Of a stretch of 56,451 nucleotides of DNA, positions 1 to 56,451 are shown piece after piece. The stretch comes from Chitinophagaceae bacterium (GTDB lineage: Bacteria > Bacteroidota > Bacteroidia > Chitinophagales > Chitinophagaceae). Both the position numbers and the translations under genes were made by a program. Location: the NCBI GenBank assembly GCA_025449935.1, contig JANWIJ010000025.1:1-56451 (forward strand), in the 5' to 3' direction. The notes below the pieces were generated by a model. That model saw only the letters and a list, made by a program, of their open reading frames with translations, ran no database searches and had not been told where the DNA came from. Each line of letters begins with the position of its first letter. The first letter of the stretch is position 1.

Positions 1-1130
1 CCATTTGAAAAACGTTCCCACAGTTCATCCATGTATACTTTTCTCCCTTTTTCGTACGAACGCTGGATACTTCTGCCGAGCGGGGTATAATACCTCGCCA
101 CCGTGAGCCGCATGGCAGAGCCATCACTTAAGGAGTATTGTTCCTGCACCAGTCCTTTTCCAAAAGTCCGGCGGCCAATAATGGTTGCCCGGCACCAATC
201 CTGCAGTGCACCGGCCAGTATCTCGCTGGCACTGGCTGATAATTCGTCCACCAGGACAGCCAATTTACCTTTTTCAAACAGACCGGGTCTTTTGCAGCGA
301 TATTCCCTTTTGCGGCTGTTTACCCCTTCCGTGTATACAATCAGTTTGTCACCATCCAGGAATTCATCCGCCATATCTACTGCTTCATTCATAAATCCAC
401 CTCCATTCCCGCGCAGGTCAAAAATGAGGGCTTGCATTCCCTGTGTTGTCAGCAACTCCATCGCCTCCATAAATTCTTCGTAACTGTTCTCGGTAAACTT
501 ATTCAGTTTTATATACCCGGTTGTTTTATCCATCATATAAGCCGCATCCACCGATGAAACAGGGATGCGTCCCCGGGTAACGGCGATTGTTTGGAGTTTC
601 CTGTCTCTTATTATTTGCAATACAGCTTTCGAACCCCGCTCACCCCGTATCAGTTTTTTTATTTCATCAATGGTAAACCGCCTGCCGGTAAGCAAAGAGT
701 CGTTCACCCGGGTTATTTTATCCCCGATCAGCAGTCCCGCCTTTTCGCTGGGCCCACCTGGAATAACATATACAATATTCACCGTGTCTTTAAAAAGATT
801 AAACTCGACACCAATACCTTCAAAATTCCCGGCGAGGTCTTCAATTGCTTCCTGTAATTCTACGGGCGGAAAGTAAACGGAATGGGGGTCCAGCTCGTTC
901 ATCATTTCCTGTATAGCCCTTCCTTCCAGGGAATCGATCCGTACAGAATCAACATATTTTAGCCGGATCAGGTCGAGCGCCTCCTGGAGTGTGCCCCGTT
1001 TATTGGAAGAAAAAAAACCTTTCTGGCTATCCGGCCTGTCGCTTAACTTATATCCCAGGAACATTCCGGCAATCATCACGATAGAAAAAATCAATGGAAG
1101 CCAAACCTGCAATTTTTTATTCCCCATCAT
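1..1130 (-). CDS. S41 family C-terminal processing peptidase (partial, 3' end outside window)
   Basis: The minus-strand frame is open from the ATG at 1130 to the window edge, so the C-terminus is missing. The visible 376 residues begin with a membrane or signal segment (about residues 8-28). A PDZ domain follows (about 95-180, including GIGVEFNLFKD and GDKITRVNDSLLTG), then the S41 catalytic domain. The serine lies in DELSASASEILAGALQD near residue 298, and the lysine follows in GRRTFGKGLVQ. These are the Ser/Lys dyad motifs of the CtpA/Prc family, which trims or degrades periplasmic proteins after PDZ recognition of the C-terminus. It is divergent from the kinase gene at 1287. Plus-strand ORFs over this region are shadows. 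The family call is firm; the substrate is unknown. Confidence 0.93.
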   Translation of the reverse strand, partial: MMGNKKLQVWLPLIFSIVMIAGMFLGYKLSDRPDSQKGFFSSNKRGTLQEALDLIRLKYVDSVRIDSLEGRAIQEMMNELDPHSVYFPPVELQEAIEDLAGNFEGIGVEFNLFKDTVNIVYVIPGGPSEKAGLLIGDKITRVNDSLLTGRRFTIDEIKKLIRGERGSKAVLQIIRDRKLQTIAVTRGRIPVSSVDAAYMMDKTTGYIKLNKFTENSYEEFMEAMELLTTQGMQALIFDLRGNGGGFMNEAVDMADEFLDGDKLIVYTEGVNSRKREYRCKRPGLFEKGKLAVLVDELSASASEILAGALQDWCRATIIGRRTFGKGLVQEQYSLSDGSAMRLTVARYYTPLGRSIQRSYEKGRKVYMDELWERFSN

Positions 1131-1286
1131 AAACCGTAATTATGTAATTTGACGCAAAATAGAGAAAAGTTTCTGCTTGCTGGTTGCGGGATCCGGGTTA
1201 GCGGTGAACCAGGCGATTTAATCCATGAGAACAGCATTCGTTAATTAAGTACCCCGTCCAGCAAACTGCAGCAAATAAACAATCAC

Positions 1287-2129
1287 ATGGCTTCCGTAAA
1301 ACTTATAGCAGACAGTGGTGCTACCAAGGCCGAATGGTGCTTATTGCACAATAACAAAAAAAAGACAATCATTACCCAGGGTATCAGTCCTTATTTCCTG
1401 CATACTGACCAGATAACAGAACTCCTGCTGAAAGAACTGAAACCAAAGCTGAAGGATATAGCCGTAGATGAAGTGTATTATTATGGCACGGGTTGTGCCA
1501 ATGCAGACAACGCCCGGTCCGTAAAGAAGGCGGTCAGTAAAGTTTTCCGGGGAGCGAATGTCACGGTCAACCACGACCTGATGGCAGCTGCGAGAGCGTT
1601 GTGCGGTAGCGGGAAAGGGATAGCCTGTATTTTAGGTACCGGTTCAAACTCCTGCTATTATGATGGTAAAAAAATTGTCAGGAACAGCCCTGGACTGGGT
1701 TATGTGCTGGGGGATGAAGGCAGCGGGGCTTACCTCGGGAAAAAAGTGATCCAGTATTACCTCTACGGAACTTTTGATGATGAGCTGAGAGGCAGATTTG
1801 ATGTAACTTATACAACGAACACAGCGGAGATCCTGGAAAATGTTTATAAGAAACCTTTACCCAACCGTTACCTGGCGGGGTTTACCAAATTCCTGGCCGA
1901 TAACCGGGGTCATTACATGATCGAGAATATCATTGAAGACGGTTTGAATGATTTTTTCTTTAATCATCTCTGCAAGTACCGCGAAACATGGACGCTCCCG
2001 GTGCATTTTGCCGGAAGTGTTGCATTTGGTTTTAAGGATGTCTTACAGCAACTTTGCGGCAGTTACGAATTTGAACTGGGTAAAGTGATGAAAAACCCGA
2101 TGGAAGGATTGGTAACCTATCATAGTTAA
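1287..2129 (+). CDS. BadF/BadG-family amino-sugar kinase (GlcNAc or MurNAc kinase)
   Basis: This 280-residue protein belongs to the ASKHA-fold BadF/BadG/BcrA/BcrD ATPase family. The first phosphate loop is at the N-terminus (DSGATKAEW), the second at about residue 118 (ILGTGSNSCYYDG), and a conserved GYVLGDEGSGAYLGKK segment follows. Proteins of this type in Bacteroidota are usually annotated as N-acetylglucosamine kinase. The stop codon directly abuts the ATG of murQ (TAAATG), so the two are probably translated together. That pairing suggests the kinase makes MurNAc-6-phosphate for the etherase, as clostridial MurK of the same superfamily phosphorylates both MurNAc and GlcNAc. The family is clear; the MurNAc specificity is inferred from context. 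Confidence 0.85.
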   Translation: MASVKLIADSGATKAEWCLLHNNKKKTIITQGISPYFLHTDQITELLLKELKPKLKDIAVDEVYYYGTGCANADNARSVKKAVSKVFRGANVTVNHDLMAAARALCGSGKGIACILGTGSNSCYYDGKKIVRNSPGLGYVLGDEGSGAYLGKKVIQYYLYGTFDDELRGRFDVTYTTNTAEILENVYKKPLPNRYLAGFTKFLADNRGHYMIENIIEDGLNDFFFNHLCKYRETWTLPVHFAGSVAFGFKDVLQQLCGSYEFELGKVMKNPMEGLVTYHS

Positions 2130-2957
2130 ATGAACGGATGTATGGCATTTGAAAAAATTACAGAACAGCCCAGCCACTACCGGCACCTGGAAAAAATGTC
2201 GGTAAGTGAACTGGTCATCAATATTAATAAAGAAGACCAGACAGTTCCCGCTGCAGTGGAAAAAGCCATTCCCCAAATCGAAAAACTGGCCGAAGCAGCC
2301 GGGGATAAAATGCTGATGGGGGGCAGGATGTTTTATATCGGTGCCGGTACCAGCGGCCGGTTAGGGATTGTGGATGCCAGTGAATGTCCTCCAACTTATG
2401 GAGTACCTTACGGGTTAGTGATTGGTATTATCGCAGGTGGAGAAAAAGCCATTACCACCGCTGTTGAATTTGCGGAGGATGATAAAGAACAGGGCTGGAA
2501 AGATCTGCTGGAGCACCAGGTAAGTGATAAAGATGTGGTGATCGGTATTGCAGCCAGCGGAACTACACCTTATGTTATCGGGGCACTGGAAGAGTGCAGG
2601 AAAAGAGGCATTATCACCGGGAGCATTTCCTGTAATCCATACTCCCCGGTCAGTGCGGCTGCGGACTTCCCGATTGAAGTGGTGGTGGGACCTGAATTTG
2701 TGACCGGCAGTACGAGAATGAAAAGCGGGACCGCCCAAAAATTAGTGCTCAATATGATCTCTACCTCGGTAATGATACAACTGGGACGGGTAGAAGATAA
2801 TAAAATGGTGAATATGCAGCTCACCAATGACAAGCTGGTTGACCGGGGCACCCGGATGCTGATGGAGCGGGTTAAATTGACCAACTACAAAAAAGCCAAA
2901 GAGTTGCTGCTGAAATATGGAAGTGTAAAAAAAGCGGCAGATTCTTATGCTGAATAA
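2130..2957 (+). CDS. murQ: N-acetylmuramic acid 6-phosphate etherase
   Basis: MurQ cleaves the lactyl ether of MurNAc-6-phosphate to give GlcNAc-6-phosphate and D-lactate in cytoplasmic peptidoglycan recycling. The protein is about 275 residues, within the family range. It has a SIS sugar-phosphate isomerase fold with the expected blocks FYIGAGTSGRLGIVDASE, GIAASGTTPYVIGAL and TGSTRMKSGTAQKLVLN. The first ATG (2130) touches the stop of the upstream kinase. A second in-frame ATG four codons later (2142, MAFEKITEQ) is an equally plausible start. Together with the kinase it forms a two-gene MurNAc catabolic operon. No sugar transporter or regulator lies beside it. Confidence 0.93.
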   Translation: MNGCMAFEKITEQPSHYRHLEKMSVSELVININKEDQTVPAAVEKAIPQIEKLAEAAGDKMLMGGRMFYIGAGTSGRLGIVDASECPPTYGVPYGLVIGIIAGGEKAITTAVEFAEDDKEQGWKDLLEHQVSDKDVVIGIAASGTTPYVIGALEECRKRGIITGSISCNPYSPVSAAADFPIEVVVGPEFVTGSTRMKSGTAQKLVLNMISTSVMIQLGRVEDNKMVNMQLTNDKLVDRGTRMLMERVKLTNYKKAKELLLKYGSVKKAADSYAE

Positions 2958-3036
2958 TTTTACAGTTCGGTTCCCGGTTACTCACTCCCCGTACCCGAAA
3001 TGATTCCAACGATCGATGGCTCCTGCTTTGAATTGT

Positions 3037-3044
3037 TATCTTTG
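3037..3044 (+). promoter_or_regulatory. Bacteroidota -7 box (TATCTTTG) upstream of the 3061 gene
   Basis: TATCTTTG is an exact match to the Bacteroidota sigma factor -7 element TAnnTTTG, 16 bases ahead of the ATG at 3061. I see no good TTTG -33 element at the usual distance. Confidence 0.5.
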
Positions 3045-3060
3045 CAGTGAATCCTAGTCT

Positions 3061-3627
3061 ATGCAGGACATTGAACCCTTTTACAACTGGCGGCATATTT
3101 ATATCAGCGAAGAAGACCCGCTATCTCCTTTTTACGGAAGGATCTACTCGGAGTTCGAGTTTTCACTCACGGTATACAATTATTATATTCACCCGCAATG
3201 GGACGACTTTGGAAGCCGTACATTATACCTGAAGGTTTTGCTGGCTGATTACGAGGAAAAATATGCTGTCATTGAACTGATCGGGGAATGGAATGATGCC
3301 ATTGAAAATGATATTATGGAGCTAAAGCGGGAGGTCCTTGAAAAATTCATGGCGGAGGGTATTTTTAAATTTATCCTGATCGGTGAAAATGTGCTCAACT
3401 TTCACAGTGATGGCAAAGATTATTATGAAGAACTATACGAGGAAGTTTCAGAAGAGAATGGCTGGGCAGTTTGTTTAAATATGCCGGAGCAAACACAGTA
3501 TGATTTTAAACATGCCCACCTGAACCGGTATGTAGAATTGATGCAGCTCGATAACTGGCGAACCTACAAGCCTTTTCATTTGTTTAAAAAGATTGATAGT
3601 GAGTTATCCGCCAGGTTGAATTTTTAG
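3061..3627 (+). CDS. Conserved-looking hypothetical protein (188 aa)
   Basis: I do not recognise a named family. The protein is soluble-looking, with no signal peptide or membrane segment, and it is rich in acidic and aromatic residues (for example DYYEELYEEVSEENGW). The ATG at 3061 follows a TATCTTTG promoter box. There is no other gene in the long stretch on either strand and the composition matches the neighbouring genes, so it is very likely real. It stands alone between murQ and sdhC with its own promoter. No catalytic motif is visible. Confidence 0.75.
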   Translation: MQDIEPFYNWRHIYISEEDPLSPFYGRIYSEFEFSLTVYNYYIHPQWDDFGSRTLYLKVLLADYEEKYAVIELIGEWNDAIENDIMELKREVLEKFMAEGIFKFILIGENVLNFHSDGKDYYEELYEEVSEENGWAVCLNMPEQTQYDFKHAHLNRYVELMQLDNWRTYKPFHLFKKIDSELSARLNF

Positions 3628-3806
3628 CCGGTTATGATTTTAATCATAAAAAATAAGATAGGTAAGTTAAGACCCTGTCAATCTTTAACCTGTTAATTGC
3701 CATTCGACAGATAAATCCCAAAAGCCTACATGTTGCATGAAGTTTGCCGGTATTTATCTAACTGTTTATTGCCTAAAACTTTTCTTAAATTTTGGCTGTC
3801 CGTTAG

Positions 3807-3814
3807 TATTTTTG
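3807..3814 (+). promoter_or_regulatory. sdhC: Possible -7 box (TATTTTTG) of the sdh operon
   Basis: TATTTTTG matches TAnnTTTG and lies 32 bases before the chosen sdhC start at 3847, which fits a short leader. The nearest TTTG (3791-3794) is only 12 bases upstream, shorter than usual, so the -33 half is weak. Confidence 0.35.
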
Positions 3815-3846
3815 CCAAAATTGTTCCCCCTCTAAGAACGAAGCTT

Positions 3847-4518
3847 ATGAAATGGTCTGAAATGTTCACGTCCTCGATTGGCAAAAAGTGGGTGATGGCG
3901 CTGACAGGTATCTTTTTAATTCTTTTTTTGATCATACATGTCAGTCTTAATGCCTGTATCTGGGCGAATGACGGCGGTGCGATGTTTAACCAGGGCGCCC
4001 ATTTTATGGGTTCTACGGTGGTGCCAAGGATCCTGGAGATCGGTCTTTTCCTTGGTTTTTTCATCCATATCATCCAGGGACTGGTGCTTGAATTCCAGAA
4101 CCGCAGCAAAAGAAAGAAAGGTTATGCAGTCGCCATGGGAAATAAAGGAAGTAAATGGTATAGCCGGAGTATGGGCTTGCTGGGTACATTGATCCTCTTT
4201 TTCCTGGTCATTCATATTTCGCATTTCTGGTTTCCAAACCGGTCACACCAGGGATTCCTCCTGGGCGAAGAAATAAACCTGTATGAAAGAATGAAGGAAG
4301 TTTTTCAAACTGAATGGGTAGTGATCGTTTATGTATTGGGATGTATTTCCCTGGCCTGGCACTTAGTGCATGGTTTTGAAAGTGCCTTCCGCACTCTTGG
4401 TGTAAGTAATAAGAAATACCTGGCAATGTTCAAGGCGCTGGGAATTGGTTTTTCTGTGATAGTGCCGCTGGCCTTTGCACTGATGCCGGTAAGTTTTTAT
4501 TTGGGTTGGATAAAGTAG
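3847..4518 (+). CDS. sdhC: Succinate dehydrogenase/fumarate reductase cytochrome b subunit
   Basis: This is the membrane anchor of complex II, of the single-polypeptide di-heme b558 type used by Bacteroidota. From ATG 3847 it is 223 residues with five hydrophobic segments. The start gives the family's usual N-terminus (MKWSEMFTSSIGKKWVMALT). An in-frame extension upstream to 3730 would add 39 unlikely residues and run over the probable promoter. Candidate heme-ligand histidines sit in the helices (LIIHVSLNACIW, FFIHIIQGLVLE, LVIHISHFWF, AWHLVHGFESAF). It is the first gene of sdhC-sdhA-sdhB, about 100 bases ahead of sdhA. Confidence 0.93.
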   Translation: MKWSEMFTSSIGKKWVMALTGIFLILFLIIHVSLNACIWANDGGAMFNQGAHFMGSTVVPRILEIGLFLGFFIHIIQGLVLEFQNRSKRKKGYAVAMGNKGSKWYSRSMGLLGTLILFFLVIHISHFWFPNRSHQGFLLGEEINLYERMKEVFQTEWVVIVYVLGCISLAWHLVHGFESAFRTLGVSNKKYLAMFKALGIGFSVIVPLAFALMPVSFYLGWIK

Positions 4519-4617
4519 GGAGGAGGAAGGAGGAAGTAGAACAATGGTACCTGTTCAAAACCGGGCACAAAAAAATTCAGAACTATTGTAGCACATTATC
4601 AAATATCAAATTGATTT

Positions 4618-6594
4618 ATGCTTGATTCAAAAATTCCTGCCGGGACGTTAGAAGATAAATGGACAGATTATAAGGGTCATTGCAAATTGGTGAACCCCGC
4701 TAACAAAAGAAAGCTGGAGATTATCATTGTAGGAACAGGTCTTGCCGGTGCTTCGGCAGCGGCCGCGCTGGGCGAACTGGGCTATAAGGTAAAAGCATTT
4801 TGTTTCCAGGATTCCCCGCGCCGGGCACATTCGATTGCGGCGCAGGGAGGGATCAATGCCGCCAAGAATTACCAGAACGATGGGGATTCTGTTTTCCGTT
4901 TGTTTTATGATACGGTGAAAGGAGGCGATTACCGGGCAAGAGAGGGTAATGTACACCGGCTGGCGGAAGTAAGCGTAAACATTATTGATCAATGTGTGGC
5001 ACAGGGAGTTCCTTTTGCCAGGGAATATGGGGGCTTGCTGAATAACCGTTCATTCGGAGGGACACAGGTTAAAAGAACTTTTTACGCGGCTGGTCAAACG
5101 GGTCAGCAATTACTGATCGGTGCTTACCAGGCATTGGAAAGACAGGTGGCATTGGGAAATGTACAGATGTACAACCGCCACGAAATGCTGGATATTGTGA
5201 TGGTTGATGATAAGGCAAGAGGAATAATTTGCCGAAATCTTGTGAATGGTGAACTGGAAAGACATTTTGGACATGCCGTATTATTATGTACCGGCGGATA
5301 TGGCAACGTATTTTATCTTTCTACCAACGCGATGGGCAGCAATGTTACTGCCGCCTGGAAAGCTCATAAGAAAGGCGCTTTTTTTGGTAATCCCTGCTTT
5401 ACACAAATTCATCCCACTTGTATTCCCGTGAGCGGTGACCACCAGTCAAAGCTGACATTAATGTCAGAATCGCTTAGAAATGACGGCCGGATATGGGTTC
5501 CGAAAAAACAGGGAGATACCAGAAAACCCAATGATATCCCCGAAGAGGAAAGAGATTATTACCTGGAAAGAAGATACCCCGCTTTCGGAAACCTGGTTCC
5601 AAGGGACGTTGCTTCAAGAGCGGCCAAAGAAAGATGTGATGCCGGCTATGGCGTAGGCACAACAAAGCAGGCGGTATACCTTGATTTTAAATACAACCTG
5701 ATCAATAAATACGGTAAAACAGAAGCCGGTAAATTAGGTATTGAAAATCCTGATTTGGAAACATTGGTGCGGTTGGGTAAGGAAGTCGTGAAGGAAGAGT
5801 ATGGTAATCTCTTTGACATGTATGAAAAGATCACCGGTGAAAATCCTTACGAAGTACCCATGCGGATCTACCCCGCGGTTCACTACACCATGGGTGGTTT
5901 GTGGGTGGATTATGAATTGATGACGAATGTGAAAGGATTGTATTGCCTGGGTGAAGCGAATTTCAGCGATCATGGCGCCAACCGGCTGGGTGCCTCGGCC
6001 CTGATGCAGGGACTGGCGGATGGTTATTTTGTCATCCCCTATACAATTGGGAATTACCTGGCGGATGAAATAGCCACGAAACCCATTCCAACTTCGCATG
6101 AAGCATTTGAGCAGACAGAAAAAGCGGTAAGGGACAGGATCAATACACTGATGAATATAAAAGGAAAGCAAACCGTTGAAAGTTTTCATAAGCGGCTGGG
6201 AAAGATCATGTGGGAAAAATGCGGGATGGCCCGTCATGCGGCCGGCTTGCAGGAAGCTATCAGCGAAATACAGGCTTTAAAAAAAGAATTCTGGAGTGAT
6301 CTCAGAATTCCGGGCAGCATCAATGAAATGAATCCGGAATTAGACAAGGCTGGGCGGGTGGCTGATTTTATAGAGCTGGGTGAGTTGATGTGTAAAGATG
6401 CCCTCGCCAGGAATGAAAGCTGTGGCGGTCATTTCCGCGAAGAAAGCCAGACCGAAGAAGGCGAAGCAAAAAGAAATGATGAACAGTATGCATATGTGGC
6501 AGCCTGGGAATTTAAAGGGGAAAGTAACTGGGAGTTACATAAAGAGGTATTGAATTTTGAAATAGCAAAGCCGACGCAGAGAAGCTATAAGTAA
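4618..6594 (+). CDS. sdhA: Succinate dehydrogenase/fumarate reductase flavoprotein subunit
   Basis: This is the catalytic FAD subunit of complex II, interconverting succinate and fumarate at the cytoplasmic face of the membrane. It has 658 residues, normal for the Bacteroidota form. The N-terminal dinucleotide-binding motif is [19 protein letters not shown]. The covalent FAD attachment region is [15 protein letters not shown]. Further family blocks are [24 protein letters not shown] and [20 protein letters not shown]. The TAA stop (6592-6594) is also where the left inverted repeat of the inserted cassette begins, so the insertion leaves the protein intact. Between this gene and sdhB there are normally only a few bases; here more than 420 intervene. 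Confidence 0.97.
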
Positions 6595-6627
6595 TTTAAG
6601 AATTTGTGAATTTGACAATTTGGCAAT
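6594..6627 (+). repeat. Left inverted repeat of the sdh cassette, built of octamers
   Basis: The arm begins at the last base of the sdhA stop codon and reads as tandem AATTTNNN octamers starting at 6593 (AATTTAAG, AATTTGTG, AATTTGAC, AATTTGGC), then AATG. It ends inside the ATG of the four-helix-bundle ORF. It pairs with 6976-7009. Confidence 0.85.
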
Positions 6628-6976
6628 GCAAGTTCAATCTGAAAATATAATTTTTAAGAAGACGATTGAATTTTCATTATCCACAATTGTATATGTTGAA
6701 TTACTCGAAAGTCAGCGGAAATATGTTATAGCCCGGCAACTTTTAAGGTCGGCAACCTCAATCGGCGCTAATGTTCACGAGGCACAGAATGCTGAAAGCT
6801 TAGCTGACTTTATTCATAGGTTTAAAATTGCAGCAAAAGAGGTTGAGGAAACTAAATATTGGTTGAAATTATGTAGTGCAACTTCGAGCTACCCGGATTG
6901 CGGACATTTAATTGAAGAACTAAATGAGATTGATAAGATAATTACTAAAATAATTTCGACAAGTAAAGCAAAGTAA
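6626..6976 (+). CDS. Four-helix-bundle protein, S23/23S rRNA intervening-sequence protein family
   Basis: From ATG 6626 the protein has 116 residues and is almost entirely helical. The diagnostic segment is [19 protein letters not shown] followed by [19 protein letters not shown], the conserved core of the S23/IVP four-helix-bundle family (same fold as Avd of diversity-generating retroelements). The family forms small oligomeric bundles; its function outside rRNA introns is unknown. The start ATG shares two bases with the left inverted repeat and the stop TAA shares one base with the right one. A TTG two codons upstream is possible but lies within the repeat. It is co-oriented with sdhA and sdhB, so it is presumably on the sdh transcript. 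Confidence 0.88.
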
Positions 6977-7009
6977 TTGCCGAATTGTCAAATTCACAAA
7001 TTGTCAAAT
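6976..7009 (-). repeat. Right inverted repeat of the sdh cassette
   Basis: Read on the minus strand it gives the same octamer series as the left arm (ATTTGAC, AATTTGTG, AATTTGAC, AATTCGGC, AAT). It begins at the last base of the ORF stop codon and ends 8 bases before the first candidate ATG of sdhB at 7018. Confidence 0.85.
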
Positions 7010-7017
7010 GGCGTATT

Positions 7018-7782
7018 ATGGAACAGTACATGATGAATCTTACCTTGAAAGTCTGGAGGCAAAAAAATAGTGCTGACCGGGGCGGTTTTGAAACCTACCC
7101 CGTAAAAAATATTTCTTCGGAAATGTCTTTCCTGGAAATGATCGACGTATTGAATGAAGAGCTGATCATACAGGGAAAAGACCCGATCGCATTCGATCAT
7201 GATTGCCGCGAAGGAATTTGTGGCATGTGCTCTATGTATATTAATGGCCGTCCGCATGGACCCTGGCAGGCCAATACGGTTTGCCAGCTGCACATGCGCG
7301 CTTACCAAAACGGGGACACGATTGTTGTTGAGCCCTGGCGGGCAAATGCATTCCCGGTTATCAAAGACCTGGTTGTTGACAGGAGTGCGTTTGACCGCAT
7401 CATCCAGGCCGGAGGTTATATTTCAGTTAACACCGGCAACGCCGTGGATGCCAATGCTGTACCCGTTGAAAAAGACAAGGCCGATGCCGCATTTGCCGCA
7501 GCATCCTGCATCGGCTGCGGAGCCTGCGTTGCAGCCTGCAAAAATTCTTCTGCCCTGCTCTTTGTATCGGCTAAGGTTTCCCACCTGGCCCTATTACCAC
7601 AAGGAGGGCCCGAACGAAAAACCCGGGCACTGAACATGGTCGCGCAGATGGATAAGGAAGGATTTGGCTCCTGCACCAATACCGGTGCCTGTGAAGCGGT
7701 TTGCCCCAAAGAAATTTCTATTGAAAATATAGCGAGGCTCAACCGGGAGTATATGATGGCGGGTGCTGCTTCGGCGAAATAG
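7018..7782 (+). CDS. sdhB: Succinate dehydrogenase/fumarate reductase iron-sulfur subunit
   Basis: This is the electron-transfer subunit of complex II. Cysteines for the 2Fe-2S cluster are in CREGICGMC plus a later Cys (ANTVC). The C-terminal ferredoxin-like part carries [11 protein letters not shown] and [12 protein letters not shown] for the other clusters. Candidate starts are ATG 7018, 7030 and 7033; the family N-terminus ([11 protein letters not shown]) favours 7030 or 7033. The in-frame opening farther upstream (from 6985) is inside the cassette's right repeat and should not be counted. The gene ends just before a strong terminator. The cassette therefore replaces the normal sdhA-sdhB junction without damaging either product. 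Confidence 0.95.
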
Positions 7783-7805
7783 ACTTAACCCGTTTGACAG
7801 CTGGT

Positions 7806-7830
7806 GCCCTTTCCCGGAAAGGGCTTTTTT
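7806..7830 (+). terminator. Rho-independent terminator of the sdh operon
   Basis: The stem GCCCTTT / AAAGGGC with loop CCCGG is followed by six T. It lies 23 bases after the sdhB stop. Confidence 0.85.
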
Positions 7831-7874
7831 GTTTCAGGAAGGTCTTCGTATATTCATTATTACAACCTCCAGTC

Positions 7875-10061
7875 ATGAAACCAACAACCATTTTAACCAT
7901 TCTTCCAATTGTTGCTATGCTAAGTTCCTGTAACAACTCCTCCGTGAAAGAGGAATCATCCACGGTTAAGACCGAAGGCTATCAATGGCCGCCTGACGTA
8001 AAGTCGCCCATTGCGGGCATCAAGGCTAAAATAATGGTAGCCCATGGGGATACCATAACAGATAATTATTACTGGATGAATGATTATTTCAAAAAAGGTC
8101 CTGACAGTACCGTAGTGGTGGATTACCTCAAAGCTGAAAATGCCTATGTTGATACCATGCTGGGTGCCAGCAAAAAATTCAGGGAAGACCTGTTTGCGGA
8201 ACTAAAGGGCCGCATTAAGGAAAAGGATGAATCAGTGCCTTATAAGGACAACGGGTACTGGTACTATACCCGGTTTGAAGAAGGAAAACAGTATGCCATC
8301 TATTGCAGGAAAAAAGAAACCATGGATGCCGCTGAAGAAGTCGTTCATGATGCGAATAAGGCCGCGGAAGGAAAATCATATTATAATGTAGCCGGCCTGC
8401 AGGTAACTGACAACAATGAATGGGCAGCCGTTGGTGAAGATGATGTAAGCCGGCGGTTATATAAATTAAGAATCAAAAATCTCCGGACGGGCGAATATTT
8501 GCCTGAAACAATTACGAATACCGAAGGGGGTTCCTATGCCTGGGCAGCTGATAACAAAACGCTTTTTTACATAAAAAAAGATATGCAGACCCTTTTGGGT
8601 TTCCAGGTATGGAGGCATGAAGCAGGTACAGATCCTGCTGCCGATGTGAAAGTCTATGAAGAAAAGGATAACCGTCATTATATCGGGGTAGGGAGGACGA
8701 AATCCAAAAAATATATTATGATCTATTCTGAGCTCAGTGAACAGCAAAGCGAACAACGGTTCCTGGATGCTTCCCGGCCAACCGGCACCTTCACGCTCAT
8801 GCAGCCAAGGACAATGGGTTTGGTATACAATGCCGATCATTACAATGATAAATTCTATATCCGTACCAACCTTGATGCTGAAAATTTCAGGTTGATGGAA
8901 AGTGCGCTGGATAAACCAGGGAAGGAAAACTGGAAGGAAGTGATTCCCCACCGGGCCGATGTATTTCTTGCCGGTGTGATGTTGTTTAAGGATCACCTCG
9001 TTGTGTCCGAAAGAAAAGAAGGCTTGCTACAGGTGCGGATCATTGACCAGAAAGATAAATCAGAACATTACGTAAAGTTTGATGAGCCTGCCTATTTTGC
9101 CGGGGTAGCCGCTAACCCGGATTTTAATACCAACATTCTCCGCTTTACCTATACTTCACTGATCACCCCCAACTCCACCTTTGATTACAATATGGATACA
9201 GAGAAAAAAGAGCTTAAAAAACAGCAGGAGATTGTGGGCGGCTACGATAAAAATAATTATGTGACCGAAAGGTCCTGGGCGACTGCCCGGGATGGTGTGA
9301 AGGTGCCGGTATCTATTGTGTATAAGAAAGGAATGAAAAAAGATGGGCAGAATCCTTTATTGCTGACCGGCTATGGCTCTTATGGATACAGCAATGATCC
9401 TTTTTTCAGCCGGAATGCACTCAGCCTGCTGAACAGGGGTTTTATTTATGTTATTGCACATATACGGGGCGGGCAGGAGATGGGCCGCAAATGGTATGAG
9501 ACAGGGAAAATGATGAATAAGAAAAATACTTTTTACGATTTTATTGATTGCGCTGAATACCTGATCAGTGAAAAATATACTTCCAAAGAGCATTTATTTG
9601 CCAGCGGTGCCAGTGCCGGCGGGCTGCTGATGGGTGCTGTGACAAACCTTCGGCCCGATCTCTGGAGGGGCATCATTGCCGGTGTTCCCTATGTGGATGT
9701 CGTTACAACCATGAGTGATCCTTCCATACCACTGACAACGGGGGAGTACCTGGAATGGGGCAACCCGGCCAATAAGGATGAATATTTTTATATGAAATCG
9801 TATTCACCTATGGACAACGTGGAAAGAAAAGCCTACCCGAATATGCTGGTTACAACAGGTCTGCACGACAGCCAGGTTCAGTATTTTGAACCTGCCAAAT
9901 GGGTGGCAAAACTCAGGGCCCTGAAGACGGATGATAATATCATCCTGCTCCACACCAATATGGAAGCCGGACACGGGGGTGCATCGGGCCGGTTTGATTA
10001 TCTCAAAGATGTCGCATTGCAATATGCATTCCTGTTTGCCCTGGAAGGCATTACCGATTAA
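7875..10061 (+). CDS. Prolyl oligopeptidase family S9A, oligopeptidase B-like lipoprotein
   Basis: From ATG 7875 the 728-residue protein starts with a lipoprotein signal (MKPTTILTILPIVAMLSSCN, lipobox Cys), so it is probably exported and lipid-anchored. The N-terminal half is the beta-propeller. The C-terminal alpha/beta hydrolase has the nucleophile in GASAGGLLMG, the aspartate in TGLHDSQVQYFEPAKW and the histidine in EAGHGGASGRFD. The segments HIRGGQEMGRKWYETGKM and NTFYDFIDCAEYLI are typical of oligopeptidase B (PtrB), which cuts peptides after basic residues. Export of this enzyme contrasts with cytosolic PtrB of enterobacteria. The upstream extension to 7794 runs through the sdhB terminator and is rejected. 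Confidence 0.93.
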   Translation: MKPTTILTILPIVAMLSSCNNSSVKEESSTVKTEGYQWPPDVKSPIAGIKAKIMVAHGDTITDNYYWMNDYFKKGPDSTVVVDYLKAENAYVDTMLGASKKFREDLFAELKGRIKEKDESVPYKDNGYWYYTRFEEGKQYAIYCRKKETMDAAEEVVHDANKAAEGKSYYNVAGLQVTDNNEWAAVGEDDVSRRLYKLRIKNLRTGEYLPETITNTEGGSYAWAADNKTLFYIKKDMQTLLGFQVWRHEAGTDPAADVKVYEEKDNRHYIGVGRTKSKKYIMIYSELSEQQSEQRFLDASRPTGTFTLMQPRTMGLVYNADHYNDKFYIRTNLDAENFRLMESALDKPGKENWKEVIPHRADVFLAGVMLFKDHLVVSERKEGLLQVRIIDQKDKSEHYVKFDEPAYFAGVAANPDFNTNILRFTYTSLITPNSTFDYNMDTEKKELKKQQEIVGGYDKNNYVTERSWATARDGVKVPVSIVYKKGMKKDGQNPLLLTGYGSYGYSNDPFFSRNALSLLNRGFIYVIAHIRGGQEMGRKWYETGKMMNKKNTFYDFIDCAEYLISEKYTSKEHLFASGASAGGLLMGAVTNLRPDLWRGIIAGVPYVDVVTTMSDPSIPLTTGEYLEWGNPANKDEYFYMKSYSPMDNVERKAYPNMLVTTGLHDSQVQYFEPAKWVAKLRALKTDDNIILLHTNMEAGHGGASGRFDYLKDVALQYAFLFALEGITD

Positions 10062-10065
10062 CGAA

Positions 10066-10629
10066 CTAAAAAATAAAACTCGTTTTCAGCGATCCGCTCC
10101 AAAGCGGATCGCTTTTGTTTTCTTTCATGAGGTGAAGACCAGGCGTTATGCCAACCCGCTTGCTGATATAATAAGTTCCATCAAGCTGCAGACCTGTATA
10201 AAAGCTGGCAAGTCCGTTATATAATCCCAGTGCCGGTCCACCGCTTAAAGTAATATGTGCTTGCTTGCCAGGGTTCCAGATGAGTCCGCCATACAAATGC
10301 AGGTAAGTGAATGCCGGGTATTTATAAGTGGTGGTAACAATGTTTTCTTTTCTGCCCGGGTAATAGAAGAGCCCTGCTGTATAGACAAACCCGATTTGAC
10401 CGGGTATTTTTTTCTCCATGTTTCCAAACCGGTGATCACTCCGGGAATATTGAAGAATGATTCCGGCTAAATGAGTTTCAGAAAAATTTCCCAGCGGTAT
10501 TGTTACTCCCGCGTACGAAGCGTTTTGTTTTCCGCCAGGCAGGATTTCTTTTTTTTTCGCGGGGGATTGAGCGGCCGGGTAGGATAGAGTACATGCTGTG
10601 AGCAATACCAGGCTAAAAAATTTTTTCAT
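10066..10629 (-). CDS. Secreted hypothetical protein, outer-membrane-like
   Basis: This 187-residue protein has a signal peptide (MKKFFSLVLLTACTLSYPAAQ). The mature part is rich in glycine and aromatics in alternating patterns (for example YLHLYGGLIWNPG, ITLSGGPALGLYNG), ending in the aromatic SLKTSFIF. This resembles a small outer-membrane beta-barrel. I do not recognise a named family. It is convergent with the oligopeptidase gene, with only four bases between the stops. Its last codons (KSDPLWSGSL) encode a perfect 11-bp hairpin that looks like the neighbour's terminator. Confidence 0.75.
   Translation of the reverse strand: MKKFFSLVLLTACTLSYPAAQSPAKKKEILPGGKQNASYAGVTIPLGNFSETHLAGIILQYSRSDHRFGNMEKKIPGQIGFVYTAGLFYYPGRKENIVTTTYKYPAFTYLHLYGGLIWNPGKQAHITLSGGPALGLYNGLASFYTGLQLDGTYYISKRVGITPGLHLMKENKSDPLWSGSLKTSFIF
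10088..10120 (+). terminator. Terminator hairpin of the oligopeptidase gene, inside the convergent coding end
   Basis: The perfect 11-bp stem AGCGATCCGCT / AGCGGATCGCT has a four-base loop and is followed by TTTGTTT. It lies wholly within the C-terminal codons of the minus-strand gene ending at 10066. Confidence 0.75.
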
Positions 10630-10671
10630 TAATTCTTATTCAGGGGGAAGTATTAAGGCTGTTTTCTCTCA

Positions 10672-12828
10672 TTACCTGATCAGCATGCTGGTTCCTTTTC
10701 TTTCAATCATGTTCCCGGTATTGTCTGATATTTTGATCATCCAGATATATAAACCGCTGTTTTGATCTATGCCATTTATTTTCCCGTCCCAGCCAGACCA
10801 GGCAGTGGACGTAGAAAATATTTTCTGTCCCCAGCGGTTAAATATGCTGAATTCTTTGAGGATGAACTTTGTTCCAAACAAAGGTCTTAATACATCATTT
10901 TTCCCGTCATTATTGGGCGTAAAACCGCTGGGCACATAGATATCATCCAGGTCGGTCACTTTGATATTTACCGATTTTTCCACGCTGCAACCGGAATTAT
11001 TTGAAACTTTTACTGTGTAGGTAATATCATTCACCGGTGAGGCAACGGGCCTCGCTATGCCGGGATTGCTGAGTGCTGTAGCCGGTGTCCATTCATAATT
11101 ATTACCGGGTCCTTGCGCGTAAAGCTGAACTGATTGCCCCATAAAGATCGCCTGGTCGGGTGAAATGTTGACTGTGCCGGTAAAACTGATCATATCCACC
11201 ACTTTTACTACCGAGTCATCGAGGCAGGCCATATTTGTTTTCAATTTAAGTTTTACTGGGTAGTTGCCGCGCTGGCTATAAACATGCAGGGGATTTGGGG
11301 CCGTTGATGTATTGCCATCACCGAAATCCCATATGTACTGGAAGCCCATGGCTGGCATAACCGTGCTTTTATTTTCAAACCTGACATACCCGGAATCACA
11401 GCCACCAAAAAAAACAAAGTCTGTTTTCCCGGTGAAACCGCTTGGACTGATTTGTTTTTCCCGCGTTACGGATCCGCAGGCGGATGCGGAAGTGATAATA
11501 AGTTTTACCGTATAATCCTGTTTTGAGGGAGTAAAACTATGTACAGGATTTTGAAGGGTGGACAGGTTGCCATCTCCAAAATCCCAGGACCAGAGAATGG
11601 TGCCGCTCATATTGGAACTCCCCGTAAACCTCACCAGGCCCGTGCAGCTGTCGAGTACCTGGTAAGTAAAATTATTATAGGGATCGCTGGAAAGATCATT
11701 GATAAATGCCGGTAAACCCAATTTCGCAGAATTATTTAATGTAAGCTGTTTTTTCTGGTAATTACAGGCTGTTCCAGCCAGGTCAGGTAGATTAATAACA
11801 TCTAGAAAGAGTCCCGTTGGGGCCAGGTATATTTTACCGTCAGGTGCTGCCTGTATTCCATAAATACCCTGGGAAGAAGGAATGACCACCCGGGAATTAA
11901 TGATAGCTGCGGTTGTCGGTAGTTTGGTCTGGAACTGTTCGATAGACGGTGAAAATCCTTTGCATAAATAAATGTATTGCGAGTTGGGCGAAAATTCGCA
12001 GTTGATGTAATTGGTGGCGGGAACAGTGATCTTTCGTGGGTTTGATATAACACCGGAAGCATTATCAAAATCAAATAACTGGAAATAATCAGGTGGTGCA
12101 TTACCAACGGCCACCAGGTCGGGAAAATGTGTCTGGCAAAGAAGTTTCCCGTCAGGGCTAACTTTTAAAGCTCCCACGTTCATTGTTTCATGCTGATCCA
12201 TGATCTCCCCTGTAACCGATACAACAGGAATGGGCTGAAACCCGCTGCAATTAATCAGCCAGGCGCGGAAAATATTGGAGCTGTTATCATTTGTTATAAG
12301 CCAAACATCGGTTCCGTTTGCGTGGCGGGAGGCTGTCATTCTCTCGCTGCCGGGCGCCCATATCAGCGTATTTTTTGATATAACGATACCGTTCCCGTTA
12401 TCACCCCGCATGTCAACCACCGAATACCGGTAACCATTGGCATAATCATTTTCTATGGCGTCAGCGGTGAAAATATAGTAGAGAATCTTATCTCCCGGGT
12501 GTGGTACAATGATGGAGGATTGAAAGGCGGATATATCGCCTCCCAGGTTATCGCCATTCAGCATTTGCTGGTGATTCCGGTTATAAACGATCACACCGTT
12601 TGTATAGAAAAGCAGGTCGCCGTTGTCATCACAGATGCTGCTGCAACCCTCGTCGGCAACCATGGCACTGTTGCCCGTAAGCGCCGGTAGCGGGGAACCT
12701 GATGCCTGGTTGAAATCGAGACCGGAATAGTTCCCAAAATACCAGATATTATTTCGCTGAGCCTTCAGGGAGAGTGACAGATTCAGGAAAGCCAGGAGAC
12801 AAAAGACTATGGCGGGGTGTTTCTTCAA
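10672..12828 (-). CDS. PKD-domain surface protein with gliding-motility/T9SS C-terminal domain
   Basis: The 718-residue protein has a signal peptide (MKKHPAIVFCLLAFLNLSLS). An N-terminal region of about 370 residues has beta-propeller-like repeats (NDNGDLLFYTNG-like, VSPDGKLLCQTHF, FSPNSQYIYLCKG, AAPDGKIYLAP). Two PKD domains follow, each with the WDFGDGN signature, then an Ig-like domain. The C-terminus is the CHU_C/gliding-motility-associated domain (VPSGFTPNNDGKNDV, FNRWGQKIF, WDGKINGIDQNSGLYIW). That domain directs export by type IX secretion in Bacteroidota and anchors proteins at the surface. It is divergent from the 1158-residue surface protein. Confidence 0.92.
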   Translation of the reverse strand: MKKHPAIVFCLLAFLNLSLSLKAQRNNIWYFGNYSGLDFNQASGSPLPALTGNSAMVADEGCSSICDDNGDLLFYTNGVIVYNRNHQQMLNGDNLGGDISAFQSSIIVPHPGDKILYYIFTADAIENDYANGYRYSVVDMRGDNGNGIVISKNTLIWAPGSERMTASRHANGTDVWLITNDNSSNIFRAWLINCSGFQPIPVVSVTGEIMDQHETMNVGALKVSPDGKLLCQTHFPDLVAVGNAPPDYFQLFDFDNASGVISNPRKITVPATNYINCEFSPNSQYIYLCKGFSPSIEQFQTKLPTTAAIINSRVVIPSSQGIYGIQAAPDGKIYLAPTGLFLDVINLPDLAGTACNYQKKQLTLNNSAKLGLPAFINDLSSDPYNNFTYQVLDSCTGLVRFTGSSNMSGTILWSWDFGDGNLSTLQNPVHSFTPSKQDYTVKLIITSASACGSVTREKQISPSGFTGKTDFVFFGGCDSGYVRFENKSTVMPAMGFQYIWDFGDGNTSTAPNPLHVYSQRGNYPVKLKLKTNMACLDDSVVKVVDMISFTGTVNISPDQAIFMGQSVQLYAQGPGNNYEWTPATALSNPGIARPVASPVNDITYTVKVSNNSGCSVEKSVNIKVTDLDDIYVPSGFTPNNDGKNDVLRPLFGTKFILKEFSIFNRWGQKIFSTSTAWSGWDGKINGIDQNSGLYIWMIKISDNTGNMIERKGTSMLIR

Positions 12829-12965
12829 CTAAAAAGAGTATTTCAACGTAATTGAAAGACACTTGACAAACAAAATTGCTGCTTTTTTACGGAATTAACA
12901 GCATGGGATAACTTTCATGCAATAAAAACAGCGATTTTTACGATTTTTAGTTAAACTCACTGCTA

Positions 12966-15900
12966 TTGAGTTGGTTATATAGAACATCCTGTGCGATTTT
13001 GCTTGTGCTGGTATCCCTGAATGGCAGTGCCCAGGTTCCTGTTGCCGGTACCCCAATTTCCAATCTACGGCAGAAGATTTTCCGGGTGGGGGCCGACAGT
13101 CTTATTATTGATACCATCAGCATTGTTCCCAAAACATTTTCGATCGCCTATGTGCCGTCTGCAGATTACCGGCTGGATTTTGTGCGGGGGGTGCTTTACT
13201 GGAAAAAAAAGCCTGAGGCCGACAGTATACTTGTTACCTACCGTGTATTTCCTTTCCGGCTCAATGCCTATACCCAGCGGATGAGTTTCGATAGTGTAAT
13301 GAACAATTTTTATGTAAAACCATTCGAGTTCAATAATGGCCTGACAGGTGAGCAAAAAGGAATATTTGATTTTGGGACCTTAAAAGCCGAAGGTAGTTTT
13401 GGAAGACAGATCGGCTTTGGTAACAGCCAGGATGCGGTGTTGAATTCAACACTGAACCTGCAGTTAAGCGGCATGCTGGGTGACAGCATTGAAGTGCAGG
13501 CTGCAATAACCGATAATAATATCCCCATACAGCCCGATGGAACCACGCAGCAGTTAAATGAATTTGACCAGGTCTACCTGCAGTTTAAAAAAAGAGGCTG
13601 GCAGTTAAACCTGGGTGATATCGATATCCGGCAGAATCAAAGTTATTTCCTGAATTTTTATAAACGGCTCCAGGGAATTTCTTTTCAAACCGTTAACCGG
13701 TTCTCGAAAAATATCCATTCAAAAACACTGGTCAGCGGTTCGATTGCCAAAGGTAAATTTACCCGAAACATTATTGAAGCGCTGGAAGGCAACCAGGGAC
13801 CCTACCGCCTGCGGGGCGCCAACAACGAATTTTTCTTTATCGTACTGGCCAATACAGAAAGAGTTTTTGTAGACGGACAGTTGTTGCAACGAGGCGAAGA
13901 CGGGGATTATGTGATAAATTATAATTCGGCCGAGATCACTTTCACCCCCCGTCGCATGATCACCAAGGACAGCCGGATCCAGGTGGAGTTTGAATATGCT
14001 GACCGGAATTTCCTGAATGCAAACCTTTACCTCGCACAGGAATTCGAGATAAGCCAGAAATTGAAAATTCGGCTTGGGGTCTTTCATAATAATGATGCAA
14101 AGAATTCACAGATAAACCAGGTCCTGGATCCAAAACAAAAACAATTTTTAGCCGACCTCGGGGACAGTATCCAGCGGGCATTTTATCCCACCGCTCTCCT
14201 TGACAGTTTCGCGGCCGGGAAAATATTATATGAAAAGGTATATGCCGGCCTGGATTCATTCTATCGATATTCCACGGACCCCCAGCTGGCCAAATACAGT
14301 TTGTCATTTGTAGATGTAAAGCCGGGCAATGGTGATTATGTACCTGATTTTAATGGTGCAAATGGAAAAGTGTACCGCTACGTGGCGCCCATTGCCGGCG
14401 TAAAGCAAGGGCAATATGAACCCGTGCAGATTCTGGTGACACCCAAGAAACAGCAGATTGTAAACCTGGGGATCGATTACGCTATTACTAAAACCACTTT
14501 ACTGAAAACGGAAGTTGCCACCAGTAATAATGATGTAAATACTTTTTCTGCAAAAGATGATGGCGACGACAGGGGATGGGCTGCAAAATTCCAGTTAGGC
14601 AATGAGAAAGTATTCCGGACACCCAACAACCTGCAATTGAATACGGGGATTGATTATGAGTATGTTCAAAAACGATTCAAGCCGCTTGAACGTTTACGCA
14701 CCGTAGAATTTACCAGGGATTGGGGTTTGCCGCTGCAGTCCATACCCATACCTGTCGATGAAAACATCATCAGGCTGTCCGCAGGACTACGGGACAAGAC
14801 TAATCACAGCCTGGCCTACCAGTTTACGAATTATCACCGCAGTGATGATTACAAAGGTTTCCAGCATTCTTTGTTGCATAATGTTTTACTGAAAGGCTGG
14901 CAGTTCAGTAACCAGTTTATTATTACCCGCTTCAATACACCGAATGACAAAGGCAGTTTTTTCAGGCCGCTGATAGACCTCAGCAAACAGTTCAGGAAAA
15001 TAAATAACTGGCGGCTGGGTGTCCGGTATGCGTTGGAACAAAATACAGCCCGGCATAAGAGCAGCGATACCCTGATTCCCTTCACCTTTTCATTCGACAG
15101 TTATTCTGTGTACCTGAAGTCTGATGAAAACAAAAAAAATAAATACGGTATTACATTTTTTACGCGCTCGGACAAATACCCGCTGGGCAAAGATTTTATC
15201 AGGGGTGACAGGAGCCTGAACCTGAATTTGCAGGCTGAACTGCTTGCCAACCCGAAGAGACAATTCTATCTTAATACAACATTCCGGAAACTGAAAGTGT
15301 ATGATAACCGGGTGTCAAAACAGAGTGGTGACGAAACCATCCTTGGCCGGGCTGAGTATGTTATGAATGAATGGAAAGGTTTGCTGACCGGGAACCTCTT
15401 GTACGAGGTAGGAGCCGGGCAGGAGCAACGGAGGGATTATGCCTATCTCGAAGTGCCGGCGGGAACCGGGCAGTATGCATGGATTGATTATAACAACGAC
15501 GGCATCCAGCAGATAAATGAATTTGAACTGGCAGCGTTTGCCGACCAGGCCAAGTTCATCCGGGTATTCACACCAACCAATGATTTTATTAAAGCGAATT
15601 ATATCACCTTTAATTACAGCCTGAACATCAGCCCAAGATCTGTACTCAACCGTTCTGACCTGAAAGGGGCGAAGAAATTCCTCTCGCGCCTGATACTGAT
15701 CACCGCGTTGCAGACCAGCAGGAAGTCGGTCGCCAAAGGAAGTTTTGAGTTCAATCCCTTTAAGTACGGAGTTAGTGATACGGCCCTGATAACTCTGAAC
15801 ACCACGATCCTGAATACTATTTCGTTTAACCGGTTCAACAGCAACTGGGGCGTTGATTTCAGCAACTTAAGAAATAACGGTAAATCCCTGCTTACGTATG

Positions 15901-16442
15901 GATATGAAAGCAGGAAGCTGAACGATTGGCTGGTCAAATTGCGCTGGAACATCAGTCGGAGTGTTTCATTGAATATAAATGGGAAAAAAGGTTCAAATGC
16001 CCTGTATACGCCGCAGTTTGCCAACCGGAATTACGAGTTGACGGTTTACAGTGTTGAACCATTCATGACCTTTATCCGGGGTACCGCATTCAGGGTGGTG
16101 GGGAGTTACCGTTTTGACAACAAGAAGAACCTCCCGTTGTACGGAGGCGAAAAATCGCTTTCTAATTCTTTCAATATAGAATCCAAGTATAATATTCTGC
16201 AGAGCAGCTCTGTTACCGGAAAATTCACTTTTAATAATATCAACTACAATTTCCCGGCCAACACCACCGTGAGTTATATCATGCTGGACGGGTTATTGCC
16301 CGGGAAAAACTATCTCTGGTCCCTGGGCCTGTCCAAGCGTCTATTGAATAACCTTGAATTAAGTTTCCAGTACGATGGGAGAAAAGCCGGGACATCCAGG
16401 ACGGTCCATATCGGGAGAGCGGCGATCACGGCATTGTTCTAG
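12966..16442 (+). CDS. Large secreted, probable outer-membrane or surface protein (1158 aa)
   Basis: The only start giving a signal peptide is TTG 12966 (MSWLYRTSCAILLVLVSLNGSAQ); an in-frame stop lies 15 bases upstream and no ATG is available. The mature N-terminal part (about residues 110-360) has a repeated barrel-like pattern (GSFGRQIGFGNSQDAVLNS, LNLGDIDIRQNQSYFLNFYK). A short all-beta module follows (ERVFVDGQLLQRGEDGDYVI, NSAEITFTPRRMI), of the kind that precedes outer-membrane barrels in Bacteroidota. The C-terminal 700 residues are alternating amphipathic strands ending near GRAAITALF. I know no biochemical function. It is divergent from the T9SS cargo gene and nearly abuts ychF tail to tail. 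Confidence 0.8.
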   Translation: MSWLYRTSCAILLVLVSLNGSAQVPVAGTPISNLRQKIFRVGADSLIIDTISIVPKTFSIAYVPSADYRLDFVRGVLYWKKKPEADSILVTYRVFPFRLNAYTQRMSFDSVMNNFYVKPFEFNNGLTGEQKGIFDFGTLKAEGSFGRQIGFGNSQDAVLNSTLNLQLSGMLGDSIEVQAAITDNNIPIQPDGTTQQLNEFDQVYLQFKKRGWQLNLGDIDIRQNQSYFLNFYKRLQGISFQTVNRFSKNIHSKTLVSGSIAKGKFTRNIIEALEGNQGPYRLRGANNEFFFIVLANTERVFVDGQLLQRGEDGDYVINYNSAEITFTPRRMITKDSRIQVEFEYADRNFLNANLYLAQEFEISQKLKIRLGVFHNNDAKNSQINQVLDPKQKQFLADLGDSIQRAFYPTALLDSFAAGKILYEKVYAGLDSFYRYSTDPQLAKYSLSFVDVKPGNGDYVPDFNGANGKVYRYVAPIAGVKQGQYEPVQILVTPKKQQIVNLGIDYAITKTTLLKTEVATSNNDVNTFSAKDDGDDRGWAAKFQLGNEKVFRTPNNLQLNTGIDYEYVQKRFKPLERLRTVEFTRDWGLPLQSIPIPVDENIIRLSAGLRDKTNHSLAYQFTNYHRSDDYKGFQHSLLHNVLLKGWQFSNQFIITRFNTPNDKGSFFRPLIDLSKQFRKINNWRLGVRYALEQNTARHKSSDTLIPFTFSFDSYSVYLKSDENKKNKYGITFFTRSDKYPLGKDFIRGDRSLNLNLQAELLANPKRQFYLNTTFRKLKVYDNRVSKQSGDETILGRAEYVMNEWKGLLTGNLLYEVGAGQEQRRDYAYLEVPAGTGQYAWIDYNNDGIQQINEFELAAFADQAKFIRVFTPTNDFIKANYITFNYSLNISPRSVLNRSDLKGAKKFLSRLILITALQTSRKSVAKGSFEFNPFKYGVSDTALITLNTTILNTISFNRFNSNWGVDFSNLRNNGKSLLTYGYESRKLNDWLVKLRWNISRSVSLNINGKKGSNALYTPQFANRNYELTVYSVEPFMTFIRGTAFRVVGSYRFDNKKNLPLYGGEKSLSNSFNIESKYNILQSSSVTGKFTFNNINYNFPANTTVSYIMLDGLLPGKNYLWSLGLSKRLLNNLELSFQYDGRKAGTSRTVHIGRAAITALF

Positions 16443-16449
16443 TTACCGG

Positions 16450-17547
16450 TTATACGTTAAACCGGAAGTGCATCACATCTCCATCTTTCACCACGTATTC
16501 TTTTCCTTCTATTCTCAGCCTTCCCACTTCACGGCAGGCTGCTTCTGAACCATAGGTCACAAAATCGTTATAACCGATCACTTCCGCTTTGATAAAACCT
16601 TTTTCAAAATCAGTATGAATCACACCGGCGGCCTGTGGTGCTTTCCAGCCTTCGTGGATGGTCCATGCTCTCACTTCCTGCACCCCCGCCGTAAAATAAG
16701 TATAGAGATTTAAAAGTTTGTAAGCAGAATGGATCAAACGGTCAAGCGCCGGTTCTGTCATCTTATACTCCTCCATGAACAACTGCTTATCATCAGGGTT
16801 TTCCATTTCGGCTATCTGCGCTTCAATGTTGTTGTTCATGATGATCACTTCGGCCCTTTCGTTTTTCACCGCTTCTTTCAGCGCTTCCGAATATTTATTC
16901 CCCGTGTGCATGGAAGGTTCATCCACGTTTGCAACATATAATACCGGTTTATCCGTCAGCAGGAATAAATCAGCTATGGCTATTCTTTCTTCCTTGTCAA
17001 GGTCCATTTCCCGGATGCTTTTGCCTTTTTCCAGGTGCTCCTTGCAGCGGAGCAACACTTCCAGCTCCGTTTTATATTTCGGTTCGAGCTTTATTTGTTT
17101 TTCCGTTTTCTGAATTTTCTTTTCTACGCTGTCCAGGTCTTTTAATTGTAATTCCGTATCGATGATTTCTTTGTCACTGACCGGGTTGATGGCGCCCTCA
17201 TCCCGCAATACGTTTTCATCCTCAAAACAACGGATAACATGGATGATCGCATCCACTTCCCGGATATTGCCCAGGAATTTATTTCCCAACCCTTCTCCTT
17301 TACTGGCTCCCCGCACCAGCCCGGCTATGTCAACGATCTCGATCTGCGTGGGAACAATCCTGTTTGGGAGAACAAGTTCGGCCAGTTTATTGAGCCTGGG
17401 GTCGGGAACATCCACGAGACCGATATTCGGGTCAATGGTGCAGAAACGGTAATTGCTGGCCTGTGCTTTAGCGCTGTTACTTACAGCATTAAATAATGTT
17501 GATTTACCTACGTTGGGAAGTCCCACAATTCCTGCTTGTAAAGCCAT
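16450..17547 (-). CDS. ychF: Redox-regulated ATPase YchF (Obg family)
   Basis: The 365-residue protein has P-loop GLPNVGKSTLFNAVSNS at the N-terminus, followed by the switch DIAGLVRGASKGEGLGN. The specificity motif is NVDE rather than NKxD, which explains ATP preference in this family. A coiled coil lies about residues 130-180 and a C-terminal TGS domain ends HFRFNV. YchF binds ribosomes and modulates stress responses. The leader (17548-17645) carries a TATCTTTG promoter box and a tandem array of AACAAAG heptamers. Confidence 0.97.
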   Translation of the reverse strand: MALQAGIVGLPNVGKSTLFNAVSNSAKAQASNYRFCTIDPNIGLVDVPDPRLNKLAELVLPNRIVPTQIEIVDIAGLVRGASKGEGLGNKFLGNIREVDAIIHVIRCFEDENVLRDEGAINPVSDKEIIDTELQLKDLDSVEKKIQKTEKQIKLEPKYKTELEVLLRCKEHLEKGKSIREMDLDKEERIAIADLFLLTDKPVLYVANVDEPSMHTGNKYSEALKEAVKNERAEVIIMNNNIEAQIAEMENPDDKQLFMEEYKMTEPALDRLIHSAYKLLNLYTYFTAGVQEVRAWTIHEGWKAPQAAGVIHTDFEKGFIKAEVIGYNDFVTYGSEAACREVGRLRIEGKEYVVKDGDVMHFRFNV

Positions 17548-17567
17548 AATGAGTTTATAGTTTGTTG

Positions 17568-17597
17568 TTCTTTGTTCTTTGTTCTTTGTTCTTTGTT
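17568..17597 (-). repeat. Tandem heptamer array (AACAAAG) in the ychF leader
   Basis: On the plus strand GTTCTTT is repeated four times in direct succession, with partial copies at each edge. On the ychF transcript this is AACAAAG repeated, placed between the promoter box at 17638-17645 and the start codon at 17547. Confidence 0.85.
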
Positions 17598-17637
17598 ATA
17601 ATTGTTCCCCATTAAAGACAAATACTTTTAGGGCCGG

Positions 17638-17645
17638 CAAAGATA
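17638..17645 (-). promoter_or_regulatory. ychF: Bacteroidota -7 box (TATCTTTG) of ychF
   Basis: CAAAGATA on the plus strand gives TATCTTTG on the ychF strand, an exact TAnnTTTG match. It would give a leader of about 85 bases containing the heptamer array. No clear -33 element is visible. Confidence 0.5.
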
Positions 17646-17745
17646 AGCGAAATCATTGTTTCTCAGGATGGCCACAGCCCGGGGCCACTACTAACTAGTC
17701 GAAAGTGCTTAACTTCAAACTCCAAACTATAAATCACATACATAT

Positions 17746-19242
17746 ATGGTATTAAGCAGGATCTGGTCAGCATTTATCATTATTGCTGTGCTGGTGGCGG
17801 CCGCCCGGATGGTGGGCGGTGATGAAAAAATATTCACCCGGATGGTTGTCGGTAAATCGGGTGACAAATATGATAGTGTATATTATTATGCCCTTGGATC
17901 GCCCCTGAACCAGCAACTCTCCCCCAAATACGCTGATTTTTTAAAAGAGTATGGCTATTATAAAGTGGAAGATGTTCAGAAAGCATCGGTGCTGCTCTCT
18001 GACGGTATGCTGAATGATTCCGTGGCGGTGATGCAGGCGGGCAACAGTAATATTCAAACCTATACCTATTTGTCCATACAGAAAAAGCTGGTGCGCAAAG
18101 TTGACGGAATCATTGAAACAGCGAAGAATGCTGTGCTGGATATTATTTTTCCGCTGATTGGTATCCTGGCGTTGTTCATGGGATTCCTGAGTATCGCTGA
18201 AAAAGCAGGAGGGGTAAGGCTTTTGTCCAGGGTGATCTGGCCATTTTTTTCCCGCATATTCCCCGATTTACCAAAAGGACATCCGGCTACGGGACACATG
18301 ATGATGAATTTTTCGGCTAACCTGCTAAACCTTGATAATGCAGCCACGCCTTTTGGTTTAAAAGCCATGGAAAGCCTGCAGGAGTTAAATCCCAATAAGA
18401 CCGTGGCCTCGAATGCGCAAATTATGTTCATGGCACTGCATGCCTCTGGCCTTACACTGATACCGGTCACCATTATCGCCTTCCGGTCAGGATTGGGCGC
18501 GCAGAATGCTACGGATATTTTTATTCCCTGTATGATCGCCACCTTTGCCGCGACAATGGCGGCTATGTTTATAGTGTCCTACAAACAACGGATCAACCTA
18601 TTCCAGCCGGTGATCCTGGCCTGGGTAGGGGGCATATCGGCCATAATTACCCTGCTAGTTTTATATGTTACCGGTCTCAGCCCTTCCTATGCACAGTCGT
18701 TCTCGGGTATTTTAAGTAACGGGATCATCCTGCTGATATTTTTCCTGATCGTACTGGGTGGAGTATATAAGAAAATTGATGTGTTTGATGCATTTGTCGA
18801 GGGAGCCAGGGGAGGGTTTGAAACAGCGGTCCGCATCATTCCATATATAGTGGGTATGCTGGTGGCGATCAGTATGCTGCGAACCAGCGGCACATTTGAT
18901 GTGATCATTAATGGCGTGAAGAGTTTATTTGCAGCACTCGGTACCGATACCCGTTTTGTAGATGGCTTGCCTACGGCCCTGATAAAACCCATGAGCGGGA
19001 GTGGAGCCAGAGGAATGATGCTGGATACGATGAAAACTTTTGGCGCCGATTCCTTTGCCGGCAGACTGGCCTGCATTCTCCAGGGTTCTTCTGATACCAC
19101 GTTCTATGTCATTGCTGTCTATTTCGGGTCGGTGAGTATAAAGAATACCCGTTACGCGGTGGGTGCCATGTTGCTGGCTGATCTTGTGGGTATCATTACA
19201 GCCATCATTCTCTGTTATCTCTTTTTCGGGAACGCCTTATAA
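17746..19242 (+). CDS. SpmA-SpmB fusion, nucleoside-recognition (Gate) domain membrane protein
   Basis: The 498-residue integral membrane protein contains two nucleoside-recognition/Gate domains. The first half resembles SpmA (GHPATGHMMMNFSANLLNLD, NAATPFGLKAME). The second resembles SpmB (GSGARGMMLDTMKTFGADSF, ILQGSSDTTFYVIAVYFGS). In Bacillus these are separate spore maturation proteins; in non-sporing Bacteroidota the fused form is common and its role is unknown. An extracytoplasmic region of about 100 residues lies after the first membrane segment, followed by about eight more segments. It ends just before a bidirectional terminator. Confidence 0.9.
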   Translation: MVLSRIWSAFIIIAVLVAAARMVGGDEKIFTRMVVGKSGDKYDSVYYYALGSPLNQQLSPKYADFLKEYGYYKVEDVQKASVLLSDGMLNDSVAVMQAGNSNIQTYTYLSIQKKLVRKVDGIIETAKNAVLDIIFPLIGILALFMGFLSIAEKAGGVRLLSRVIWPFFSRIFPDLPKGHPATGHMMMNFSANLLNLDNAATPFGLKAMESLQELNPNKTVASNAQIMFMALHASGLTLIPVTIIAFRSGLGAQNATDIFIPCMIATFAATMAAMFIVSYKQRINLFQPVILAWVGGISAIITLLVLYVTGLSPSYAQSFSGILSNGIILLIFFLIVLGGVYKKIDVFDAFVEGARGGFETAVRIIPYIVGMLVAISMLRTSGTFDVIINGVKSLFAALGTDTRFVDGLPTALIKPMSGSGARGMMLDTMKTFGADSFAGRLACILQGSSDTTFYVIAVYFGSVSIKNTRYAVGAMLLADLVGIITAIILCYLFFGNAL

Positions 19243-19246
19243 ATAA

Positions 19247-19275
19247 AAAAGGCTGCCATAAAATGGCAGCCTTTT
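19247..19275. terminator. Bidirectional terminator between convergent genes
   Basis: The stem GGCTGCCAT / ATGGCAGCC with a three-base loop is flanked by an A run on the left and a T run on the right. It can serve both the SpmAB gene (+) and the DUF4397 gene (-). Confidence 0.88.
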
Positions 19276-19294
19276 CTCCGGGATTTTTTATGCA

Positions 19295-20089
19295 TTAGTA
19301 GTTAGCAAATACTGATAATGTCCTTGGATTGGTATTGGTCGTACCAGTTCCCCTGTATCCACCCCTGAACACCAGTGTGTAGCTTCGCTTGGCGGTTGGT
19401 GTAAGTACAGCTATTACATCCAGGAAAGCTGCTGGTACCGTCATGGTTGCCGGGCGGTAGTTCTGCAGGTTGGTCGTAGTACCTGTCGGACGGATATAAA
19501 ATGTATCGGTCACATCGGAATCGTAAGGAATAAATCCGGTAACATCGGTCACCTGTACATTCGTAAAGATATTCGCATTCCGTTTTTTTGAGTAAATATC
19601 GAAAGCCGGGATACCTGTTGGATTGTATACAAAATTGGCGAACCGTAACCGGGAACTTAAGTCCGAAGGAATCACGATATTGGTTTCAACCGTTTTTTGT
19701 TTTGGGGTAGTCGTCGTATCATACATAAAGAGCGTGTAGTTCTTACCGGCTGTCAGGTTTTCGGAAAATGACAGCGGGACCTGCGTGGAAGCGGTTAATG
19801 TATCCTTGACCAGGAAGGCCCTTACACCGCCCGGTACGCTGAATCCGTAGCCTGTGGTTGGAAATACACTGCCCAGCACCATGGCAGCACCATTGACAGG
19901 TTTTGAATCCACGTAAACATAATTACGCGCTGTCCCCACCATGGCATTATAAACCTGCAGGATACTGCTGTTTGTGAAACTATACTGACCGGGAACTTTT
20001 TCATCAAATGATTTCTTGCAGGAAATCCCCAGCGCTCCCGCAAGCAGGAGGCTGGCAATCCCAACAACATATATTTTTACTGATTTCAT
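19295..20089 (-). CDS. DUF4397 domain lipoprotein of the SusCD operon
   Basis: From ATG 20089 the 264-residue protein has a lipoprotein signal (VVGIASLLLAGALGISCKK, lipobox Cys). The mature part has two beta-rich repeats of the DUF4397 type (for example LTAGKNYTLFMYDTTTTP and PTAKRSYTLVFRGGYRGTG). It lies 22 bases after susD, so it is the last gene of susC-susD-DUF4397 on the minus strand. A longer in-frame reading to 20164 would overlap the susD end and lacks a signal peptide. DUF4397 proteins occur beside SusCD pairs as surface lipoproteins. A ligand-capture role is inferred, not shown. Confidence 0.85.
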   Translation of the reverse strand: MKSVKIYVVGIASLLLAGALGISCKKSFDEKVPGQYSFTNSSILQVYNAMVGTARNYVYVDSKPVNGAAMVLGSVFPTTGYGFSVPGGVRAFLVKDTLTASTQVPLSFSENLTAGKNYTLFMYDTTTTPKQKTVETNIVIPSDLSSRLRFANFVYNPTGIPAFDIYSKKRNANIFTNVQVTDVTGFIPYDSDVTDTFYIRPTGTTTNLQNYRPATMTVPAAFLDVIAVLTPTAKRSYTLVFRGGYRGTGTTNTNPRTLSVFANY

Positions 20090-20111
20090 AATAGTTTTTT
20101 TAGTGGTTAGT

Positions 20112-21758
20112 TTATGGTTTTGAATACCAGAGTTCTTTGGTAATATAATCCGGGGCAAAAGCACCCAGCCTGTTCAGCTCTGCAATATTATACAGGTACT
20201 CAGAATTATACCTGGGCCTTACCCGGTAGATCCATTTACCAAAATTGGTTGAGTAAAGATCAGTGCCTGTTGGCGGGGCAAATTCCCTGTAGACCTGCTG
20301 GCCGGTAACGGGATCAAGGTCAGTATAGTGGTATCTTCTCATATCCGTCCATGTTTCCACCACACCCCATGCATACATTGAAATATATTTCTGCATCATG
20401 ATGTGAGACAGTGTGAGGTTATCCGCGTTTGGAACAACCAATGGATTAGCGAGGAAAGTAGCCCTTGCAGCCGGGGTAATGCGGTTGCCCAACGGAACAG
20501 ACACTTCGTAATCGGCTATCAACTGGTCAAAATGAAGGTTGAGTGCCTTGATATATGCCAGTTGTGCGGCATTGTCCTGGTTGTCACGAAGCAAGGCTTC
20601 GGCTTTGATAAACTGGATCTCGCTGGCTGTTATGATCGGGAATATCGGCGCATTCTTAAAAATATAGCGGGAACCGGCATCACTGGAGGGAGCAGCCGTT
20701 GTTTGATAAAGACCTCCCCAGAAATTAGCTGAAGAATCACCTAACAATAGCCCGGCGCCTGCACCACCTCTGTTGGGAAGTATTCCGCGGAATGTTCCAT
20801 TTGGATTTTCGCGGATAATATACCATGCCCTGGGATCATTAGAGCCGGTTGGAAACTGGGCATTCCCTCCCCGCATCAGGTCTGCAATGAATTTGGTTTG
20901 TCTCAGCGTTCCAATATTACCACGGAAAGGGGACCAGTAACTATAGGTTCCCGTACCTCCCGCGTTCGACCACTTCAATGAAGTGTTCTCTGCATTGGTC
21001 TGCATGGCGAGGTCGCAATAATACACGACGGAATCTGGCTGGTATTCGGCTTTGTTGGTGATCCGGTTATAAGTTCTTGCCATAACCCCGTAAACAAATT
21101 TTTTCCATTTGTTTACATCACCGCCGTTCATATAAGCATCACCTATGGCCAGGTTGGCCTGGCTTACACCACCACCTGTTTTGGACAAATTCTCGATAGC
21201 CGCTTTGCAGAGTCTTTTTATTTCTTCGTATACTTCGGACTGGGGATCATACTTAAACACCAGTTGTTCCGGGTGGAATGCTTCATACAGGATGACATCA
21301 TCATGAATATCCGTCAATGTCAGCCATCCCCAGGCGCGGATAGCCTGGGCCACACCAACATAATCCCATTTCTCCTCCTCCGTTCCCCATTCAATGATCC
21401 GGCTGATATTTTGTCCCATGCCATAATAATGCATGGCCCAGATACTTCCGAGGATATCACTTTTATTGATGAAGTTATCTCCCATCTGGTCATACTGGTT
21501 GCCAGATGTATTGGTCGCCCAGTTCTGGATATAACGGCCGATATATTGCCCGTCGTTTTGAGGTCCGTACAGCGTTCCGTTCGCGGAGTGCTGGATACCC
21601 ATATTGGCGATAACTCCCGGCAGCAAGCTTTCAATTGGCTGCTTGATCTGCGCATTGGGATTTAAGAATGCTTCGTCTATTTTTTTCTTGCAGGATCCCA
21701 GCAGCAACAAAGAGGCTGCCGAAAAGATGCAAAGAAATTTATTGATTGTCTGTTTCAT
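20112..21758 (-). CDS. SusD/RagB family nutrient-binding outer-membrane lipoprotein
   Basis: The 548-residue protein has a lipoprotein signal (FSAASLLLLGSCKKKIDEAF). It is of the SusD-like type, with helical TPR scaffold segments such as YVGVAQAIRAWGWLTLTDIH near residue 125 and the C-terminal block IMMQKYISMYAWGVVETWTD. SusD proteins form the lid of the SusC transporter and bind the ligand at the surface. It is encoded 19 bases after susC, as usual. No glycosidase or protease gene accompanies the pair in this window, so the substrate cannot be guessed. Confidence 0.95.
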   Translation of the reverse strand: MKQTINKFLCIFSAASLLLLGSCKKKIDEAFLNPNAQIKQPIESLLPGVIANMGIQHSANGTLYGPQNDGQYIGRYIQNWATNTSGNQYDQMGDNFINKSDILGSIWAMHYYGMGQNISRIIEWGTEEEKWDYVGVAQAIRAWGWLTLTDIHDDVILYEAFHPEQLVFKYDPQSEVYEEIKRLCKAAIENLSKTGGGVSQANLAIGDAYMNGGDVNKWKKFVYGVMARTYNRITNKAEYQPDSVVYYCDLAMQTNAENTSLKWSNAGGTGTYSYWSPFRGNIGTLRQTKFIADLMRGGNAQFPTGSNDPRAWYIIRENPNGTFRGILPNRGGAGAGLLLGDSSANFWGGLYQTTAAPSSDAGSRYIFKNAPIFPIITASEIQFIKAEALLRDNQDNAAQLAYIKALNLHFDQLIADYEVSVPLGNRITPAARATFLANPLVVPNADNLTLSHIMMQKYISMYAWGVVETWTDMRRYHYTDLDPVTGQQVYREFAPPTGTDLYSTNFGKWIYRVRPRYNSEYLYNIAELNRLGAFAPDYITKELWYSKP

Positions 21759-21777
21759 ATTGTCAGTTATTTAATTT

Positions 21778-24700
21778 TTAAAAGGATGCTCTTATTCCAA
21801 TGTTAACCTGTAAAGGAGCTGACAAGGTACCGTAGTCAAACCCAAATGCGCCAACGCCACGTCCGGCGGCCGTGTTCCCGTTTACTGCAGGATCAGCACC
21901 GCTGTAATTGGTCATGAGGATAAGATCATTACCCGTGATATAGGCACTCAGGCTTTTAAAGGCCCGGATAAAATTCTTATCAAACGTATAGCTTAATGTC
22001 AGGTCCCTCAGGCGGAACCAGTTTACATCTCTTTCAATGAACTCTTCGTCAGGCAGCGTGTAGTAGGCATCATTAAAGGCAGGTATGATGGAAATGGTGT
22101 TTACGGTCGGCGTGCCGGTGTTCTGCAGCCCGTCATTCAGTACACCCTGTACCACTCTCGGCGTGTACCTGTCCTCGGTGTACTTACTAATACCATTCAC
22201 CGTCATGAAACGGTTGGTACCATTGAAGATATCTCCACCAACCTTCAGGTCCCACAGCATATTAAGCCTCCAGCCTTTCCAGCGGAAAGTATTGTTCCAG
22301 CCGGTTGTGAAATTTGGATTACGGTCACCGATTACTTTGAATGTTACATCGGTAATTGGCAAACCGTTTGCCGGGTTGATCAGTATCTGCCCCGCATTGT
22401 TACGGGAATAGGTAGATCCGGTTATTGATGTGGTAGGACCTCCCAGTGCGATGCCACCCCTTGCCGTGTACAGCCAGGTGTCTGCAATATAGTATTCAGA
22501 AACACTCGCCGGCAGGGCAATCACTTTATTCCGCATGCGGTTGAAGTTGAACCGCATATCCCAGTTAAATTTCTCACCCTTTATTACATTATAGTCCAGT
22601 ACTATTTCTACACCTTTATTGCGGGTAGAACCTGCATTCTGTGTGTTGAGTACAAAGCCGGTACCATAGCTCAGCCTGAAGTTCTCAATGATCTGTCCTT
22701 TATTTAACGTGTTGTAATAGGTGATGTCAATGCCCAGCCTGGTTTTTAATAACCTGAACTCTGTTCCAATCTCGTAAGTACTTTGTTTTTCAGGTTCCAG
22801 TTCTGCGTTGTTATTAAAGAACCCATAAGAATAACCTCCGCCGCTGGCCTGGTTGTCAACAAATACTGATTGAGTTGAATAAGGTGAATTGAGTCTTGCC
22901 GTACTGGCTCTTGAAGCACGTAGCTTCCAGTAAGACAGCAGGTTTCCTTTTTTCAATACGGGCAACAGATCACTCACGATCAGGCTCACACTCGCACCAG
23001 GATAGTTATACCTTCTGTTCTTTTCCGGGAGCGTGGAAGCTTCCTCGAAACGGTGTGTATAGTTCAGGAAGAGGTAGTTCCTGAAACTGACGGCAAATTC
23101 ACCGAAAAAGGCTAGTTGCCGCAGGGTAACATAATTGTATTCGCCGAATTTATTCCGGTTCAGTCTTAACCGTGTAACCGGCCTGGTAACATTACTGTCC
23201 ATATAATTGCCCATCAGCGCGGCCAGTTGTGCATCCGTTACGATGTTTCCATCCTTGTACATTTTACCGTTGCCGGTCAGGTTGGTTAAGCCCCCAACGG
23301 AATCGACCATGTTGGTGCCGTAAATGGCAAACATCTTGGTGGTATAATCCTGCCACATGGTGCCGCCCATCAGCCTCAGGTTGAAATTCTTGCCGATATC
23401 TTTTTTGGCGGTGGCGGTGATGGTGTGGTTATAACCTTCATACTTTCTCCAGTAATTATCCAGGCTACCTCCGCTGGCTGCTGTCACGTAGAATGATTGC
23501 GGGTGGAAAAACAGGAATCCTTCCTGGTTATAGGTGTCATACCCAAAACGACCAGACAGGCTAAGCCATTTAAGCGGGTAAATGTTAACGCCAAGGCTAT
23601 ATGTTTTCCGGCTAAGTTCATCTTTTCCGAAGTTGTTGTTTACATTCCATAACGGGTTGTCATATTCCCCGTTGGTGGATGTGCCTTCGAAAACATCCAG
23701 TTTATCTCCGGTCTGATCATTTTCAAAAGTCCTGATATCATTCGTGGCGGGCCAGATCAGCAGGCTCAGCAGGTAACCACCGGCACTTCTCAGTACTTTG
23801 TTATTGGTTGATTTGATATACGCGAAAGAAGGGGTGATGTCAATTTTTCCTTTCAGGAATTTTGTCGTGTTGGAGATCCTGAAATTATAACGGCGGAAAT
23901 CATTATTCGGCGTTACTCCCTTCTGGTCAAAAAAGCTGCCCGATACCCTGAACTTTGATTCAAGAAATCCAAAGTCAAGTCCCAGGTTATGCGTTTGTGA
24001 TGTTCCTGTCCTGAAAAAATTACCAAGGTTATCATAAAACTTTGTTCCCTCCGGTTGAGCCGGTCCGAAACGCCTGAAACTTAAACTTCCAACACCGTTT
24101 GTTCCGCCGGAATAAGTATCCAGGGTTTCCGGGAAACGTGTTACCCGCTGAACACGGAAACTGTTATCGTATTGTATGGCAAGTTTATTGGACTTGGCCT
24201 TGCGCGTTGTAATAAGAATGGCGCCGGAACTGGCCTGGCTGCCGTAAAGTGCAGTGGCTTCCGGGCCTTTTAATACCGTGATACTTTCGATATCATTGGG
24301 ATTAATATCCGCTATCCTGTTCTGGTAATCGCTGATCCGGTTGGGTTTGTCAGAGGCTAATCCATTGGTGGAACCGCCTGAAGAGGTTTCATTCAGCGTG
24401 GAATTATCCATGATCACACCATCCACAACATAAAGTGGCTGGTTGCTGAGTGATAAAGAGTTGAATCCGCGAAGTACAACTGAGGAAGAAGAACCTGCAA
24501 CACCGGAGGTCTGGTCCAGTGTTAAACCGGCTACACGTCCCTGCAGGCTGTTCAAAAAGTTTTCCCGCTGTGTTTCCTGGATTTCTTCACCTTTTACGGT
24601 TTGGGTAGAATAACCCAGTGACCTCGGGCTACGCTTGATATCCATCGCTGTGACAACTACTTCACCCATTGTATTATCGGCTGGCTTCAGGTTGATACCA

Positions 24701-24981
24701 ACCGAAGCATTATCACCCGGTTTTAATTCCTGGGTTTCGTAACCCACATAAGTGACCTGAAGTGTTTCCCCCGGGTTCACTTTAATGGAAAATTTTCCAT
24801 TGGCATCAGTTTGTACAATACGGCGGGTTCCCTTAACCCGGATCGTAACACCACTGAGCGGTGTCTTATTGTCCTCTGAAATAATTGTACCGGTGACGGT
24901 TCGTTCCTGGGCCTGTATAGCCGGTGGCAACAGGAGCATCATCAGCGATAAAACTAAGAACAATTGGAGAATTCTTCTCAT
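21778..24981 (-). CDS. SusC/RagA family TonB-dependent outer-membrane transporter
   Basis: The 1067-residue protein has a signal peptide ending near PPAIQAQ. A carboxypeptidase-D regulatory-like domain follows (about residues 27-110, VTGTIISEDNKTPLSGVTI). The TonB plug domain (GEVVVTAMDIKRSPRSLGYS, PLYVVDGVIMDN, GPEATALYGSQASSGAILI) precedes a 22-strand barrel ending in VNIGIRASF. It imports large ligands with its SusD partner using TonB energy. It is first of susC-susD-DUF4397, 49 bases downstream of a DeoR-type regulator gene on the same strand. Confidence 0.97.
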   Translation of the reverse strand: MRRILQLFLVLSLMMLLLPPAIQAQERTVTGTIISEDNKTPLSGVTIRVKGTRRIVQTDANGKFSIKVNPGETLQVTYVGYETQELKPGDNASVGINLKPADNTMGEVVVTAMDIKRSPRSLGYSTQTVKGEEIQETQRENFLNSLQGRVAGLTLDQTSGVAGSSSSVVLRGFNSLSLSNQPLYVVDGVIMDNSTLNETSSGGSTNGLASDKPNRISDYQNRIADINPNDIESITVLKGPEATALYGSQASSGAILITTRKAKSNKLAIQYDNSFRVQRVTRFPETLDTYSGGTNGVGSLSFRRFGPAQPEGTKFYDNLGNFFRTGTSQTHNLGLDFGFLESKFRVSGSFFDQKGVTPNNDFRRYNFRISNTTKFLKGKIDITPSFAYIKSTNNKVLRSAGGYLLSLLIWPATNDIRTFENDQTGDKLDVFEGTSTNGEYDNPLWNVNNNFGKDELSRKTYSLGVNIYPLKWLSLSGRFGYDTYNQEGFLFFHPQSFYVTAASGGSLDNYWRKYEGYNHTITATAKKDIGKNFNLRLMGGTMWQDYTTKMFAIYGTNMVDSVGGLTNLTGNGKMYKDGNIVTDAQLAALMGNYMDSNVTRPVTRLRLNRNKFGEYNYVTLRQLAFFGEFAVSFRNYLFLNYTHRFEEASTLPEKNRRYNYPGASVSLIVSDLLPVLKKGNLLSYWKLRASRASTARLNSPYSTQSVFVDNQASGGGYSYGFFNNNAELEPEKQSTYEIGTEFRLLKTRLGIDITYYNTLNKGQIIENFRLSYGTGFVLNTQNAGSTRNKGVEIVLDYNVIKGEKFNWDMRFNFNRMRNKVIALPASVSEYYIADTWLYTARGGIALGGPTTSITGSTYSRNNAGQILINPANGLPITDVTFKVIGDRNPNFTTGWNNTFRWKGWRLNMLWDLKVGGDIFNGTNRFMTVNGISKYTEDRYTPRVVQGVLNDGLQNTGTPTVNTISIIPAFNDAYYTLPDEEFIERDVNWFRLRDLTLSYTFDKNFIRAFKSLSAYITGNDLILMTNYSGADPAVNGNTAAGRGVGAFGFDYGTLSAPLQVNIGIRASF

Positions 24982-25030
24982 AGCTGTTTTTTTTTGATAT
25001 ATTAATAATAATAAGCAGTTCCAAAAATTA

Positions 25031-25780
25031 TCAGGCCACTTTTACCCCGGCCTCTATATAAGGTTTTAGTAAAGGATCATCAGCTTCTAATTCCGTGATC
25101 AGCATATCAATCTCGCTGAGCCCGCACACACGGATCGGTTGTACTGAATTTATCTTCTCGGCAATACTCAGGCACACCACTTTTTTTGAGGATTCTATCA
25201 TCGCCTTTTTAAGCTGCACCACTTCCCAGTCGTTGTCTGTTATTCCATGTTCAATATCAATAGCGTTAGTTCCCAAAAAACAAATATCAGGTTTCATCTG
25301 TTTTATTTTGGCGATCGCGTCCGAACCAACCGTGATCTTGGAGTTCTTGGAAATTTTATCACCGATCAGGATGACTTCTATATTCGGGTGGTGCATATAT
25401 TCCAGGATAACCGGTATACTTCCTGAAATAAAAGTTGCTTTAAGCTGGGGTGGTAAGGACCGGGCCAGCTCCATAATGGTGGTTCCACCGCTGGTCAGCA
25501 CAAACATGCCATTACTGATCAGCGCAATGGCTTTCTGGGCAATTGATTGTTTTTGATTTTGAGAGTAGACCCCGTTTACCGGGAAGGAAACCTGGTTGAA
25601 GGAATGTGATAATGCGCCACCGTGAACTTTTATGACTTTTCCCTCCTCGGCCAGTTCCTGTAAATCACGACGAATGGTATCTTCTGACACGTTTATTTCT
25701 GTGCAGAGCAAAGATGAAAGGACCCTGTTATGCAGGTTTACCTGGTGAAGGATATAGGCCTGCCTTTCCTTTTTCAGCAT
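25031..25780 (-). CDS. DeoR/GlpR family transcriptional regulator
   Basis: The 249-residue protein has an N-terminal DeoR helix-turn-helix (about residues 5-60, INVSEDTIRRDLQELAEEGK then VIKVHGGALS). The C-terminal sugar-phosphate sensor domain contains LTSGGTTIMELARSLP and CFLGTNAIDIEHGITDND. DeoR-type proteins usually repress sugar catabolism genes and release DNA on binding a phosphosugar. It precedes susC by 49 bases in the same direction and may be co-transcribed and control it. That link is inferred from position only. A small dyad (GCGGAATTCCCGC) lies about 30 bases upstream of its start and could be an operator. Confidence 0.92.
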   Translation of the reverse strand: MLKKERQAYILHQVNLHNRVLSSLLCTEINVSEDTIRRDLQELAEEGKVIKVHGGALSHSFNQVSFPVNGVYSQNQKQSIAQKAIALISNGMFVLTSGGTTIMELARSLPPQLKATFISGSIPVILEYMHHPNIEVILIGDKISKNSKITVGSDAIAKIKQMKPDICFLGTNAIDIEHGITDNDWEVVQLKKAMIESSKKVVCLSIAEKINSVQPIRVCGLSEIDMLITELEADDPLLKPYIEAGVKVA

Positions 25781-25925
25781 TCGTTAGTTTTGTATGACTA
25801 AAATAGCGGAATTCCCGCATAAAAACGCAGAAACCGGAAAATATTTGCAAAATGTGGAAATCAGGGCAAATCTTGTGAACAGCTGGTTCTACAGGAAAAA
25901 CTGCTGGAGGAGGTCAAATAAAAAT

Positions 25926-25942
25926 GCCCCGCAATGCGGGGC
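25926..25942 (-). terminator. Terminator of the small outer-membrane protein gene
   Basis: The stem GCCCCGC / GCGGGGC with a three-base loop is followed on the minus strand by ATTTTTATTT. It sits about 30 bases after the stop at 25972. Confidence 0.8.
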
Positions 25943-25971
25943 TATAAAACACTATAATTCTTGATCCATTT

Positions 25972-26460
25972 TTATTTTCCGAACGTGAACCGGGCCGTAA
26001 AGGCGACCGCTGCCGGCTCAAAATTTATATCGTTCACAATATTCAATTCCGGTTTCCAGTCAAGCGAGAGGTTTAACGGGATATTGGTGAATTTATAGTC
26101 AAGCCCGACTATTCCCTGTGCCCCGATGTTGGGGTCGGTTGATGTTTTTTGGGTATTGCTGTTGAATGTTTTTACAAAACCTACATAACCACCGGCACCA
26201 TAGAAATAAGTAAGCCCGGCCGCTGATAATGGCTTGTGAAATTCAACCAATGCGCCGATCGCCAGCGGATCCCCGAATGAAAGTAATCCTTCAATGGCTG
26301 TTCTTTCAGTAATAAAATGTTTGATGGAAACTGAATTGTTGACCATTGGCGCTGCGCTGCTCAGGCGCACACCCAGTGCGGTTCTGTAATCCTGGGCCTG
26401 GATGGAGGTGAAAGAAAAAATGCCAGTTGTTAAAAGGATGGCAAAGAAAATTTTTTTCAT
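25972..26460 (-). CDS. Small outer-membrane beta-barrel-like protein
   Basis: The 162-residue protein has a signal peptide (MKKIFFAILLTTGIFSFTSIQAQ). Its remainder has alternating strands and glycines (GLTYFYGAGGYVGFVK, GAQGIVGLDYKFTNIPLNL) and ends in a barrel-type C-terminus (FTARFTFGK). It resembles small eight-stranded outer-membrane proteins of Bacteroidota. No enzymatic motif is visible. It stands alone with its own terminator. Confidence 0.78.
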   Translation of the reverse strand: MKKIFFAILLTTGIFSFTSIQAQDYRTALGVRLSSAAPMVNNSVSIKHFITERTAIEGLLSFGDPLAIGALVEFHKPLSAAGLTYFYGAGGYVGFVKTFNSNTQKTSTDPNIGAQGIVGLDYKFTNIPLNLSLDWKPELNIVNDINFEPAAVAFTARFTFGK

Positions 26461-26550
26461 GGCTTTTTTGATTTTGCTGTATAGTGAACGAAAAATAATG
26501 CCCCGAAGTCTAAAGGAAATGCAAATGTTTGCCAGGGGATGAGAAGGGGA

Positions 26551-26612
26551 AGTGGGTAGTGGGTAGTGGGTAGTGGGTAGTGGGTAGTTGGTAGTGGGTA
26601 GTTGGTAGTGGT
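26551..26612 (+). repeat. Tandem heptamer array (AGTGGGT), about 8.9 units
   Basis: Eight full heptamers and a partial one follow each other. Units six and eight read AGTTGGT; the rest are AGTGGGT. The array lies 12 bases past the stop of the OstA-like gene, between it and the next gene on the minus strand. The apparent ORF through it encodes only a repeated LPTTHY pattern and is not a gene. Confidence 0.9.
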
Positions 26613-26624
26613 ATCAACCCGGAC

Positions 26625-28259
26625 CTACTCAAACAACTCATACTTGGTTTTGGGGCGCCGTTCCTCGAGCCATTGGAAATTTTCAAGCCGCATGTCTTTG
26701 GGATCTTTTTGACGGATCGGCCAGATCGTTCCCGTGACCTTGCTTCTGAACACCACTTTCTGCAGGGCATCATTGGCAAAATAAATATCCATGAGATCAC
26801 ATTTGGATTCATTGATACCGGTATAAGCACTGTCCTCGTCCTGGATATAATAGATGCATTCCGCAAAACCCGCCGCCCGGACCGAATCAATGGAACCATC
26901 CCTGAAATAGGCATCCATCCGGGTGGACTTTACCTGGTTGTATATTTCAGGATCCATCCGGTTGACCAGGAAACTATTTTCAAAAACCTTTACCTGGTCT
27001 GCCTTTTTATTTTTGGTAAATACCAGGACCGTGTCGCCGGTAATCTGGCTTTCCTTTGCCCAGATAACAGGTTTTTGGAACAGCCTGAAAATAGAATCTT
27101 TAAAAGAATAAAATACGCTGTCACAAATGGCCTGTAATGAATCAGAAAAAATGCGGACATGCCGGTAAGCTTCAAAATAACGGTCAGTGCTGTCTTTGTT
27201 TTTTACATTTATTACCGTCGCCCCTTTTACGGTGTCCTTCACCACAGAATCCTTTGTTCCATACAAGTCAGTCAGCCGCGCAGTGAATAAGGTATCCGCC
27301 GTGATATAAATGGAGTCGTTATCCTGCTTTACAATCATCAATGGTTTGCGGGTAGCCAGGGTCCGGTCTTTTTTATTGTCGCGGAAAACCTCCCCGGCCA
27401 GGATCGTTGTCCCCTGCGCTGAATCAATGATGATAACGTTCCCAACCGCCTGGGAAGTGCCGGCACTGTCATCAAATGCGATGCGGTTGGCGATAATAGT
27501 TGTTTTGCCATCGCGGATAATGGGCCGCTGGCCAAATTCTGCTTTACCTGTTTGCAGGTTGTAATAGCCTTCCCGGGTCTCGATGGTCCTGCCGCTGCTG
27601 TCCCGGATAAAAGTTTGGGAGATAAATCTCGTGGTTTGTGTTTGTGTATTATACAGCAGTGAATCGGTGCGGATATAATAAGCGGGATCCTTGAGTTCAA
27701 CATTATTTTTAAAATAAACATCCCGGAGGTCTGCATAGTAGTATCCTTCCTTACTGGTGAGCACCGATTTCTTGTTGATCACTTTCCCGCCATTTTTATA
27801 AATGCCGATATTGCTGGTCATGTCATATTCAAGATCGGGGGTGGTCAGTGTTCCTTTGCCATCGGTCAGGCGAACGCCGCCGTCCAGGTAGGCCAGTTTT
27901 CTATCGATCAGGTAACGAAGATGGCGCGAGTAAATATGGGCGGTATCTGAATCGTTGATGTGAACATTCCCCCAGGCTTCAAATGTTTTGGCATTATTGT
28001 TTACGACGCAACTGTCGCAATAAAAAAGAGAATTGCCCTGCTTCAGTCTAACATTCCCCGCCAGGATCTGCAGCGTGGTGCTGTCATCGGCTTTTAAGAT
28101 CGTCAGGTGTCTTGATTCCAGGATTTCAATATCGGTTAATGTATCTTGCGCAGGAGCAATAGCCTGGCCGGTTGGTGAAACAACCTGGGCAGAAGAAAAC
28201 AGGGGGCTGATCAAAAACCCCGCAAGCAGTAAACAGCAAAATAGTTTTGTGTATCGCAT
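26625..28259 (-). CDS. OstA/LptA-like LPS transport protein
   Basis: The 544-residue protein has a signal peptide (LAGFLISPLFSSAQ). It is built of OstA/LptA-type beta-jellyroll repeats, starting with ESRHLTILKADDSTTLQILA and LKQGNSLFYCDSCVVNNNAK, the usual Bacteroidota OstA-like N-terminus. Such proteins are proposed to form the periplasmic LPS bridge that delivers to LptD, which is encoded 2.3 kb away. Its ATG overlaps the stop of the upstream MCE gene (TGATG), implying translational coupling. The C-terminus lies just before the heptamer array. Confidence 0.9.
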   Translation of the reverse strand: MRYTKLFCCLLLAGFLISPLFSSAQVVSPTGQAIAPAQDTLTDIEILESRHLTILKADDSTTLQILAGNVRLKQGNSLFYCDSCVVNNNAKTFEAWGNVHINDSDTAHIYSRHLRYLIDRKLAYLDGGVRLTDGKGTLTTPDLEYDMTSNIGIYKNGGKVINKKSVLTSKEGYYYADLRDVYFKNNVELKDPAYYIRTDSLLYNTQTQTTRFISQTFIRDSSGRTIETREGYYNLQTGKAEFGQRPIIRDGKTTIIANRIAFDDSAGTSQAVGNVIIIDSAQGTTILAGEVFRDNKKDRTLATRKPLMIVKQDNDSIYITADTLFTARLTDLYGTKDSVVKDTVKGATVINVKNKDSTDRYFEAYRHVRIFSDSLQAICDSVFYSFKDSIFRLFQKPVIWAKESQITGDTVLVFTKNKKADQVKVFENSFLVNRMDPEIYNQVKSTRMDAYFRDGSIDSVRAAGFAECIYYIQDEDSAYTGINESKCDLMDIYFANDALQKVVFRSKVTGTIWPIRQKDPKDMRLENFQWLEERRPKTKYELFE

Positions 28260-29251
28260 CAGTTTCCCCCGCCAGGAATAGTATCTTTTTTCGCAGGCGA
28301 AGTTATCGGCCCCGATTTATCTTTTCTGCCAAAGATTGATAAATTAACGTAGCGTTTGGGATTGGTACGGAGATCATCTACCAGTATCTCTACTCCAAGA
28401 ATGGCATCATACAGTTTATTGTAAAGCGCTTTATCATTGATCAAAGCCCCCAGCGTACCCTCCTTACCAGAGATCCTCGCGGCCGTTGTTTTCAACTGGC
28501 TGATCATGGCATTTAATGAATCGATGGTTGGTTTTAATTCCAGTGCGGCCAGTTTTTCAGAAGCCACTTTTGCATTGCTGATGGTGCTGTTGATATTATC
28601 AGTATTCTTTTTCAGTTCTTCGGTGATGTCCTGGGCATTGTTCAGTGTTTTGGCAAGAGGACCGGTCTGGTTATCCAGCAAACCGTTCAGGGAACTGCTG
28701 GCCCGGTTGAGGTTAGCCATTGTTTGCTGTATATTATTCCTGGCATCTGAATTAAGAACGCCGTTGATGCTTCCGAATATGGTACTGAGTGAATCGAGTG
28801 TACTGCGGACCTTGGTCAGGGTAGGAGTCAGCTGGGCTTTAACGTCATCCAGTATGCCCACATCAACCCGGGTAGTCAATGTATCACCGGGTTTAAGGAA
28901 TATGTTTTCTTTTCCCCGTTCGATAACAATATAGGAAGCGCCAACCAGCGGTGATGATATCAATGCTTTTGAATCCCGGGGAATATTTACTTCTTCATTA
29001 AGGTTGATGGTCGCCACGATCCCGGTCATATCTTTATCCTTTGCCTCCAGCGCATATACACTTCCGATGACATAACCATTTATTTTTACCTCGTTGGATT
29101 TTGACAAAGATCCCAGGTCATTAAAGACAGCATAGATCTTCTTGCTTTTTTTGAAAATATCCCTTCCCTTCAGGAAGTTGAACCCAAGAATAAGGACGGT
29201 AAGGGCAGAAATAGTAAGGATGCCGACTTTGGTTTCGTTGCTGATCTTCAT
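28259..29251 (-). CDS. MlaD/MCE-domain lipid transport protein
   Basis: The 330-residue protein has one N-terminal membrane segment (VGILTISALTVLILGFNFL). An MCE domain follows (about residues 35-120, KIYAVFNDLGSLSKSNEVKI and SPLVGASYIVIERG). A long helical/coiled-coil C-terminal half contains many Asn/Ser heptads (NLNRASSSLNGLLDNQTGPL). MCE proteins form hexameric rings that move phospholipids across the periplasm. No ATPase or permease partner is next to it. It overlaps the OstA-like gene by one base and follows the amidase gene by 130 bases on the same strand. Confidence 0.92.
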   Translation of the reverse strand: MKISNETKVGILTISALTVLILGFNFLKGRDIFKKSKKIYAVFNDLGSLSKSNEVKINGYVIGSVYALEAKDKDMTGIVATINLNEEVNIPRDSKALISSPLVGASYIVIERGKENIFLKPGDTLTTRVDVGILDDVKAQLTPTLTKVRSTLDSLSTIFGSINGVLNSDARNNIQQTMANLNRASSSLNGLLDNQTGPLAKTLNNAQDITEELKKNTDNINSTISNAKVASEKLAALELKPTIDSLNAMISQLKTTAARISGKEGTLGALINDKALYNKLYDAILGVEILVDDLRTNPKRYVNLSIFGRKDKSGPITSPAKKDTIPGGGN

Positions 29252-29381
29252 TCAATAGTTTTTGTCGTCTTTACACCTAACAGAGTGCCAAATTAACTAA
29301 TTATTTTTAAACGGGTTAGCTGCTTTAAAACAAAAAAGATGAACAAACGTTCACCTTTTCCGGTAATCAGGTTGGCCGAAG

Positions 29382-30404
29382 CTATTTTGACAGGGCTTTC
29401 TTTTCCTTTTGCTCGATCATTTCGAGGAAAGCTTTCGTGTTTTCTGAGGAACCCGGGTACTCATTCCTGGTCTTATCGTCTTTCCGGTCATCTTCCTGTT
29501 TGTCTTCCAGCCATTTCACATACTTTTTTAATGCCTTGACGATGCATTCAGATATCTCGTTCTGGCCGCCTTCGCTGTTCAGGTATTTCTCTTCATCGGG
29601 GTTGGAAATAAAGCCGGTTTCTACCAGCACACTGGGCATTGCGGTAGCCTGCAGCACCCAGATCCCCACACCGCGCTGCTTGACATCCCGGTCCACACGG
29701 CCAACATCGGCAAATTCATCCTGTACAAAACCTGCCAGGGTAGCGCTGCGTTTGAAATATTGTTTTGTCTTTAATAAGGTCATGGCAACAAACTCGGGTG
29801 ATTCCGGGTTAAAGTCGCCGTAATTTTTTTCATAATTCTCTTCGTTCAGCATAAAAGCATTTTCCCGGACAGCTATTTCTTTATCCTCGCTCTTATGGGC
29901 TCCCCAGATATACGTTTCGGTGCCTTTGGCCGTGCTGGGTGCTGTCCAGTAACGGTATTGCGGAACCTGTTTTGTTTTTTTCTTCCGGTTCTTTCCTTTA
30001 CCGGTGTAATAGGTAACGGTTTTGTGACCGATAACTTCTGACATGCGCTTACCGGGCGCGGAATTGACATGTATACAGAGGAAAAGATCTCCTTTATTTT
30101 CGTTGGCAAACTTTGCACGGGCATGCAGGGCAGGGTAGGTGTCGGTGGTGCGGGTAAATAACAATTTTATTTCGGGAAATTCTTTTTCGATCATCTTGCC
30201 CACTTTCAGCGATACATCCAGGCAAATATCTTTTTCATACGAATACACACCTTTGGCACCGGCATCAGTACCCCCGTGGCCCGGGTCAATGATAATGGTG
30301 CGGATGACTTTTTGTTTTGGGGTGGCCTTATCTTCCTTGATAAATGAAAAGATGGTGATGGAGAAAGAAGCGGCAAGGAAAACAAGAAAGGTTCGTTTGA
30401 TCAT
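29382..30404 (-). CDS. N-acetylmuramoyl-L-alanine amidase (Amidase_3)
   Basis: The 340-residue exported amidase cleaves the MurNAc-L-Ala bond of peptidoglycan. The N-terminal membrane/signal segment is followed by the zinc-binding motif IIIDPGHGGTDAGAKG, then CIHVNSAPGK with the second histidine and VLVETGFISNPDEEKYL with the catalytic glutamate. An insertion of about 90 residues between these blocks (VTYYTGKGKNRKKKTKQVPQ onward) is typical of Bacteroidota versions and may be regulatory. It is divergent from lptD with a 116-base promoter region between. Confidence 0.95.
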   Translation of the reverse strand: MIKRTFLVFLAASFSITIFSFIKEDKATPKQKVIRTIIIDPGHGGTDAGAKGVYSYEKDICLDVSLKVGKMIEKEFPEIKLLFTRTTDTYPALHARAKFANENKGDLFLCIHVNSAPGKRMSEVIGHKTVTYYTGKGKNRKKKTKQVPQYRYWTAPSTAKGTETYIWGAHKSEDKEIAVRENAFMLNEENYEKNYGDFNPESPEFVAMTLLKTKQYFKRSATLAGFVQDEFADVGRVDRDVKQRGVGIWVLQATAMPSVLVETGFISNPDEEKYLNSEGGQNEISECIVKALKKYVKWLEDKQEDDRKDDKTRNEYPGSSENTKAFLEMIEQKEKKALSK

Positions 30405-30474
30405 TTGTTTTTCATTTTATATATGGCAGACTTTATTCAAGGGTATCAGAATATTCACAAATTGTTTGCGGTCG

Positions 30475-30509
30475 CCCATAGGTCTCCAATGGATAAAGAT
30501 TTACATTTG
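30475..30509 (+). promoter_or_regulatory. lptD: Probable lptD promoter (TTTG-N23-TACATTTG)
   Basis: TTTG at 30475-30478 and TACATTTG at 30502-30509 match the Bacteroidota -33/-7 elements with a spacing of 23. The ATG is only 12 bases past the -7 box, so the mRNA would be nearly leaderless. Confidence 0.55.
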
Positions 30510-30520
30510 CTTCATACCTG

Positions 30521-33244
30521 ATGAAGCAAGTATACAAATTTAGGTCAATTTATTTTTTTTACGGGATACTAACTGCTGTTATATTTTATTCACAGACGTG
30601 GAAAACTGCAGCAGCAGGTATGCAGGTGCCGGATTTTCGCAGTCCTTTAACAAACAGGACTGATACCACCAGGCCTCCCGCGGTAAAAGACAGTATCCGG
30701 GTACTTACCCCTTCCAGGACCGATACTACCCGGTTGCCGTTGCCGGATTCGTTGCAAAAACAAAAAACAGACACGTTCTCCTTCAGGATGTCGAAGGATT
30801 CACTGGACGCTCCCGTGAAATACGAAGCGGAAGATTCAGCTGTTGTTCTGGTACAGGACAAAAAGATTTTATTGTACGGTAAGACAAAAACAGAATATAA
30901 GGATATCACCCTCACGGCGCCGAAAGTGGAAATAGATCAGCAGACCCAGGTGGTTACGGCGGTGAACAGCAAAGACAGTACGGGTGAAGTGGCCGAAGTG
31001 GCGCATTTCAAAAGCGGCGACAACGAGTTCACCAGCGACACTATCCGGTTCAACTTCAAAACACAAATAGGGCTTACCAAAAACACCTATTCGCAGCAAG
31101 GTGAATTCCTGGTGATTGGCGAAGTGGCGAAAAAAGTAAGTGAGAGTACCACTTTTATCAAAGGAGCTAGATTCACCACCTGCTTGCTGGATGATCCGCA
31201 TTTTGATATTAAGACCAACAAAATGAAAGTGATCAACCAGAAACTGGCTGTATCCGGGCCAGCCCACCTTGAATTTGAAGGAGTGCCTGTTCCTATTTAC
31301 CTGCCGTTTGGTTTTTATCCATTAAGCCAGGGAAGGCATTCGGGGTTGCTGCCACCGCAGTTTACCACCAATGAACAGTACGGCCTGGGACTGGAGGGAT
31401 TGGGATATTATAAAGTGATCAGTGATTACTGGGATGCAAAACTGTATGGCAATATTTATTCCTATGGGGGCTGGTCAGCAAATTTGAATCCGACTTACCG
31501 GAAACGTTACCGCTACAGCGGTGCATTTAACCTGAGTGTGCAGGTTACCAAGCTGAACTTTAAAGGCGACCCTGATTTTCTTAAAAACAAAAGTTATTTC
31601 GTAACCTGGAGTCATGCGGTGGACAGCCGGGCAAGACCCGGTACAAATTTTTCGGCCAGTGTAAACGCGGGTTCCACAAAATACAACCAGCTTGTCCCAA
31701 ACAGCAACCAGATAAATTTTCAAAACCAGCTGGGATCATCTATTGCCTATTCAAAATCCTGGGCAGGCAAACCTTATAACTTAACGCTGAGTGCCAATCA
31801 CAACCAGAATAACCTGACCCGGCTGATCAATGTCAGCCTTCCGGATGCTGGATTCACGGTGAGCACTCTCTATCCTTTCCAGAAAAAAGAATACGTGGGT
31901 ACGCTGAAATGGTACCAGAAACTGGGCGTGGGGTATAACGGTAACTTCCGGAACCAGGTGTCTTTTTATGATACGGCTTTTAAATTAAAGAACCTCATCG
32001 ACACGCTGCAATGGGGTGCACAGCATAGTTTCCCGATCACGATGTCGTTACCCCCTGTGCTGAATGGGGCGGTGATCATTTCGCCAAACGTAGCTTACTC
32101 ACAGGTATGGATAGCCCAGAAATTCAGGCGTAAATGGAATACCGCCAACCAGAAGGTGGATACAGTGATCAGCAAAGGATTTTTTATGGATCACCAGGTC
32201 CAGTTCTCGCTGAATTTTAATACCGCCATTTTCGGAACCTACCAGTTCCGTAAATCAAGGATCGTGGCGATCCGTCACGTCATACGGCCATCCTTCAGTA
32301 TTAATTACAAACCCGATCTTTCTAAATCACATTTTTACTCCGATACGGTGAACACTGATGGCGATGTCTTCCGGTTCTCGGAGTTTGAAGGGGCCTTGTA
32401 TCCCGGTTTTTCGGAAGGCCGGACCGGGGGTATAGGTTTCCAGGTGGATAATAACCTCGAGATGAAATGGCGATCAAAAAAAGATACCGGGGAGAGTGCC
32501 ATTAAGAAAGTCAAGCTGATTGACGGATACGGGTTTAGCACGGGCTATAATTTTTTACGCGATTCATTAAAACTGGATCCCGTTAATATTTACCTGCGCA
32601 CAACCTTATTTGAAAAGATCAGCATTACCGCCAATACTGTTTTAAATCCTTACCAGGTAAACGAGAAAGGGGCCATCATTGACAAATACGCCTGGGATGG
32701 AGGAAAGTTCAAACTGGGTACCCTTACTTATGGAAGCATATCCGTCAGTTCAAGCTTTAAAAGCAAACCCAAGGATCCCAAAAAAGAAGAACTGCGGAAG
32801 AAAGAGATCGAAACCCGCCTGAATGATCCATCCCTGATCGGGGACCAGCGGCGACTGCTGGATTATATGCAGTCAAACCCTTCGGAGTTTATTGATTTTA
32901 ATATTCCCTGGCAGGTAAACGTGGGCTATTCGTTATCTTTTTCCAACCGGCTGAAAGATGATTACAGCGGGTTTGAAAAGGACTTTACGTCCAACATAAA
33001 TTTCAACGGCAGTTTTAACCTGACGGCGAAATGGAATTTTTCGGCCAGCGGGTTTTATGACCTGGATACAAAAAAGCTGCAGACATTTACCATGGGTATC
33101 AACCGGGAAATGCACTGCTGGCAATTGTCCATTAATGTTACCCCGGTTGGGTTGTACCGTTCATTCAATTTTTCCATCAGCCCCAAGGCTTCCGTATTAC
33201 AGGACCTGAAGATCAACCGCACCAGGTCGTTCACCAATTTTTAA
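30521..33244 (+). CDS. lptD: Putative LPS assembly outer-membrane protein LptD
   Basis: The 907-residue protein has an N-terminal signal segment (FFYGILTAVIFYSQTW). An OstA-like jellyroll domain follows (about residues 95-240, ALTAPKVEID-like and IRFNFKTQIGLTKNTYSQQG) with FTTCLLDDPHFDI. A large barrel begins at VPIYLPFGFYPLSQGRHSG. The family inserts LPS into the outer leaflet. Neighbouring genes for an OstA-like bridge protein, an MCE protein and an amidase make this an envelope-assembly block. It overlaps the convergent plsC by four bases (TTAA). Confidence 0.9.
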   Translation: MKQVYKFRSIYFFYGILTAVIFYSQTWKTAAAGMQVPDFRSPLTNRTDTTRPPAVKDSIRVLTPSRTDTTRLPLPDSLQKQKTDTFSFRMSKDSLDAPVKYEAEDSAVVLVQDKKILLYGKTKTEYKDITLTAPKVEIDQQTQVVTAVNSKDSTGEVAEVAHFKSGDNEFTSDTIRFNFKTQIGLTKNTYSQQGEFLVIGEVAKKVSESTTFIKGARFTTCLLDDPHFDIKTNKMKVINQKLAVSGPAHLEFEGVPVPIYLPFGFYPLSQGRHSGLLPPQFTTNEQYGLGLEGLGYYKVISDYWDAKLYGNIYSYGGWSANLNPTYRKRYRYSGAFNLSVQVTKLNFKGDPDFLKNKSYFVTWSHAVDSRARPGTNFSASVNAGSTKYNQLVPNSNQINFQNQLGSSIAYSKSWAGKPYNLTLSANHNQNNLTRLINVSLPDAGFTVSTLYPFQKKEYVGTLKWYQKLGVGYNGNFRNQVSFYDTAFKLKNLIDTLQWGAQHSFPITMSLPPVLNGAVIISPNVAYSQVWIAQKFRRKWNTANQKVDTVISKGFFMDHQVQFSLNFNTAIFGTYQFRKSRIVAIRHVIRPSFSINYKPDLSKSHFYSDTVNTDGDVFRFSEFEGALYPGFSEGRTGGIGFQVDNNLEMKWRSKKDTGESAIKKVKLIDGYGFSTGYNFLRDSLKLDPVNIYLRTTLFEKISITANTVLNPYQVNEKGAIIDKYAWDGGKFKLGTLTYGSISVSSSFKSKPKDPKKEELRKKEIETRLNDPSLIGDQRRLLDYMQSNPSEFIDFNIPWQVNVGYSLSFSNRLKDDYSGFEKDFTSNINFNGSFNLTAKWNFSASGFYDLDTKKLQTFTMGINREMHCWQLSINVTPVGLYRSFNFSISPKASVLQDLKINRTRSFTNF

Positions 33245-33978
33245 TGATTGTGGCGGACATAAAAGTCCTGCATCAGTTGAAAGATATGTTCTTTCAGTTG
33301 CGCCGTGGTCATGGAACCGGGAGAGACAGCCGGCAGAAAATGCATTTCAATTTTTCCCGGGTGGAAATAAAATGTTTTGTTTAACGGCAACACTTTTTTA
33401 GTGTGCAGGATCACCGCAGGTATGATCGCTTTACCGGTTTCCGTGGCCAGGCGGAAAGCACCGTCATGAAATTTTTTCAAAGGTTCAGTGCCGCGGTTGC
33501 GGGTGCCCTCGGGGTAGATACACATATGAATGCCCTGGCGCAATACATTTTTCATTTTATCAAAACTTTGCCGGCGGCTTATTTCGCTGTTACGGTTGAC
33601 GAGCACAGCTCCCTTCATATAATAAAAACCAAAGAGCGGCACTTTGGTAAACGTTGATTTGGCAATCGTTTTATTGGCCCCGGGTATGAAGGGCGAGGAG
33701 AGGGGAACATCAAGCAGGGAATTGTGGTTGCAGGTGACAATATACGTTTCATCTTTTTTGAAATTTTCTTTGCCGGTTACTTTTACGCGGCAACCCACCA
33801 GCGGCAGCCAAACTCTCATCCAGGTCCTCGCGATAGCAATGAACAGCCGTTGCCCGGCCGGATCAGGCAGCAACCAGCAGAACATCGAGGGCAGGAATAT
33901 GATCAGGAAAGTAATGATAAAACTGATCATCGCCCAGGTGGCCATTATTCCTCCCCATATGTTCTTAAGCAGTTTCAT
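33241..33978 (-). CDS. plsC: 1-acyl-sn-glycerol-3-phosphate acyltransferase (PlsC family)
   Basis: The 245-residue membrane-associated acyltransferase makes phosphatidic acid from lysophosphatidic acid. It has an N-terminal hydrophobic stretch, the HX4D motif in CNHNSLLDVPLSS (about residue 81) and the substrate motif YPEGTRNRGTEPLKKFHDG. It follows ung by three bases on the same strand, so the pair is one operon. It is convergent with lptD and their stop codons overlap. Confidence 0.93.
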   Translation of the reverse strand: MKLLKNIWGGIMATWAMISFIITFLIIFLPSMFCWLLPDPAGQRLFIAIARTWMRVWLPLVGCRVKVTGKENFKKDETYIVTCNHNSLLDVPLSSPFIPGANKTIAKSTFTKVPLFGFYYMKGAVLVNRNSEISRRQSFDKMKNVLRQGIHMCIYPEGTRNRGTEPLKKFHDGAFRLATETGKAIIPAVILHTKKVLPLNKTFYFHPGKIEMHFLPAVSPGSMTTAQLKEHIFQLMQDFYVRHNH

Positions 33979-33981
33979 ATT

Positions 33982-34653
33982 TTATAAACTCCAGTCAATG
34001 GGATCGATCCCTTTACTCACAAGGTATTCATTGGTTTTTGAAAAATGTTTACATCCAAAAAAACCTCCATACGCGGAAAGGGGTGAAGGATGCACCGATC
34101 GCAGGATAAGGTGTTTTGTTTCATCCACCAGGGTTCTTTTTTCCTGTGCAAACTTTCCCCATAACAGGAACACGACATTTTTTTTCAGCCCGGATATTTT
34201 TTTGATCACCGTATCGGTAAAAGTGGCCCACCCGATCTTTGAATGACTCATGGGTTCACCGGCTCTTACGGTCAAGGAAGCATTCAATAAAAACACTCCC
34301 TGTTCTGCCCAGTGGGTCAGGTTGCCATGTGGTGGTGCCTGGATGCCAATATCATCCTGTAGCTCTTTAAAGATATTCACCAGGGATGGAGGTGGAGGCA
34401 CCCCGTACTGCACCGAAAAACAAAGCCCGTGTGCCTGGCCATGGCCATGGTAAGGATCCTGTCCCAGGATAACCACTTTAATTTTATCAAACGGGGTCGT
34501 ATTAAAGGCATTGAAAATAAGACTGCCCGGAGGATAGATGATCTTTCCCTGTGATTTCTCGATTTTCAGATGCTGGGGAATTTGCTGGAAGTAAGGCTGG
34601 TTAAATTCATCTTTCAAAACAGTTTTCCAGCTTTCTTCGATCTTTACTTCCAT
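33982..34653 (-). CDS. ung: Uracil-DNA glycosylase
   Basis: The 223-residue family 1 enzyme removes uracil from DNA in base excision repair. The catalytic water-activating loop is [20 protein letters not shown] (aspartate of GQDPYH). The uracil-binding segment is [12 protein letters not shown]. The leucine-loop/histidine motif is [18 protein letters not shown]. The length is normal. It is the first gene of ung-plsC, transcribed away from the tRNA-Arg terminator. Confidence 0.97.
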
Positions 34654-34675
34654 GCCATTGAAATTTCGGTAAATG

Positions 34676-34707
34676 TAAAAAAGCGTCCTGATATTTCGGG
34701 ACGCTTT
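34676..34707 (-). terminator. Terminator of tRNA-Arg
   Basis: On the minus strand the stem AAAGCGTCC / GGACGCTTT with a 10-base loop ends in a T run. It starts two bases after the mature tRNA 3' end. Confidence 0.85.
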
Positions 34708-34708
34708 G

Positions 34709-34782
34709 TGATCCGGATTGGATTCAAACCAATGACCTATTGCTTAGAAGGCAATTGCTCTATTCAACTGAGCTACCGGACC
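34709..34782 (-). tRNA. tRNA-Arg (anticodon UCU)
   Basis: This 74-base cloverleaf has acceptor stem GGTCCGG / CCGGATC with discriminator A, D arm AGCTCAGTTGAATAGAGCA, anticodon stem ATTGC / GCAAT with loop CTTCTAA (anticodon TCT), and T arm ATTGGTTTGAATCCAAT. CCA is not encoded. A TATCTTTG promoter box lies just upstream and an intrinsic terminator just downstream. Confidence 0.96.
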
Positions 34783-34794
34783 TTTTAGGAGCGG

Positions 34795-34802
34795 CAAAGA
34801 TA
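34795..34802 (-). promoter_or_regulatory. Bacteroidota -7 box (TATCTTTG) of tRNA-Arg
   Basis: This is an exact TAnnTTTG match on the minus strand, 12 bases ahead of the mature tRNA 5' end. No -33 TTTG is evident. Confidence 0.55.
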
Positions 34803-34906
34803 ATTTAAATAAGGATGTAAGAAAGTAAAAATTGAATGCGGGTTATTCCCTCTTCCCACCTGCTTCCCTGCTGCACGGGAGCCCGGGATTCCACACCCGG
34901 TATAAA

Positions 34907-35419
34907 TCATTTATCGCCCAGCCGTAAACCATCCAGGAAAACATTCACTTTTGATTCCGGCAATTCTTTTTTACTATAGGCATACATAAAACCAATGTAG
35001 TTGCCATCGGTCCATGCTTTTATTTTCCATTTGTCACCTTCCGCATCTTCCCAGTAATCCAGTATGCCACGGGTATTTTCATCGTTATTCAGGCGGTGAC
35101 CCTTACCATACCCCGCTGATGTTTTGATATTGAAATTCGTTTTAAGGTAATCCACGTAGGAGATCATCAGGTCTTCCGCCATGACCAGGTTCGTAACCGG
35201 TTTGAGCAATTTAATACAGATCACCCCGTAGGTCACTTCACTGCTGATGCATTCCCCGGTATATACTTTAGAGGAATCTTCACTGTATTCAATTTTGTAT
35301 TTGGGTTCACAATAACCATAAAGTGAGCAGCCTGAATTGCTGACGGGGTATTTTTTCAGGGATTGAGCCTGGCCGGCCAGGACCGGTAAGAGGAATATAA
35401 ACAGCAGGGTAGTTTTCAT
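34907..35419 (-). CDS. Secreted hypothetical protein (170 aa)
   Basis: From ATG 35419 the protein has a clear signal peptide (MKTTLLFIFLLPVLAGQAQS). The mature part has paired cysteines (SNSGCSLYGYCEPKYK). I recognise no named family. An in-frame extension to 35452 would bury the signal peptide and is less likely. It is divergent from hutH and has no obvious operon partner. Confidence 0.75.
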   Translation of the reverse strand: MKTTLLFIFLLPVLAGQAQSLKKYPVSNSGCSLYGYCEPKYKIEYSEDSSKVYTGECISSEVTYGVICIKLLKPVTNLVMAEDLMISYVDYLKTNFNIKTSAGYGKGHRLNNDENTRGILDYWEDAEGDKWKIKAWTDGNYIGFMYAYSKKELPESKVNVFLDGLRLGDK

Positions 35420-35586
35420 GCTCAATTGTTGATATATGTAAAAATAGGCCATTTGCCGGGATGCGCATTGGGTGGTAAATGACTTATTCTGTTACTTTGA
35501 GTATTCAAGTTAATACGGATAATTATATAACTGTGCTGATCGGACGACAGCGGCTGCCGGGGTCGTTGCATCGATATGTTTTTTGT

Positions 35587-35617
35587 TTTGCGGCGGTGTA
35601 TAAAGCCAGTATTTTTG
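35587..35617 (+). promoter_or_regulatory. hutH: hutH promoter, exact Bacteroidota consensus
   Basis: TTTG (35587-35590), then 19 bases, then TATTTTTG (35610-35617). This is the full TTTG-N19-TAnnTTTG consensus. The start codon at 35634 is 17 bases past the -7 box. Confidence 0.78.
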
Positions 35618-35633
35618 AACCTTATTGCTTAAA

Positions 35634-37196
35634 ATGAATTCCACTTTTAATTACGGGAAAGATATTCTCACGGTTGGAACCGCGCTGGCAATCGCGTCGG
35701 GGAAATGCAAGGGCCTGATGAATGAGGAAGTAAAAAAGAAAGTGCAGGCCAGCCACCGGTTGGTGCAACAAATCGTTGAGGAAGGAAAAACCGTGTATGG
35801 CATCAATACCGGGTTTGGTATCCTGGCCAATACTGCCATCTCCCGGGAAGATACCGCAACGCTTCAATTCAAGATTTTGCAGAGCCACAGTGTTGGTATT
35901 GGCGACCCGGTAACAATCGAAATAGCGAAGCTGATGCTGGTCACCAAACTGCATGCGCTGGCGCAGGGATACAGCGGCGTACAATTAGCTACCCTGGAAA
36001 GAATCAACTGGCATATAGAAAATGATGTGCTCCCCGTGGTGCCGGAAAAGGGTAGTGTTGGCGCCAGCGGAGACCTGGCACCCCTCGCTCATTTATTTCT
36101 TCCGCTGATCGGGTTGGGCGAAGTATTTTATAAGGGCAAAAGACACAAGTCCCGGGATATATTGAATAAATTCTCGCTCTCACCTATCCAGCTCGGACCC
36201 AAAGAAGGGCTGGCACTCATCAATGGCACCCAATTCATTTTATCCTTTGCGGTGAAAGCGGTGCAGCGTATGCACAACTGCCTGGAAGCTGCGGATATCA
36301 TCGGGGCCATGAGCCTCGAAGCATTGACCGGCACCAAAGCCCCTTTTGATGAGCGCCTGCATGAGCTGCGTCCTTTCCGGGGAAATAAACTTGTGGCGCA
36401 GCGCCTACGTTTGTTATTAAAAGATTCTGCCATCATGCAAAGTCATGTGGATTGTGGTCGCGTACAGGATCCCTATTCACTGCGGTGCATGCCGCAGGTG
36501 CATGGTGCTTCGCGGAATGCCTGGCTGCATTTAAAAGAACTAACAGAGATCGAGTTAAATGCTGTTACGGATAATCCAATTCTATTCGGCGCTGGTGATA
36601 CGATCAGCGGTGGAAATTTTCATGGCCAGCCACTGGCATTGCCACTCGACTATTGTTGTTTCGCGGCAGCGGAGATCGGTAATATATCAGACCGCCGTTG
36701 CTATTTGTTACTGGAAGGCAAATGGGGTCTTCCAATGTTATTGATGAAAGATGTTGGATTGAACAGTGGTTTCATGATCCCGCAATACACAACCGCTGCG
36801 CTGGTAACAGAAAATAAGACCTTGTGTTTTCCCGCCAGTGCCGACAGCATTCCCACTTCACTCGGGCAGGAAGATCATGTTTCCATGGGCAGCATCAGCG
36901 GGCGTAAACTCACCCGGGTGCTTGATAATCTTGAATATATCATGGCCATCGAATTATTATCAGCCTGCCAGGCCATCGAGTTCCGCCGGCCCCTGAAAAG
37001 CAGTGAATTGCTGGAGTTTGCACACGACTATGTACGTGATTTTGTGAGCTTTGCAGAAGAAGACCGGATATTTGCTGAAGACATCAATAAAGTGGCTGGA
37101 ATCATCAAAGATTTTTCCTTCGTGGAGAAAGTGAATGCCTTTGCTTCCCAAAAAGCGATGGCCCTTAACAAGGGATATGATGTTTTCTCTGCCTGA
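35634..37196 (+). CDS. hutH: Histidine ammonia-lyase
   Basis: This enzyme deaminates L-histidine to trans-urocanate. From ATG 35634 it has 520 residues. The self-forming MIO cofactor triad Ala-Ser-Gly is at about residues 143-145 in GSVGASGDLAPLAHL. Family blocks VYGINTGFG, NGTQFILSF, QDPYSLRCMPQVHG and QEDHVSMGS are present. A TTG three codons upstream is in frame, but ATG is preferred. A consensus promoter precedes it. It is followed at once by an 18-bp tandem repeat. hutU lies 1.3 kb farther on, with deoD inserted between on the other strand; hutI and a formiminoglutamate enzyme are not in the window. Confidence 0.96.
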   Translation: MNSTFNYGKDILTVGTALAIASGKCKGLMNEEVKKKVQASHRLVQQIVEEGKTVYGINTGFGILANTAISREDTATLQFKILQSHSVGIGDPVTIEIAKLMLVTKLHALAQGYSGVQLATLERINWHIENDVLPVVPEKGSVGASGDLAPLAHLFLPLIGLGEVFYKGKRHKSRDILNKFSLSPIQLGPKEGLALINGTQFILSFAVKAVQRMHNCLEAADIIGAMSLEALTGTKAPFDERLHELRPFRGNKLVAQRLRLLLKDSAIMQSHVDCGRVQDPYSLRCMPQVHGASRNAWLHLKELTEIELNAVTDNPILFGAGDTISGGNFHGQPLALPLDYCCFAAAEIGNISDRRCYLLLEGKWGLPMLLMKDVGLNSGFMIPQYTTAALVTENKTLCFPASADSIPTSLGQEDHVSMGSISGRKLTRVLDNLEYIMAIELLSACQAIEFRRPLKSSELLEFAHDYVRDFVSFAEEDRIFAEDINKVAGIIKDFSFVEKVNAFASQKAMALNKGYDVFSA

Positions 37197-37197
37197 T

Positions 37198-37269
37198 CTT
37201 TTTTGTCATGGCGATTTGTTTTGTATTGCTTACCTTTTTTGTCATGCCGAATTTTTTTGTCATGCCGAC
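37198..37269 (+). repeat. Four-unit 18-bp tandem repeat after hutH
   Basis: Units at 37198, 37216, 37234 and 37252 follow the pattern YTTTTTTGTCATGSCGAN; the second is strongly diverged. It starts two bases after the hutH stop. The last unit runs into a motif (GAAGGAGGCAT, then hairpin GGAAGC-CCG-GCTTCC) resembling dispersed intergenic repeats of Bacteroidota. The frame through it shows a six-residue repeat but is not a gene. Confidence 0.8.
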
Positions 37270-37339
37270 GAAGGAGGCATCTGGGAAGCCCGGCTTCCGA
37301 CAAGTAGGTATCCCCCAATCATAAACATTAAACTGAAGG

Positions 37340-38047
37340 CTACACATTCAGCGCGGCTTCCAGAGCCAGCTCCATCATCGGCAGCAAGGATTTCTCCCTT
37401 TCTCCCGGCGACATTTTTTGGTGGGTGGGAATAATATCTGATACGGTCAGCAGGGTGGCCGCTGATTTTTGCAGGTGCTTGGCATTTGCAAACAGTGCAT
37501 AGGCTTCCATCTCTACCGCCACGCATTTATTGGTTTCCGCGATCTCGGGAATCCCTTTTGAAGCCCGGTAAAAAATATCACTCGAATGAATAACGGCCGT
37601 CTGCACAGTGAGGTTCATGGTCCTGGCTGTATCATTGATGGCTGCATAGGCTTTCCCTTCATGATAGAGGTGGGCAACATCATAACCAAATGCATATTTC
37701 GCATAGGTGGATTCACTGAAAGCCCGGTCCACGTTCAGCAGGTCATAGAGTTTCAGTTCCGTGGTATAAGCGCCGCAGGTCCCGATCCGGATGATGCAGT
37801 CCACGTTGTATTCATTGTACAGCTCGTAGGAATAGATACCGATCGAAGGACAGCCCATGCCGCTGGCGCCCACGGTAAGGGGTTTGCTCTTATAGCTGCC
37901 GGTAAAATAAAATGCATTCCGGGTGTTGCTTACCAGCTTTACGTTCTGCAGGAAATGATCGGCAACATATTTAGCCCGCAGCGGGTCGCCGGCAAGTAAA
38001 ACCACCGGGGCGATCTCACCGGGTTGGGCGCTGATATGTAGACTCAT
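37340..38047 (-). CDS. deoD: Purine-nucleoside phosphorylase, DeoD type
   Basis: The 235-residue hexameric-type enzyme splits purine nucleosides with phosphate into base and (deoxy)ribose-1-phosphate. Family motifs are LLAGDPLRAKYVADHFL, GASGMGCPSIGIYSYELY, IRIGTCGAYT, AVEMEAYALFANA and TVSDIIPTHQKMSPGERE. It lies opposite to and between hutH and hutU, with no functional link to histidine degradation. It is flanked by the 18-bp tandem array on one side and a large hairpin repeat on the other. Confidence 0.96.
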   Translation of the reverse strand: MSLHISAQPGEIAPVVLLAGDPLRAKYVADHFLQNVKLVSNTRNAFYFTGSYKSKPLTVGASGMGCPSIGIYSYELYNEYNVDCIIRIGTCGAYTTELKLYDLLNVDRAFSESTYAKYAFGYDVAHLYHEGKAYAAINDTARTMNLTVQTAVIHSSDIFYRASKGIPEIAETNKCVAVEMEAYALFANAKHLQKSAATLLTVSDIIPTHQKMSPGEREKSLLPMMELALEAALNV

Positions 38048-38524
38048 TAGTTTTGTTTGTCTCCCAATATATTTAATTTATCAGAGATTAACGACTTTTG
38101 TGGTATAGTGTTCTTTTGCCTTGATGCAAGAGTCATCAATATTTTTTACCTCCTTTCTTTTGCTTCTCCAAAAGAAAGGAGCAAAGAAAAGGAGCCCGAA
38201 AACGATGCGCCGGCACACAAGTCCACGCCACCCCGCCGTTTTCGGACGCCCGGCTGCTATAGGAAATGTATGACGGCCTCAGAAAAAATGCCGCCCGGAA
38301 GTTGAATGAGCGATGCGTTAAGCGAAGAAAGCTGTCTGAGCCCCGGCGAAAGCCGGGAGCGAGTTCTTTCTTCGCAGCAAAGCGAATGAAACTTCAGGCA
38401 TTTTTTCTTCAGCCTTGAATTTTTTGCTTCTTTTTGTTTCAAGACAAAAAGAAGGATAAGAAATGAACAAAAAGAAGGCTAAGAATGAAATGACAAAAAA
38501 CTTAAACCGGATAAAAAATATAAA
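38048..38524. other. 477-base intergenic region, mostly repeat element
   Basis: This is the divergent gap between deoD and hutU. I find no credible gene in it. Most of it (38151-38454) is a series of perfect hairpins, listed separately. The remaining AT-rich 70 bases before hutU contain further AAAAAGAAGG-like runs and presumably the hutU promoter, which I cannot place. Confidence 0.7.
38151..38454. repeat. Highly structured 304-nt element of consecutive hairpins
   Basis: Hairpin 1: 38151-38162 pairs with 38169-38180 (12 bp). Hairpin 2: 38196-38204 with 38237-38245 (9 bp). Hairpin 3 is nested: 38281-38292 with 38397-38408 (12 bp), 38298-38303 with 38390-38395 (6 bp), 38322-38331 with 38366-38375 (10 bp), and CCCGGC-GAAA-GCCGGG at 38342-38357. 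Hairpin 4: 38427-38437 with 38444-38454 (11 bp). All stems are perfect. It looks like a dispersed Bacteroidota intergenic repeat of MITE/REP type. A structured RNA is the alternative. Confidence 0.75.
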
Positions 38525-40303
38525 ATGTCAACCATAAAAAAAACAACATACGACCCGGTAAAATATAAAACCCCCACGGGCAGTGAACTATCCTGTAAAG
38601 GATGGATACAGGAAGCCGCTCTAAGGATGTTACTCAATAACCTTGATCCCGAAGTGGCCGAGCGTCCCGATGACCTGATCGTATACGGTGGCCGCGGAAA
38701 AGCCGCCCGCAACTTCGAAGCGCTCGACAACATTATCGCAGCCTTAAAGATCCTGGAAAATGATGAATCATTGCTGGTACAATCCGGTAAGCCGGTGGGC
38801 ATTTTAAAAACACATAAGGATGCACCCCGGGTATTGATCAGCAACAGCCAGCTGGTACCCAACTGGGCGAACTGGAAACATTTTGACGAACTCGAAAAAA
38901 AGGGCCTGATGATGTACGGCCAGATGACCGCCGGCAGCTGGATCTATATCGGCAGTCAGGGTATTGTGCAGGGAACCTATGAAACCTACGCGGCCGTGGC
39001 GGATAAACATTTTTCCAAAAAGCCACTGATCCGCAAACATGATAATAATGGCATGGCAGTTCCTGACACCGCCGCGTATGATGGTACCTTAAAGGGTACA
39101 CTGAACGTAACCGCCGGTCTTGGTGGTATGGGTGGCGCACAGCCCCTGGCCATTACCATGAATGAAGGGGTTGCTCTTATTGCCGAGGTGGAAGAATGGA
39201 GGATCGATAAGCGGATCGAAACAAAATACCTCGATGAAAAATACACGAAGATTGATGATGCGATCAACGCGGCAGTGAAATATAAGGCAGCCGGCCAGGC
39301 CAAAAGCATCGGGGTGCTTTGTAATGCCGTCGCATTGCTGGAAAGACTGATCCAACGGAATGTGATCCCGGAAACTGTGACCGACCAGACTTCGGCACAC
39401 GACCCGCTCTATGGCTATATTCCCAATACGCTCAGTAACGAACAGGCCAATGCGCTGCGAAGCGCTAACCCGGAAGAATACCTTGAACGCAGTTATGAAA
39501 GCATGTATTATCATGTATCCCTGATGACCGATTTACAGGAATTGGGTTCAATCGTTTTTGACTATGGGAATAATATCCGCGCCCGCGCCCGCGAACATGA
39601 AATAAGAATGAACCCGGACTCCCCACTTACCACTAACCAAACCCCATTCTCCTTCCCCGGTTTTGTACCTGCTTATATTCGTCCATTATTCTGCGAAGGC
39701 AAGGGCCCATTTCGCTGGGCGGCACTGAGCGGCGACCCCAGTGATATCGCTGTTACTGATGAAGTGATCATGAATATGTTCCCCGAAAACAAAGGCATGA
39801 TCCGCTGGATGAAAATGGCCAAAGAAAAAATTGCCTTCCAGGGATTACCGGCCCGTATCTGCTGGCTGGGGCAGGGCGAACGGGAAAAAGCGGGCCTGGC
39901 TTTTAATGAACTCGTGAGAACAGGAAAAGTGAAAGCACCGATCGTTATCGGCCGCGATCATCTCGATACCGGTTCGGTGGCATCCCCCAACCGTGAGACT
40001 GAATCCATGCTGGATGGATCTGATGCCGTGGCTGACTGGCCAATCTTAAATGCGCTGGTGAATACCGCAGGCGGTGCTTCCTGGGTTTCTTTGCATCATG
40101 GGGGTGGAGTGGGAATGGGATATAGTATACATGCGGGTATGGTAATCGTCGCGGATGGGACCGATGACGCGGAAGCAAGATTGAAGCGGGTGTTGAGAAA
40201 TGACCCGGGGATGGGGGTGATAAGGCATGCTGATGCGGGGTATGAAATTGCAAAGGAGACTTTGAAAAGGAATAACCTGGATTTTAGAGACCGATTGAAA
40301 TAA
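38525..40303 (+). CDS. hutU: Urocanate hydratase
   Basis: This is the second enzyme of histidine degradation, adding water to urocanate with NAD+ as prosthetic group. It has 592 residues, somewhat longer than the common 550-560. Recognisable blocks are [89 protein letters not shown] and [19 protein letters not shown]. The ATG at 38525 is the first in frame. The product of HutH feeds this enzyme, although the two genes are no longer adjacent. Confidence 0.96.
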
Positions 40304-40415
40304 TTCTTAGTATAGTTGAAAGATAACCCTGACGGCATCATTACTTCAATTTATCCACCTTGATAAATGTCCGGAGATTTAATATTAAATGCCTGCAATG
40401 GCAATCGATTTCATG

Positions 40416-40799
40416 TCAACCTAAAAACCCGTTGATCGCTTCGTGGAATTCTTCCAGCGGAAATGGCTTTTCAAAAAACAAATCAGCACCGTTTTCCAAA
40501 GCCACATCACGGGCAGCACCAAGCCCGGAGATCATGATGATCTTAACCGCAGGATATTTTTTCTTGAGATAGATGATAAAATCAACGCCAAATCCATCCG
40601 GGAGCTTATTATCGAGGATGATGACAGCGGGTTGTTGCTGCTGGAGGTATTCGTCAGCAGCCAAAAGATTGTTTACATAATCCAGCTGGATATTTCCATC
40701 CTGGAGAACCATATCCAGCACCAAAGCTATTTCCCCATCGTCTTCAACAACCAGGATCTTTTTTGCTGCCGCTTTTTTTATTTTCACTGGGGTTGTCAT
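40416..40799 (-). CDS. Stand-alone response regulator receiver protein
   Basis: The 127-residue protein is a single CheY-like receiver. It has acidic pocket EDD near residue 20, phosphoacceptor Asp in AVIILDNKLPDG, the conserved Ser (MISGLG) and the Lys in FFEKPFP. There is no output domain and no kinase gene nearby. Such single-domain regulators act by protein contact or as phosphate relays. A basic N-terminal tail (VKIKKAAAKK) is unusual. Confidence 0.92.
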   Translation of the reverse strand: MTTPVKIKKAAAKKILVVEDDGEIALVLDMVLQDGNIQLDYVNNLLAADEYLQQQQPAVIILDNKLPDGFGVDFIIYLKKKYPAVKIIMISGLGAARDVALENGADLFFEKPFPLEEFHEAINGFLG

Positions 40800-41017
40800 A
40801 ATTCTTAGAATTGATGATGATAAAATCCCGGGGTCCTGATTAGGGGTAACCGCGATGCAACTATTGCAAATTTCAAGCCGTTATCGGTGTGCAGCCTCCC
40901 CTGCGAACATCGGGGGAAAGTACAAGAGCAGGCTGACTGTGAAAATACCTCAAACCGCTCATATAATCCTTCCCGAACATTGTGATGGGTTGAATTAGCT
41001 TTAAGAAAACTCCCGCT

Positions 41018-42025
41018 ATGTATCCCCGTTACCTGGCCGCCCTGCTTTTTCTTTTAGTATGCAACATATCAACAGGGCAACCTACGCCCCGGGCCTCGGG
41101 CCAGCTTTTTTATTTAAAGTCCACGCAATCGCTGGTTCTGTTTGATGGTTATGAAAAAGGAACCATGCCTGCAAGTGGTAAAGCAGAAACGTGGGGATGG
41201 AAGAATAACAGCTGGACGAGGATTGACGAAACAGATCAGCCCATGCGTTCGCTGAGCGCTGCTGCTTATATGACAGATATGGATCGTGTATTTGTTTTTG
41301 GAGGGGTGGGTAGCCGTGGTTATGACGATACATTGAATCGGGCTTATACTTTTGATGGAAAGGATTGGAAAGACATCCCGGGTAATTCCCCGGGTACAAG
41401 AGACCATCACGAAATGGTTTATGATGAAAGTAATAAAGCCATTGTTATTTACGGCGGGCAAACGGGGAGCAGGGAATTCGATACCAGGACCTGGATTTAC
41501 AAAAATCAGCAATGGACAGCATTGGAGATACCCGGACCCGGTCCGCGTGTACATCATGCCATGGCATACGATGCAGAAAGAAAAAAAGTCGTTTTGTTCG
41601 GGGGTAGCGGGAATAACCAGGAATATGATGACACCTGGGAATTCGACGGAAATCATTGGGAAAAAATCAACGCACCTGTCAATCCCGGTCGGCGCGGGCA
41701 TCATGCCATGGTCTATGATCCTTCCAGGAAAAAAACATTACTCTATGGCGGCGAGATCGGGATGGCGCTCCAGGCTGATATCTGGGCATGGGACGGAAAG
41801 ACCTGGGAAAAACTATCGGGAAACGGGCCCGCCCGGCTTTTACCGGCCATGACCTTTAATACAGTTAACAATAGGCTCTATATTTTTGGTGGCAACGGGG
41901 GGGATCATGCCATGCTGATCTATTCCGATCTCTGGGAATGGGATGGACAAAACTGGAAACAGCTTGATAACGGAAAAATTTACCAATGGAATAATAGTAT
42001 GGACAGGTATGTTGAAATGAAATAG
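41018..42025 (+). CDS. Secreted kelch-repeat protein
   Basis: The 335-residue protein has a signal peptide (YLAALLFLLVCNISTGQ). About five to six kelch-type blades follow, each with a GG pair and a closing tryptophan, for example AIVIYGGQTGSREFDTRTW, KVVLFGGSGNNQEYDDTWEF, TLLYGGEIGMALQADIWAW and LYIFGGNGGDHAMLIYSDLW. This predicts a secreted beta-propeller. No copper-oxidase residues can be assigned, so binding rather than catalysis is likely. No operon partner is evident. Confidence 0.88.
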   Translation: MYPRYLAALLFLLVCNISTGQPTPRASGQLFYLKSTQSLVLFDGYEKGTMPASGKAETWGWKNNSWTRIDETDQPMRSLSAAAYMTDMDRVFVFGGVGSRGYDDTLNRAYTFDGKDWKDIPGNSPGTRDHHEMVYDESNKAIVIYGGQTGSREFDTRTWIYKNQQWTALEIPGPGPRVHHAMAYDAERKKVVLFGGSGNNQEYDDTWEFDGNHWEKINAPVNPGRRGHHAMVYDPSRKKTLLYGGEIGMALQADIWAWDGKTWEKLSGNGPARLLPAMTFNTVNNRLYIFGGNGGDHAMLIYSDLWEWDGQNWKQLDNGKIYQWNNSMDRYVEMK

Positions 42026-42147
42026 CCCTTGAAGGACATTCATTACAGACCTGCTGCTACAGGATATTGATAATACTTTAACGGTTCTTGTTCCCCGTTT
42101 GAACTAATTTTACCGCCCATGCGCCAACTTTCACACACCGTACCCAT

Positions 42148-42570
42148 ATGTTTTTAAGAACACTTACTGTAGCAGGCCTCGCCACTTTTGAAATATACGC
42201 AGCTATCCCCGCGGGTTTTGCATTTGGACTCTCACCCTGGGCAATCTTTATGGCAAGTCTTATTGGCGGCATTGCAGGAGCAATTGTGGCTGCTTTCTTT
42301 GGCGATAAGATCAGGGCTTTTTTTCATAAAAAGAAACCGCCAAAAGACGAAACAAAAAAGCACCCTGTCATCACCAGGCTATGGAACAAATATGGCATCG
42401 GCGGGCTTGGTATTTTAGGTACGGTCACCGTTGGTGCTCCCATCAGTATTGCCGTAGGAACGGGATTGAACGTGAATATTAAGAAATTACTTGTGTGGTG
42501 TTGCGTGGGGGTGCTCATCCGCTGCGGTATATTCACCACCATCGGCTACTACGGTCTCCAGCTCGTGTAA
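42148..42570 (+). CDS. Small multi-pass membrane protein
   Basis: The 140-residue protein has about four hydrophobic segments. Two flank a basic cytoplasmic loop (KIRAFFHKKKPPKDETKK), and there is a glycine-rich stretch (GIGGLGILGTVTVGAPISIA). The arrangement resembles COG2426/small multidrug export-type proteins or half-size DedA-like proteins. The resemblance is only by pattern. It is followed 34 bases later by a GNAT gene on the same strand. Confidence 0.72.
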   Translation: MFLRTLTVAGLATFEIYAAIPAGFAFGLSPWAIFMASLIGGIAGAIVAAFFGDKIRAFFHKKKPPKDETKKHPVITRLWNKYGIGGLGILGTVTVGAPISIAVGTGLNVNIKKLLVWCCVGVLIRCGIFTTIGYYGLQLV

Positions 42571-42604
42571 ACCGGGAATTTACAAAAGGGATTATTTTTA
42601 CCGG

Positions 42605-43282
42605 GTGAACCAATTAGAAAACCCAGTTTATCACGCCCTGCTCACGGGCGACAGGCATCTTAGTTTTGGAAATGAACGGGTGAAATTTTTTGACGAAGAG
42701 GTTTCTCCCTTTGCTGGTTTTGCGGCAGGTTATGAAAAGGGGTTTCCGGATCTTTATGAACTGCTCCCTACCGGACGAAAAATTTTGTATGCTATTCCTG
42801 CCTCCATTAGCGAACCCGCCGGCTGGCAGATAATCCATGAAATAAAAGGACTGCAATTTGTATATGAAGGGAACAGGGAGATCAAAAAGGAATTTCCCAA
42901 TGTGATTCCTTTAAGCGAAAAGCATGTGGAAGAAATGCTGCAACTGGCCCGGCTCACCAAACCAGGTCCTTTTGGCCTTAGAACAATCGAATTTGGATCC
43001 TATTTTGGAATTTTTGAAAAAGAAAAACTGGTCGCTATGACCGGTCAGCGCCTGCACGCAGAAAACTTTTCCGAGATCAGCGCCGTGTGCACACACCCCG
43101 ATCATTTGGGAAAAGGTTATGCGAATACCTTACTGCAGCACCAGTTACAGATTATACTGCGGCATGGCCAGCAACCATTTTTGCATGTGCGGGCAGACAA
43201 CGACCGGGCCATTGCACTCTATGAATGGCTGGGCTTTGTGGTTTCCCGGCCGATGAATTTCTACTTTTTACTAAGAGGGTAG
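42605..43282 (+). CDS. GNAT family N-acetyltransferase (FR47-like)
   Basis: The frame is open farther upstream, but that part overlaps the end of the preceding membrane protein gene. GTG 42605 (NQLENPVYHALLTGDRHLS) is the best start, giving 225 residues. The C-terminal acetyltransferase fold has the acetyl-CoA loop HPDHLGKGYANTLLQHQ (Q/RxxGxG/A type) and closing HVRADNDRAIALYEWLGF. N-terminal halves like this one occur in FR47-like acetyltransferases. The substrate is unknown. It is convergent with a DinB gene. Confidence 0.85.
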   Translation: MNQLENPVYHALLTGDRHLSFGNERVKFFDEEVSPFAGFAAGYEKGFPDLYELLPTGRKILYAIPASISEPAGWQIIHEIKGLQFVYEGNREIKKEFPNVIPLSEKHVEEMLQLARLTKPGPFGLRTIEFGSYFGIFEKEKLVAMTGQRLHAENFSEISAVCTHPDHLGKGYANTLLQHQLQIILRHGQQPFLHVRADNDRAIALYEWLGFVVSRPMNFYFLLRG

Positions 43283-43315
43283 GTTATACCCAACTAATTT
43301 TCCACGTGTCAAAAA

Positions 43316-43825
43316 TTAGTTCATCATCGCCTGGGATTCTTCATAGGTAGGACCATACATACCCGGCACTTTATTTCCCGATGCACGTAAATGGGCTACC
43401 AGTTCCCCCCGGTGATGGTATAAATGATTAAATAAAAAACCCCGTATTACATTGATCCTGGGCATCGGCGGCATTAGATCCTGCCCACCCATTTGCATGT
43501 GCCAGGTATTCATAAAAGTGGATTCATCGGCATTCTCCAGCACTTTTTTGGCGGCGGCAATATTCTGTTCCAGTTTGGCCGCGATATTGGATGCCTTGCT
43601 GATATCGCCTTTGTCATATTTGTAGCTGCCCATATCAAATATATCCTGGTTAATGGTGGCGCCAAACCAGTTGTAGACTTCAGCAATATGAGAAGCCAGC
43701 TGTCCCACCGACCATAGATGTGGTTGGGGCCTGTAGTCCAGCGCTGAATCAGGAATAGCGTTAATTAACCGGCGGGTGTTATCTGCTTCATGAGCAAATT
43801 CACCGAGGAGTGCTTGTTTCATCAT
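43316..43825 (-). CDS. DinB family protein
   Basis: From ATG 43825 the 169-residue protein is a four-helix DinB/YfiT-like bundle. Candidate metal ligands are in WSVGQLASHIAEVYNWF and FNHLYHHRGELVAHLR (His residues about 48 and 135-139). DinB-like proteins include thiol transferases, but most have no known activity. An in-frame extension to 43927 adds a low-quality N-terminus and is rejected. Confidence 0.87.
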   Translation of the reverse strand: MMKQALLGEFAHEADNTRRLINAIPDSALDYRPQPHLWSVGQLASHIAEVYNWFGATINQDIFDMGSYKYDKGDISKASNIAAKLEQNIAAAKKVLENADESTFMNTWHMQMGGQDLMPPMPRINVIRGFLFNHLYHHRGELVAHLRASGNKVPGMYGPTYEESQAMMN

Positions 43826-43957
43826 GGTGTAAAATTTTAAGGATATAAAAGTAAGGCGTATAATCAGCCCCCGGAGATTAATTTTTGGGGCTGAGGGTGG
43901 CGGGGATTGCTTCGTGTGGTTCCGCACCCTGTCATGGTATTACTGACGGCCTGGATT

Positions 43958-44254
43958 TCAGCTCTCCTCGTAGCGGCTCAGCCTGTTGGAAAGCTGCAGG
44001 ATCTGTTGCTGCATATCATTCATACGCTGCAATAAATAGGTGATGGTTTCGATACCCTCCAGGTTAATATCCATCTCGTAGTAAAGACGCACCAGCTTTT
44101 CCAGTTGGCCCAGCTGGTTTACGGGCAGGAATGTTTTCTCTTCCGTAATAGAAACTTCGATCAGGCCGCTTTCCTTTAAAGACTCAATAAAGGACATCTC
44201 AATATGATGATGCGCACAAAATTCATCGGCCGCTATCATTTCCGCTGTTTGCAT
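43958..44254 (-). CDS. cbpM: Chaperone modulator CbpM
   Basis: The 98-residue protein has a MerR-like N-terminal half (FCAHHHIEMSFIESLKESGL) and a C-terminal helix (LQRMNDMQQQILQLSNRLSR), as in CbpM, the specific inhibitor of the DnaJ homologue CbpA. It follows cbpA by 10 bases on the same strand, the expected arrangement. Binding of CbpA's J-domain is known for the Escherichia coli pair and inferred here. Confidence 0.85.
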   Translation of the reverse strand: MQTAEMIAADEFCAHHHIEMSFIESLKESGLIEVSITEEKTFLPVNQLGQLEKLVRLYYEMDINLEGIETITYLLQRMNDMQQQILQLSNRLSRYEES

Positions 44255-44264
44255 ACAAAAAATT

Positions 44265-45161
44265 TTATTTGAGGTTGCTCAATTGGGTGAACAATGCTTT
44301 CTGCTCTTCAGTCAGGCTGGAAGGTAATTTCACTTCATAGGTAATATAGAGATCACCGGCTTCAGCTTCTTTCTTATAAACCGGCACTCCTTTACCTTTC
44401 AATCTTATTTTAGTACCGGGCTGTGTGCCGGGGTTTACTTTCAGTTTCACTTTACCGGTCAACGTATCAATGGTCGTTTCGCCACCGAGTACAGCGGTAT
44501 AGAGGTCAATTTCCGTATTGGTATAAAGATCATTAGCCAGGCGTTTAAAACGCGGATTGGGTGTGACAATAAAAGTTATGTAGAGATCACCGGGCGGGCC
44601 GCCGTTTACACCGGGCGCACCGTATCCTTTTAATTTTATTGTCTGACCGTTCTCAACACCCGCTGGTATGGTAATCCGGATATTTTTCCCGTTCACGGTC
44701 AGTGTCTGCTTATGCGTTTCGAGTACATCCTGTAAACTGAGTTGTAATTCCGCATGATGATCCTGTCCCCTGAATTTTGTTTGCCTGCTGCGGCTTCCCC
44801 GGTTGCCATTACCCCCAAATAAAGATTCAAAGAAATCGGAGAAGTCACCCTGTTCATAGTCACCGGCAAAAGTTTGCCCGCGCGGTCCGCCGGTTGTATG
44901 ACGACCCTGTTGCCTGGCCTGCTCAAATTGTTCTGCATGTTTCCAGTCCTTACCATACTGGTCGTATTTCTTTCGCTTTTCGGGATCACTTAATACTTCA
45001 TTGGCTTCGTTGACCTGCTGGAATTTTAACTGCGCATCTTTATCATTTGGGTTAAGGTCCGGGTGCAGCTTCCTGGCCAGTTTACGGTAGGCTTTCTTTA
45101 TTTCATCGGCCGATGAATTTTTATCAACGCCTAAGATCCTGTAATAGTCAATAAATTCCAT
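44265..45161 (-). CDS. cbpA: CbpA-type J-domain co-chaperone
   Basis: The 298-residue protein has an N-terminal J-domain with the HPD motif ([18 protein letters not shown]). A glycine-rich linker (about residues 75-125) and two C-terminal substrate-binding beta domains follow ([37 protein letters not shown]). There is no cysteine-rich zinc domain, which separates CbpA from DnaJ. It stimulates DnaK. It is co-transcribed with cbpM and divergent from the flavin-dependent oxidoreductase gene. Confidence 0.94.
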
Positions 45162-45215
45162 GAATCGTTCTTATTGACAATAAAGGTACTCCTTCTGTTC
45201 ACGCCGGGAGCGGGC

Positions 45216-45223
45216 TATCTTTG
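45216..45223 (+). promoter_or_regulatory. -7 box (TATCTTTG) of the LLM oxidoreductase gene
   Basis: This is an exact TAnnTTTG match 16 bases before ATG 45240, supporting that start over the upstream one at 45174. A partial -33 (TTCTG at 45193) lies 18 bases farther upstream. Confidence 0.55.
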
Positions 45224-45239
45224 CAAACAAAACACTCAT

Positions 45240-46274
45240 ATGGAATTAGGCGTTGGCATGTTCGGCGATAATCATTACGGTAAGAATGGCAAACCCCAAT
45301 CTCCCGGTCAACGGTTAAAAGAGCTGATCGCGGAAATAAAATTAATGGACGAGGTGGGGCTGGATTTCTTTGGCATCGGGGAACATCACCGGCTCGATTA
45401 TGCTGTGTCCGCACCCGAGATCATTATAGCTGCCGCCGCAACAGTTACAAAGAATATTAAACTGGGCAGTGCCGTTTCGGTATTGAGTTCTTCGGACCCC
45501 GTGAAACTCTATCAAAGCTTTGCCACGATCGACCATATCTCGGGGGGGAGGGCAGAACTGATGGCCGGCCGCGGTAGCTTTATCGAATCCTTTCCCTTAT
45601 TCGGCTACAACCTCGAAGATTATGACGAATTGTTTGAAGAAAAACTGGAACTGCTGCTAAAGATCAATACAGAGAATCCCGTTAGCTGGAAGGGAAGGTT
45701 CCGGCCTGCACTGAACAAACAGGAAGTCCTGCCCCGTGCTGTAAACGATAACCTGGCTATCTGGGTGGCTGTGGGCGGAACTCCCGAATCGATATTAAGA
45801 GCTGCCAGGCACGGACTGCCGGTGATCTTTGCGATTATCGGTGGTAACCCGGCACAGTTCAAGCCTTTGTTTAAATATTATAAGGATGCCTATGAGCAAT
45901 TCGGGCATGATAAGAAAAAGTTTAAAGTTGGGGTGCATATGCATGCCTTGTTTGGAGAAGACAGTCAACAAACTGCTGATGACTATTATCCTGTTTACGC
46001 TGCCCAGATGACGAGGGTCGGCAGCAGCCGTGGATGGCCGCCCTATACCGCACAGCAATATGAAGCGGGAAGAGGACAGAACGGACATTTGATCATCGGC
46101 GATGCTGCTGAATCGGTCGATAAGATCCTGCACATGCATGAACTTTTTGGCCTGACACGTTTTTCAGCGCACATGGATGTGGGCGGGCCTTCGCATAAGG
46201 TATTGTTGAAATCAATAGAAATATTCGGGACAAGAATCGCCCCGGAAGTCAGAAAAGAGCTGAAGGGTAAGTGA
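45240..46274 (+). CDS. LLM class flavin-dependent oxidoreductase
   Basis: From ATG 45240 the 344-residue protein is a luciferase-like (bacterial luciferase/F420-type TIM barrel) monooxygenase. Typical segments are EVGLDFFGIGEHHRLDYAV, NIKLGSAVSVLSSSDPVKLY, GRAELMAGRGSFIESFPLFG and IWVAVGGTPESILRAARHG. The substrate is unknown. A promoter box just before the ATG fixes the start; the upstream reading would put the promoter inside the gene. Confidence 0.93.
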   Translation: MELGVGMFGDNHYGKNGKPQSPGQRLKELIAEIKLMDEVGLDFFGIGEHHRLDYAVSAPEIIIAAAATVTKNIKLGSAVSVLSSSDPVKLYQSFATIDHISGGRAELMAGRGSFIESFPLFGYNLEDYDELFEEKLELLLKINTENPVSWKGRFRPALNKQEVLPRAVNDNLAIWVAVGGTPESILRAARHGLPVIFAIIGGNPAQFKPLFKYYKDAYEQFGHDKKKFKVGVHMHALFGEDSQQTADDYYPVYAAQMTRVGSSRGWPPYTAQQYEAGRGQNGHLIIGDAAESVDKILHMHELFGLTRFSAHMDVGGPSHKVLLKSIEIFGTRIAPEVRKELKGK

Positions 46275-46381
46275 TCTTTCCACACTTGCTTTTGTTCAAA
46301 GAAGAAACCAAATAACAGGTTGTACAGTCTTTGATGCCTGACCTCAGTATGCCTGGCTCCGGCGCGATTCGCGAAGTAATA

Positions 46382-46972
46382 TTAGTCTTTGGTGATCGTG
46401 AAATTAGATCGTTTCACCAGCTTGCGTGGTTTGCCATTACTACCCATAACAGGATTTAACCGCGGGGTATCAATGCTGAACCGTTCTTTCACCTGTATCT
46501 CCAAAAATTTGTTTTCCGGGGTTACGAAAATCGAATTGATGGTAACCTGCCCGTCAAGGCCAATGGTATGGTCAACCATCACATAATAATCTCCTTTTTT
46601 TATCTTTTTAGAAGTCATTACCTCCGCTTTCAGGGTACTGATGATAGAATCCATGAATTCTTTCCAGGTCTTATTATTGTCTTTTGTTACTTTACTATTA
46701 TCCGTTTTCACCACAGCGGCTGTTGCCGTCGTATCAGGCTGTCCGCTTATTTTTTTAACAGCAGAATCCTGGCCTGTGGCGGCCATTTTGTTTTTTTCAG
46801 GTGGCACTTCTTTTTTCCGGTTAGAATCAATTTTTGAACTCAGGTCTTCCCCTTTGCGCAGTACGGAGCCGGTATCTGTTTTCAGCTTTCCACCATACAG
46901 TGCTTCTTTGAGTGTCTGCGCATTGGCGTTCACCGTAATTACTACCAGCAGGACGAGTATTCCTTTTTTCAT
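46382..46972 (-). CDS. Secreted hypothetical protein (196 aa)
   Basis: The signal peptide is MKKGILVLLVVITVNANAQ. A low-complexity, lysine/threonine-rich middle part (about residues 20-100) precedes a conserved-looking beta-rich C-terminal domain (KKGDYYVMVDHTIGLDGQVT, FSIDTPRLNPVMGSNGKPRK). I recognise no named family. It stands alone, convergent with the LLM oxidoreductase gene. Confidence 0.72.
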   Translation of the reverse strand: MKKGILVLLVVITVNANAQTLKEALYGGKLKTDTGSVLRKGEDLSSKIDSNRKKEVPPEKNKMAATGQDSAVKKISGQPDTTATAAVVKTDNSKVTKDNNKTWKEFMDSIISTLKAEVMTSKKIKKGDYYVMVDHTIGLDGQVTINSIFVTPENKFLEIQVKERFSIDTPRLNPVMGSNGKPRKLVKRSNFTITKD

Positions 46973-47106
46973 ATTGCATTCATTTAATGATCCGGATGTT
47001 GTCTGTCACATTAACGATGCAAGTTAAGCCCCAAAAATGTTAGCGTCTTCACAATCTGTCTGGCCGAAAGCAGGGATAAGCAGGCGGTAGGATGAGTAAG
47101 CAATTT

Positions 47107-47829
47107 TTATTTATTTACCAGCCTCATCCTGTACGCATTCATGGCCGTGATCCCGAGTTTTTTGATCAGCCGGTAATTCACGATCACCCCAACGGGAGCG
47201 CCTATTACCGGTACCAGCTGTGCCATCTTGGCCAGGTCAATATAATCCCGGTATTCCTGCTGAAAATTGCGCCAGTCAAACTGGTGGATATCCGGAGGCA
47301 GCTCCTTTTTTTTTGTTTCCCAGTCAGTCATTTTCAGGTATATGGACCGCCGGTGTTCGTGACTGGAAAACGCGAGTTCAAAAATATGGAGCAGGTAAAC
47401 CCGTTCTTTATAATCATCCACATCAAAGCCATAAAGATTGGCTATTTCGAACAGTAATTTAATTTTAATGCCGATCAGAATGGGGAAATCGGCCAGGCCA
47501 AATAAAATACCGCCCGCGCCGGTAATTCCGCCTTCCACAGCGGCGGTTTTTTTATAGGAATCGATCTTTTTTAAAATAGCGGCTTCCTGTTCCGCGAAAT
47601 TTATATACAGCATGGGTTCCCGGGTGGTATATTTTGCGCCAAATAAAACACCCCGGATAAGTTGTTTAAGTGTTGCGGTGATGGCTTTATGTACTTTCTC
47701 AGGGATCCAGTCATTGATCTTCACCTGCATTCTTTTCGAAAGCTTGTTGAACAGGGTAGGGCGGCGTAACATTTCTTTTTGCCAGGCGGCTAATTCCTTT
47801 CTTACAATCAGTTCGTATTCATTGGTCAT
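47107..47829 (-). CDS. EcsC family protein
   Basis: The 240-residue protein matches the EcsC pattern: a helical N-terminus, then AAVEGGITGAGGILFGLADF and PILIGIKIKLLFEIANLYGF (glycine-rich amphipathic helix), and a C-terminal LVPVIGAPVGVIVNYRLIKK. EcsC was named from a Bacillus ABC-transporter operon, but its function is not defined. No ABC genes lie nearby. Confidence 0.88.
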   Translation of the reverse strand: MTNEYELIVRKELAAWQKEMLRRPTLFNKLSKRMQVKINDWIPEKVHKAITATLKQLIRGVLFGAKYTTREPMLYINFAEQEAAILKKIDSYKKTAAVEGGITGAGGILFGLADFPILIGIKIKLLFEIANLYGFDVDDYKERVYLLHIFELAFSSHEHRRSIYLKMTDWETKKKELPPDIHQFDWRNFQQEYRDYIDLAKMAQLVPVIGAPVGVIVNYRLIKKLGITAMNAYRMRLVNK

Positions 47830-47993
47830 AAATAAGATATGTTGTTGAATAAAGATACTGTTACTTCATCCTTTAATACCCGGGCAAAACTATTTTACCC
47901 TCCCTTTCAAATTCTCTGTAGATTTAACTACGATCTGCTACCTCCTGAATCTCCGGTCCCCCCGCCATTATTCATTCTTTTAAAAATTTAACT

Positions 47994-48767
47994 ATGAACC
48001 AGAAAATTCACCGCCCTGTCCTGTGGGTATTGGGCATCTCCCTGTTTCTTTCGGCGTGCAATTCCACGGACAAAAAAACGGAAGAAACCAGCACTGACAG
48101 TTCCGCTACAGAAAAAATGGAACCTGCCACCACCAATACAGTTATGGATGCAGTGACCGCAGCACCCAATTATTACAAAGTATTGAAGGATACTATGGGA
48201 ATCACCGTGATCGAAACCAATTACTTGCCCGGCGATTCATCATCCCTGCACAGCCATCATGATTATGCGATCTACTCGCCGAATACTGTCAGCGCCACTT
48301 TTTACGGCCAGGACGGAAAAAGTATGGAGTCTGTTCTGCCGGCCGGGGCATTTACTATACGGGCGGGGGAAACGCATAGCGTGAAGAATACCGGCAAAAC
48401 ACCGATCAAAGTCATCCTAATAGAAGTGAACCGCCCCAATAAACCCATGAGCTGGGATGCGTCACTTGATGCGACAAAAGTGGCCGGAAATCTTTATAAA
48501 CTGGTTAAAGATACTCTTGGCCTGAGGGCCATCGAAGTCAGCTACCGGCCCGGGCAAGCATCCGCCATGCATGCTCACCCGGATGTGGTGCTGTATGTAA
48601 CGGAAGGAAGTACCGCGGAATTTACTGGCAAAGACGGCAGCAAGAGAACCGCTGAGCTAAAAAAAGGATCGGTATTAATTGTTCCGGGCGACACCCATAT
48701 TGTAAAAAACACCGGCAAGACAACCATGAAAGGTATACTGCTGGAAGTGAACAGGTCGGTTAACTAA
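47994..48767 (+). CDS. Lipoprotein with two tandem cupin domains
   Basis: The 257-residue protein has a lipoprotein signal (VLWVLGISLFLSACNSTDKK) and a short Ser/Thr/Glu linker. Two homologous cupin halves follow (about residues 58-150 and 163-255). The halves align visibly: YYKVLKDTMGITVIETNYLP with LYKLVKDTLGLRAIEVSYRP, and AGETHSVKNTGKTPIKVILI with PGDTHIVKNTGKTTMKGILL. This points to internal duplication. Metal-ligand-like histidines are LHSHHDY in half one and MHAHPDV in half two. Function is unknown. A strong terminator follows. Confidence 0.87.
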   Translation: MNQKIHRPVLWVLGISLFLSACNSTDKKTEETSTDSSATEKMEPATTNTVMDAVTAAPNYYKVLKDTMGITVIETNYLPGDSSSLHSHHDYAIYSPNTVSATFYGQDGKSMESVLPAGAFTIRAGETHSVKNTGKTPIKVILIEVNRPNKPMSWDASLDATKVAGNLYKLVKDTLGLRAIEVSYRPGQASAMHAHPDVVLYVTEGSTAEFTGKDGSKRTAELKKGSVLIVPGDTHIVKNTGKTTMKGILLEVNRSVN

Positions 48768-49088
48768 ATTATTGTAACAAATAACGGTAACGGATAGTCC
48801 CGGGTTCGCCGGGACTATTTTTTTCAATTGCTTACAATGGCGTCTTGCATCCGGGCGTCCGGCAATTAGTTGTATATTAGTTATGCGACAGCCAGCTGCG
48901 TTCATACCTGCATTTAAACCTTATTCAACCTGCACTGCATTCATGAGGATGAAATGAAGCATATTATTCCTGCTGACTTCAGTCATCACCAAAATAATAG
49001 AAATGACCTGGTGGCTGCTGCCGCCCTTCAAGTTTTCGGCCAAACCGTTCGTAAATATTGTAGTTTCATTTTTGCATTAACCTGTATT
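48768..49088. other. 321-base intergenic region
   Basis: It holds the terminator of the bicupin lipoprotein gene (48794-48824), then about 260 bases without a recognisable gene. An open frame from 48954 is continuous with the C45 peptidase but is probably untranslated leader. A near-match to the -7 box (CATTTTTG, 49067-49074) lies 15 bases before the chosen ATG. Confidence 0.6.
48794..48824 (+). terminator. Rho-independent terminator of the bicupin lipoprotein gene
   Basis: The stem ATAGTCCCGG / CCGGGACTAT with a five-base loop is followed by a run of seven T. Confidence 0.88.
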
Positions 49089-50315
49089 ATGGAAAAGAAA
49101 ACGCTATCATACCCGTTTACAATCATGACAGGCTGTATGGCCCTGTTACTTTCATTTGGCTTTATGAGCCGGCCCGCCGCTCAAACAACAGCCGGCAAAA
49201 AAGTACCCGTGCTGGAACTGAAAGGCAATGCCTATGAAAAAGGATGGCAACATGGCACCCAGTTAAAAAAGGAGATCGCTGCCGTGTTTACAAAATGGAA
49301 AAACAATATACGCCGGTCCGGAGTGTCCAACCCGGATTCCTTACTCAACGCTTTTTTATCGGCGACTAACTTTGAGTCGGCCACGAAAAAATATTCGCCC
49401 GTGATCCTGGATGAATTGAAAGGAATTGCCGAAGGTTCGGGTCAACCCTATGCGGATGTTTTTGCTTTCCAGCTGGTAGATGAATTTTGGGTGTACCTGG
49501 ATAAAAAAAGAAACGAAGGAAACCATCATTGCAGCGGTATGGGTGTGTCCGCCACCGGCAACCACCCGGCTTATATTGCGCAGAATATGGACCTGGAAAA
49601 TTATATGCATGGAGCCCAGGTTTTGCTCCACCTCGCGGCAAATGGTACCGAACCCGAACAGTATATATTGAGTTGCGCCGGGCTGGTGGCCCTGAACGGA
49701 ATAAATTCAACAGGAACCGCCATGTGCATGAATACCCTGATGGAACTGGAGGGTTCGCCGGATGGATTACCGGTTGCTTTTGTGATCCGGGCTGTGCTCA
49801 GTAAACAAAATGGGAAAGAAGCACTGGACTTTTTAAAGACCGTAAAACATGCGTCAGGTCAAAATTATATTGTGGGCATAGCCGACAGTGTTTATGATTT
49901 TGAAGCATCCGCGAACCAGGTTGTTCGTTTTATACCCAAAGCAGGGCAGGGGTCCATTGTTTATCACACCAATCACGCATTGGTTAACCGGGATGTGAAA
50001 CCCTGGCACAGGGAAGCTTTTGAAAAAAGGCTGGCGGGAGAAAGAAAGGAAGATAACAGTGTCGTTCGCTTTGCATCCCTGCAGCAACGCCTGGATAAAC
50101 AACCGGCCGATATTTCTACAGATATTATTAAGACAACCTTACGTTCCAAAGACAATGCAAGAAGCCCGGTCAGTGTAACCTACAGGGAAGGTGGCTGGGG
50201 ATTTACGTACAGTTCTGTATTGTTTACCCTTGGAACTAAGCCGTCGGTGCAGTTGACATATGGTTCGCCGGATGAGTCCGAGTACACGGAGTACTTCTTC
50301 ACAAAAGGGCAATAG
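49089..50315 (+). CDS. C45-family peptidase/acyltransferase-like Ntn hydrolase
   Basis: From ATG 49089 the 408-residue protein has a signal segment (IMTGCMALLLSFGFMSRPAA). The acyl-CoA:6-aminopenicillanic acid acyltransferase (peptidase C45) fold follows: KGNAYEKGWQHGTQLKKEI near residue 45, DELKGIAEGSGQPYADVFAF, then the likely autocatalytic cysteine in NHHCSGMGVSATG with AQNMDLENYM behind it. In this family the Cys becomes N-terminal after self-cleavage. The substrate is unknown. The open frame reaches back to 48954, but only the 49089 start gives an export signal at the N-terminus. Confidence 0.85.
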   Translation: MEKKTLSYPFTIMTGCMALLLSFGFMSRPAAQTTAGKKVPVLELKGNAYEKGWQHGTQLKKEIAAVFTKWKNNIRRSGVSNPDSLLNAFLSATNFESATKKYSPVILDELKGIAEGSGQPYADVFAFQLVDEFWVYLDKKRNEGNHHCSGMGVSATGNHPAYIAQNMDLENYMHGAQVLLHLAANGTEPEQYILSCAGLVALNGINSTGTAMCMNTLMELEGSPDGLPVAFVIRAVLSKQNGKEALDFLKTVKHASGQNYIVGIADSVYDFEASANQVVRFIPKAGQGSIVYHTNHALVNRDVKPWHREAFEKRLAGERKEDNSVVRFASLQQRLDKQPADISTDIIKTTLRSKDNARSPVSVTYREGGWGFTYSSVLFTLGTKPSVQLTYGSPDESEYTEYFFTKGQ

Positions 50316-50378
50316 TACTCACCCATTTTTTCAGTAAATTATTTATACGGTAATGCCCCGGTATTTACCTGCAGTAAA

Positions 50379-50412
50379 TTTGGAATACCATATACGGGCA
50401 AGATTATCTTTT
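50379..50412 (+). promoter_or_regulatory. Probable promoter (TTTG-N22-TATCTTTT) of the 50427 gene
   Basis: TTTG at 50379-50382 and TATCTTTT at 50405-50412 match the Bacteroidota elements with one mismatch in the -7 box. The ATG follows after 14 bases. Confidence 0.55.
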
Positions 50413-50426
50413 AAATATTTCTAAGC

Positions 50427-50882
50427 ATGTATAAAACCAATAATTCAATGACCGGCCTTATTTCGTTCATGGTTGCTGCATTTATATTTCTTGTTCCAGC
50501 CAGCAGTTTGAGCCAATCAAAAGATGAGAAAGCAATACTGGCCACGCTGCGGCTGGAAGAAAAATACTGGAGCAGCGGGGATATTGACGGGTATGTAAGC
50601 CTGTATGCTCCCTTAGATTCCACCCGCATGATCCTCAGTAAGGGAGCCGCTTATGGGAGGGACAGTATTCTGGCTTTTTACAAAAAATACTGGCCGAAAG
50701 ATAAAATGGGAAAGCTGGTGCTCGATGGGGAGCAATTGGAAAGATTGTCCCGCAAATACTATTATGTCACCGGTTATTTTCATGTCAGCTATCCCGATGG
50801 GCGGGTCATTAATGGTCGGTACTCCAGCCTGATGAAAAAAATAAAAGGGAAATGGTATTTGTACACGGATCATTCGGGCTGA
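50427..50882 (+). CDS. Secreted NTF2-like protein (SnoaL/DUF4440 type)
   Basis: The 151-residue protein has a signal peptide (FMVAAFIFLVPASSLSQ). A single cone-shaped NTF2-like domain follows: LRLEEKYWSSGDIDGYVSLY, ILAFYKKYWPKDKM, and closing strands YSSLMKKIKGKWYLYTDHSG. The fold is used by SnoaL cyclases, ketosteroid isomerase and many binding proteins; no catalytic residue can be assigned. A similar protein is encoded on the other strand just downstream. Confidence 0.85.
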   Translation: MYKTNNSMTGLISFMVAAFIFLVPASSLSQSKDEKAILATLRLEEKYWSSGDIDGYVSLYAPLDSTRMILSKGAAYGRDSILAFYKKYWPKDKMGKLVLDGEQLERLSRKYYYVTGYFHVSYPDGRVINGRYSSLMKKIKGKWYLYTDHSG

Positions 50883-50944
50883 GATCTCCGTGGGCATAAA
50901 TTGGAAAAAACTAGAATCCTGTAACTGTCCGGTCGTTGGCTAAT

Positions 50945-50970
50945 AAAAAAGAGCCTGCATGTGCAGGCTC
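50945..50970 (-). terminator. Terminator of the minus-strand DUF4440 gene
   Basis: The stem GAGCCTGCA / TGCAGGCTC is followed by six T on the minus strand. It lies 28 bases after the stop at 50998, between two convergent genes. Confidence 0.85.
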
Positions 50971-50997
50971 CCTGGTTGCTTAATACTTTCTATGCTC

Positions 50998-51489
50998 TTA
51001 GTTAGGCGCCTTGCACGGCATTGAACTTACATTCATATCCCTGACACAAACCCATTTTCCATCACGTTTTTCGAAATAGGACATATAATGTCCCCTGTCT
51101 GTCTCCACACCGGAGGGACTGTTTAATTTCCAGGAACCAATTTCTACCAGGTGGTTTTCATCCCCAAAAAGGTCTACCACTTTATAGACATTCGTATTTC
51201 CGGCTGTGTCTTTTGCAATGTTTTTAGCAATGCGGTCCCGGATAGCAGCATTCCCTGAAACGGGTTCTTCGTTGCGGCTATAGCTAACGGCGTCGGCGCT
51301 GTAGTAAACCGCCACGGCATTGGCATCTTTGGCTTTTTCAGCAGCTGCATAAGCATCTTCCATGGCCTGGATCTCTGTCCGGGCTTTGTCCATATCAAGC
51401 GGTTTCGCTTTTTCTTCGGCTGTAGAACAGGCCGAAAACAAACTGGCGGAAATACCCAAGAAAAGGGCTGATTGAAAAAAATTTCTCAT
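50998..51489 (-). CDS. DUF4440/NTF2-like lipoprotein
   Basis: From ATG 51489 the 163-residue protein has a lipoprotein signal (ALFLGISASLFSACSTAEE). The NTF2-like domain has a helical start (AMEDAYAAAEKAKDANAVAV), YYSADAVSYSRNEEPVSGNA, and strands ending DRGHYMSYFEKRDGKWVCVR. The extension to 51618 is out of keeping with the signal peptide. It is convergent with, and of the same fold as, the 50427 gene, though the sequences are clearly different. Function is unknown. Confidence 0.87.
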   Translation of the reverse strand: MRNFFQSALFLGISASLFSACSTAEEKAKPLDMDKARTEIQAMEDAYAAAEKAKDANAVAVYYSADAVSYSRNEEPVSGNAAIRDRIAKNIAKDTAGNTNVYKVVDLFGDENHLVEIGSWKLNSPSGVETDRGHYMSYFEKRDGKWVCVRDMNVSSMPCKAPN

Positions 51490-51651
51490 AACTAAAAGGT
51501 TTAGGTGGTGAAGAGATAGGGAAAGGTAGGATTTATTATTTAGCATTGGTATTGTACGCCAGGGGCAATATGACCCGGTGAGGTGATTTTCGCCGGGCCA
51601 GGTAAGGCCATAGTGCAAAAAAGAGGTGCGGATTAATCTTCCAATACAATA

Positions 51652-51975
51652 TTATAAAATGAGGATCAGCAATAATATAATGATAATAATGGCTCCTACA
51701 GACAGGTAAACGCCACCTTTAATGGCTTTCATTTCTTTTTTAATTTCTTTCACTTCTTTCCGGAGCCCTTTTTTTTCCATTCTTGTCATTTCAGATTTGC
51801 TCATTTCTTTGATCTCGGTAAGCCGGAGAAGTAATTCCTGCGCTCTTGGGTTCTCTGTTGTTGTTGCACTATTGGACGGTGAAACCGCCGGGTCAAGATT
51901 GGCAGAACTGGCAGGCAACACAACAGCAAGAAGCATAAGAAGCGATACGATACGTAACATTATTTTATTATTCAT
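51652..51975 (-). CDS. Small exported protein with coiled coil and C-terminal membrane segment
   Basis: The 107-residue protein has a signal peptide (IVSLLMLLAVVLPASSA). A lysine/glutamate-rich coiled coil (LTEIKEMSKSEMTRMEKKGL to about residue 85) and a C-terminal hydrophobic helix (SVGAIIIIILLLILIL) follow. Proteins of this layout are common in Bacteroidota and unnamed. It could be a small envelope tether. It is convergent with nothing and lies upstream of the DUF4440 gene on the same strand. Confidence 0.72.
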   Translation of the reverse strand: MNNKIMLRIVSLLMLLAVVLPASSANLDPAVSPSNSATTTENPRAQELLLRLTEIKEMSKSEMTRMEKKGLRKEVKEIKKEMKAIKGGVYLSVGAIIIIILLLILIL

Positions 51976-52309
51976 TTTCCGTTATTTAAGTTTTACTGAA
52001 TAGGTTTTACGCGGATCTGCCGGCTGTTTTGGCAACCATGCCGGTAATACATAAAGCTGGTTTACTTTCTGAAAATAAACCTTACATAGTTTTCCCGGCA
52101 GGTTATATAATTCATACATCTTTATGTTGTTGCAGATAAATTCAACATGAGCCTGGGTACCCTGGATAAACGCTGTGAGGGTTTCTCTGCCGCCAGCAAA
52201 TGGAGCAGCCCGTGCGGAAAATTTGCCCGGGTATTTTTTTTTAATAAATTAGGTATACAATTCAGGGTTCGGGTACCGGTATATTTCTTTTACCATTAAA
52301 CCAACAGCA
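51976..52309. other. 334-base intergenic region
   Basis: This is the gap between divergent genes. No ORF with support, tRNA, hairpin with T run or repeat is seen. It presumably carries the promoters of both flanking genes; a TATATTTC sequence close to the 52310 start is a weak -7 candidate. Confidence 0.5.
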
Positions 52310-52996
52310 ATGAAAAGGCAATTACTACTTATCCCGGTTGTATGTTTAATCCTGTCCGGCTGTTCAAATAAGCAGGCGGACAGTGACGAGGCAGCCGCCG
52401 GTGGTGACCAGACAAAAGAAACTTTTTCCTTAACCAACCTGGTAAAAGAAAACAGGCAACCACCAGATTCTGTCATTGCCCAACTCAACGCACAGCATCA
52501 CCAGCTGAAAGTATTGGAAAGAAGAACGGTGCCGGGTCCGTTTACTGTTCCCGGGATGAACCATTTCATTGACTATGCGGTTACCCTTGATAAATTGCCG
52601 GTAATTAATCCGGGGCCAGGCGAATATGTTCATGTGATGGAAGGACAGCGGCATGGTTATAAGAACCTGACGATTGGCATTACGGAAACATTCCCGGGAG
52701 GGGCGCCACCCATGCATTCCCATGAAGGTGAAGAATCACATGTCTTGCTGGAAGGGGATATTTTATATGCGTTGGGCGATACGGTGTTTACGATCAAAGC
52801 CCCTTATATGGTAAATATCCCGGCAGGCATGCCGCATGCCTTTAAGAACATTGGTAATAAGACGACTAACCTGGTGGTCATATTTCCAACCAATATCTGG
52901 AAATACGACGTGCTGGATTATTTTCCTTTTGACAAGGATACAGCAAAAGCGGTTTCCCGGTTTACTAGATTTAAGGACAGCCTGGCGAAGAAGTAA
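52310..52996 (+). CDS. Cupin-domain lipoprotein
   Basis: The 228-residue protein has a lipoprotein signal (MKRQLLLIPVVCLILSGCSN). A single C-terminal cupin follows (about residues 110-200) with motif one GGAPPMHSHEGEESHVLLEG and motif two VNIPAGMPHAFKNIGN. The His/Glu ligands for a metal are present. The substrate is unknown. It is one of three cupin genes within about 8 kb of each other and is convergent with the molybdenum hydroxylase operon. Confidence 0.87.
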   Translation: MKRQLLLIPVVCLILSGCSNKQADSDEAAAGGDQTKETFSLTNLVKENRQPPDSVIAQLNAQHHQLKVLERRTVPGPFTVPGMNHFIDYAVTLDKLPVINPGPGEYVHVMEGQRHGYKNLTIGITETFPGGAPPMHSHEGEESHVLLEGDILYALGDTVFTIKAPYMVNIPAGMPHAFKNIGNKTTNLVVIFPTNIWKYDVLDYFPFDKDTAKAVSRFTRFKDSLAKK

Positions 52997-53041
52997 ATTG
53001 AAGCGTTTTTCCTTTTCATAGCCGGGAACTAACGCTGTTCT

Positions 53042-55192
53042 TTAGAAACCTTTTGAAGTTTTAAAAGGAGGCTCATCGATAAAGGGTTGATTTTTTATCC
53101 GGGTACCGGTGGCTTTAAAGATGGCATTGGCCACGGCACCCCCCGTAGGTGGAAGGGCAGGCTCACCAAGACCGGTTGGATCAATCCCATTATCTATAAA
53201 ATGCGCCTCTATTTCCGGGATTTCACTCATGCGAATCATCCGGTATTGATCAAAATTCATTTGCTCCGCTGCGCCGTCCTTAAAGGTCAGCTTGCCAAAC
53301 ATTGCATGACCATAGCCATCCACAATGCCACCCATCACCTGCTGGAGCGCACCGTTTTTGTTGACGACTTCACCACAGTCTGAAACGGCGTAAATTTTTT
53401 TCACAACGGGTTTGTTTGCCTCCATCACCACTTCACATACCTGTGCCACATAAGAGGAATGGGAAAAGTAAACGCTAAAACCCTGCGACACGCCTTTTTT
53501 TGTGCCCCACCCTGATTTTTCTGCAGCCTGTTTTATAACGGTTTCCATCCTGTCAATGCTATACTTAATTGCACCCGCCGGTTTTGTTCTTGCCTTTTGT
53601 AATAACTCTAACCTGAATTGAACGGGGTCTTTCCCGGCAGCCAGCGCCACTTCATCGAGGAAAGCCTGTTCCGCGAAAGCCAAAAAATTCGTGACAGGAG
53701 CACGCCAGGCACCCGTAGTGACCGGGGAGATATGTTCAATAGAGTCAATCACTAGATTATCAACGGCACCTGAAGGAAAATTATCCGGGCGCGTTGAGTT
53801 ATTTAAATTGATCCCTGCGCCTCTTAATTTATACCCAATCAAATTTCCTTTCTCGTCCAGGGCGGCTTCAAACCGGTAACGGACTGCAGGGCGGTAACTT
53901 CCTCCCATCATATCATCTTCCCTCGTCCATATCACTTTCACGGGTTTCTTAATGATGGAGGATAATTCAGCCGCTTCGAGTACAAAATCGAATTTAAGAC
54001 GCCGTCCAAAACCCCCGCCAAGCCGGGTAATTTCAACCGTGATTTTGTCTTCCGGTATGTTTAATAATTTGGCAGTTGCCTGCCGGGCACTGGCCGGTGT
54101 TTGAGTCGGTCCTATCAATTCCACCCCATCAGGTCGAACATCGGCAAAGAAATTCATCGGCTCCATCGCATTGTGCGGCAGGAAGGGACACTGGTATTCG
54201 CTTGTAATGATCGTAGCGGCCTGCTTAAAAGCAGTTGCGACATCACCGTCTTTCCTCCGTTCGGTTGCCTTATCACTGTTGAGCATGGATACCAATAACT
54301 GGTCATGATCGGAACTGCTTTCAATATTCCCGTCTTTTGTGTATTCAATTTTTACCGCCTTCCTGGCTTTCATGATTGCCCAGGTAGACTTTCCTACAAT
54401 GGCTACATTGTTTTTAAAAGTGACCACATCAATAATCCCCGGCATGGCTTTGGCGGCTGTCGCATCAACGGATTTGACCTTTGTCCCGAATGAGGGTGGA
54501 CGCTGGATCATCGCCATCACCATTCCTTCGCGGTAAAAATCCAAACCAAAGATTCCTTTGCCGGTAATGATCTTTTTATTTTCAACATTCCTTGGGGAGC
54601 TCCCGATAATCTTAAAATCCTTCCGGTTCTTCAGCGGAACATCGGGAGGCAGGCTGATGGCAGCTGCTTCTTCCGCGAGTTCACCATAACTTAATTTTTT
54701 TCCTGTCAGCGTATGGATCACGTAACCGTTGCTGGTGGTGCAGGCTGTTGCATCCGTGTCCCACTTTTTCGCAGCAGCAGCCACCAATAGAAACCTGGCA
54801 GATGCGCCAGCGGTTCGCAGTCTTTTCCAGGAGTGGGGAATAGCACCACTTCCCCCGGTTAGCTGCCGGTCAAATTTTGCAGTGTCAAGCGGGGCCTGCA
54901 ACACTTTCACTTTAGTCCAGTCTGCATCTAACTCTTCCGCGACGATCATCGGGAAGGAAGTCATGATGTTCTGCCCCAATTCAGGATTAGGAGAAAAAAT
55001 AGTGATAGTGCCATTGGTAGCTATGGACAAATAACTATTGAAACCCAGTTCACCTGTGAAATTGGCGGGATTCATGATGACTGATGTTCCGACTTCCGCG
55101 CTGGACCAGCTAAATCCCAGCAACAGGCCACCGCCGGCCAGGGAGGATAACTTTATAAAATCCCTTCTGCTTGTTTTATTAGGTGCAGGCAT
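53042..55192 (-). CDS. Molybdopterin-binding subunit of a xanthine dehydrogenase-family hydroxylase (IorB type)
   Basis: The 716-residue protein has a twin-arginine signal (SRRDFIKLSSLAGGGLLLGF), so it is folded with cofactor before export. It belongs to the aldehyde oxidase/xanthine dehydrogenase family in the isoquinoline 1-oxidoreductase beta-subunit branch. Blocks include LSIATNGTITIFSPNPELGQ, GGSGAIPHSWKRLRTAGASA, RLGGGFGRRLKFDFVLEAAE, GSYRPAVRYRFEA and GLGEPALPPTGGAVANAIF with the likely catalytic glutamate. It follows the 2Fe-2S subunit gene by three bases. There is no FAD subunit gene, which suggests an outside electron acceptor such as a cytochrome. Confidence 0.92.
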   Translation of the reverse strand: MPAPNKTSRRDFIKLSSLAGGGLLLGFSWSSAEVGTSVIMNPANFTGELGFNSYLSIATNGTITIFSPNPELGQNIMTSFPMIVAEELDADWTKVKVLQAPLDTAKFDRQLTGGSGAIPHSWKRLRTAGASARFLLVAAAAKKWDTDATACTTSNGYVIHTLTGKKLSYGELAEEAAAISLPPDVPLKNRKDFKIIGSSPRNVENKKIITGKGIFGLDFYREGMVMAMIQRPPSFGTKVKSVDATAAKAMPGIIDVVTFKNNVAIVGKSTWAIMKARKAVKIEYTKDGNIESSSDHDQLLVSMLNSDKATERRKDGDVATAFKQAATIITSEYQCPFLPHNAMEPMNFFADVRPDGVELIGPTQTPASARQATAKLLNIPEDKITVEITRLGGGFGRRLKFDFVLEAAELSSIIKKPVKVIWTREDDMMGGSYRPAVRYRFEAALDEKGNLIGYKLRGAGINLNNSTRPDNFPSGAVDNLVIDSIEHISPVTTGAWRAPVTNFLAFAEQAFLDEVALAAGKDPVQFRLELLQKARTKPAGAIKYSIDRMETVIKQAAEKSGWGTKKGVSQGFSVYFSHSSYVAQVCEVVMEANKPVVKKIYAVSDCGEVVNKNGALQQVMGGIVDGYGHAMFGKLTFKDGAAEQMNFDQYRMIRMSEIPEIEAHFIDNGIDPTGLGEPALPPTGGAVANAIFKATGTRIKNQPFIDEPPFKTSKGF

Positions 55193-55195
55193 AGA

Positions 55196-55654
55196 TTAGA
55201 TTTTAGTGCTGGCTAATTTAATGGCGTCGCGGATACGATGGTAGGCACCACAACGGCAAAGATTAAAATCCATGCGCTCGTCAATTTCCCCGTCTGTTGG
55301 TTTGGGATTCATTTTTAATAAAGCGACTGCCTGCATGATCTGTCCCGCCTGGCAATACCCGCATTGCGGAACATCTACTTCATCCCAGGCCAGCTGCAAC
55401 GGATGATCACCATTTACGGACAAACCTTCTATGGTGGTAATCTTTGAAGTTTTAATTTTTGAAACACGGAACCCGCATGATCTTATTGCTTTGTCATCCA
55501 CCAGTACGGTGCAGGCGCCGCATTCACCAATCCCGCAGCTGAACTTTGCGCCAACCAATCCCAGGTGGTCCCGGAGAATCCAAAGGAGGGGAGTATCCGG
55601 TTCCACATCAACCTGCCGTTCTTTTCCGTTGATATGCAGTTTGAAAATAGCCAT
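55196..55654 (-). CDS. 2Fe-2S subunit of the hydroxylase (IorA type)
   Basis: From ATG 55654 the 152-residue protein carries two 2Fe-2S clusters. The plant-type one is in CGIGECGACTVLVDD plus a later Cys (SCGFRV). The helical one is in CGYCQAGQIMQAVALL and CRCGAYHRIRDAI. It passes electrons from the molybdenum site. It has no signal peptide and probably crosses the membrane with the Tat-bearing large subunit. A longer in-frame reading to 55876 is rejected because it overlaps other coding sequence and MAIFKLHINGKERQVDVE is the normal N-terminus. Confidence 0.93.
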   Translation of the reverse strand: MAIFKLHINGKERQVDVEPDTPLLWILRDHLGLVGAKFSCGIGECGACTVLVDDKAIRSCGFRVSKIKTSKITTIEGLSVNGDHPLQLAWDEVDVPQCGYCQAGQIMQAVALLKMNPKPTDGEIDERMDFNLCRCGAYHRIRDAIKLASTKI

Positions 55655-55754
55655 GTGCCCTTTTTTGTTTCCTCTGAAGTTAAAACATAACCCTGTTTTA
55701 AAAAAATCAATTACACTAATGGCGATAAGGCATGGTTCGCGGCCCTTAATGATC

Positions 55755-56451
55755 TTATCTCCATTTAAATGCAAAATAACTGCAGGGTTTATCCGTGGCA
55801 TTGCTGATGCCATGCAGCTTACCACTTTCGGCAATATACAGGTCGCCTGGACCGGCGCGGTAGGTTTTCCCGTCAATCGTCATTTCCGTTTCTCCATCGA
55901 TCATTAAAATGATCTCCGTATCCACGTGCTGGTGCGGGGCATGACTCGGCCCTTTGGCTTTCAGGTAAGTAATGTGCATTTCATAATTTTCACACATGGC
56001 GGTGGGGCGGTCAAAGAATTTTCGTGTGCCTTTATTGTTTGTTTCTTTATAGCCCAGTGAATCATAATTTAATAATAATTCGCCACCAGCTTTCCCGCTA
56101 CGTTCCATATCCATTCGTTGCCTGGAACGAAACATTAAAACATAATAGGTAACAGGGCCATCCCCGGTGTTTTCAAATGCCTGCATTTGATGCGGTGGTA
56201 TCAGCAATACACTGCCGGGGCCGAGTATGGCTTTTCTATTTCCGATGGTGCATGCCAGGGTGCCTTCTTTAATAATGATTAGTTCCTCGATACTATCCTG
56301 TGCATGCGGGAGCCGGGGTTCAGCGCCTTTCTCCTGCGTGGTCGCATGTATTTCGAAATATTCAAATTCATTCGTGGTTCCTTCGGCGATCTTTCTTCCT
56401 TATCTTTGTTTATCTTTTTTCACCGTCAATTAGTTCCAATGATAAACACCG
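55755..56451 (-). pseudogene. Bicupin gene with two in-frame TAA codons (5' end outside window)
   Basis: The minus-strand frame that ends at 55755 (FAFKWR) continues upstream without frameshift to the window edge, apart from TAA codons at 56402-56400 and 56432-56430. The translation reads GVYHWN, stop, LTVKKDKQR, stop, GRKIAEGTTNEFEYFEIHAT and on. Cupin-type sequence continues across both stops. Domain one contains EELIIIKEGTLACTIGN and GPGSVLLIPPH; domain two contains HAPHQHVDTEIILMIDGET and YIAESGKLHGISN. No usable ATG lies between the second stop and domain one. A shortened protein from TTG 56207 would lack most of domain one. I read it as a recently inactivated gene, or two sequence errors. 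Confidence 0.7.

Follow-up and report, generated by a model that had tools for sequence, protein, structure and literature searches.

What is the short cassette that separates sdhA from sdhB in this contig of a Chitinophagaceae bacterium, and did it arrive there as mobile DNA? The window that we analysed is the whole stretch of 56,451 nucleotides, and the first-pass annotation had described its positions 6594-7009, in the sdhA-sdhB gap, as a unit made of an S23/IVP open reading frame (ORF) and two inverted arms. Our analysis confirms this description. The features concerned are as follows.

4618-6594, + strand: sdhA, the upstream host gene, co-directional with the cassette
6594-6627, + strand: left arm, a run of about four copies of an 8-nt unit (AATTTGNN) in the orientation opposite to that of the right arm
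6626-6976, + strand: S23/IVP four-helix-bundle ORF of 116 amino acids (ATG at 6626-6628, TAA at 6974-6976)
6976-7009, + strand: right arm, an inverted array of the 8-nt unit AATTTGNN, matching the left arm at 31/34 positions
7018-7782, + strand: sdhB, the downstream host gene, co-directional with the cassette (ATG at 7018)

Each arm is 34 nt long and AT-rich, and the match of 31/34 overall rises to 26/27 in the inner part. As had been annotated, and as the coordinates bear out, the start and stop codons of the ORF both overlap the inner ends of the arms, and the left arm starts at 6594, on the final base of the sdhA stop codon. In profile searches the ORF product matches PF05635 with 72.4 bits (cut-off 33.8) and TIGR02436 with 85.7 bits (cut-off 24). 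This is the sole Pfam match between the arms, where no transposase or recombinase gene of the element's own was found, and the earlier reading of a minimal S23/IVP cassette lacking a transposase holds. A solved relative of the protein is 2rld (E 2.1e-21), a single entry with five chains, while 2gsc (XCC0516) is matched weakly (E 0.079). When folded as RNA, the element has a z of -3.52 with its arms paired, and 0/100 shuffles were as good.

One feature escaped the first-pass annotation, namely that the arms are periodic at 8 nt. Scanning the 56-kb window for periods 5-13 yielded three arrays at period 7 and two at period 8, the latter being exactly the two arms. At the threshold used, periods 5, 6 and 9-13 gave no array in the window, and the shuffled-window control (one per period, 5-13) gave zero arrays. 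Two 7-nt features lie elsewhere in the window.

17552-17733, no strand assigned: candidate ORF-less relative, a 7-nt array at 17552-17597 whose inverted partner, at 17723-17733, is short (11/11 matching)
26547-26609, no strand assigned: lone 7-nt array of the GGGTAGT type with nine units, for which an inverted partner was not found

The first of these counts only as a candidate because its partner scores 11, below the cut-off of 12. Its array is of the AGTTTNT type, as at another IVP copy of the host genome (L006).

Multiple copies with the same arms, the first-pass annotation argued, would support mobility of the cassette. Several copies are indeed present: PF05635 matches fall at nine places in the host genome (G000), including two partial ones, and an inverted arm pair scoring at least 14.5 stands at 8/9 of them. 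Identical arms were not found. Each copy has its own 7- or 8-nt unit, among them, by eye, GTGGGGA, AGTTTGT, GTGAATG, AATTAGT and AATTATG; the arm sequence of the window occurs in the host genome solely at the sdh locus, and a loose octamer pattern (at most two mismatches) adds one other place. The class is broader and stranger than this first view of it.

PF05635 matches extend to 44/58 relatives and to 157/198 Bacteroidota species. Among genomes of the genus, 11/15 of those of at most 2.1 Mb are without an IVP place, as is 1/19 of the larger ones (own genome excluded). Among the matches listed, we assembled 73 copies, that is 9 from the host genome, 29 relatives' loci and 35 of 40 further stretches, the remaining five being repeats of loci already included. 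In these copies the median arm score is 16.5 within a locus and 8.5 across loci, and 60/73 lie above the 95% level set by 864 pairs of arms from different loci, with 46/73 over the 99% level. Named relatives of the window protein, drawn from one scan, number 72, of which 68 were scored and four with short flanks were left out; here the arm score is 16.5 within loci and 11.0 across them, with 20/68 over the 95% and 6/68 over the 99% level. The cross-locus scores are higher in this named set because its arms are mostly of one octamer type. Stretches L222-L233 do not enter any of the counts.

An arm score of at least 13 was reached by 112/145 copies, and for all but one of them, 111 copies, a best lag was measurable: the period is 8 in 63, 7 in 43 and another value in 5. 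Around the 145 loci, period-7 arrays occur at 0.48 per kb beside the ORF and 0.037 elsewhere, and period-8 arrays at 0.69 and 0.037 per kb; all other periods stay at or below 0.02 per kb beside the ORF. The arms comprise a median of 4.4 units, with a mode of 4 (106 copies). A fresh set of 30 phylum-wide loci, sampled after the hypotheses were formed and selected as the strongest profile matches, not at random, repeated the pattern more weakly. In this set 16/30 loci exceed the 95% arm level and 8/30 the 99% level, leaving 14/30 below 95%; the 16 have periods of 7, 8 and 6 in nine, six and one cases. The enrichment of arrays is smaller than in the first set, at 0.33 versus 0.125 for period 7 (2.6-fold) and 0.29 versus 0.042 for period 8 (about 7-fold).

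Arm pairs also occur apart from the gene. Nine of 37 arrays lying away from any IVP have an inverted partner, compared with 0 in the control, and these nine amount to about seven distinct pairs at four loci, mostly at one Chryseobacterium locus. Several octamer arm pairs apart from its IVP gene are seen in Chryseobacterium defluvii (L172). In an all-against-all comparison of the 145 copies, pairs whose similarity is limited to the element are about 72-76% identical, among the 40 of 329 matches listed, and very recent duplicates were rejected on this basis.

The length of the repeat unit follows the protein lineage. In a tree of the 100 proteins whose copies combine a period of 7 or 8 with a clean ORF, the period label changes 8 times, compared with 31.2 times after shuffling (0/500 as low), a clustering that near relatives inflate. 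The deepest drawn branch separates a side with 55/57 octamer copies from one with 37/43 heptamer copies. The motif itself behaves differently: between non-orthologous pairs from the genome and its relatives, median arm similarity is 0.50 at protein identities of at least 60% (14 pairs) and 0.17-0.24 below, so that unit length is a deep trait and the motif a shallow one. Over all pairs, the correlation between motif and protein is weak (r 0.16, 1240 pairs); within the period-7 set it is 0.216 over 717 pairs, a value reached by 0/1000 permutations, and at protein identities under about 60% the sharing of motifs drops almost to background. A strong code from motif to protein was rejected, as only close relatives have a motif in common. 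Since unit length tracks the protein tree and close relatives share a motif, the protein most likely recognises the repeat.

We then asked how the sdh copy itself is distributed. An sdhB match was present in 41 genomes, from which 38 loci were taken; three lacked a readable sdhA end, which leaves 35 junctions. An IVP ORF stands at 4/35 (G000, G009, G004 and G001). Three further junctions (G008, G027 and G058) hold, by eye, arrays or a hairpin and no ORF, that of G028 is odd and that of G032 has a gap of 91 bp. The empty sdhA-sdhB junctions that the first-pass annotation expected in relatives make up the other 26/35, which measure 16-49 bp, six sdhB bases included, and are array-free by eye.

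Despite these empty junctions, the sdh copy does not look like a newcomer. Among the 72 named relatives, 17 have sdhA directly upstream, and 15 of these also have sdhB downstream; record titles give Chitinophagaceae, Taibaiella, Flavipsychrobacter and Sphingobacteriales bacteria. Another upstream neighbour, of scoA type, is common to 34/72 and a third to 8; judging by their translations, we take the former to be scoA and the latter an aminotransferase. Across 19 copies, two of them identical to two others, the identity of the IVP rises and falls with that of SdhA (Mantel r 0.757, 0/2000 permutations) in a test made without G001, with which Pearson r is 0.60 over 190 pairs. This agreement indicates that the sdh copy has mostly been inherited, with many losses. 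The copy of G001, at 53-54% identity to the other three and with different octamers, possibly represents an independent insertion. The comparison of G000 with G009 gives a dN of 0.12 and a saturated dS of 3.4. To judge from these comparisons, the sdh element seems long established in Chitinophagaceae-type genomes, conserved in its protein yet often lost, and a recent mobile insertion of this copy is not supported. Occurrence at the same position in all relatives with vertical divergence had been named in advance as evidence against mobility, and it is seen in part: the position is shared by 17/72 and divergence there is mainly vertical, but the element is not present in all relatives.

Within ortholog groups, the arms show little sign of being matched to each other inside a locus. 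The in-locus arm match of the sdh group is 18.25, compared with 19.0 for arms of other members (p 0.76); in the scoA-scoB-type group it is 13.0 versus 12.0, a slight difference (p 0.008), and in a third ortholog group p is 0.35. The excess of sense wobble pairs (130 versus 101, p 0.065) is not significant. Precise base-by-base selection on an RNA stem was rejected in view of this wobble test and of the sdh group, which shows no in-locus covariation. A contig titled Azovibrio restrictus (L124) has a Bacteroidota-like sdhA-IVP-sdhB block whose sdhA is 83% identical to that of the window, possibly a binning error.

Mobility is seen best in cyanobacterial plasmids. Using tblastn, IVP relatives were found in nineteen plasmid records, and ten cyanobacterial copies were examined. 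Six of the ten have strong arm pairs (score at least 23), and two more have arrays; L191 and L193 have no clear arm pair. At a 3-bp operon gap in nine sister Nostoc records, five are empty, three are filled by an IVP element (in one of these, L210, the annotated IVP ORF is short) and one holds other sequence. The next gap measures -1 to 4 bp in eight records and is filled in the ninth by another IVP element, whose arms differ, and a third gap holds, by eye, ORF-less arm pairs in two records (L192 and L209) and partial arrays in three. A 3-bp integrase junction is empty in 3/3 sister records examined, with the element present in Calothrix; a TraM junction is once empty (52 bp), twice filled and once occupied by an ORF-less arm pair. 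An element with AGTC-type arms recurs at 78-82% DNA identity over 402-427 bp in three contexts, its homology stopping at the arms (compared with L192), and the proteins flanking it in these contexts have no mutual blastp similarity at 1e-3. By annotation, an internally deleted copy of the same element occupies a further place (L327). No constant target-site duplication stood out by eye, with a 5-bp TTCTA at one Nostoc site and 3 bp or none at others. Taken together, presence and absence among plasmids, one element in three contexts and the ORF-less forms show that the element class is mobile over time. The mobility proposed for the cassette is supported for the class, and a recent arrival of the sdh copy is not. 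Phage carriage was rejected: two scans of viral contigs confirmed no relative.

The suggestion that such cassettes tolerate operon interiors is also supported, with copies found inside operons and mostly within co-directional gene pairs. With neighbouring ORFs called by a simple rule, both neighbours are co-directional with the element in 26/29 fresh, 49/69 first-set and 66/66 named loci, many of the named ones being orthologous; both are opposite in 0/29, 5/69 and 0/66. A small control with host genes as the focus gave 15/28 co-directional and 4 opposite. According to their annotation, seven of the ten cyanobacterial copies have both neighbours co-directional, two both opposite and one mixed. 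Beyond sdh, where the examined piece contains an IVP ORF in 4/38 genomes, the figures are 4/30 for parE (one of them about 0.9 kb away), 2/30 for cox3 and 8/26 for rfbA (one on the opposite strand, the gaps being not all the same). Empty parE junctions have gaps of roughly 0-20 bp in most genomes displayed, with start codons placed by eye.

Repeat-armed elements with a lineage-tied unit length, their presence or absence at given junctions, their co-direction with host genes and their ORF-less forms are all observed. Overall, these are probably best explained by a mobile class of about 0.35-0.5 kb whose IVP protein reads the repeat and which is moved by host enzymes, the sdh copy being an old resident. 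Such an element would consist of one S23/IVP gene between two inverted arrays, mostly of 4-5 units of a 7- or 8-nt motif. The IVP protein is predicted to bind the repeat units, with perhaps about one unit per subunit of a ring, a geometry made plausible by the five chains of 2rld and by Xcc0516, described as an assembly of five four-helix bundles in a paper title cited in PMC3936711. Elements appear between the stop codon of one gene and the start codon of the next, co-directional one, often in gaps of about 0-30 bp, so that neither host gene is disrupted. ORF-less arm pairs and the internally deleted copy are probable non-autonomous derivatives. As the element lacks its own enzyme, its movement, the weakest step of this account, probably relies on host enzymes that act on a hairpin or a single-stranded intermediate.

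The history of the sdh locus could also be that of a resident gene serving its host, in which the IVP and its arms regulate the operon, for example by binding repeats in the mRNA and setting the ratio of the flanking cistrons, a service for which it would be retained at sdhA-sdhB, scoA-scoB and comparable junctions. The junctions common to many named relatives (sdhA or the scoA-type neighbour), the low dN beside a saturated dS and arms that adjoin the start and stop codons agree with this, and the inheritance of the sdh subfamily along with SdhA fits a resident gene equally. We nevertheless regard it as unlikely, considering that only 4/35 readable junctions of the genus hold an IVP ORF, that copies stand at many different places, that sister plasmids are polymorphic at tiny gaps and that a single element occurs in three unrelated contexts. 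Alternatively, the cassette might act at the RNA level as an intervening sequence (IVS) that RNase III cleaves at the stem of its arms and that spreads when its RNA is reverse-transcribed. Co-direction with host genes, the paired arms of the folded element and a family named after the IVS in 23S rRNA would all suit such a process; its probability is low in our judgement, as the RVT_1 model has no match in G000, G001, G022 or G031, genomes with 9, 16, 13 and 13 IVP places, in a search confined to enzymes within this model, and as the sense-wobble excess is not significant and the sdh group shows no covariation within loci.

Transposition in trans, with the arms moved by a host transposase of the Y1 (REP-type) or another family, has a precedent in the layout of REPINs beside RAYT genes, as far as the accessible text of PMC3116915 describes it, and Y1 matches are present in 31/58 relatives. 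They number zero in G000 (9 IVP places) and G008 (6), a count that covers the Y1 family only, and unit length follows the tree of the IVP protein; we find this explanation distinctly improbable. That chance or AT-rich low complexity produced the arms is suggested by the AT-richness of those in the window and has a negligible probability: it is refuted by the cross-locus, shuffled and other-period controls, which give no such arms, and several cyanobacterial arms are G-rich. With neither RVT_1 (PF00078) nor Y1 (PF01797) matched in the host genome G000, an RVT_1 reverse transcriptase or a Y1 transposase was rejected as a required partner.

The preferred reading, a mobile class with a repeat-reading IVP, can be set beside several known systems. 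In rRNA, an IVS has its ORF closed by a stem, and RNase III removes the IVS from the RNA at this stem. The 23S rRNA IVS that carry an S23/IVP ORF share with the sdh cassette the protein family (PF05635), the arm-closed ORF and the lack of a transposase; unlike them, the sdh cassette lies between protein genes and not in rRNA, and its arms are arrays of 7-8-nt units. The Avd accessory proteins of diversity-generating retroelements are four-helix bundles that form rings, but those retroelements have a reverse transcriptase, and PF00078 has no match in G000. REPIN/RAYT systems (Bertels and Rainey 2011, PMC3116915) are, in the accessible part of that paper, hairpin-capable inverted doublets that are extragenic and linked to a gene and that also occur gene-free. 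Inverted pairs with and without a linked gene were likewise found for our class, though not for the window copy; here the linked gene encodes a four-helix bundle (PF05635) instead of a tyrosine transposase, and the arms are tandem 7-8-nt arrays.

Intergenic heptamer repeats of the same unit length have been described, as convergent pairs in Xanthomonas and as looped pairs in Geobacter, and the accessible portions of these papers propose regulation or give no mechanism, with no mobile unit (PMC4679880, PMC4692102, PMC2700814). The available text of MacGregor 2015 (PMC4679880) reports that TAACTGA heptamers occur in Beggiatoaceae, Cyanobacteria and five Bacteroidetes although no mechanism of transfer is evident, and does not contain the terms 'intervening sequence', 'four helix' or 'S23'. 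For Xanthomonas, convergent GGGAATC pairs are given in 70 and 75 cases in the corresponding portion of PMC4692102, where 'S23' and 'xcc0516' do not appear. The portion of PMC2700814 at hand describes sites in Geobacter metallireducens, fifteen of sixteen of which consist of heptanucleotide repeats five times in tandem and which are drawn as looped pairs; it adds 49 places where other elements have four such repeats, and is free of the terms 'S23' and 'four helix'. Excerpts from other sources mention CPR bacteria whose 16S and 23S insertions contain IVP ORFs (PMC11270868) or merely list four-helix-bundle genes (PMC8700078, PMC5524665). Within the partial coverage of the open-licence literature searched, no paper was found to connect S23/IVP genes with repeat arms of 7-8 nt, which is no proof of absence.

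We tentatively go one step further, to a proposal that we hold to be possible rather than probable: a new kind of mobile DNA in Bacteroidota and Cyanobacteria, in which a ring protein without a known catalytic domain would read the arrays and recruit host enzymes for insertion between stop and start codons, intergenic heptamer repeats being its arms or ORF-less derivatives. Our findings provide the widespread S23/IVP family with a defined partner in DNA and a role that can be tested, and the intergenic heptamer repeats, described without a mechanism in the accessible text of PMC4679880, with a possible origin. If the protein does read the unit, it would recognise sequence by a new system, in which many motif-protein pairs from nature could be compared. 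The 18 IVP genes reported in cas loci, where about half of the transposase genes are on the opposite strand (PMC3936711, as excerpted), may be passengers, their association with cas loci reflecting insertion.

In two cyanobacterial plasmids, the space between cas6 and cas4 is occupied by an IVP element that has inverted heptamer arrays (L188, 1495-1863; L189, 1501-1860). In two Flavobacterium columnare genomes, the accessible part of PMC5524665 lists as a phage region a four-helix-bundle gene between those for guanylate kinase and nicotinate-nucleotide adenylyltransferase, which may be such an element.
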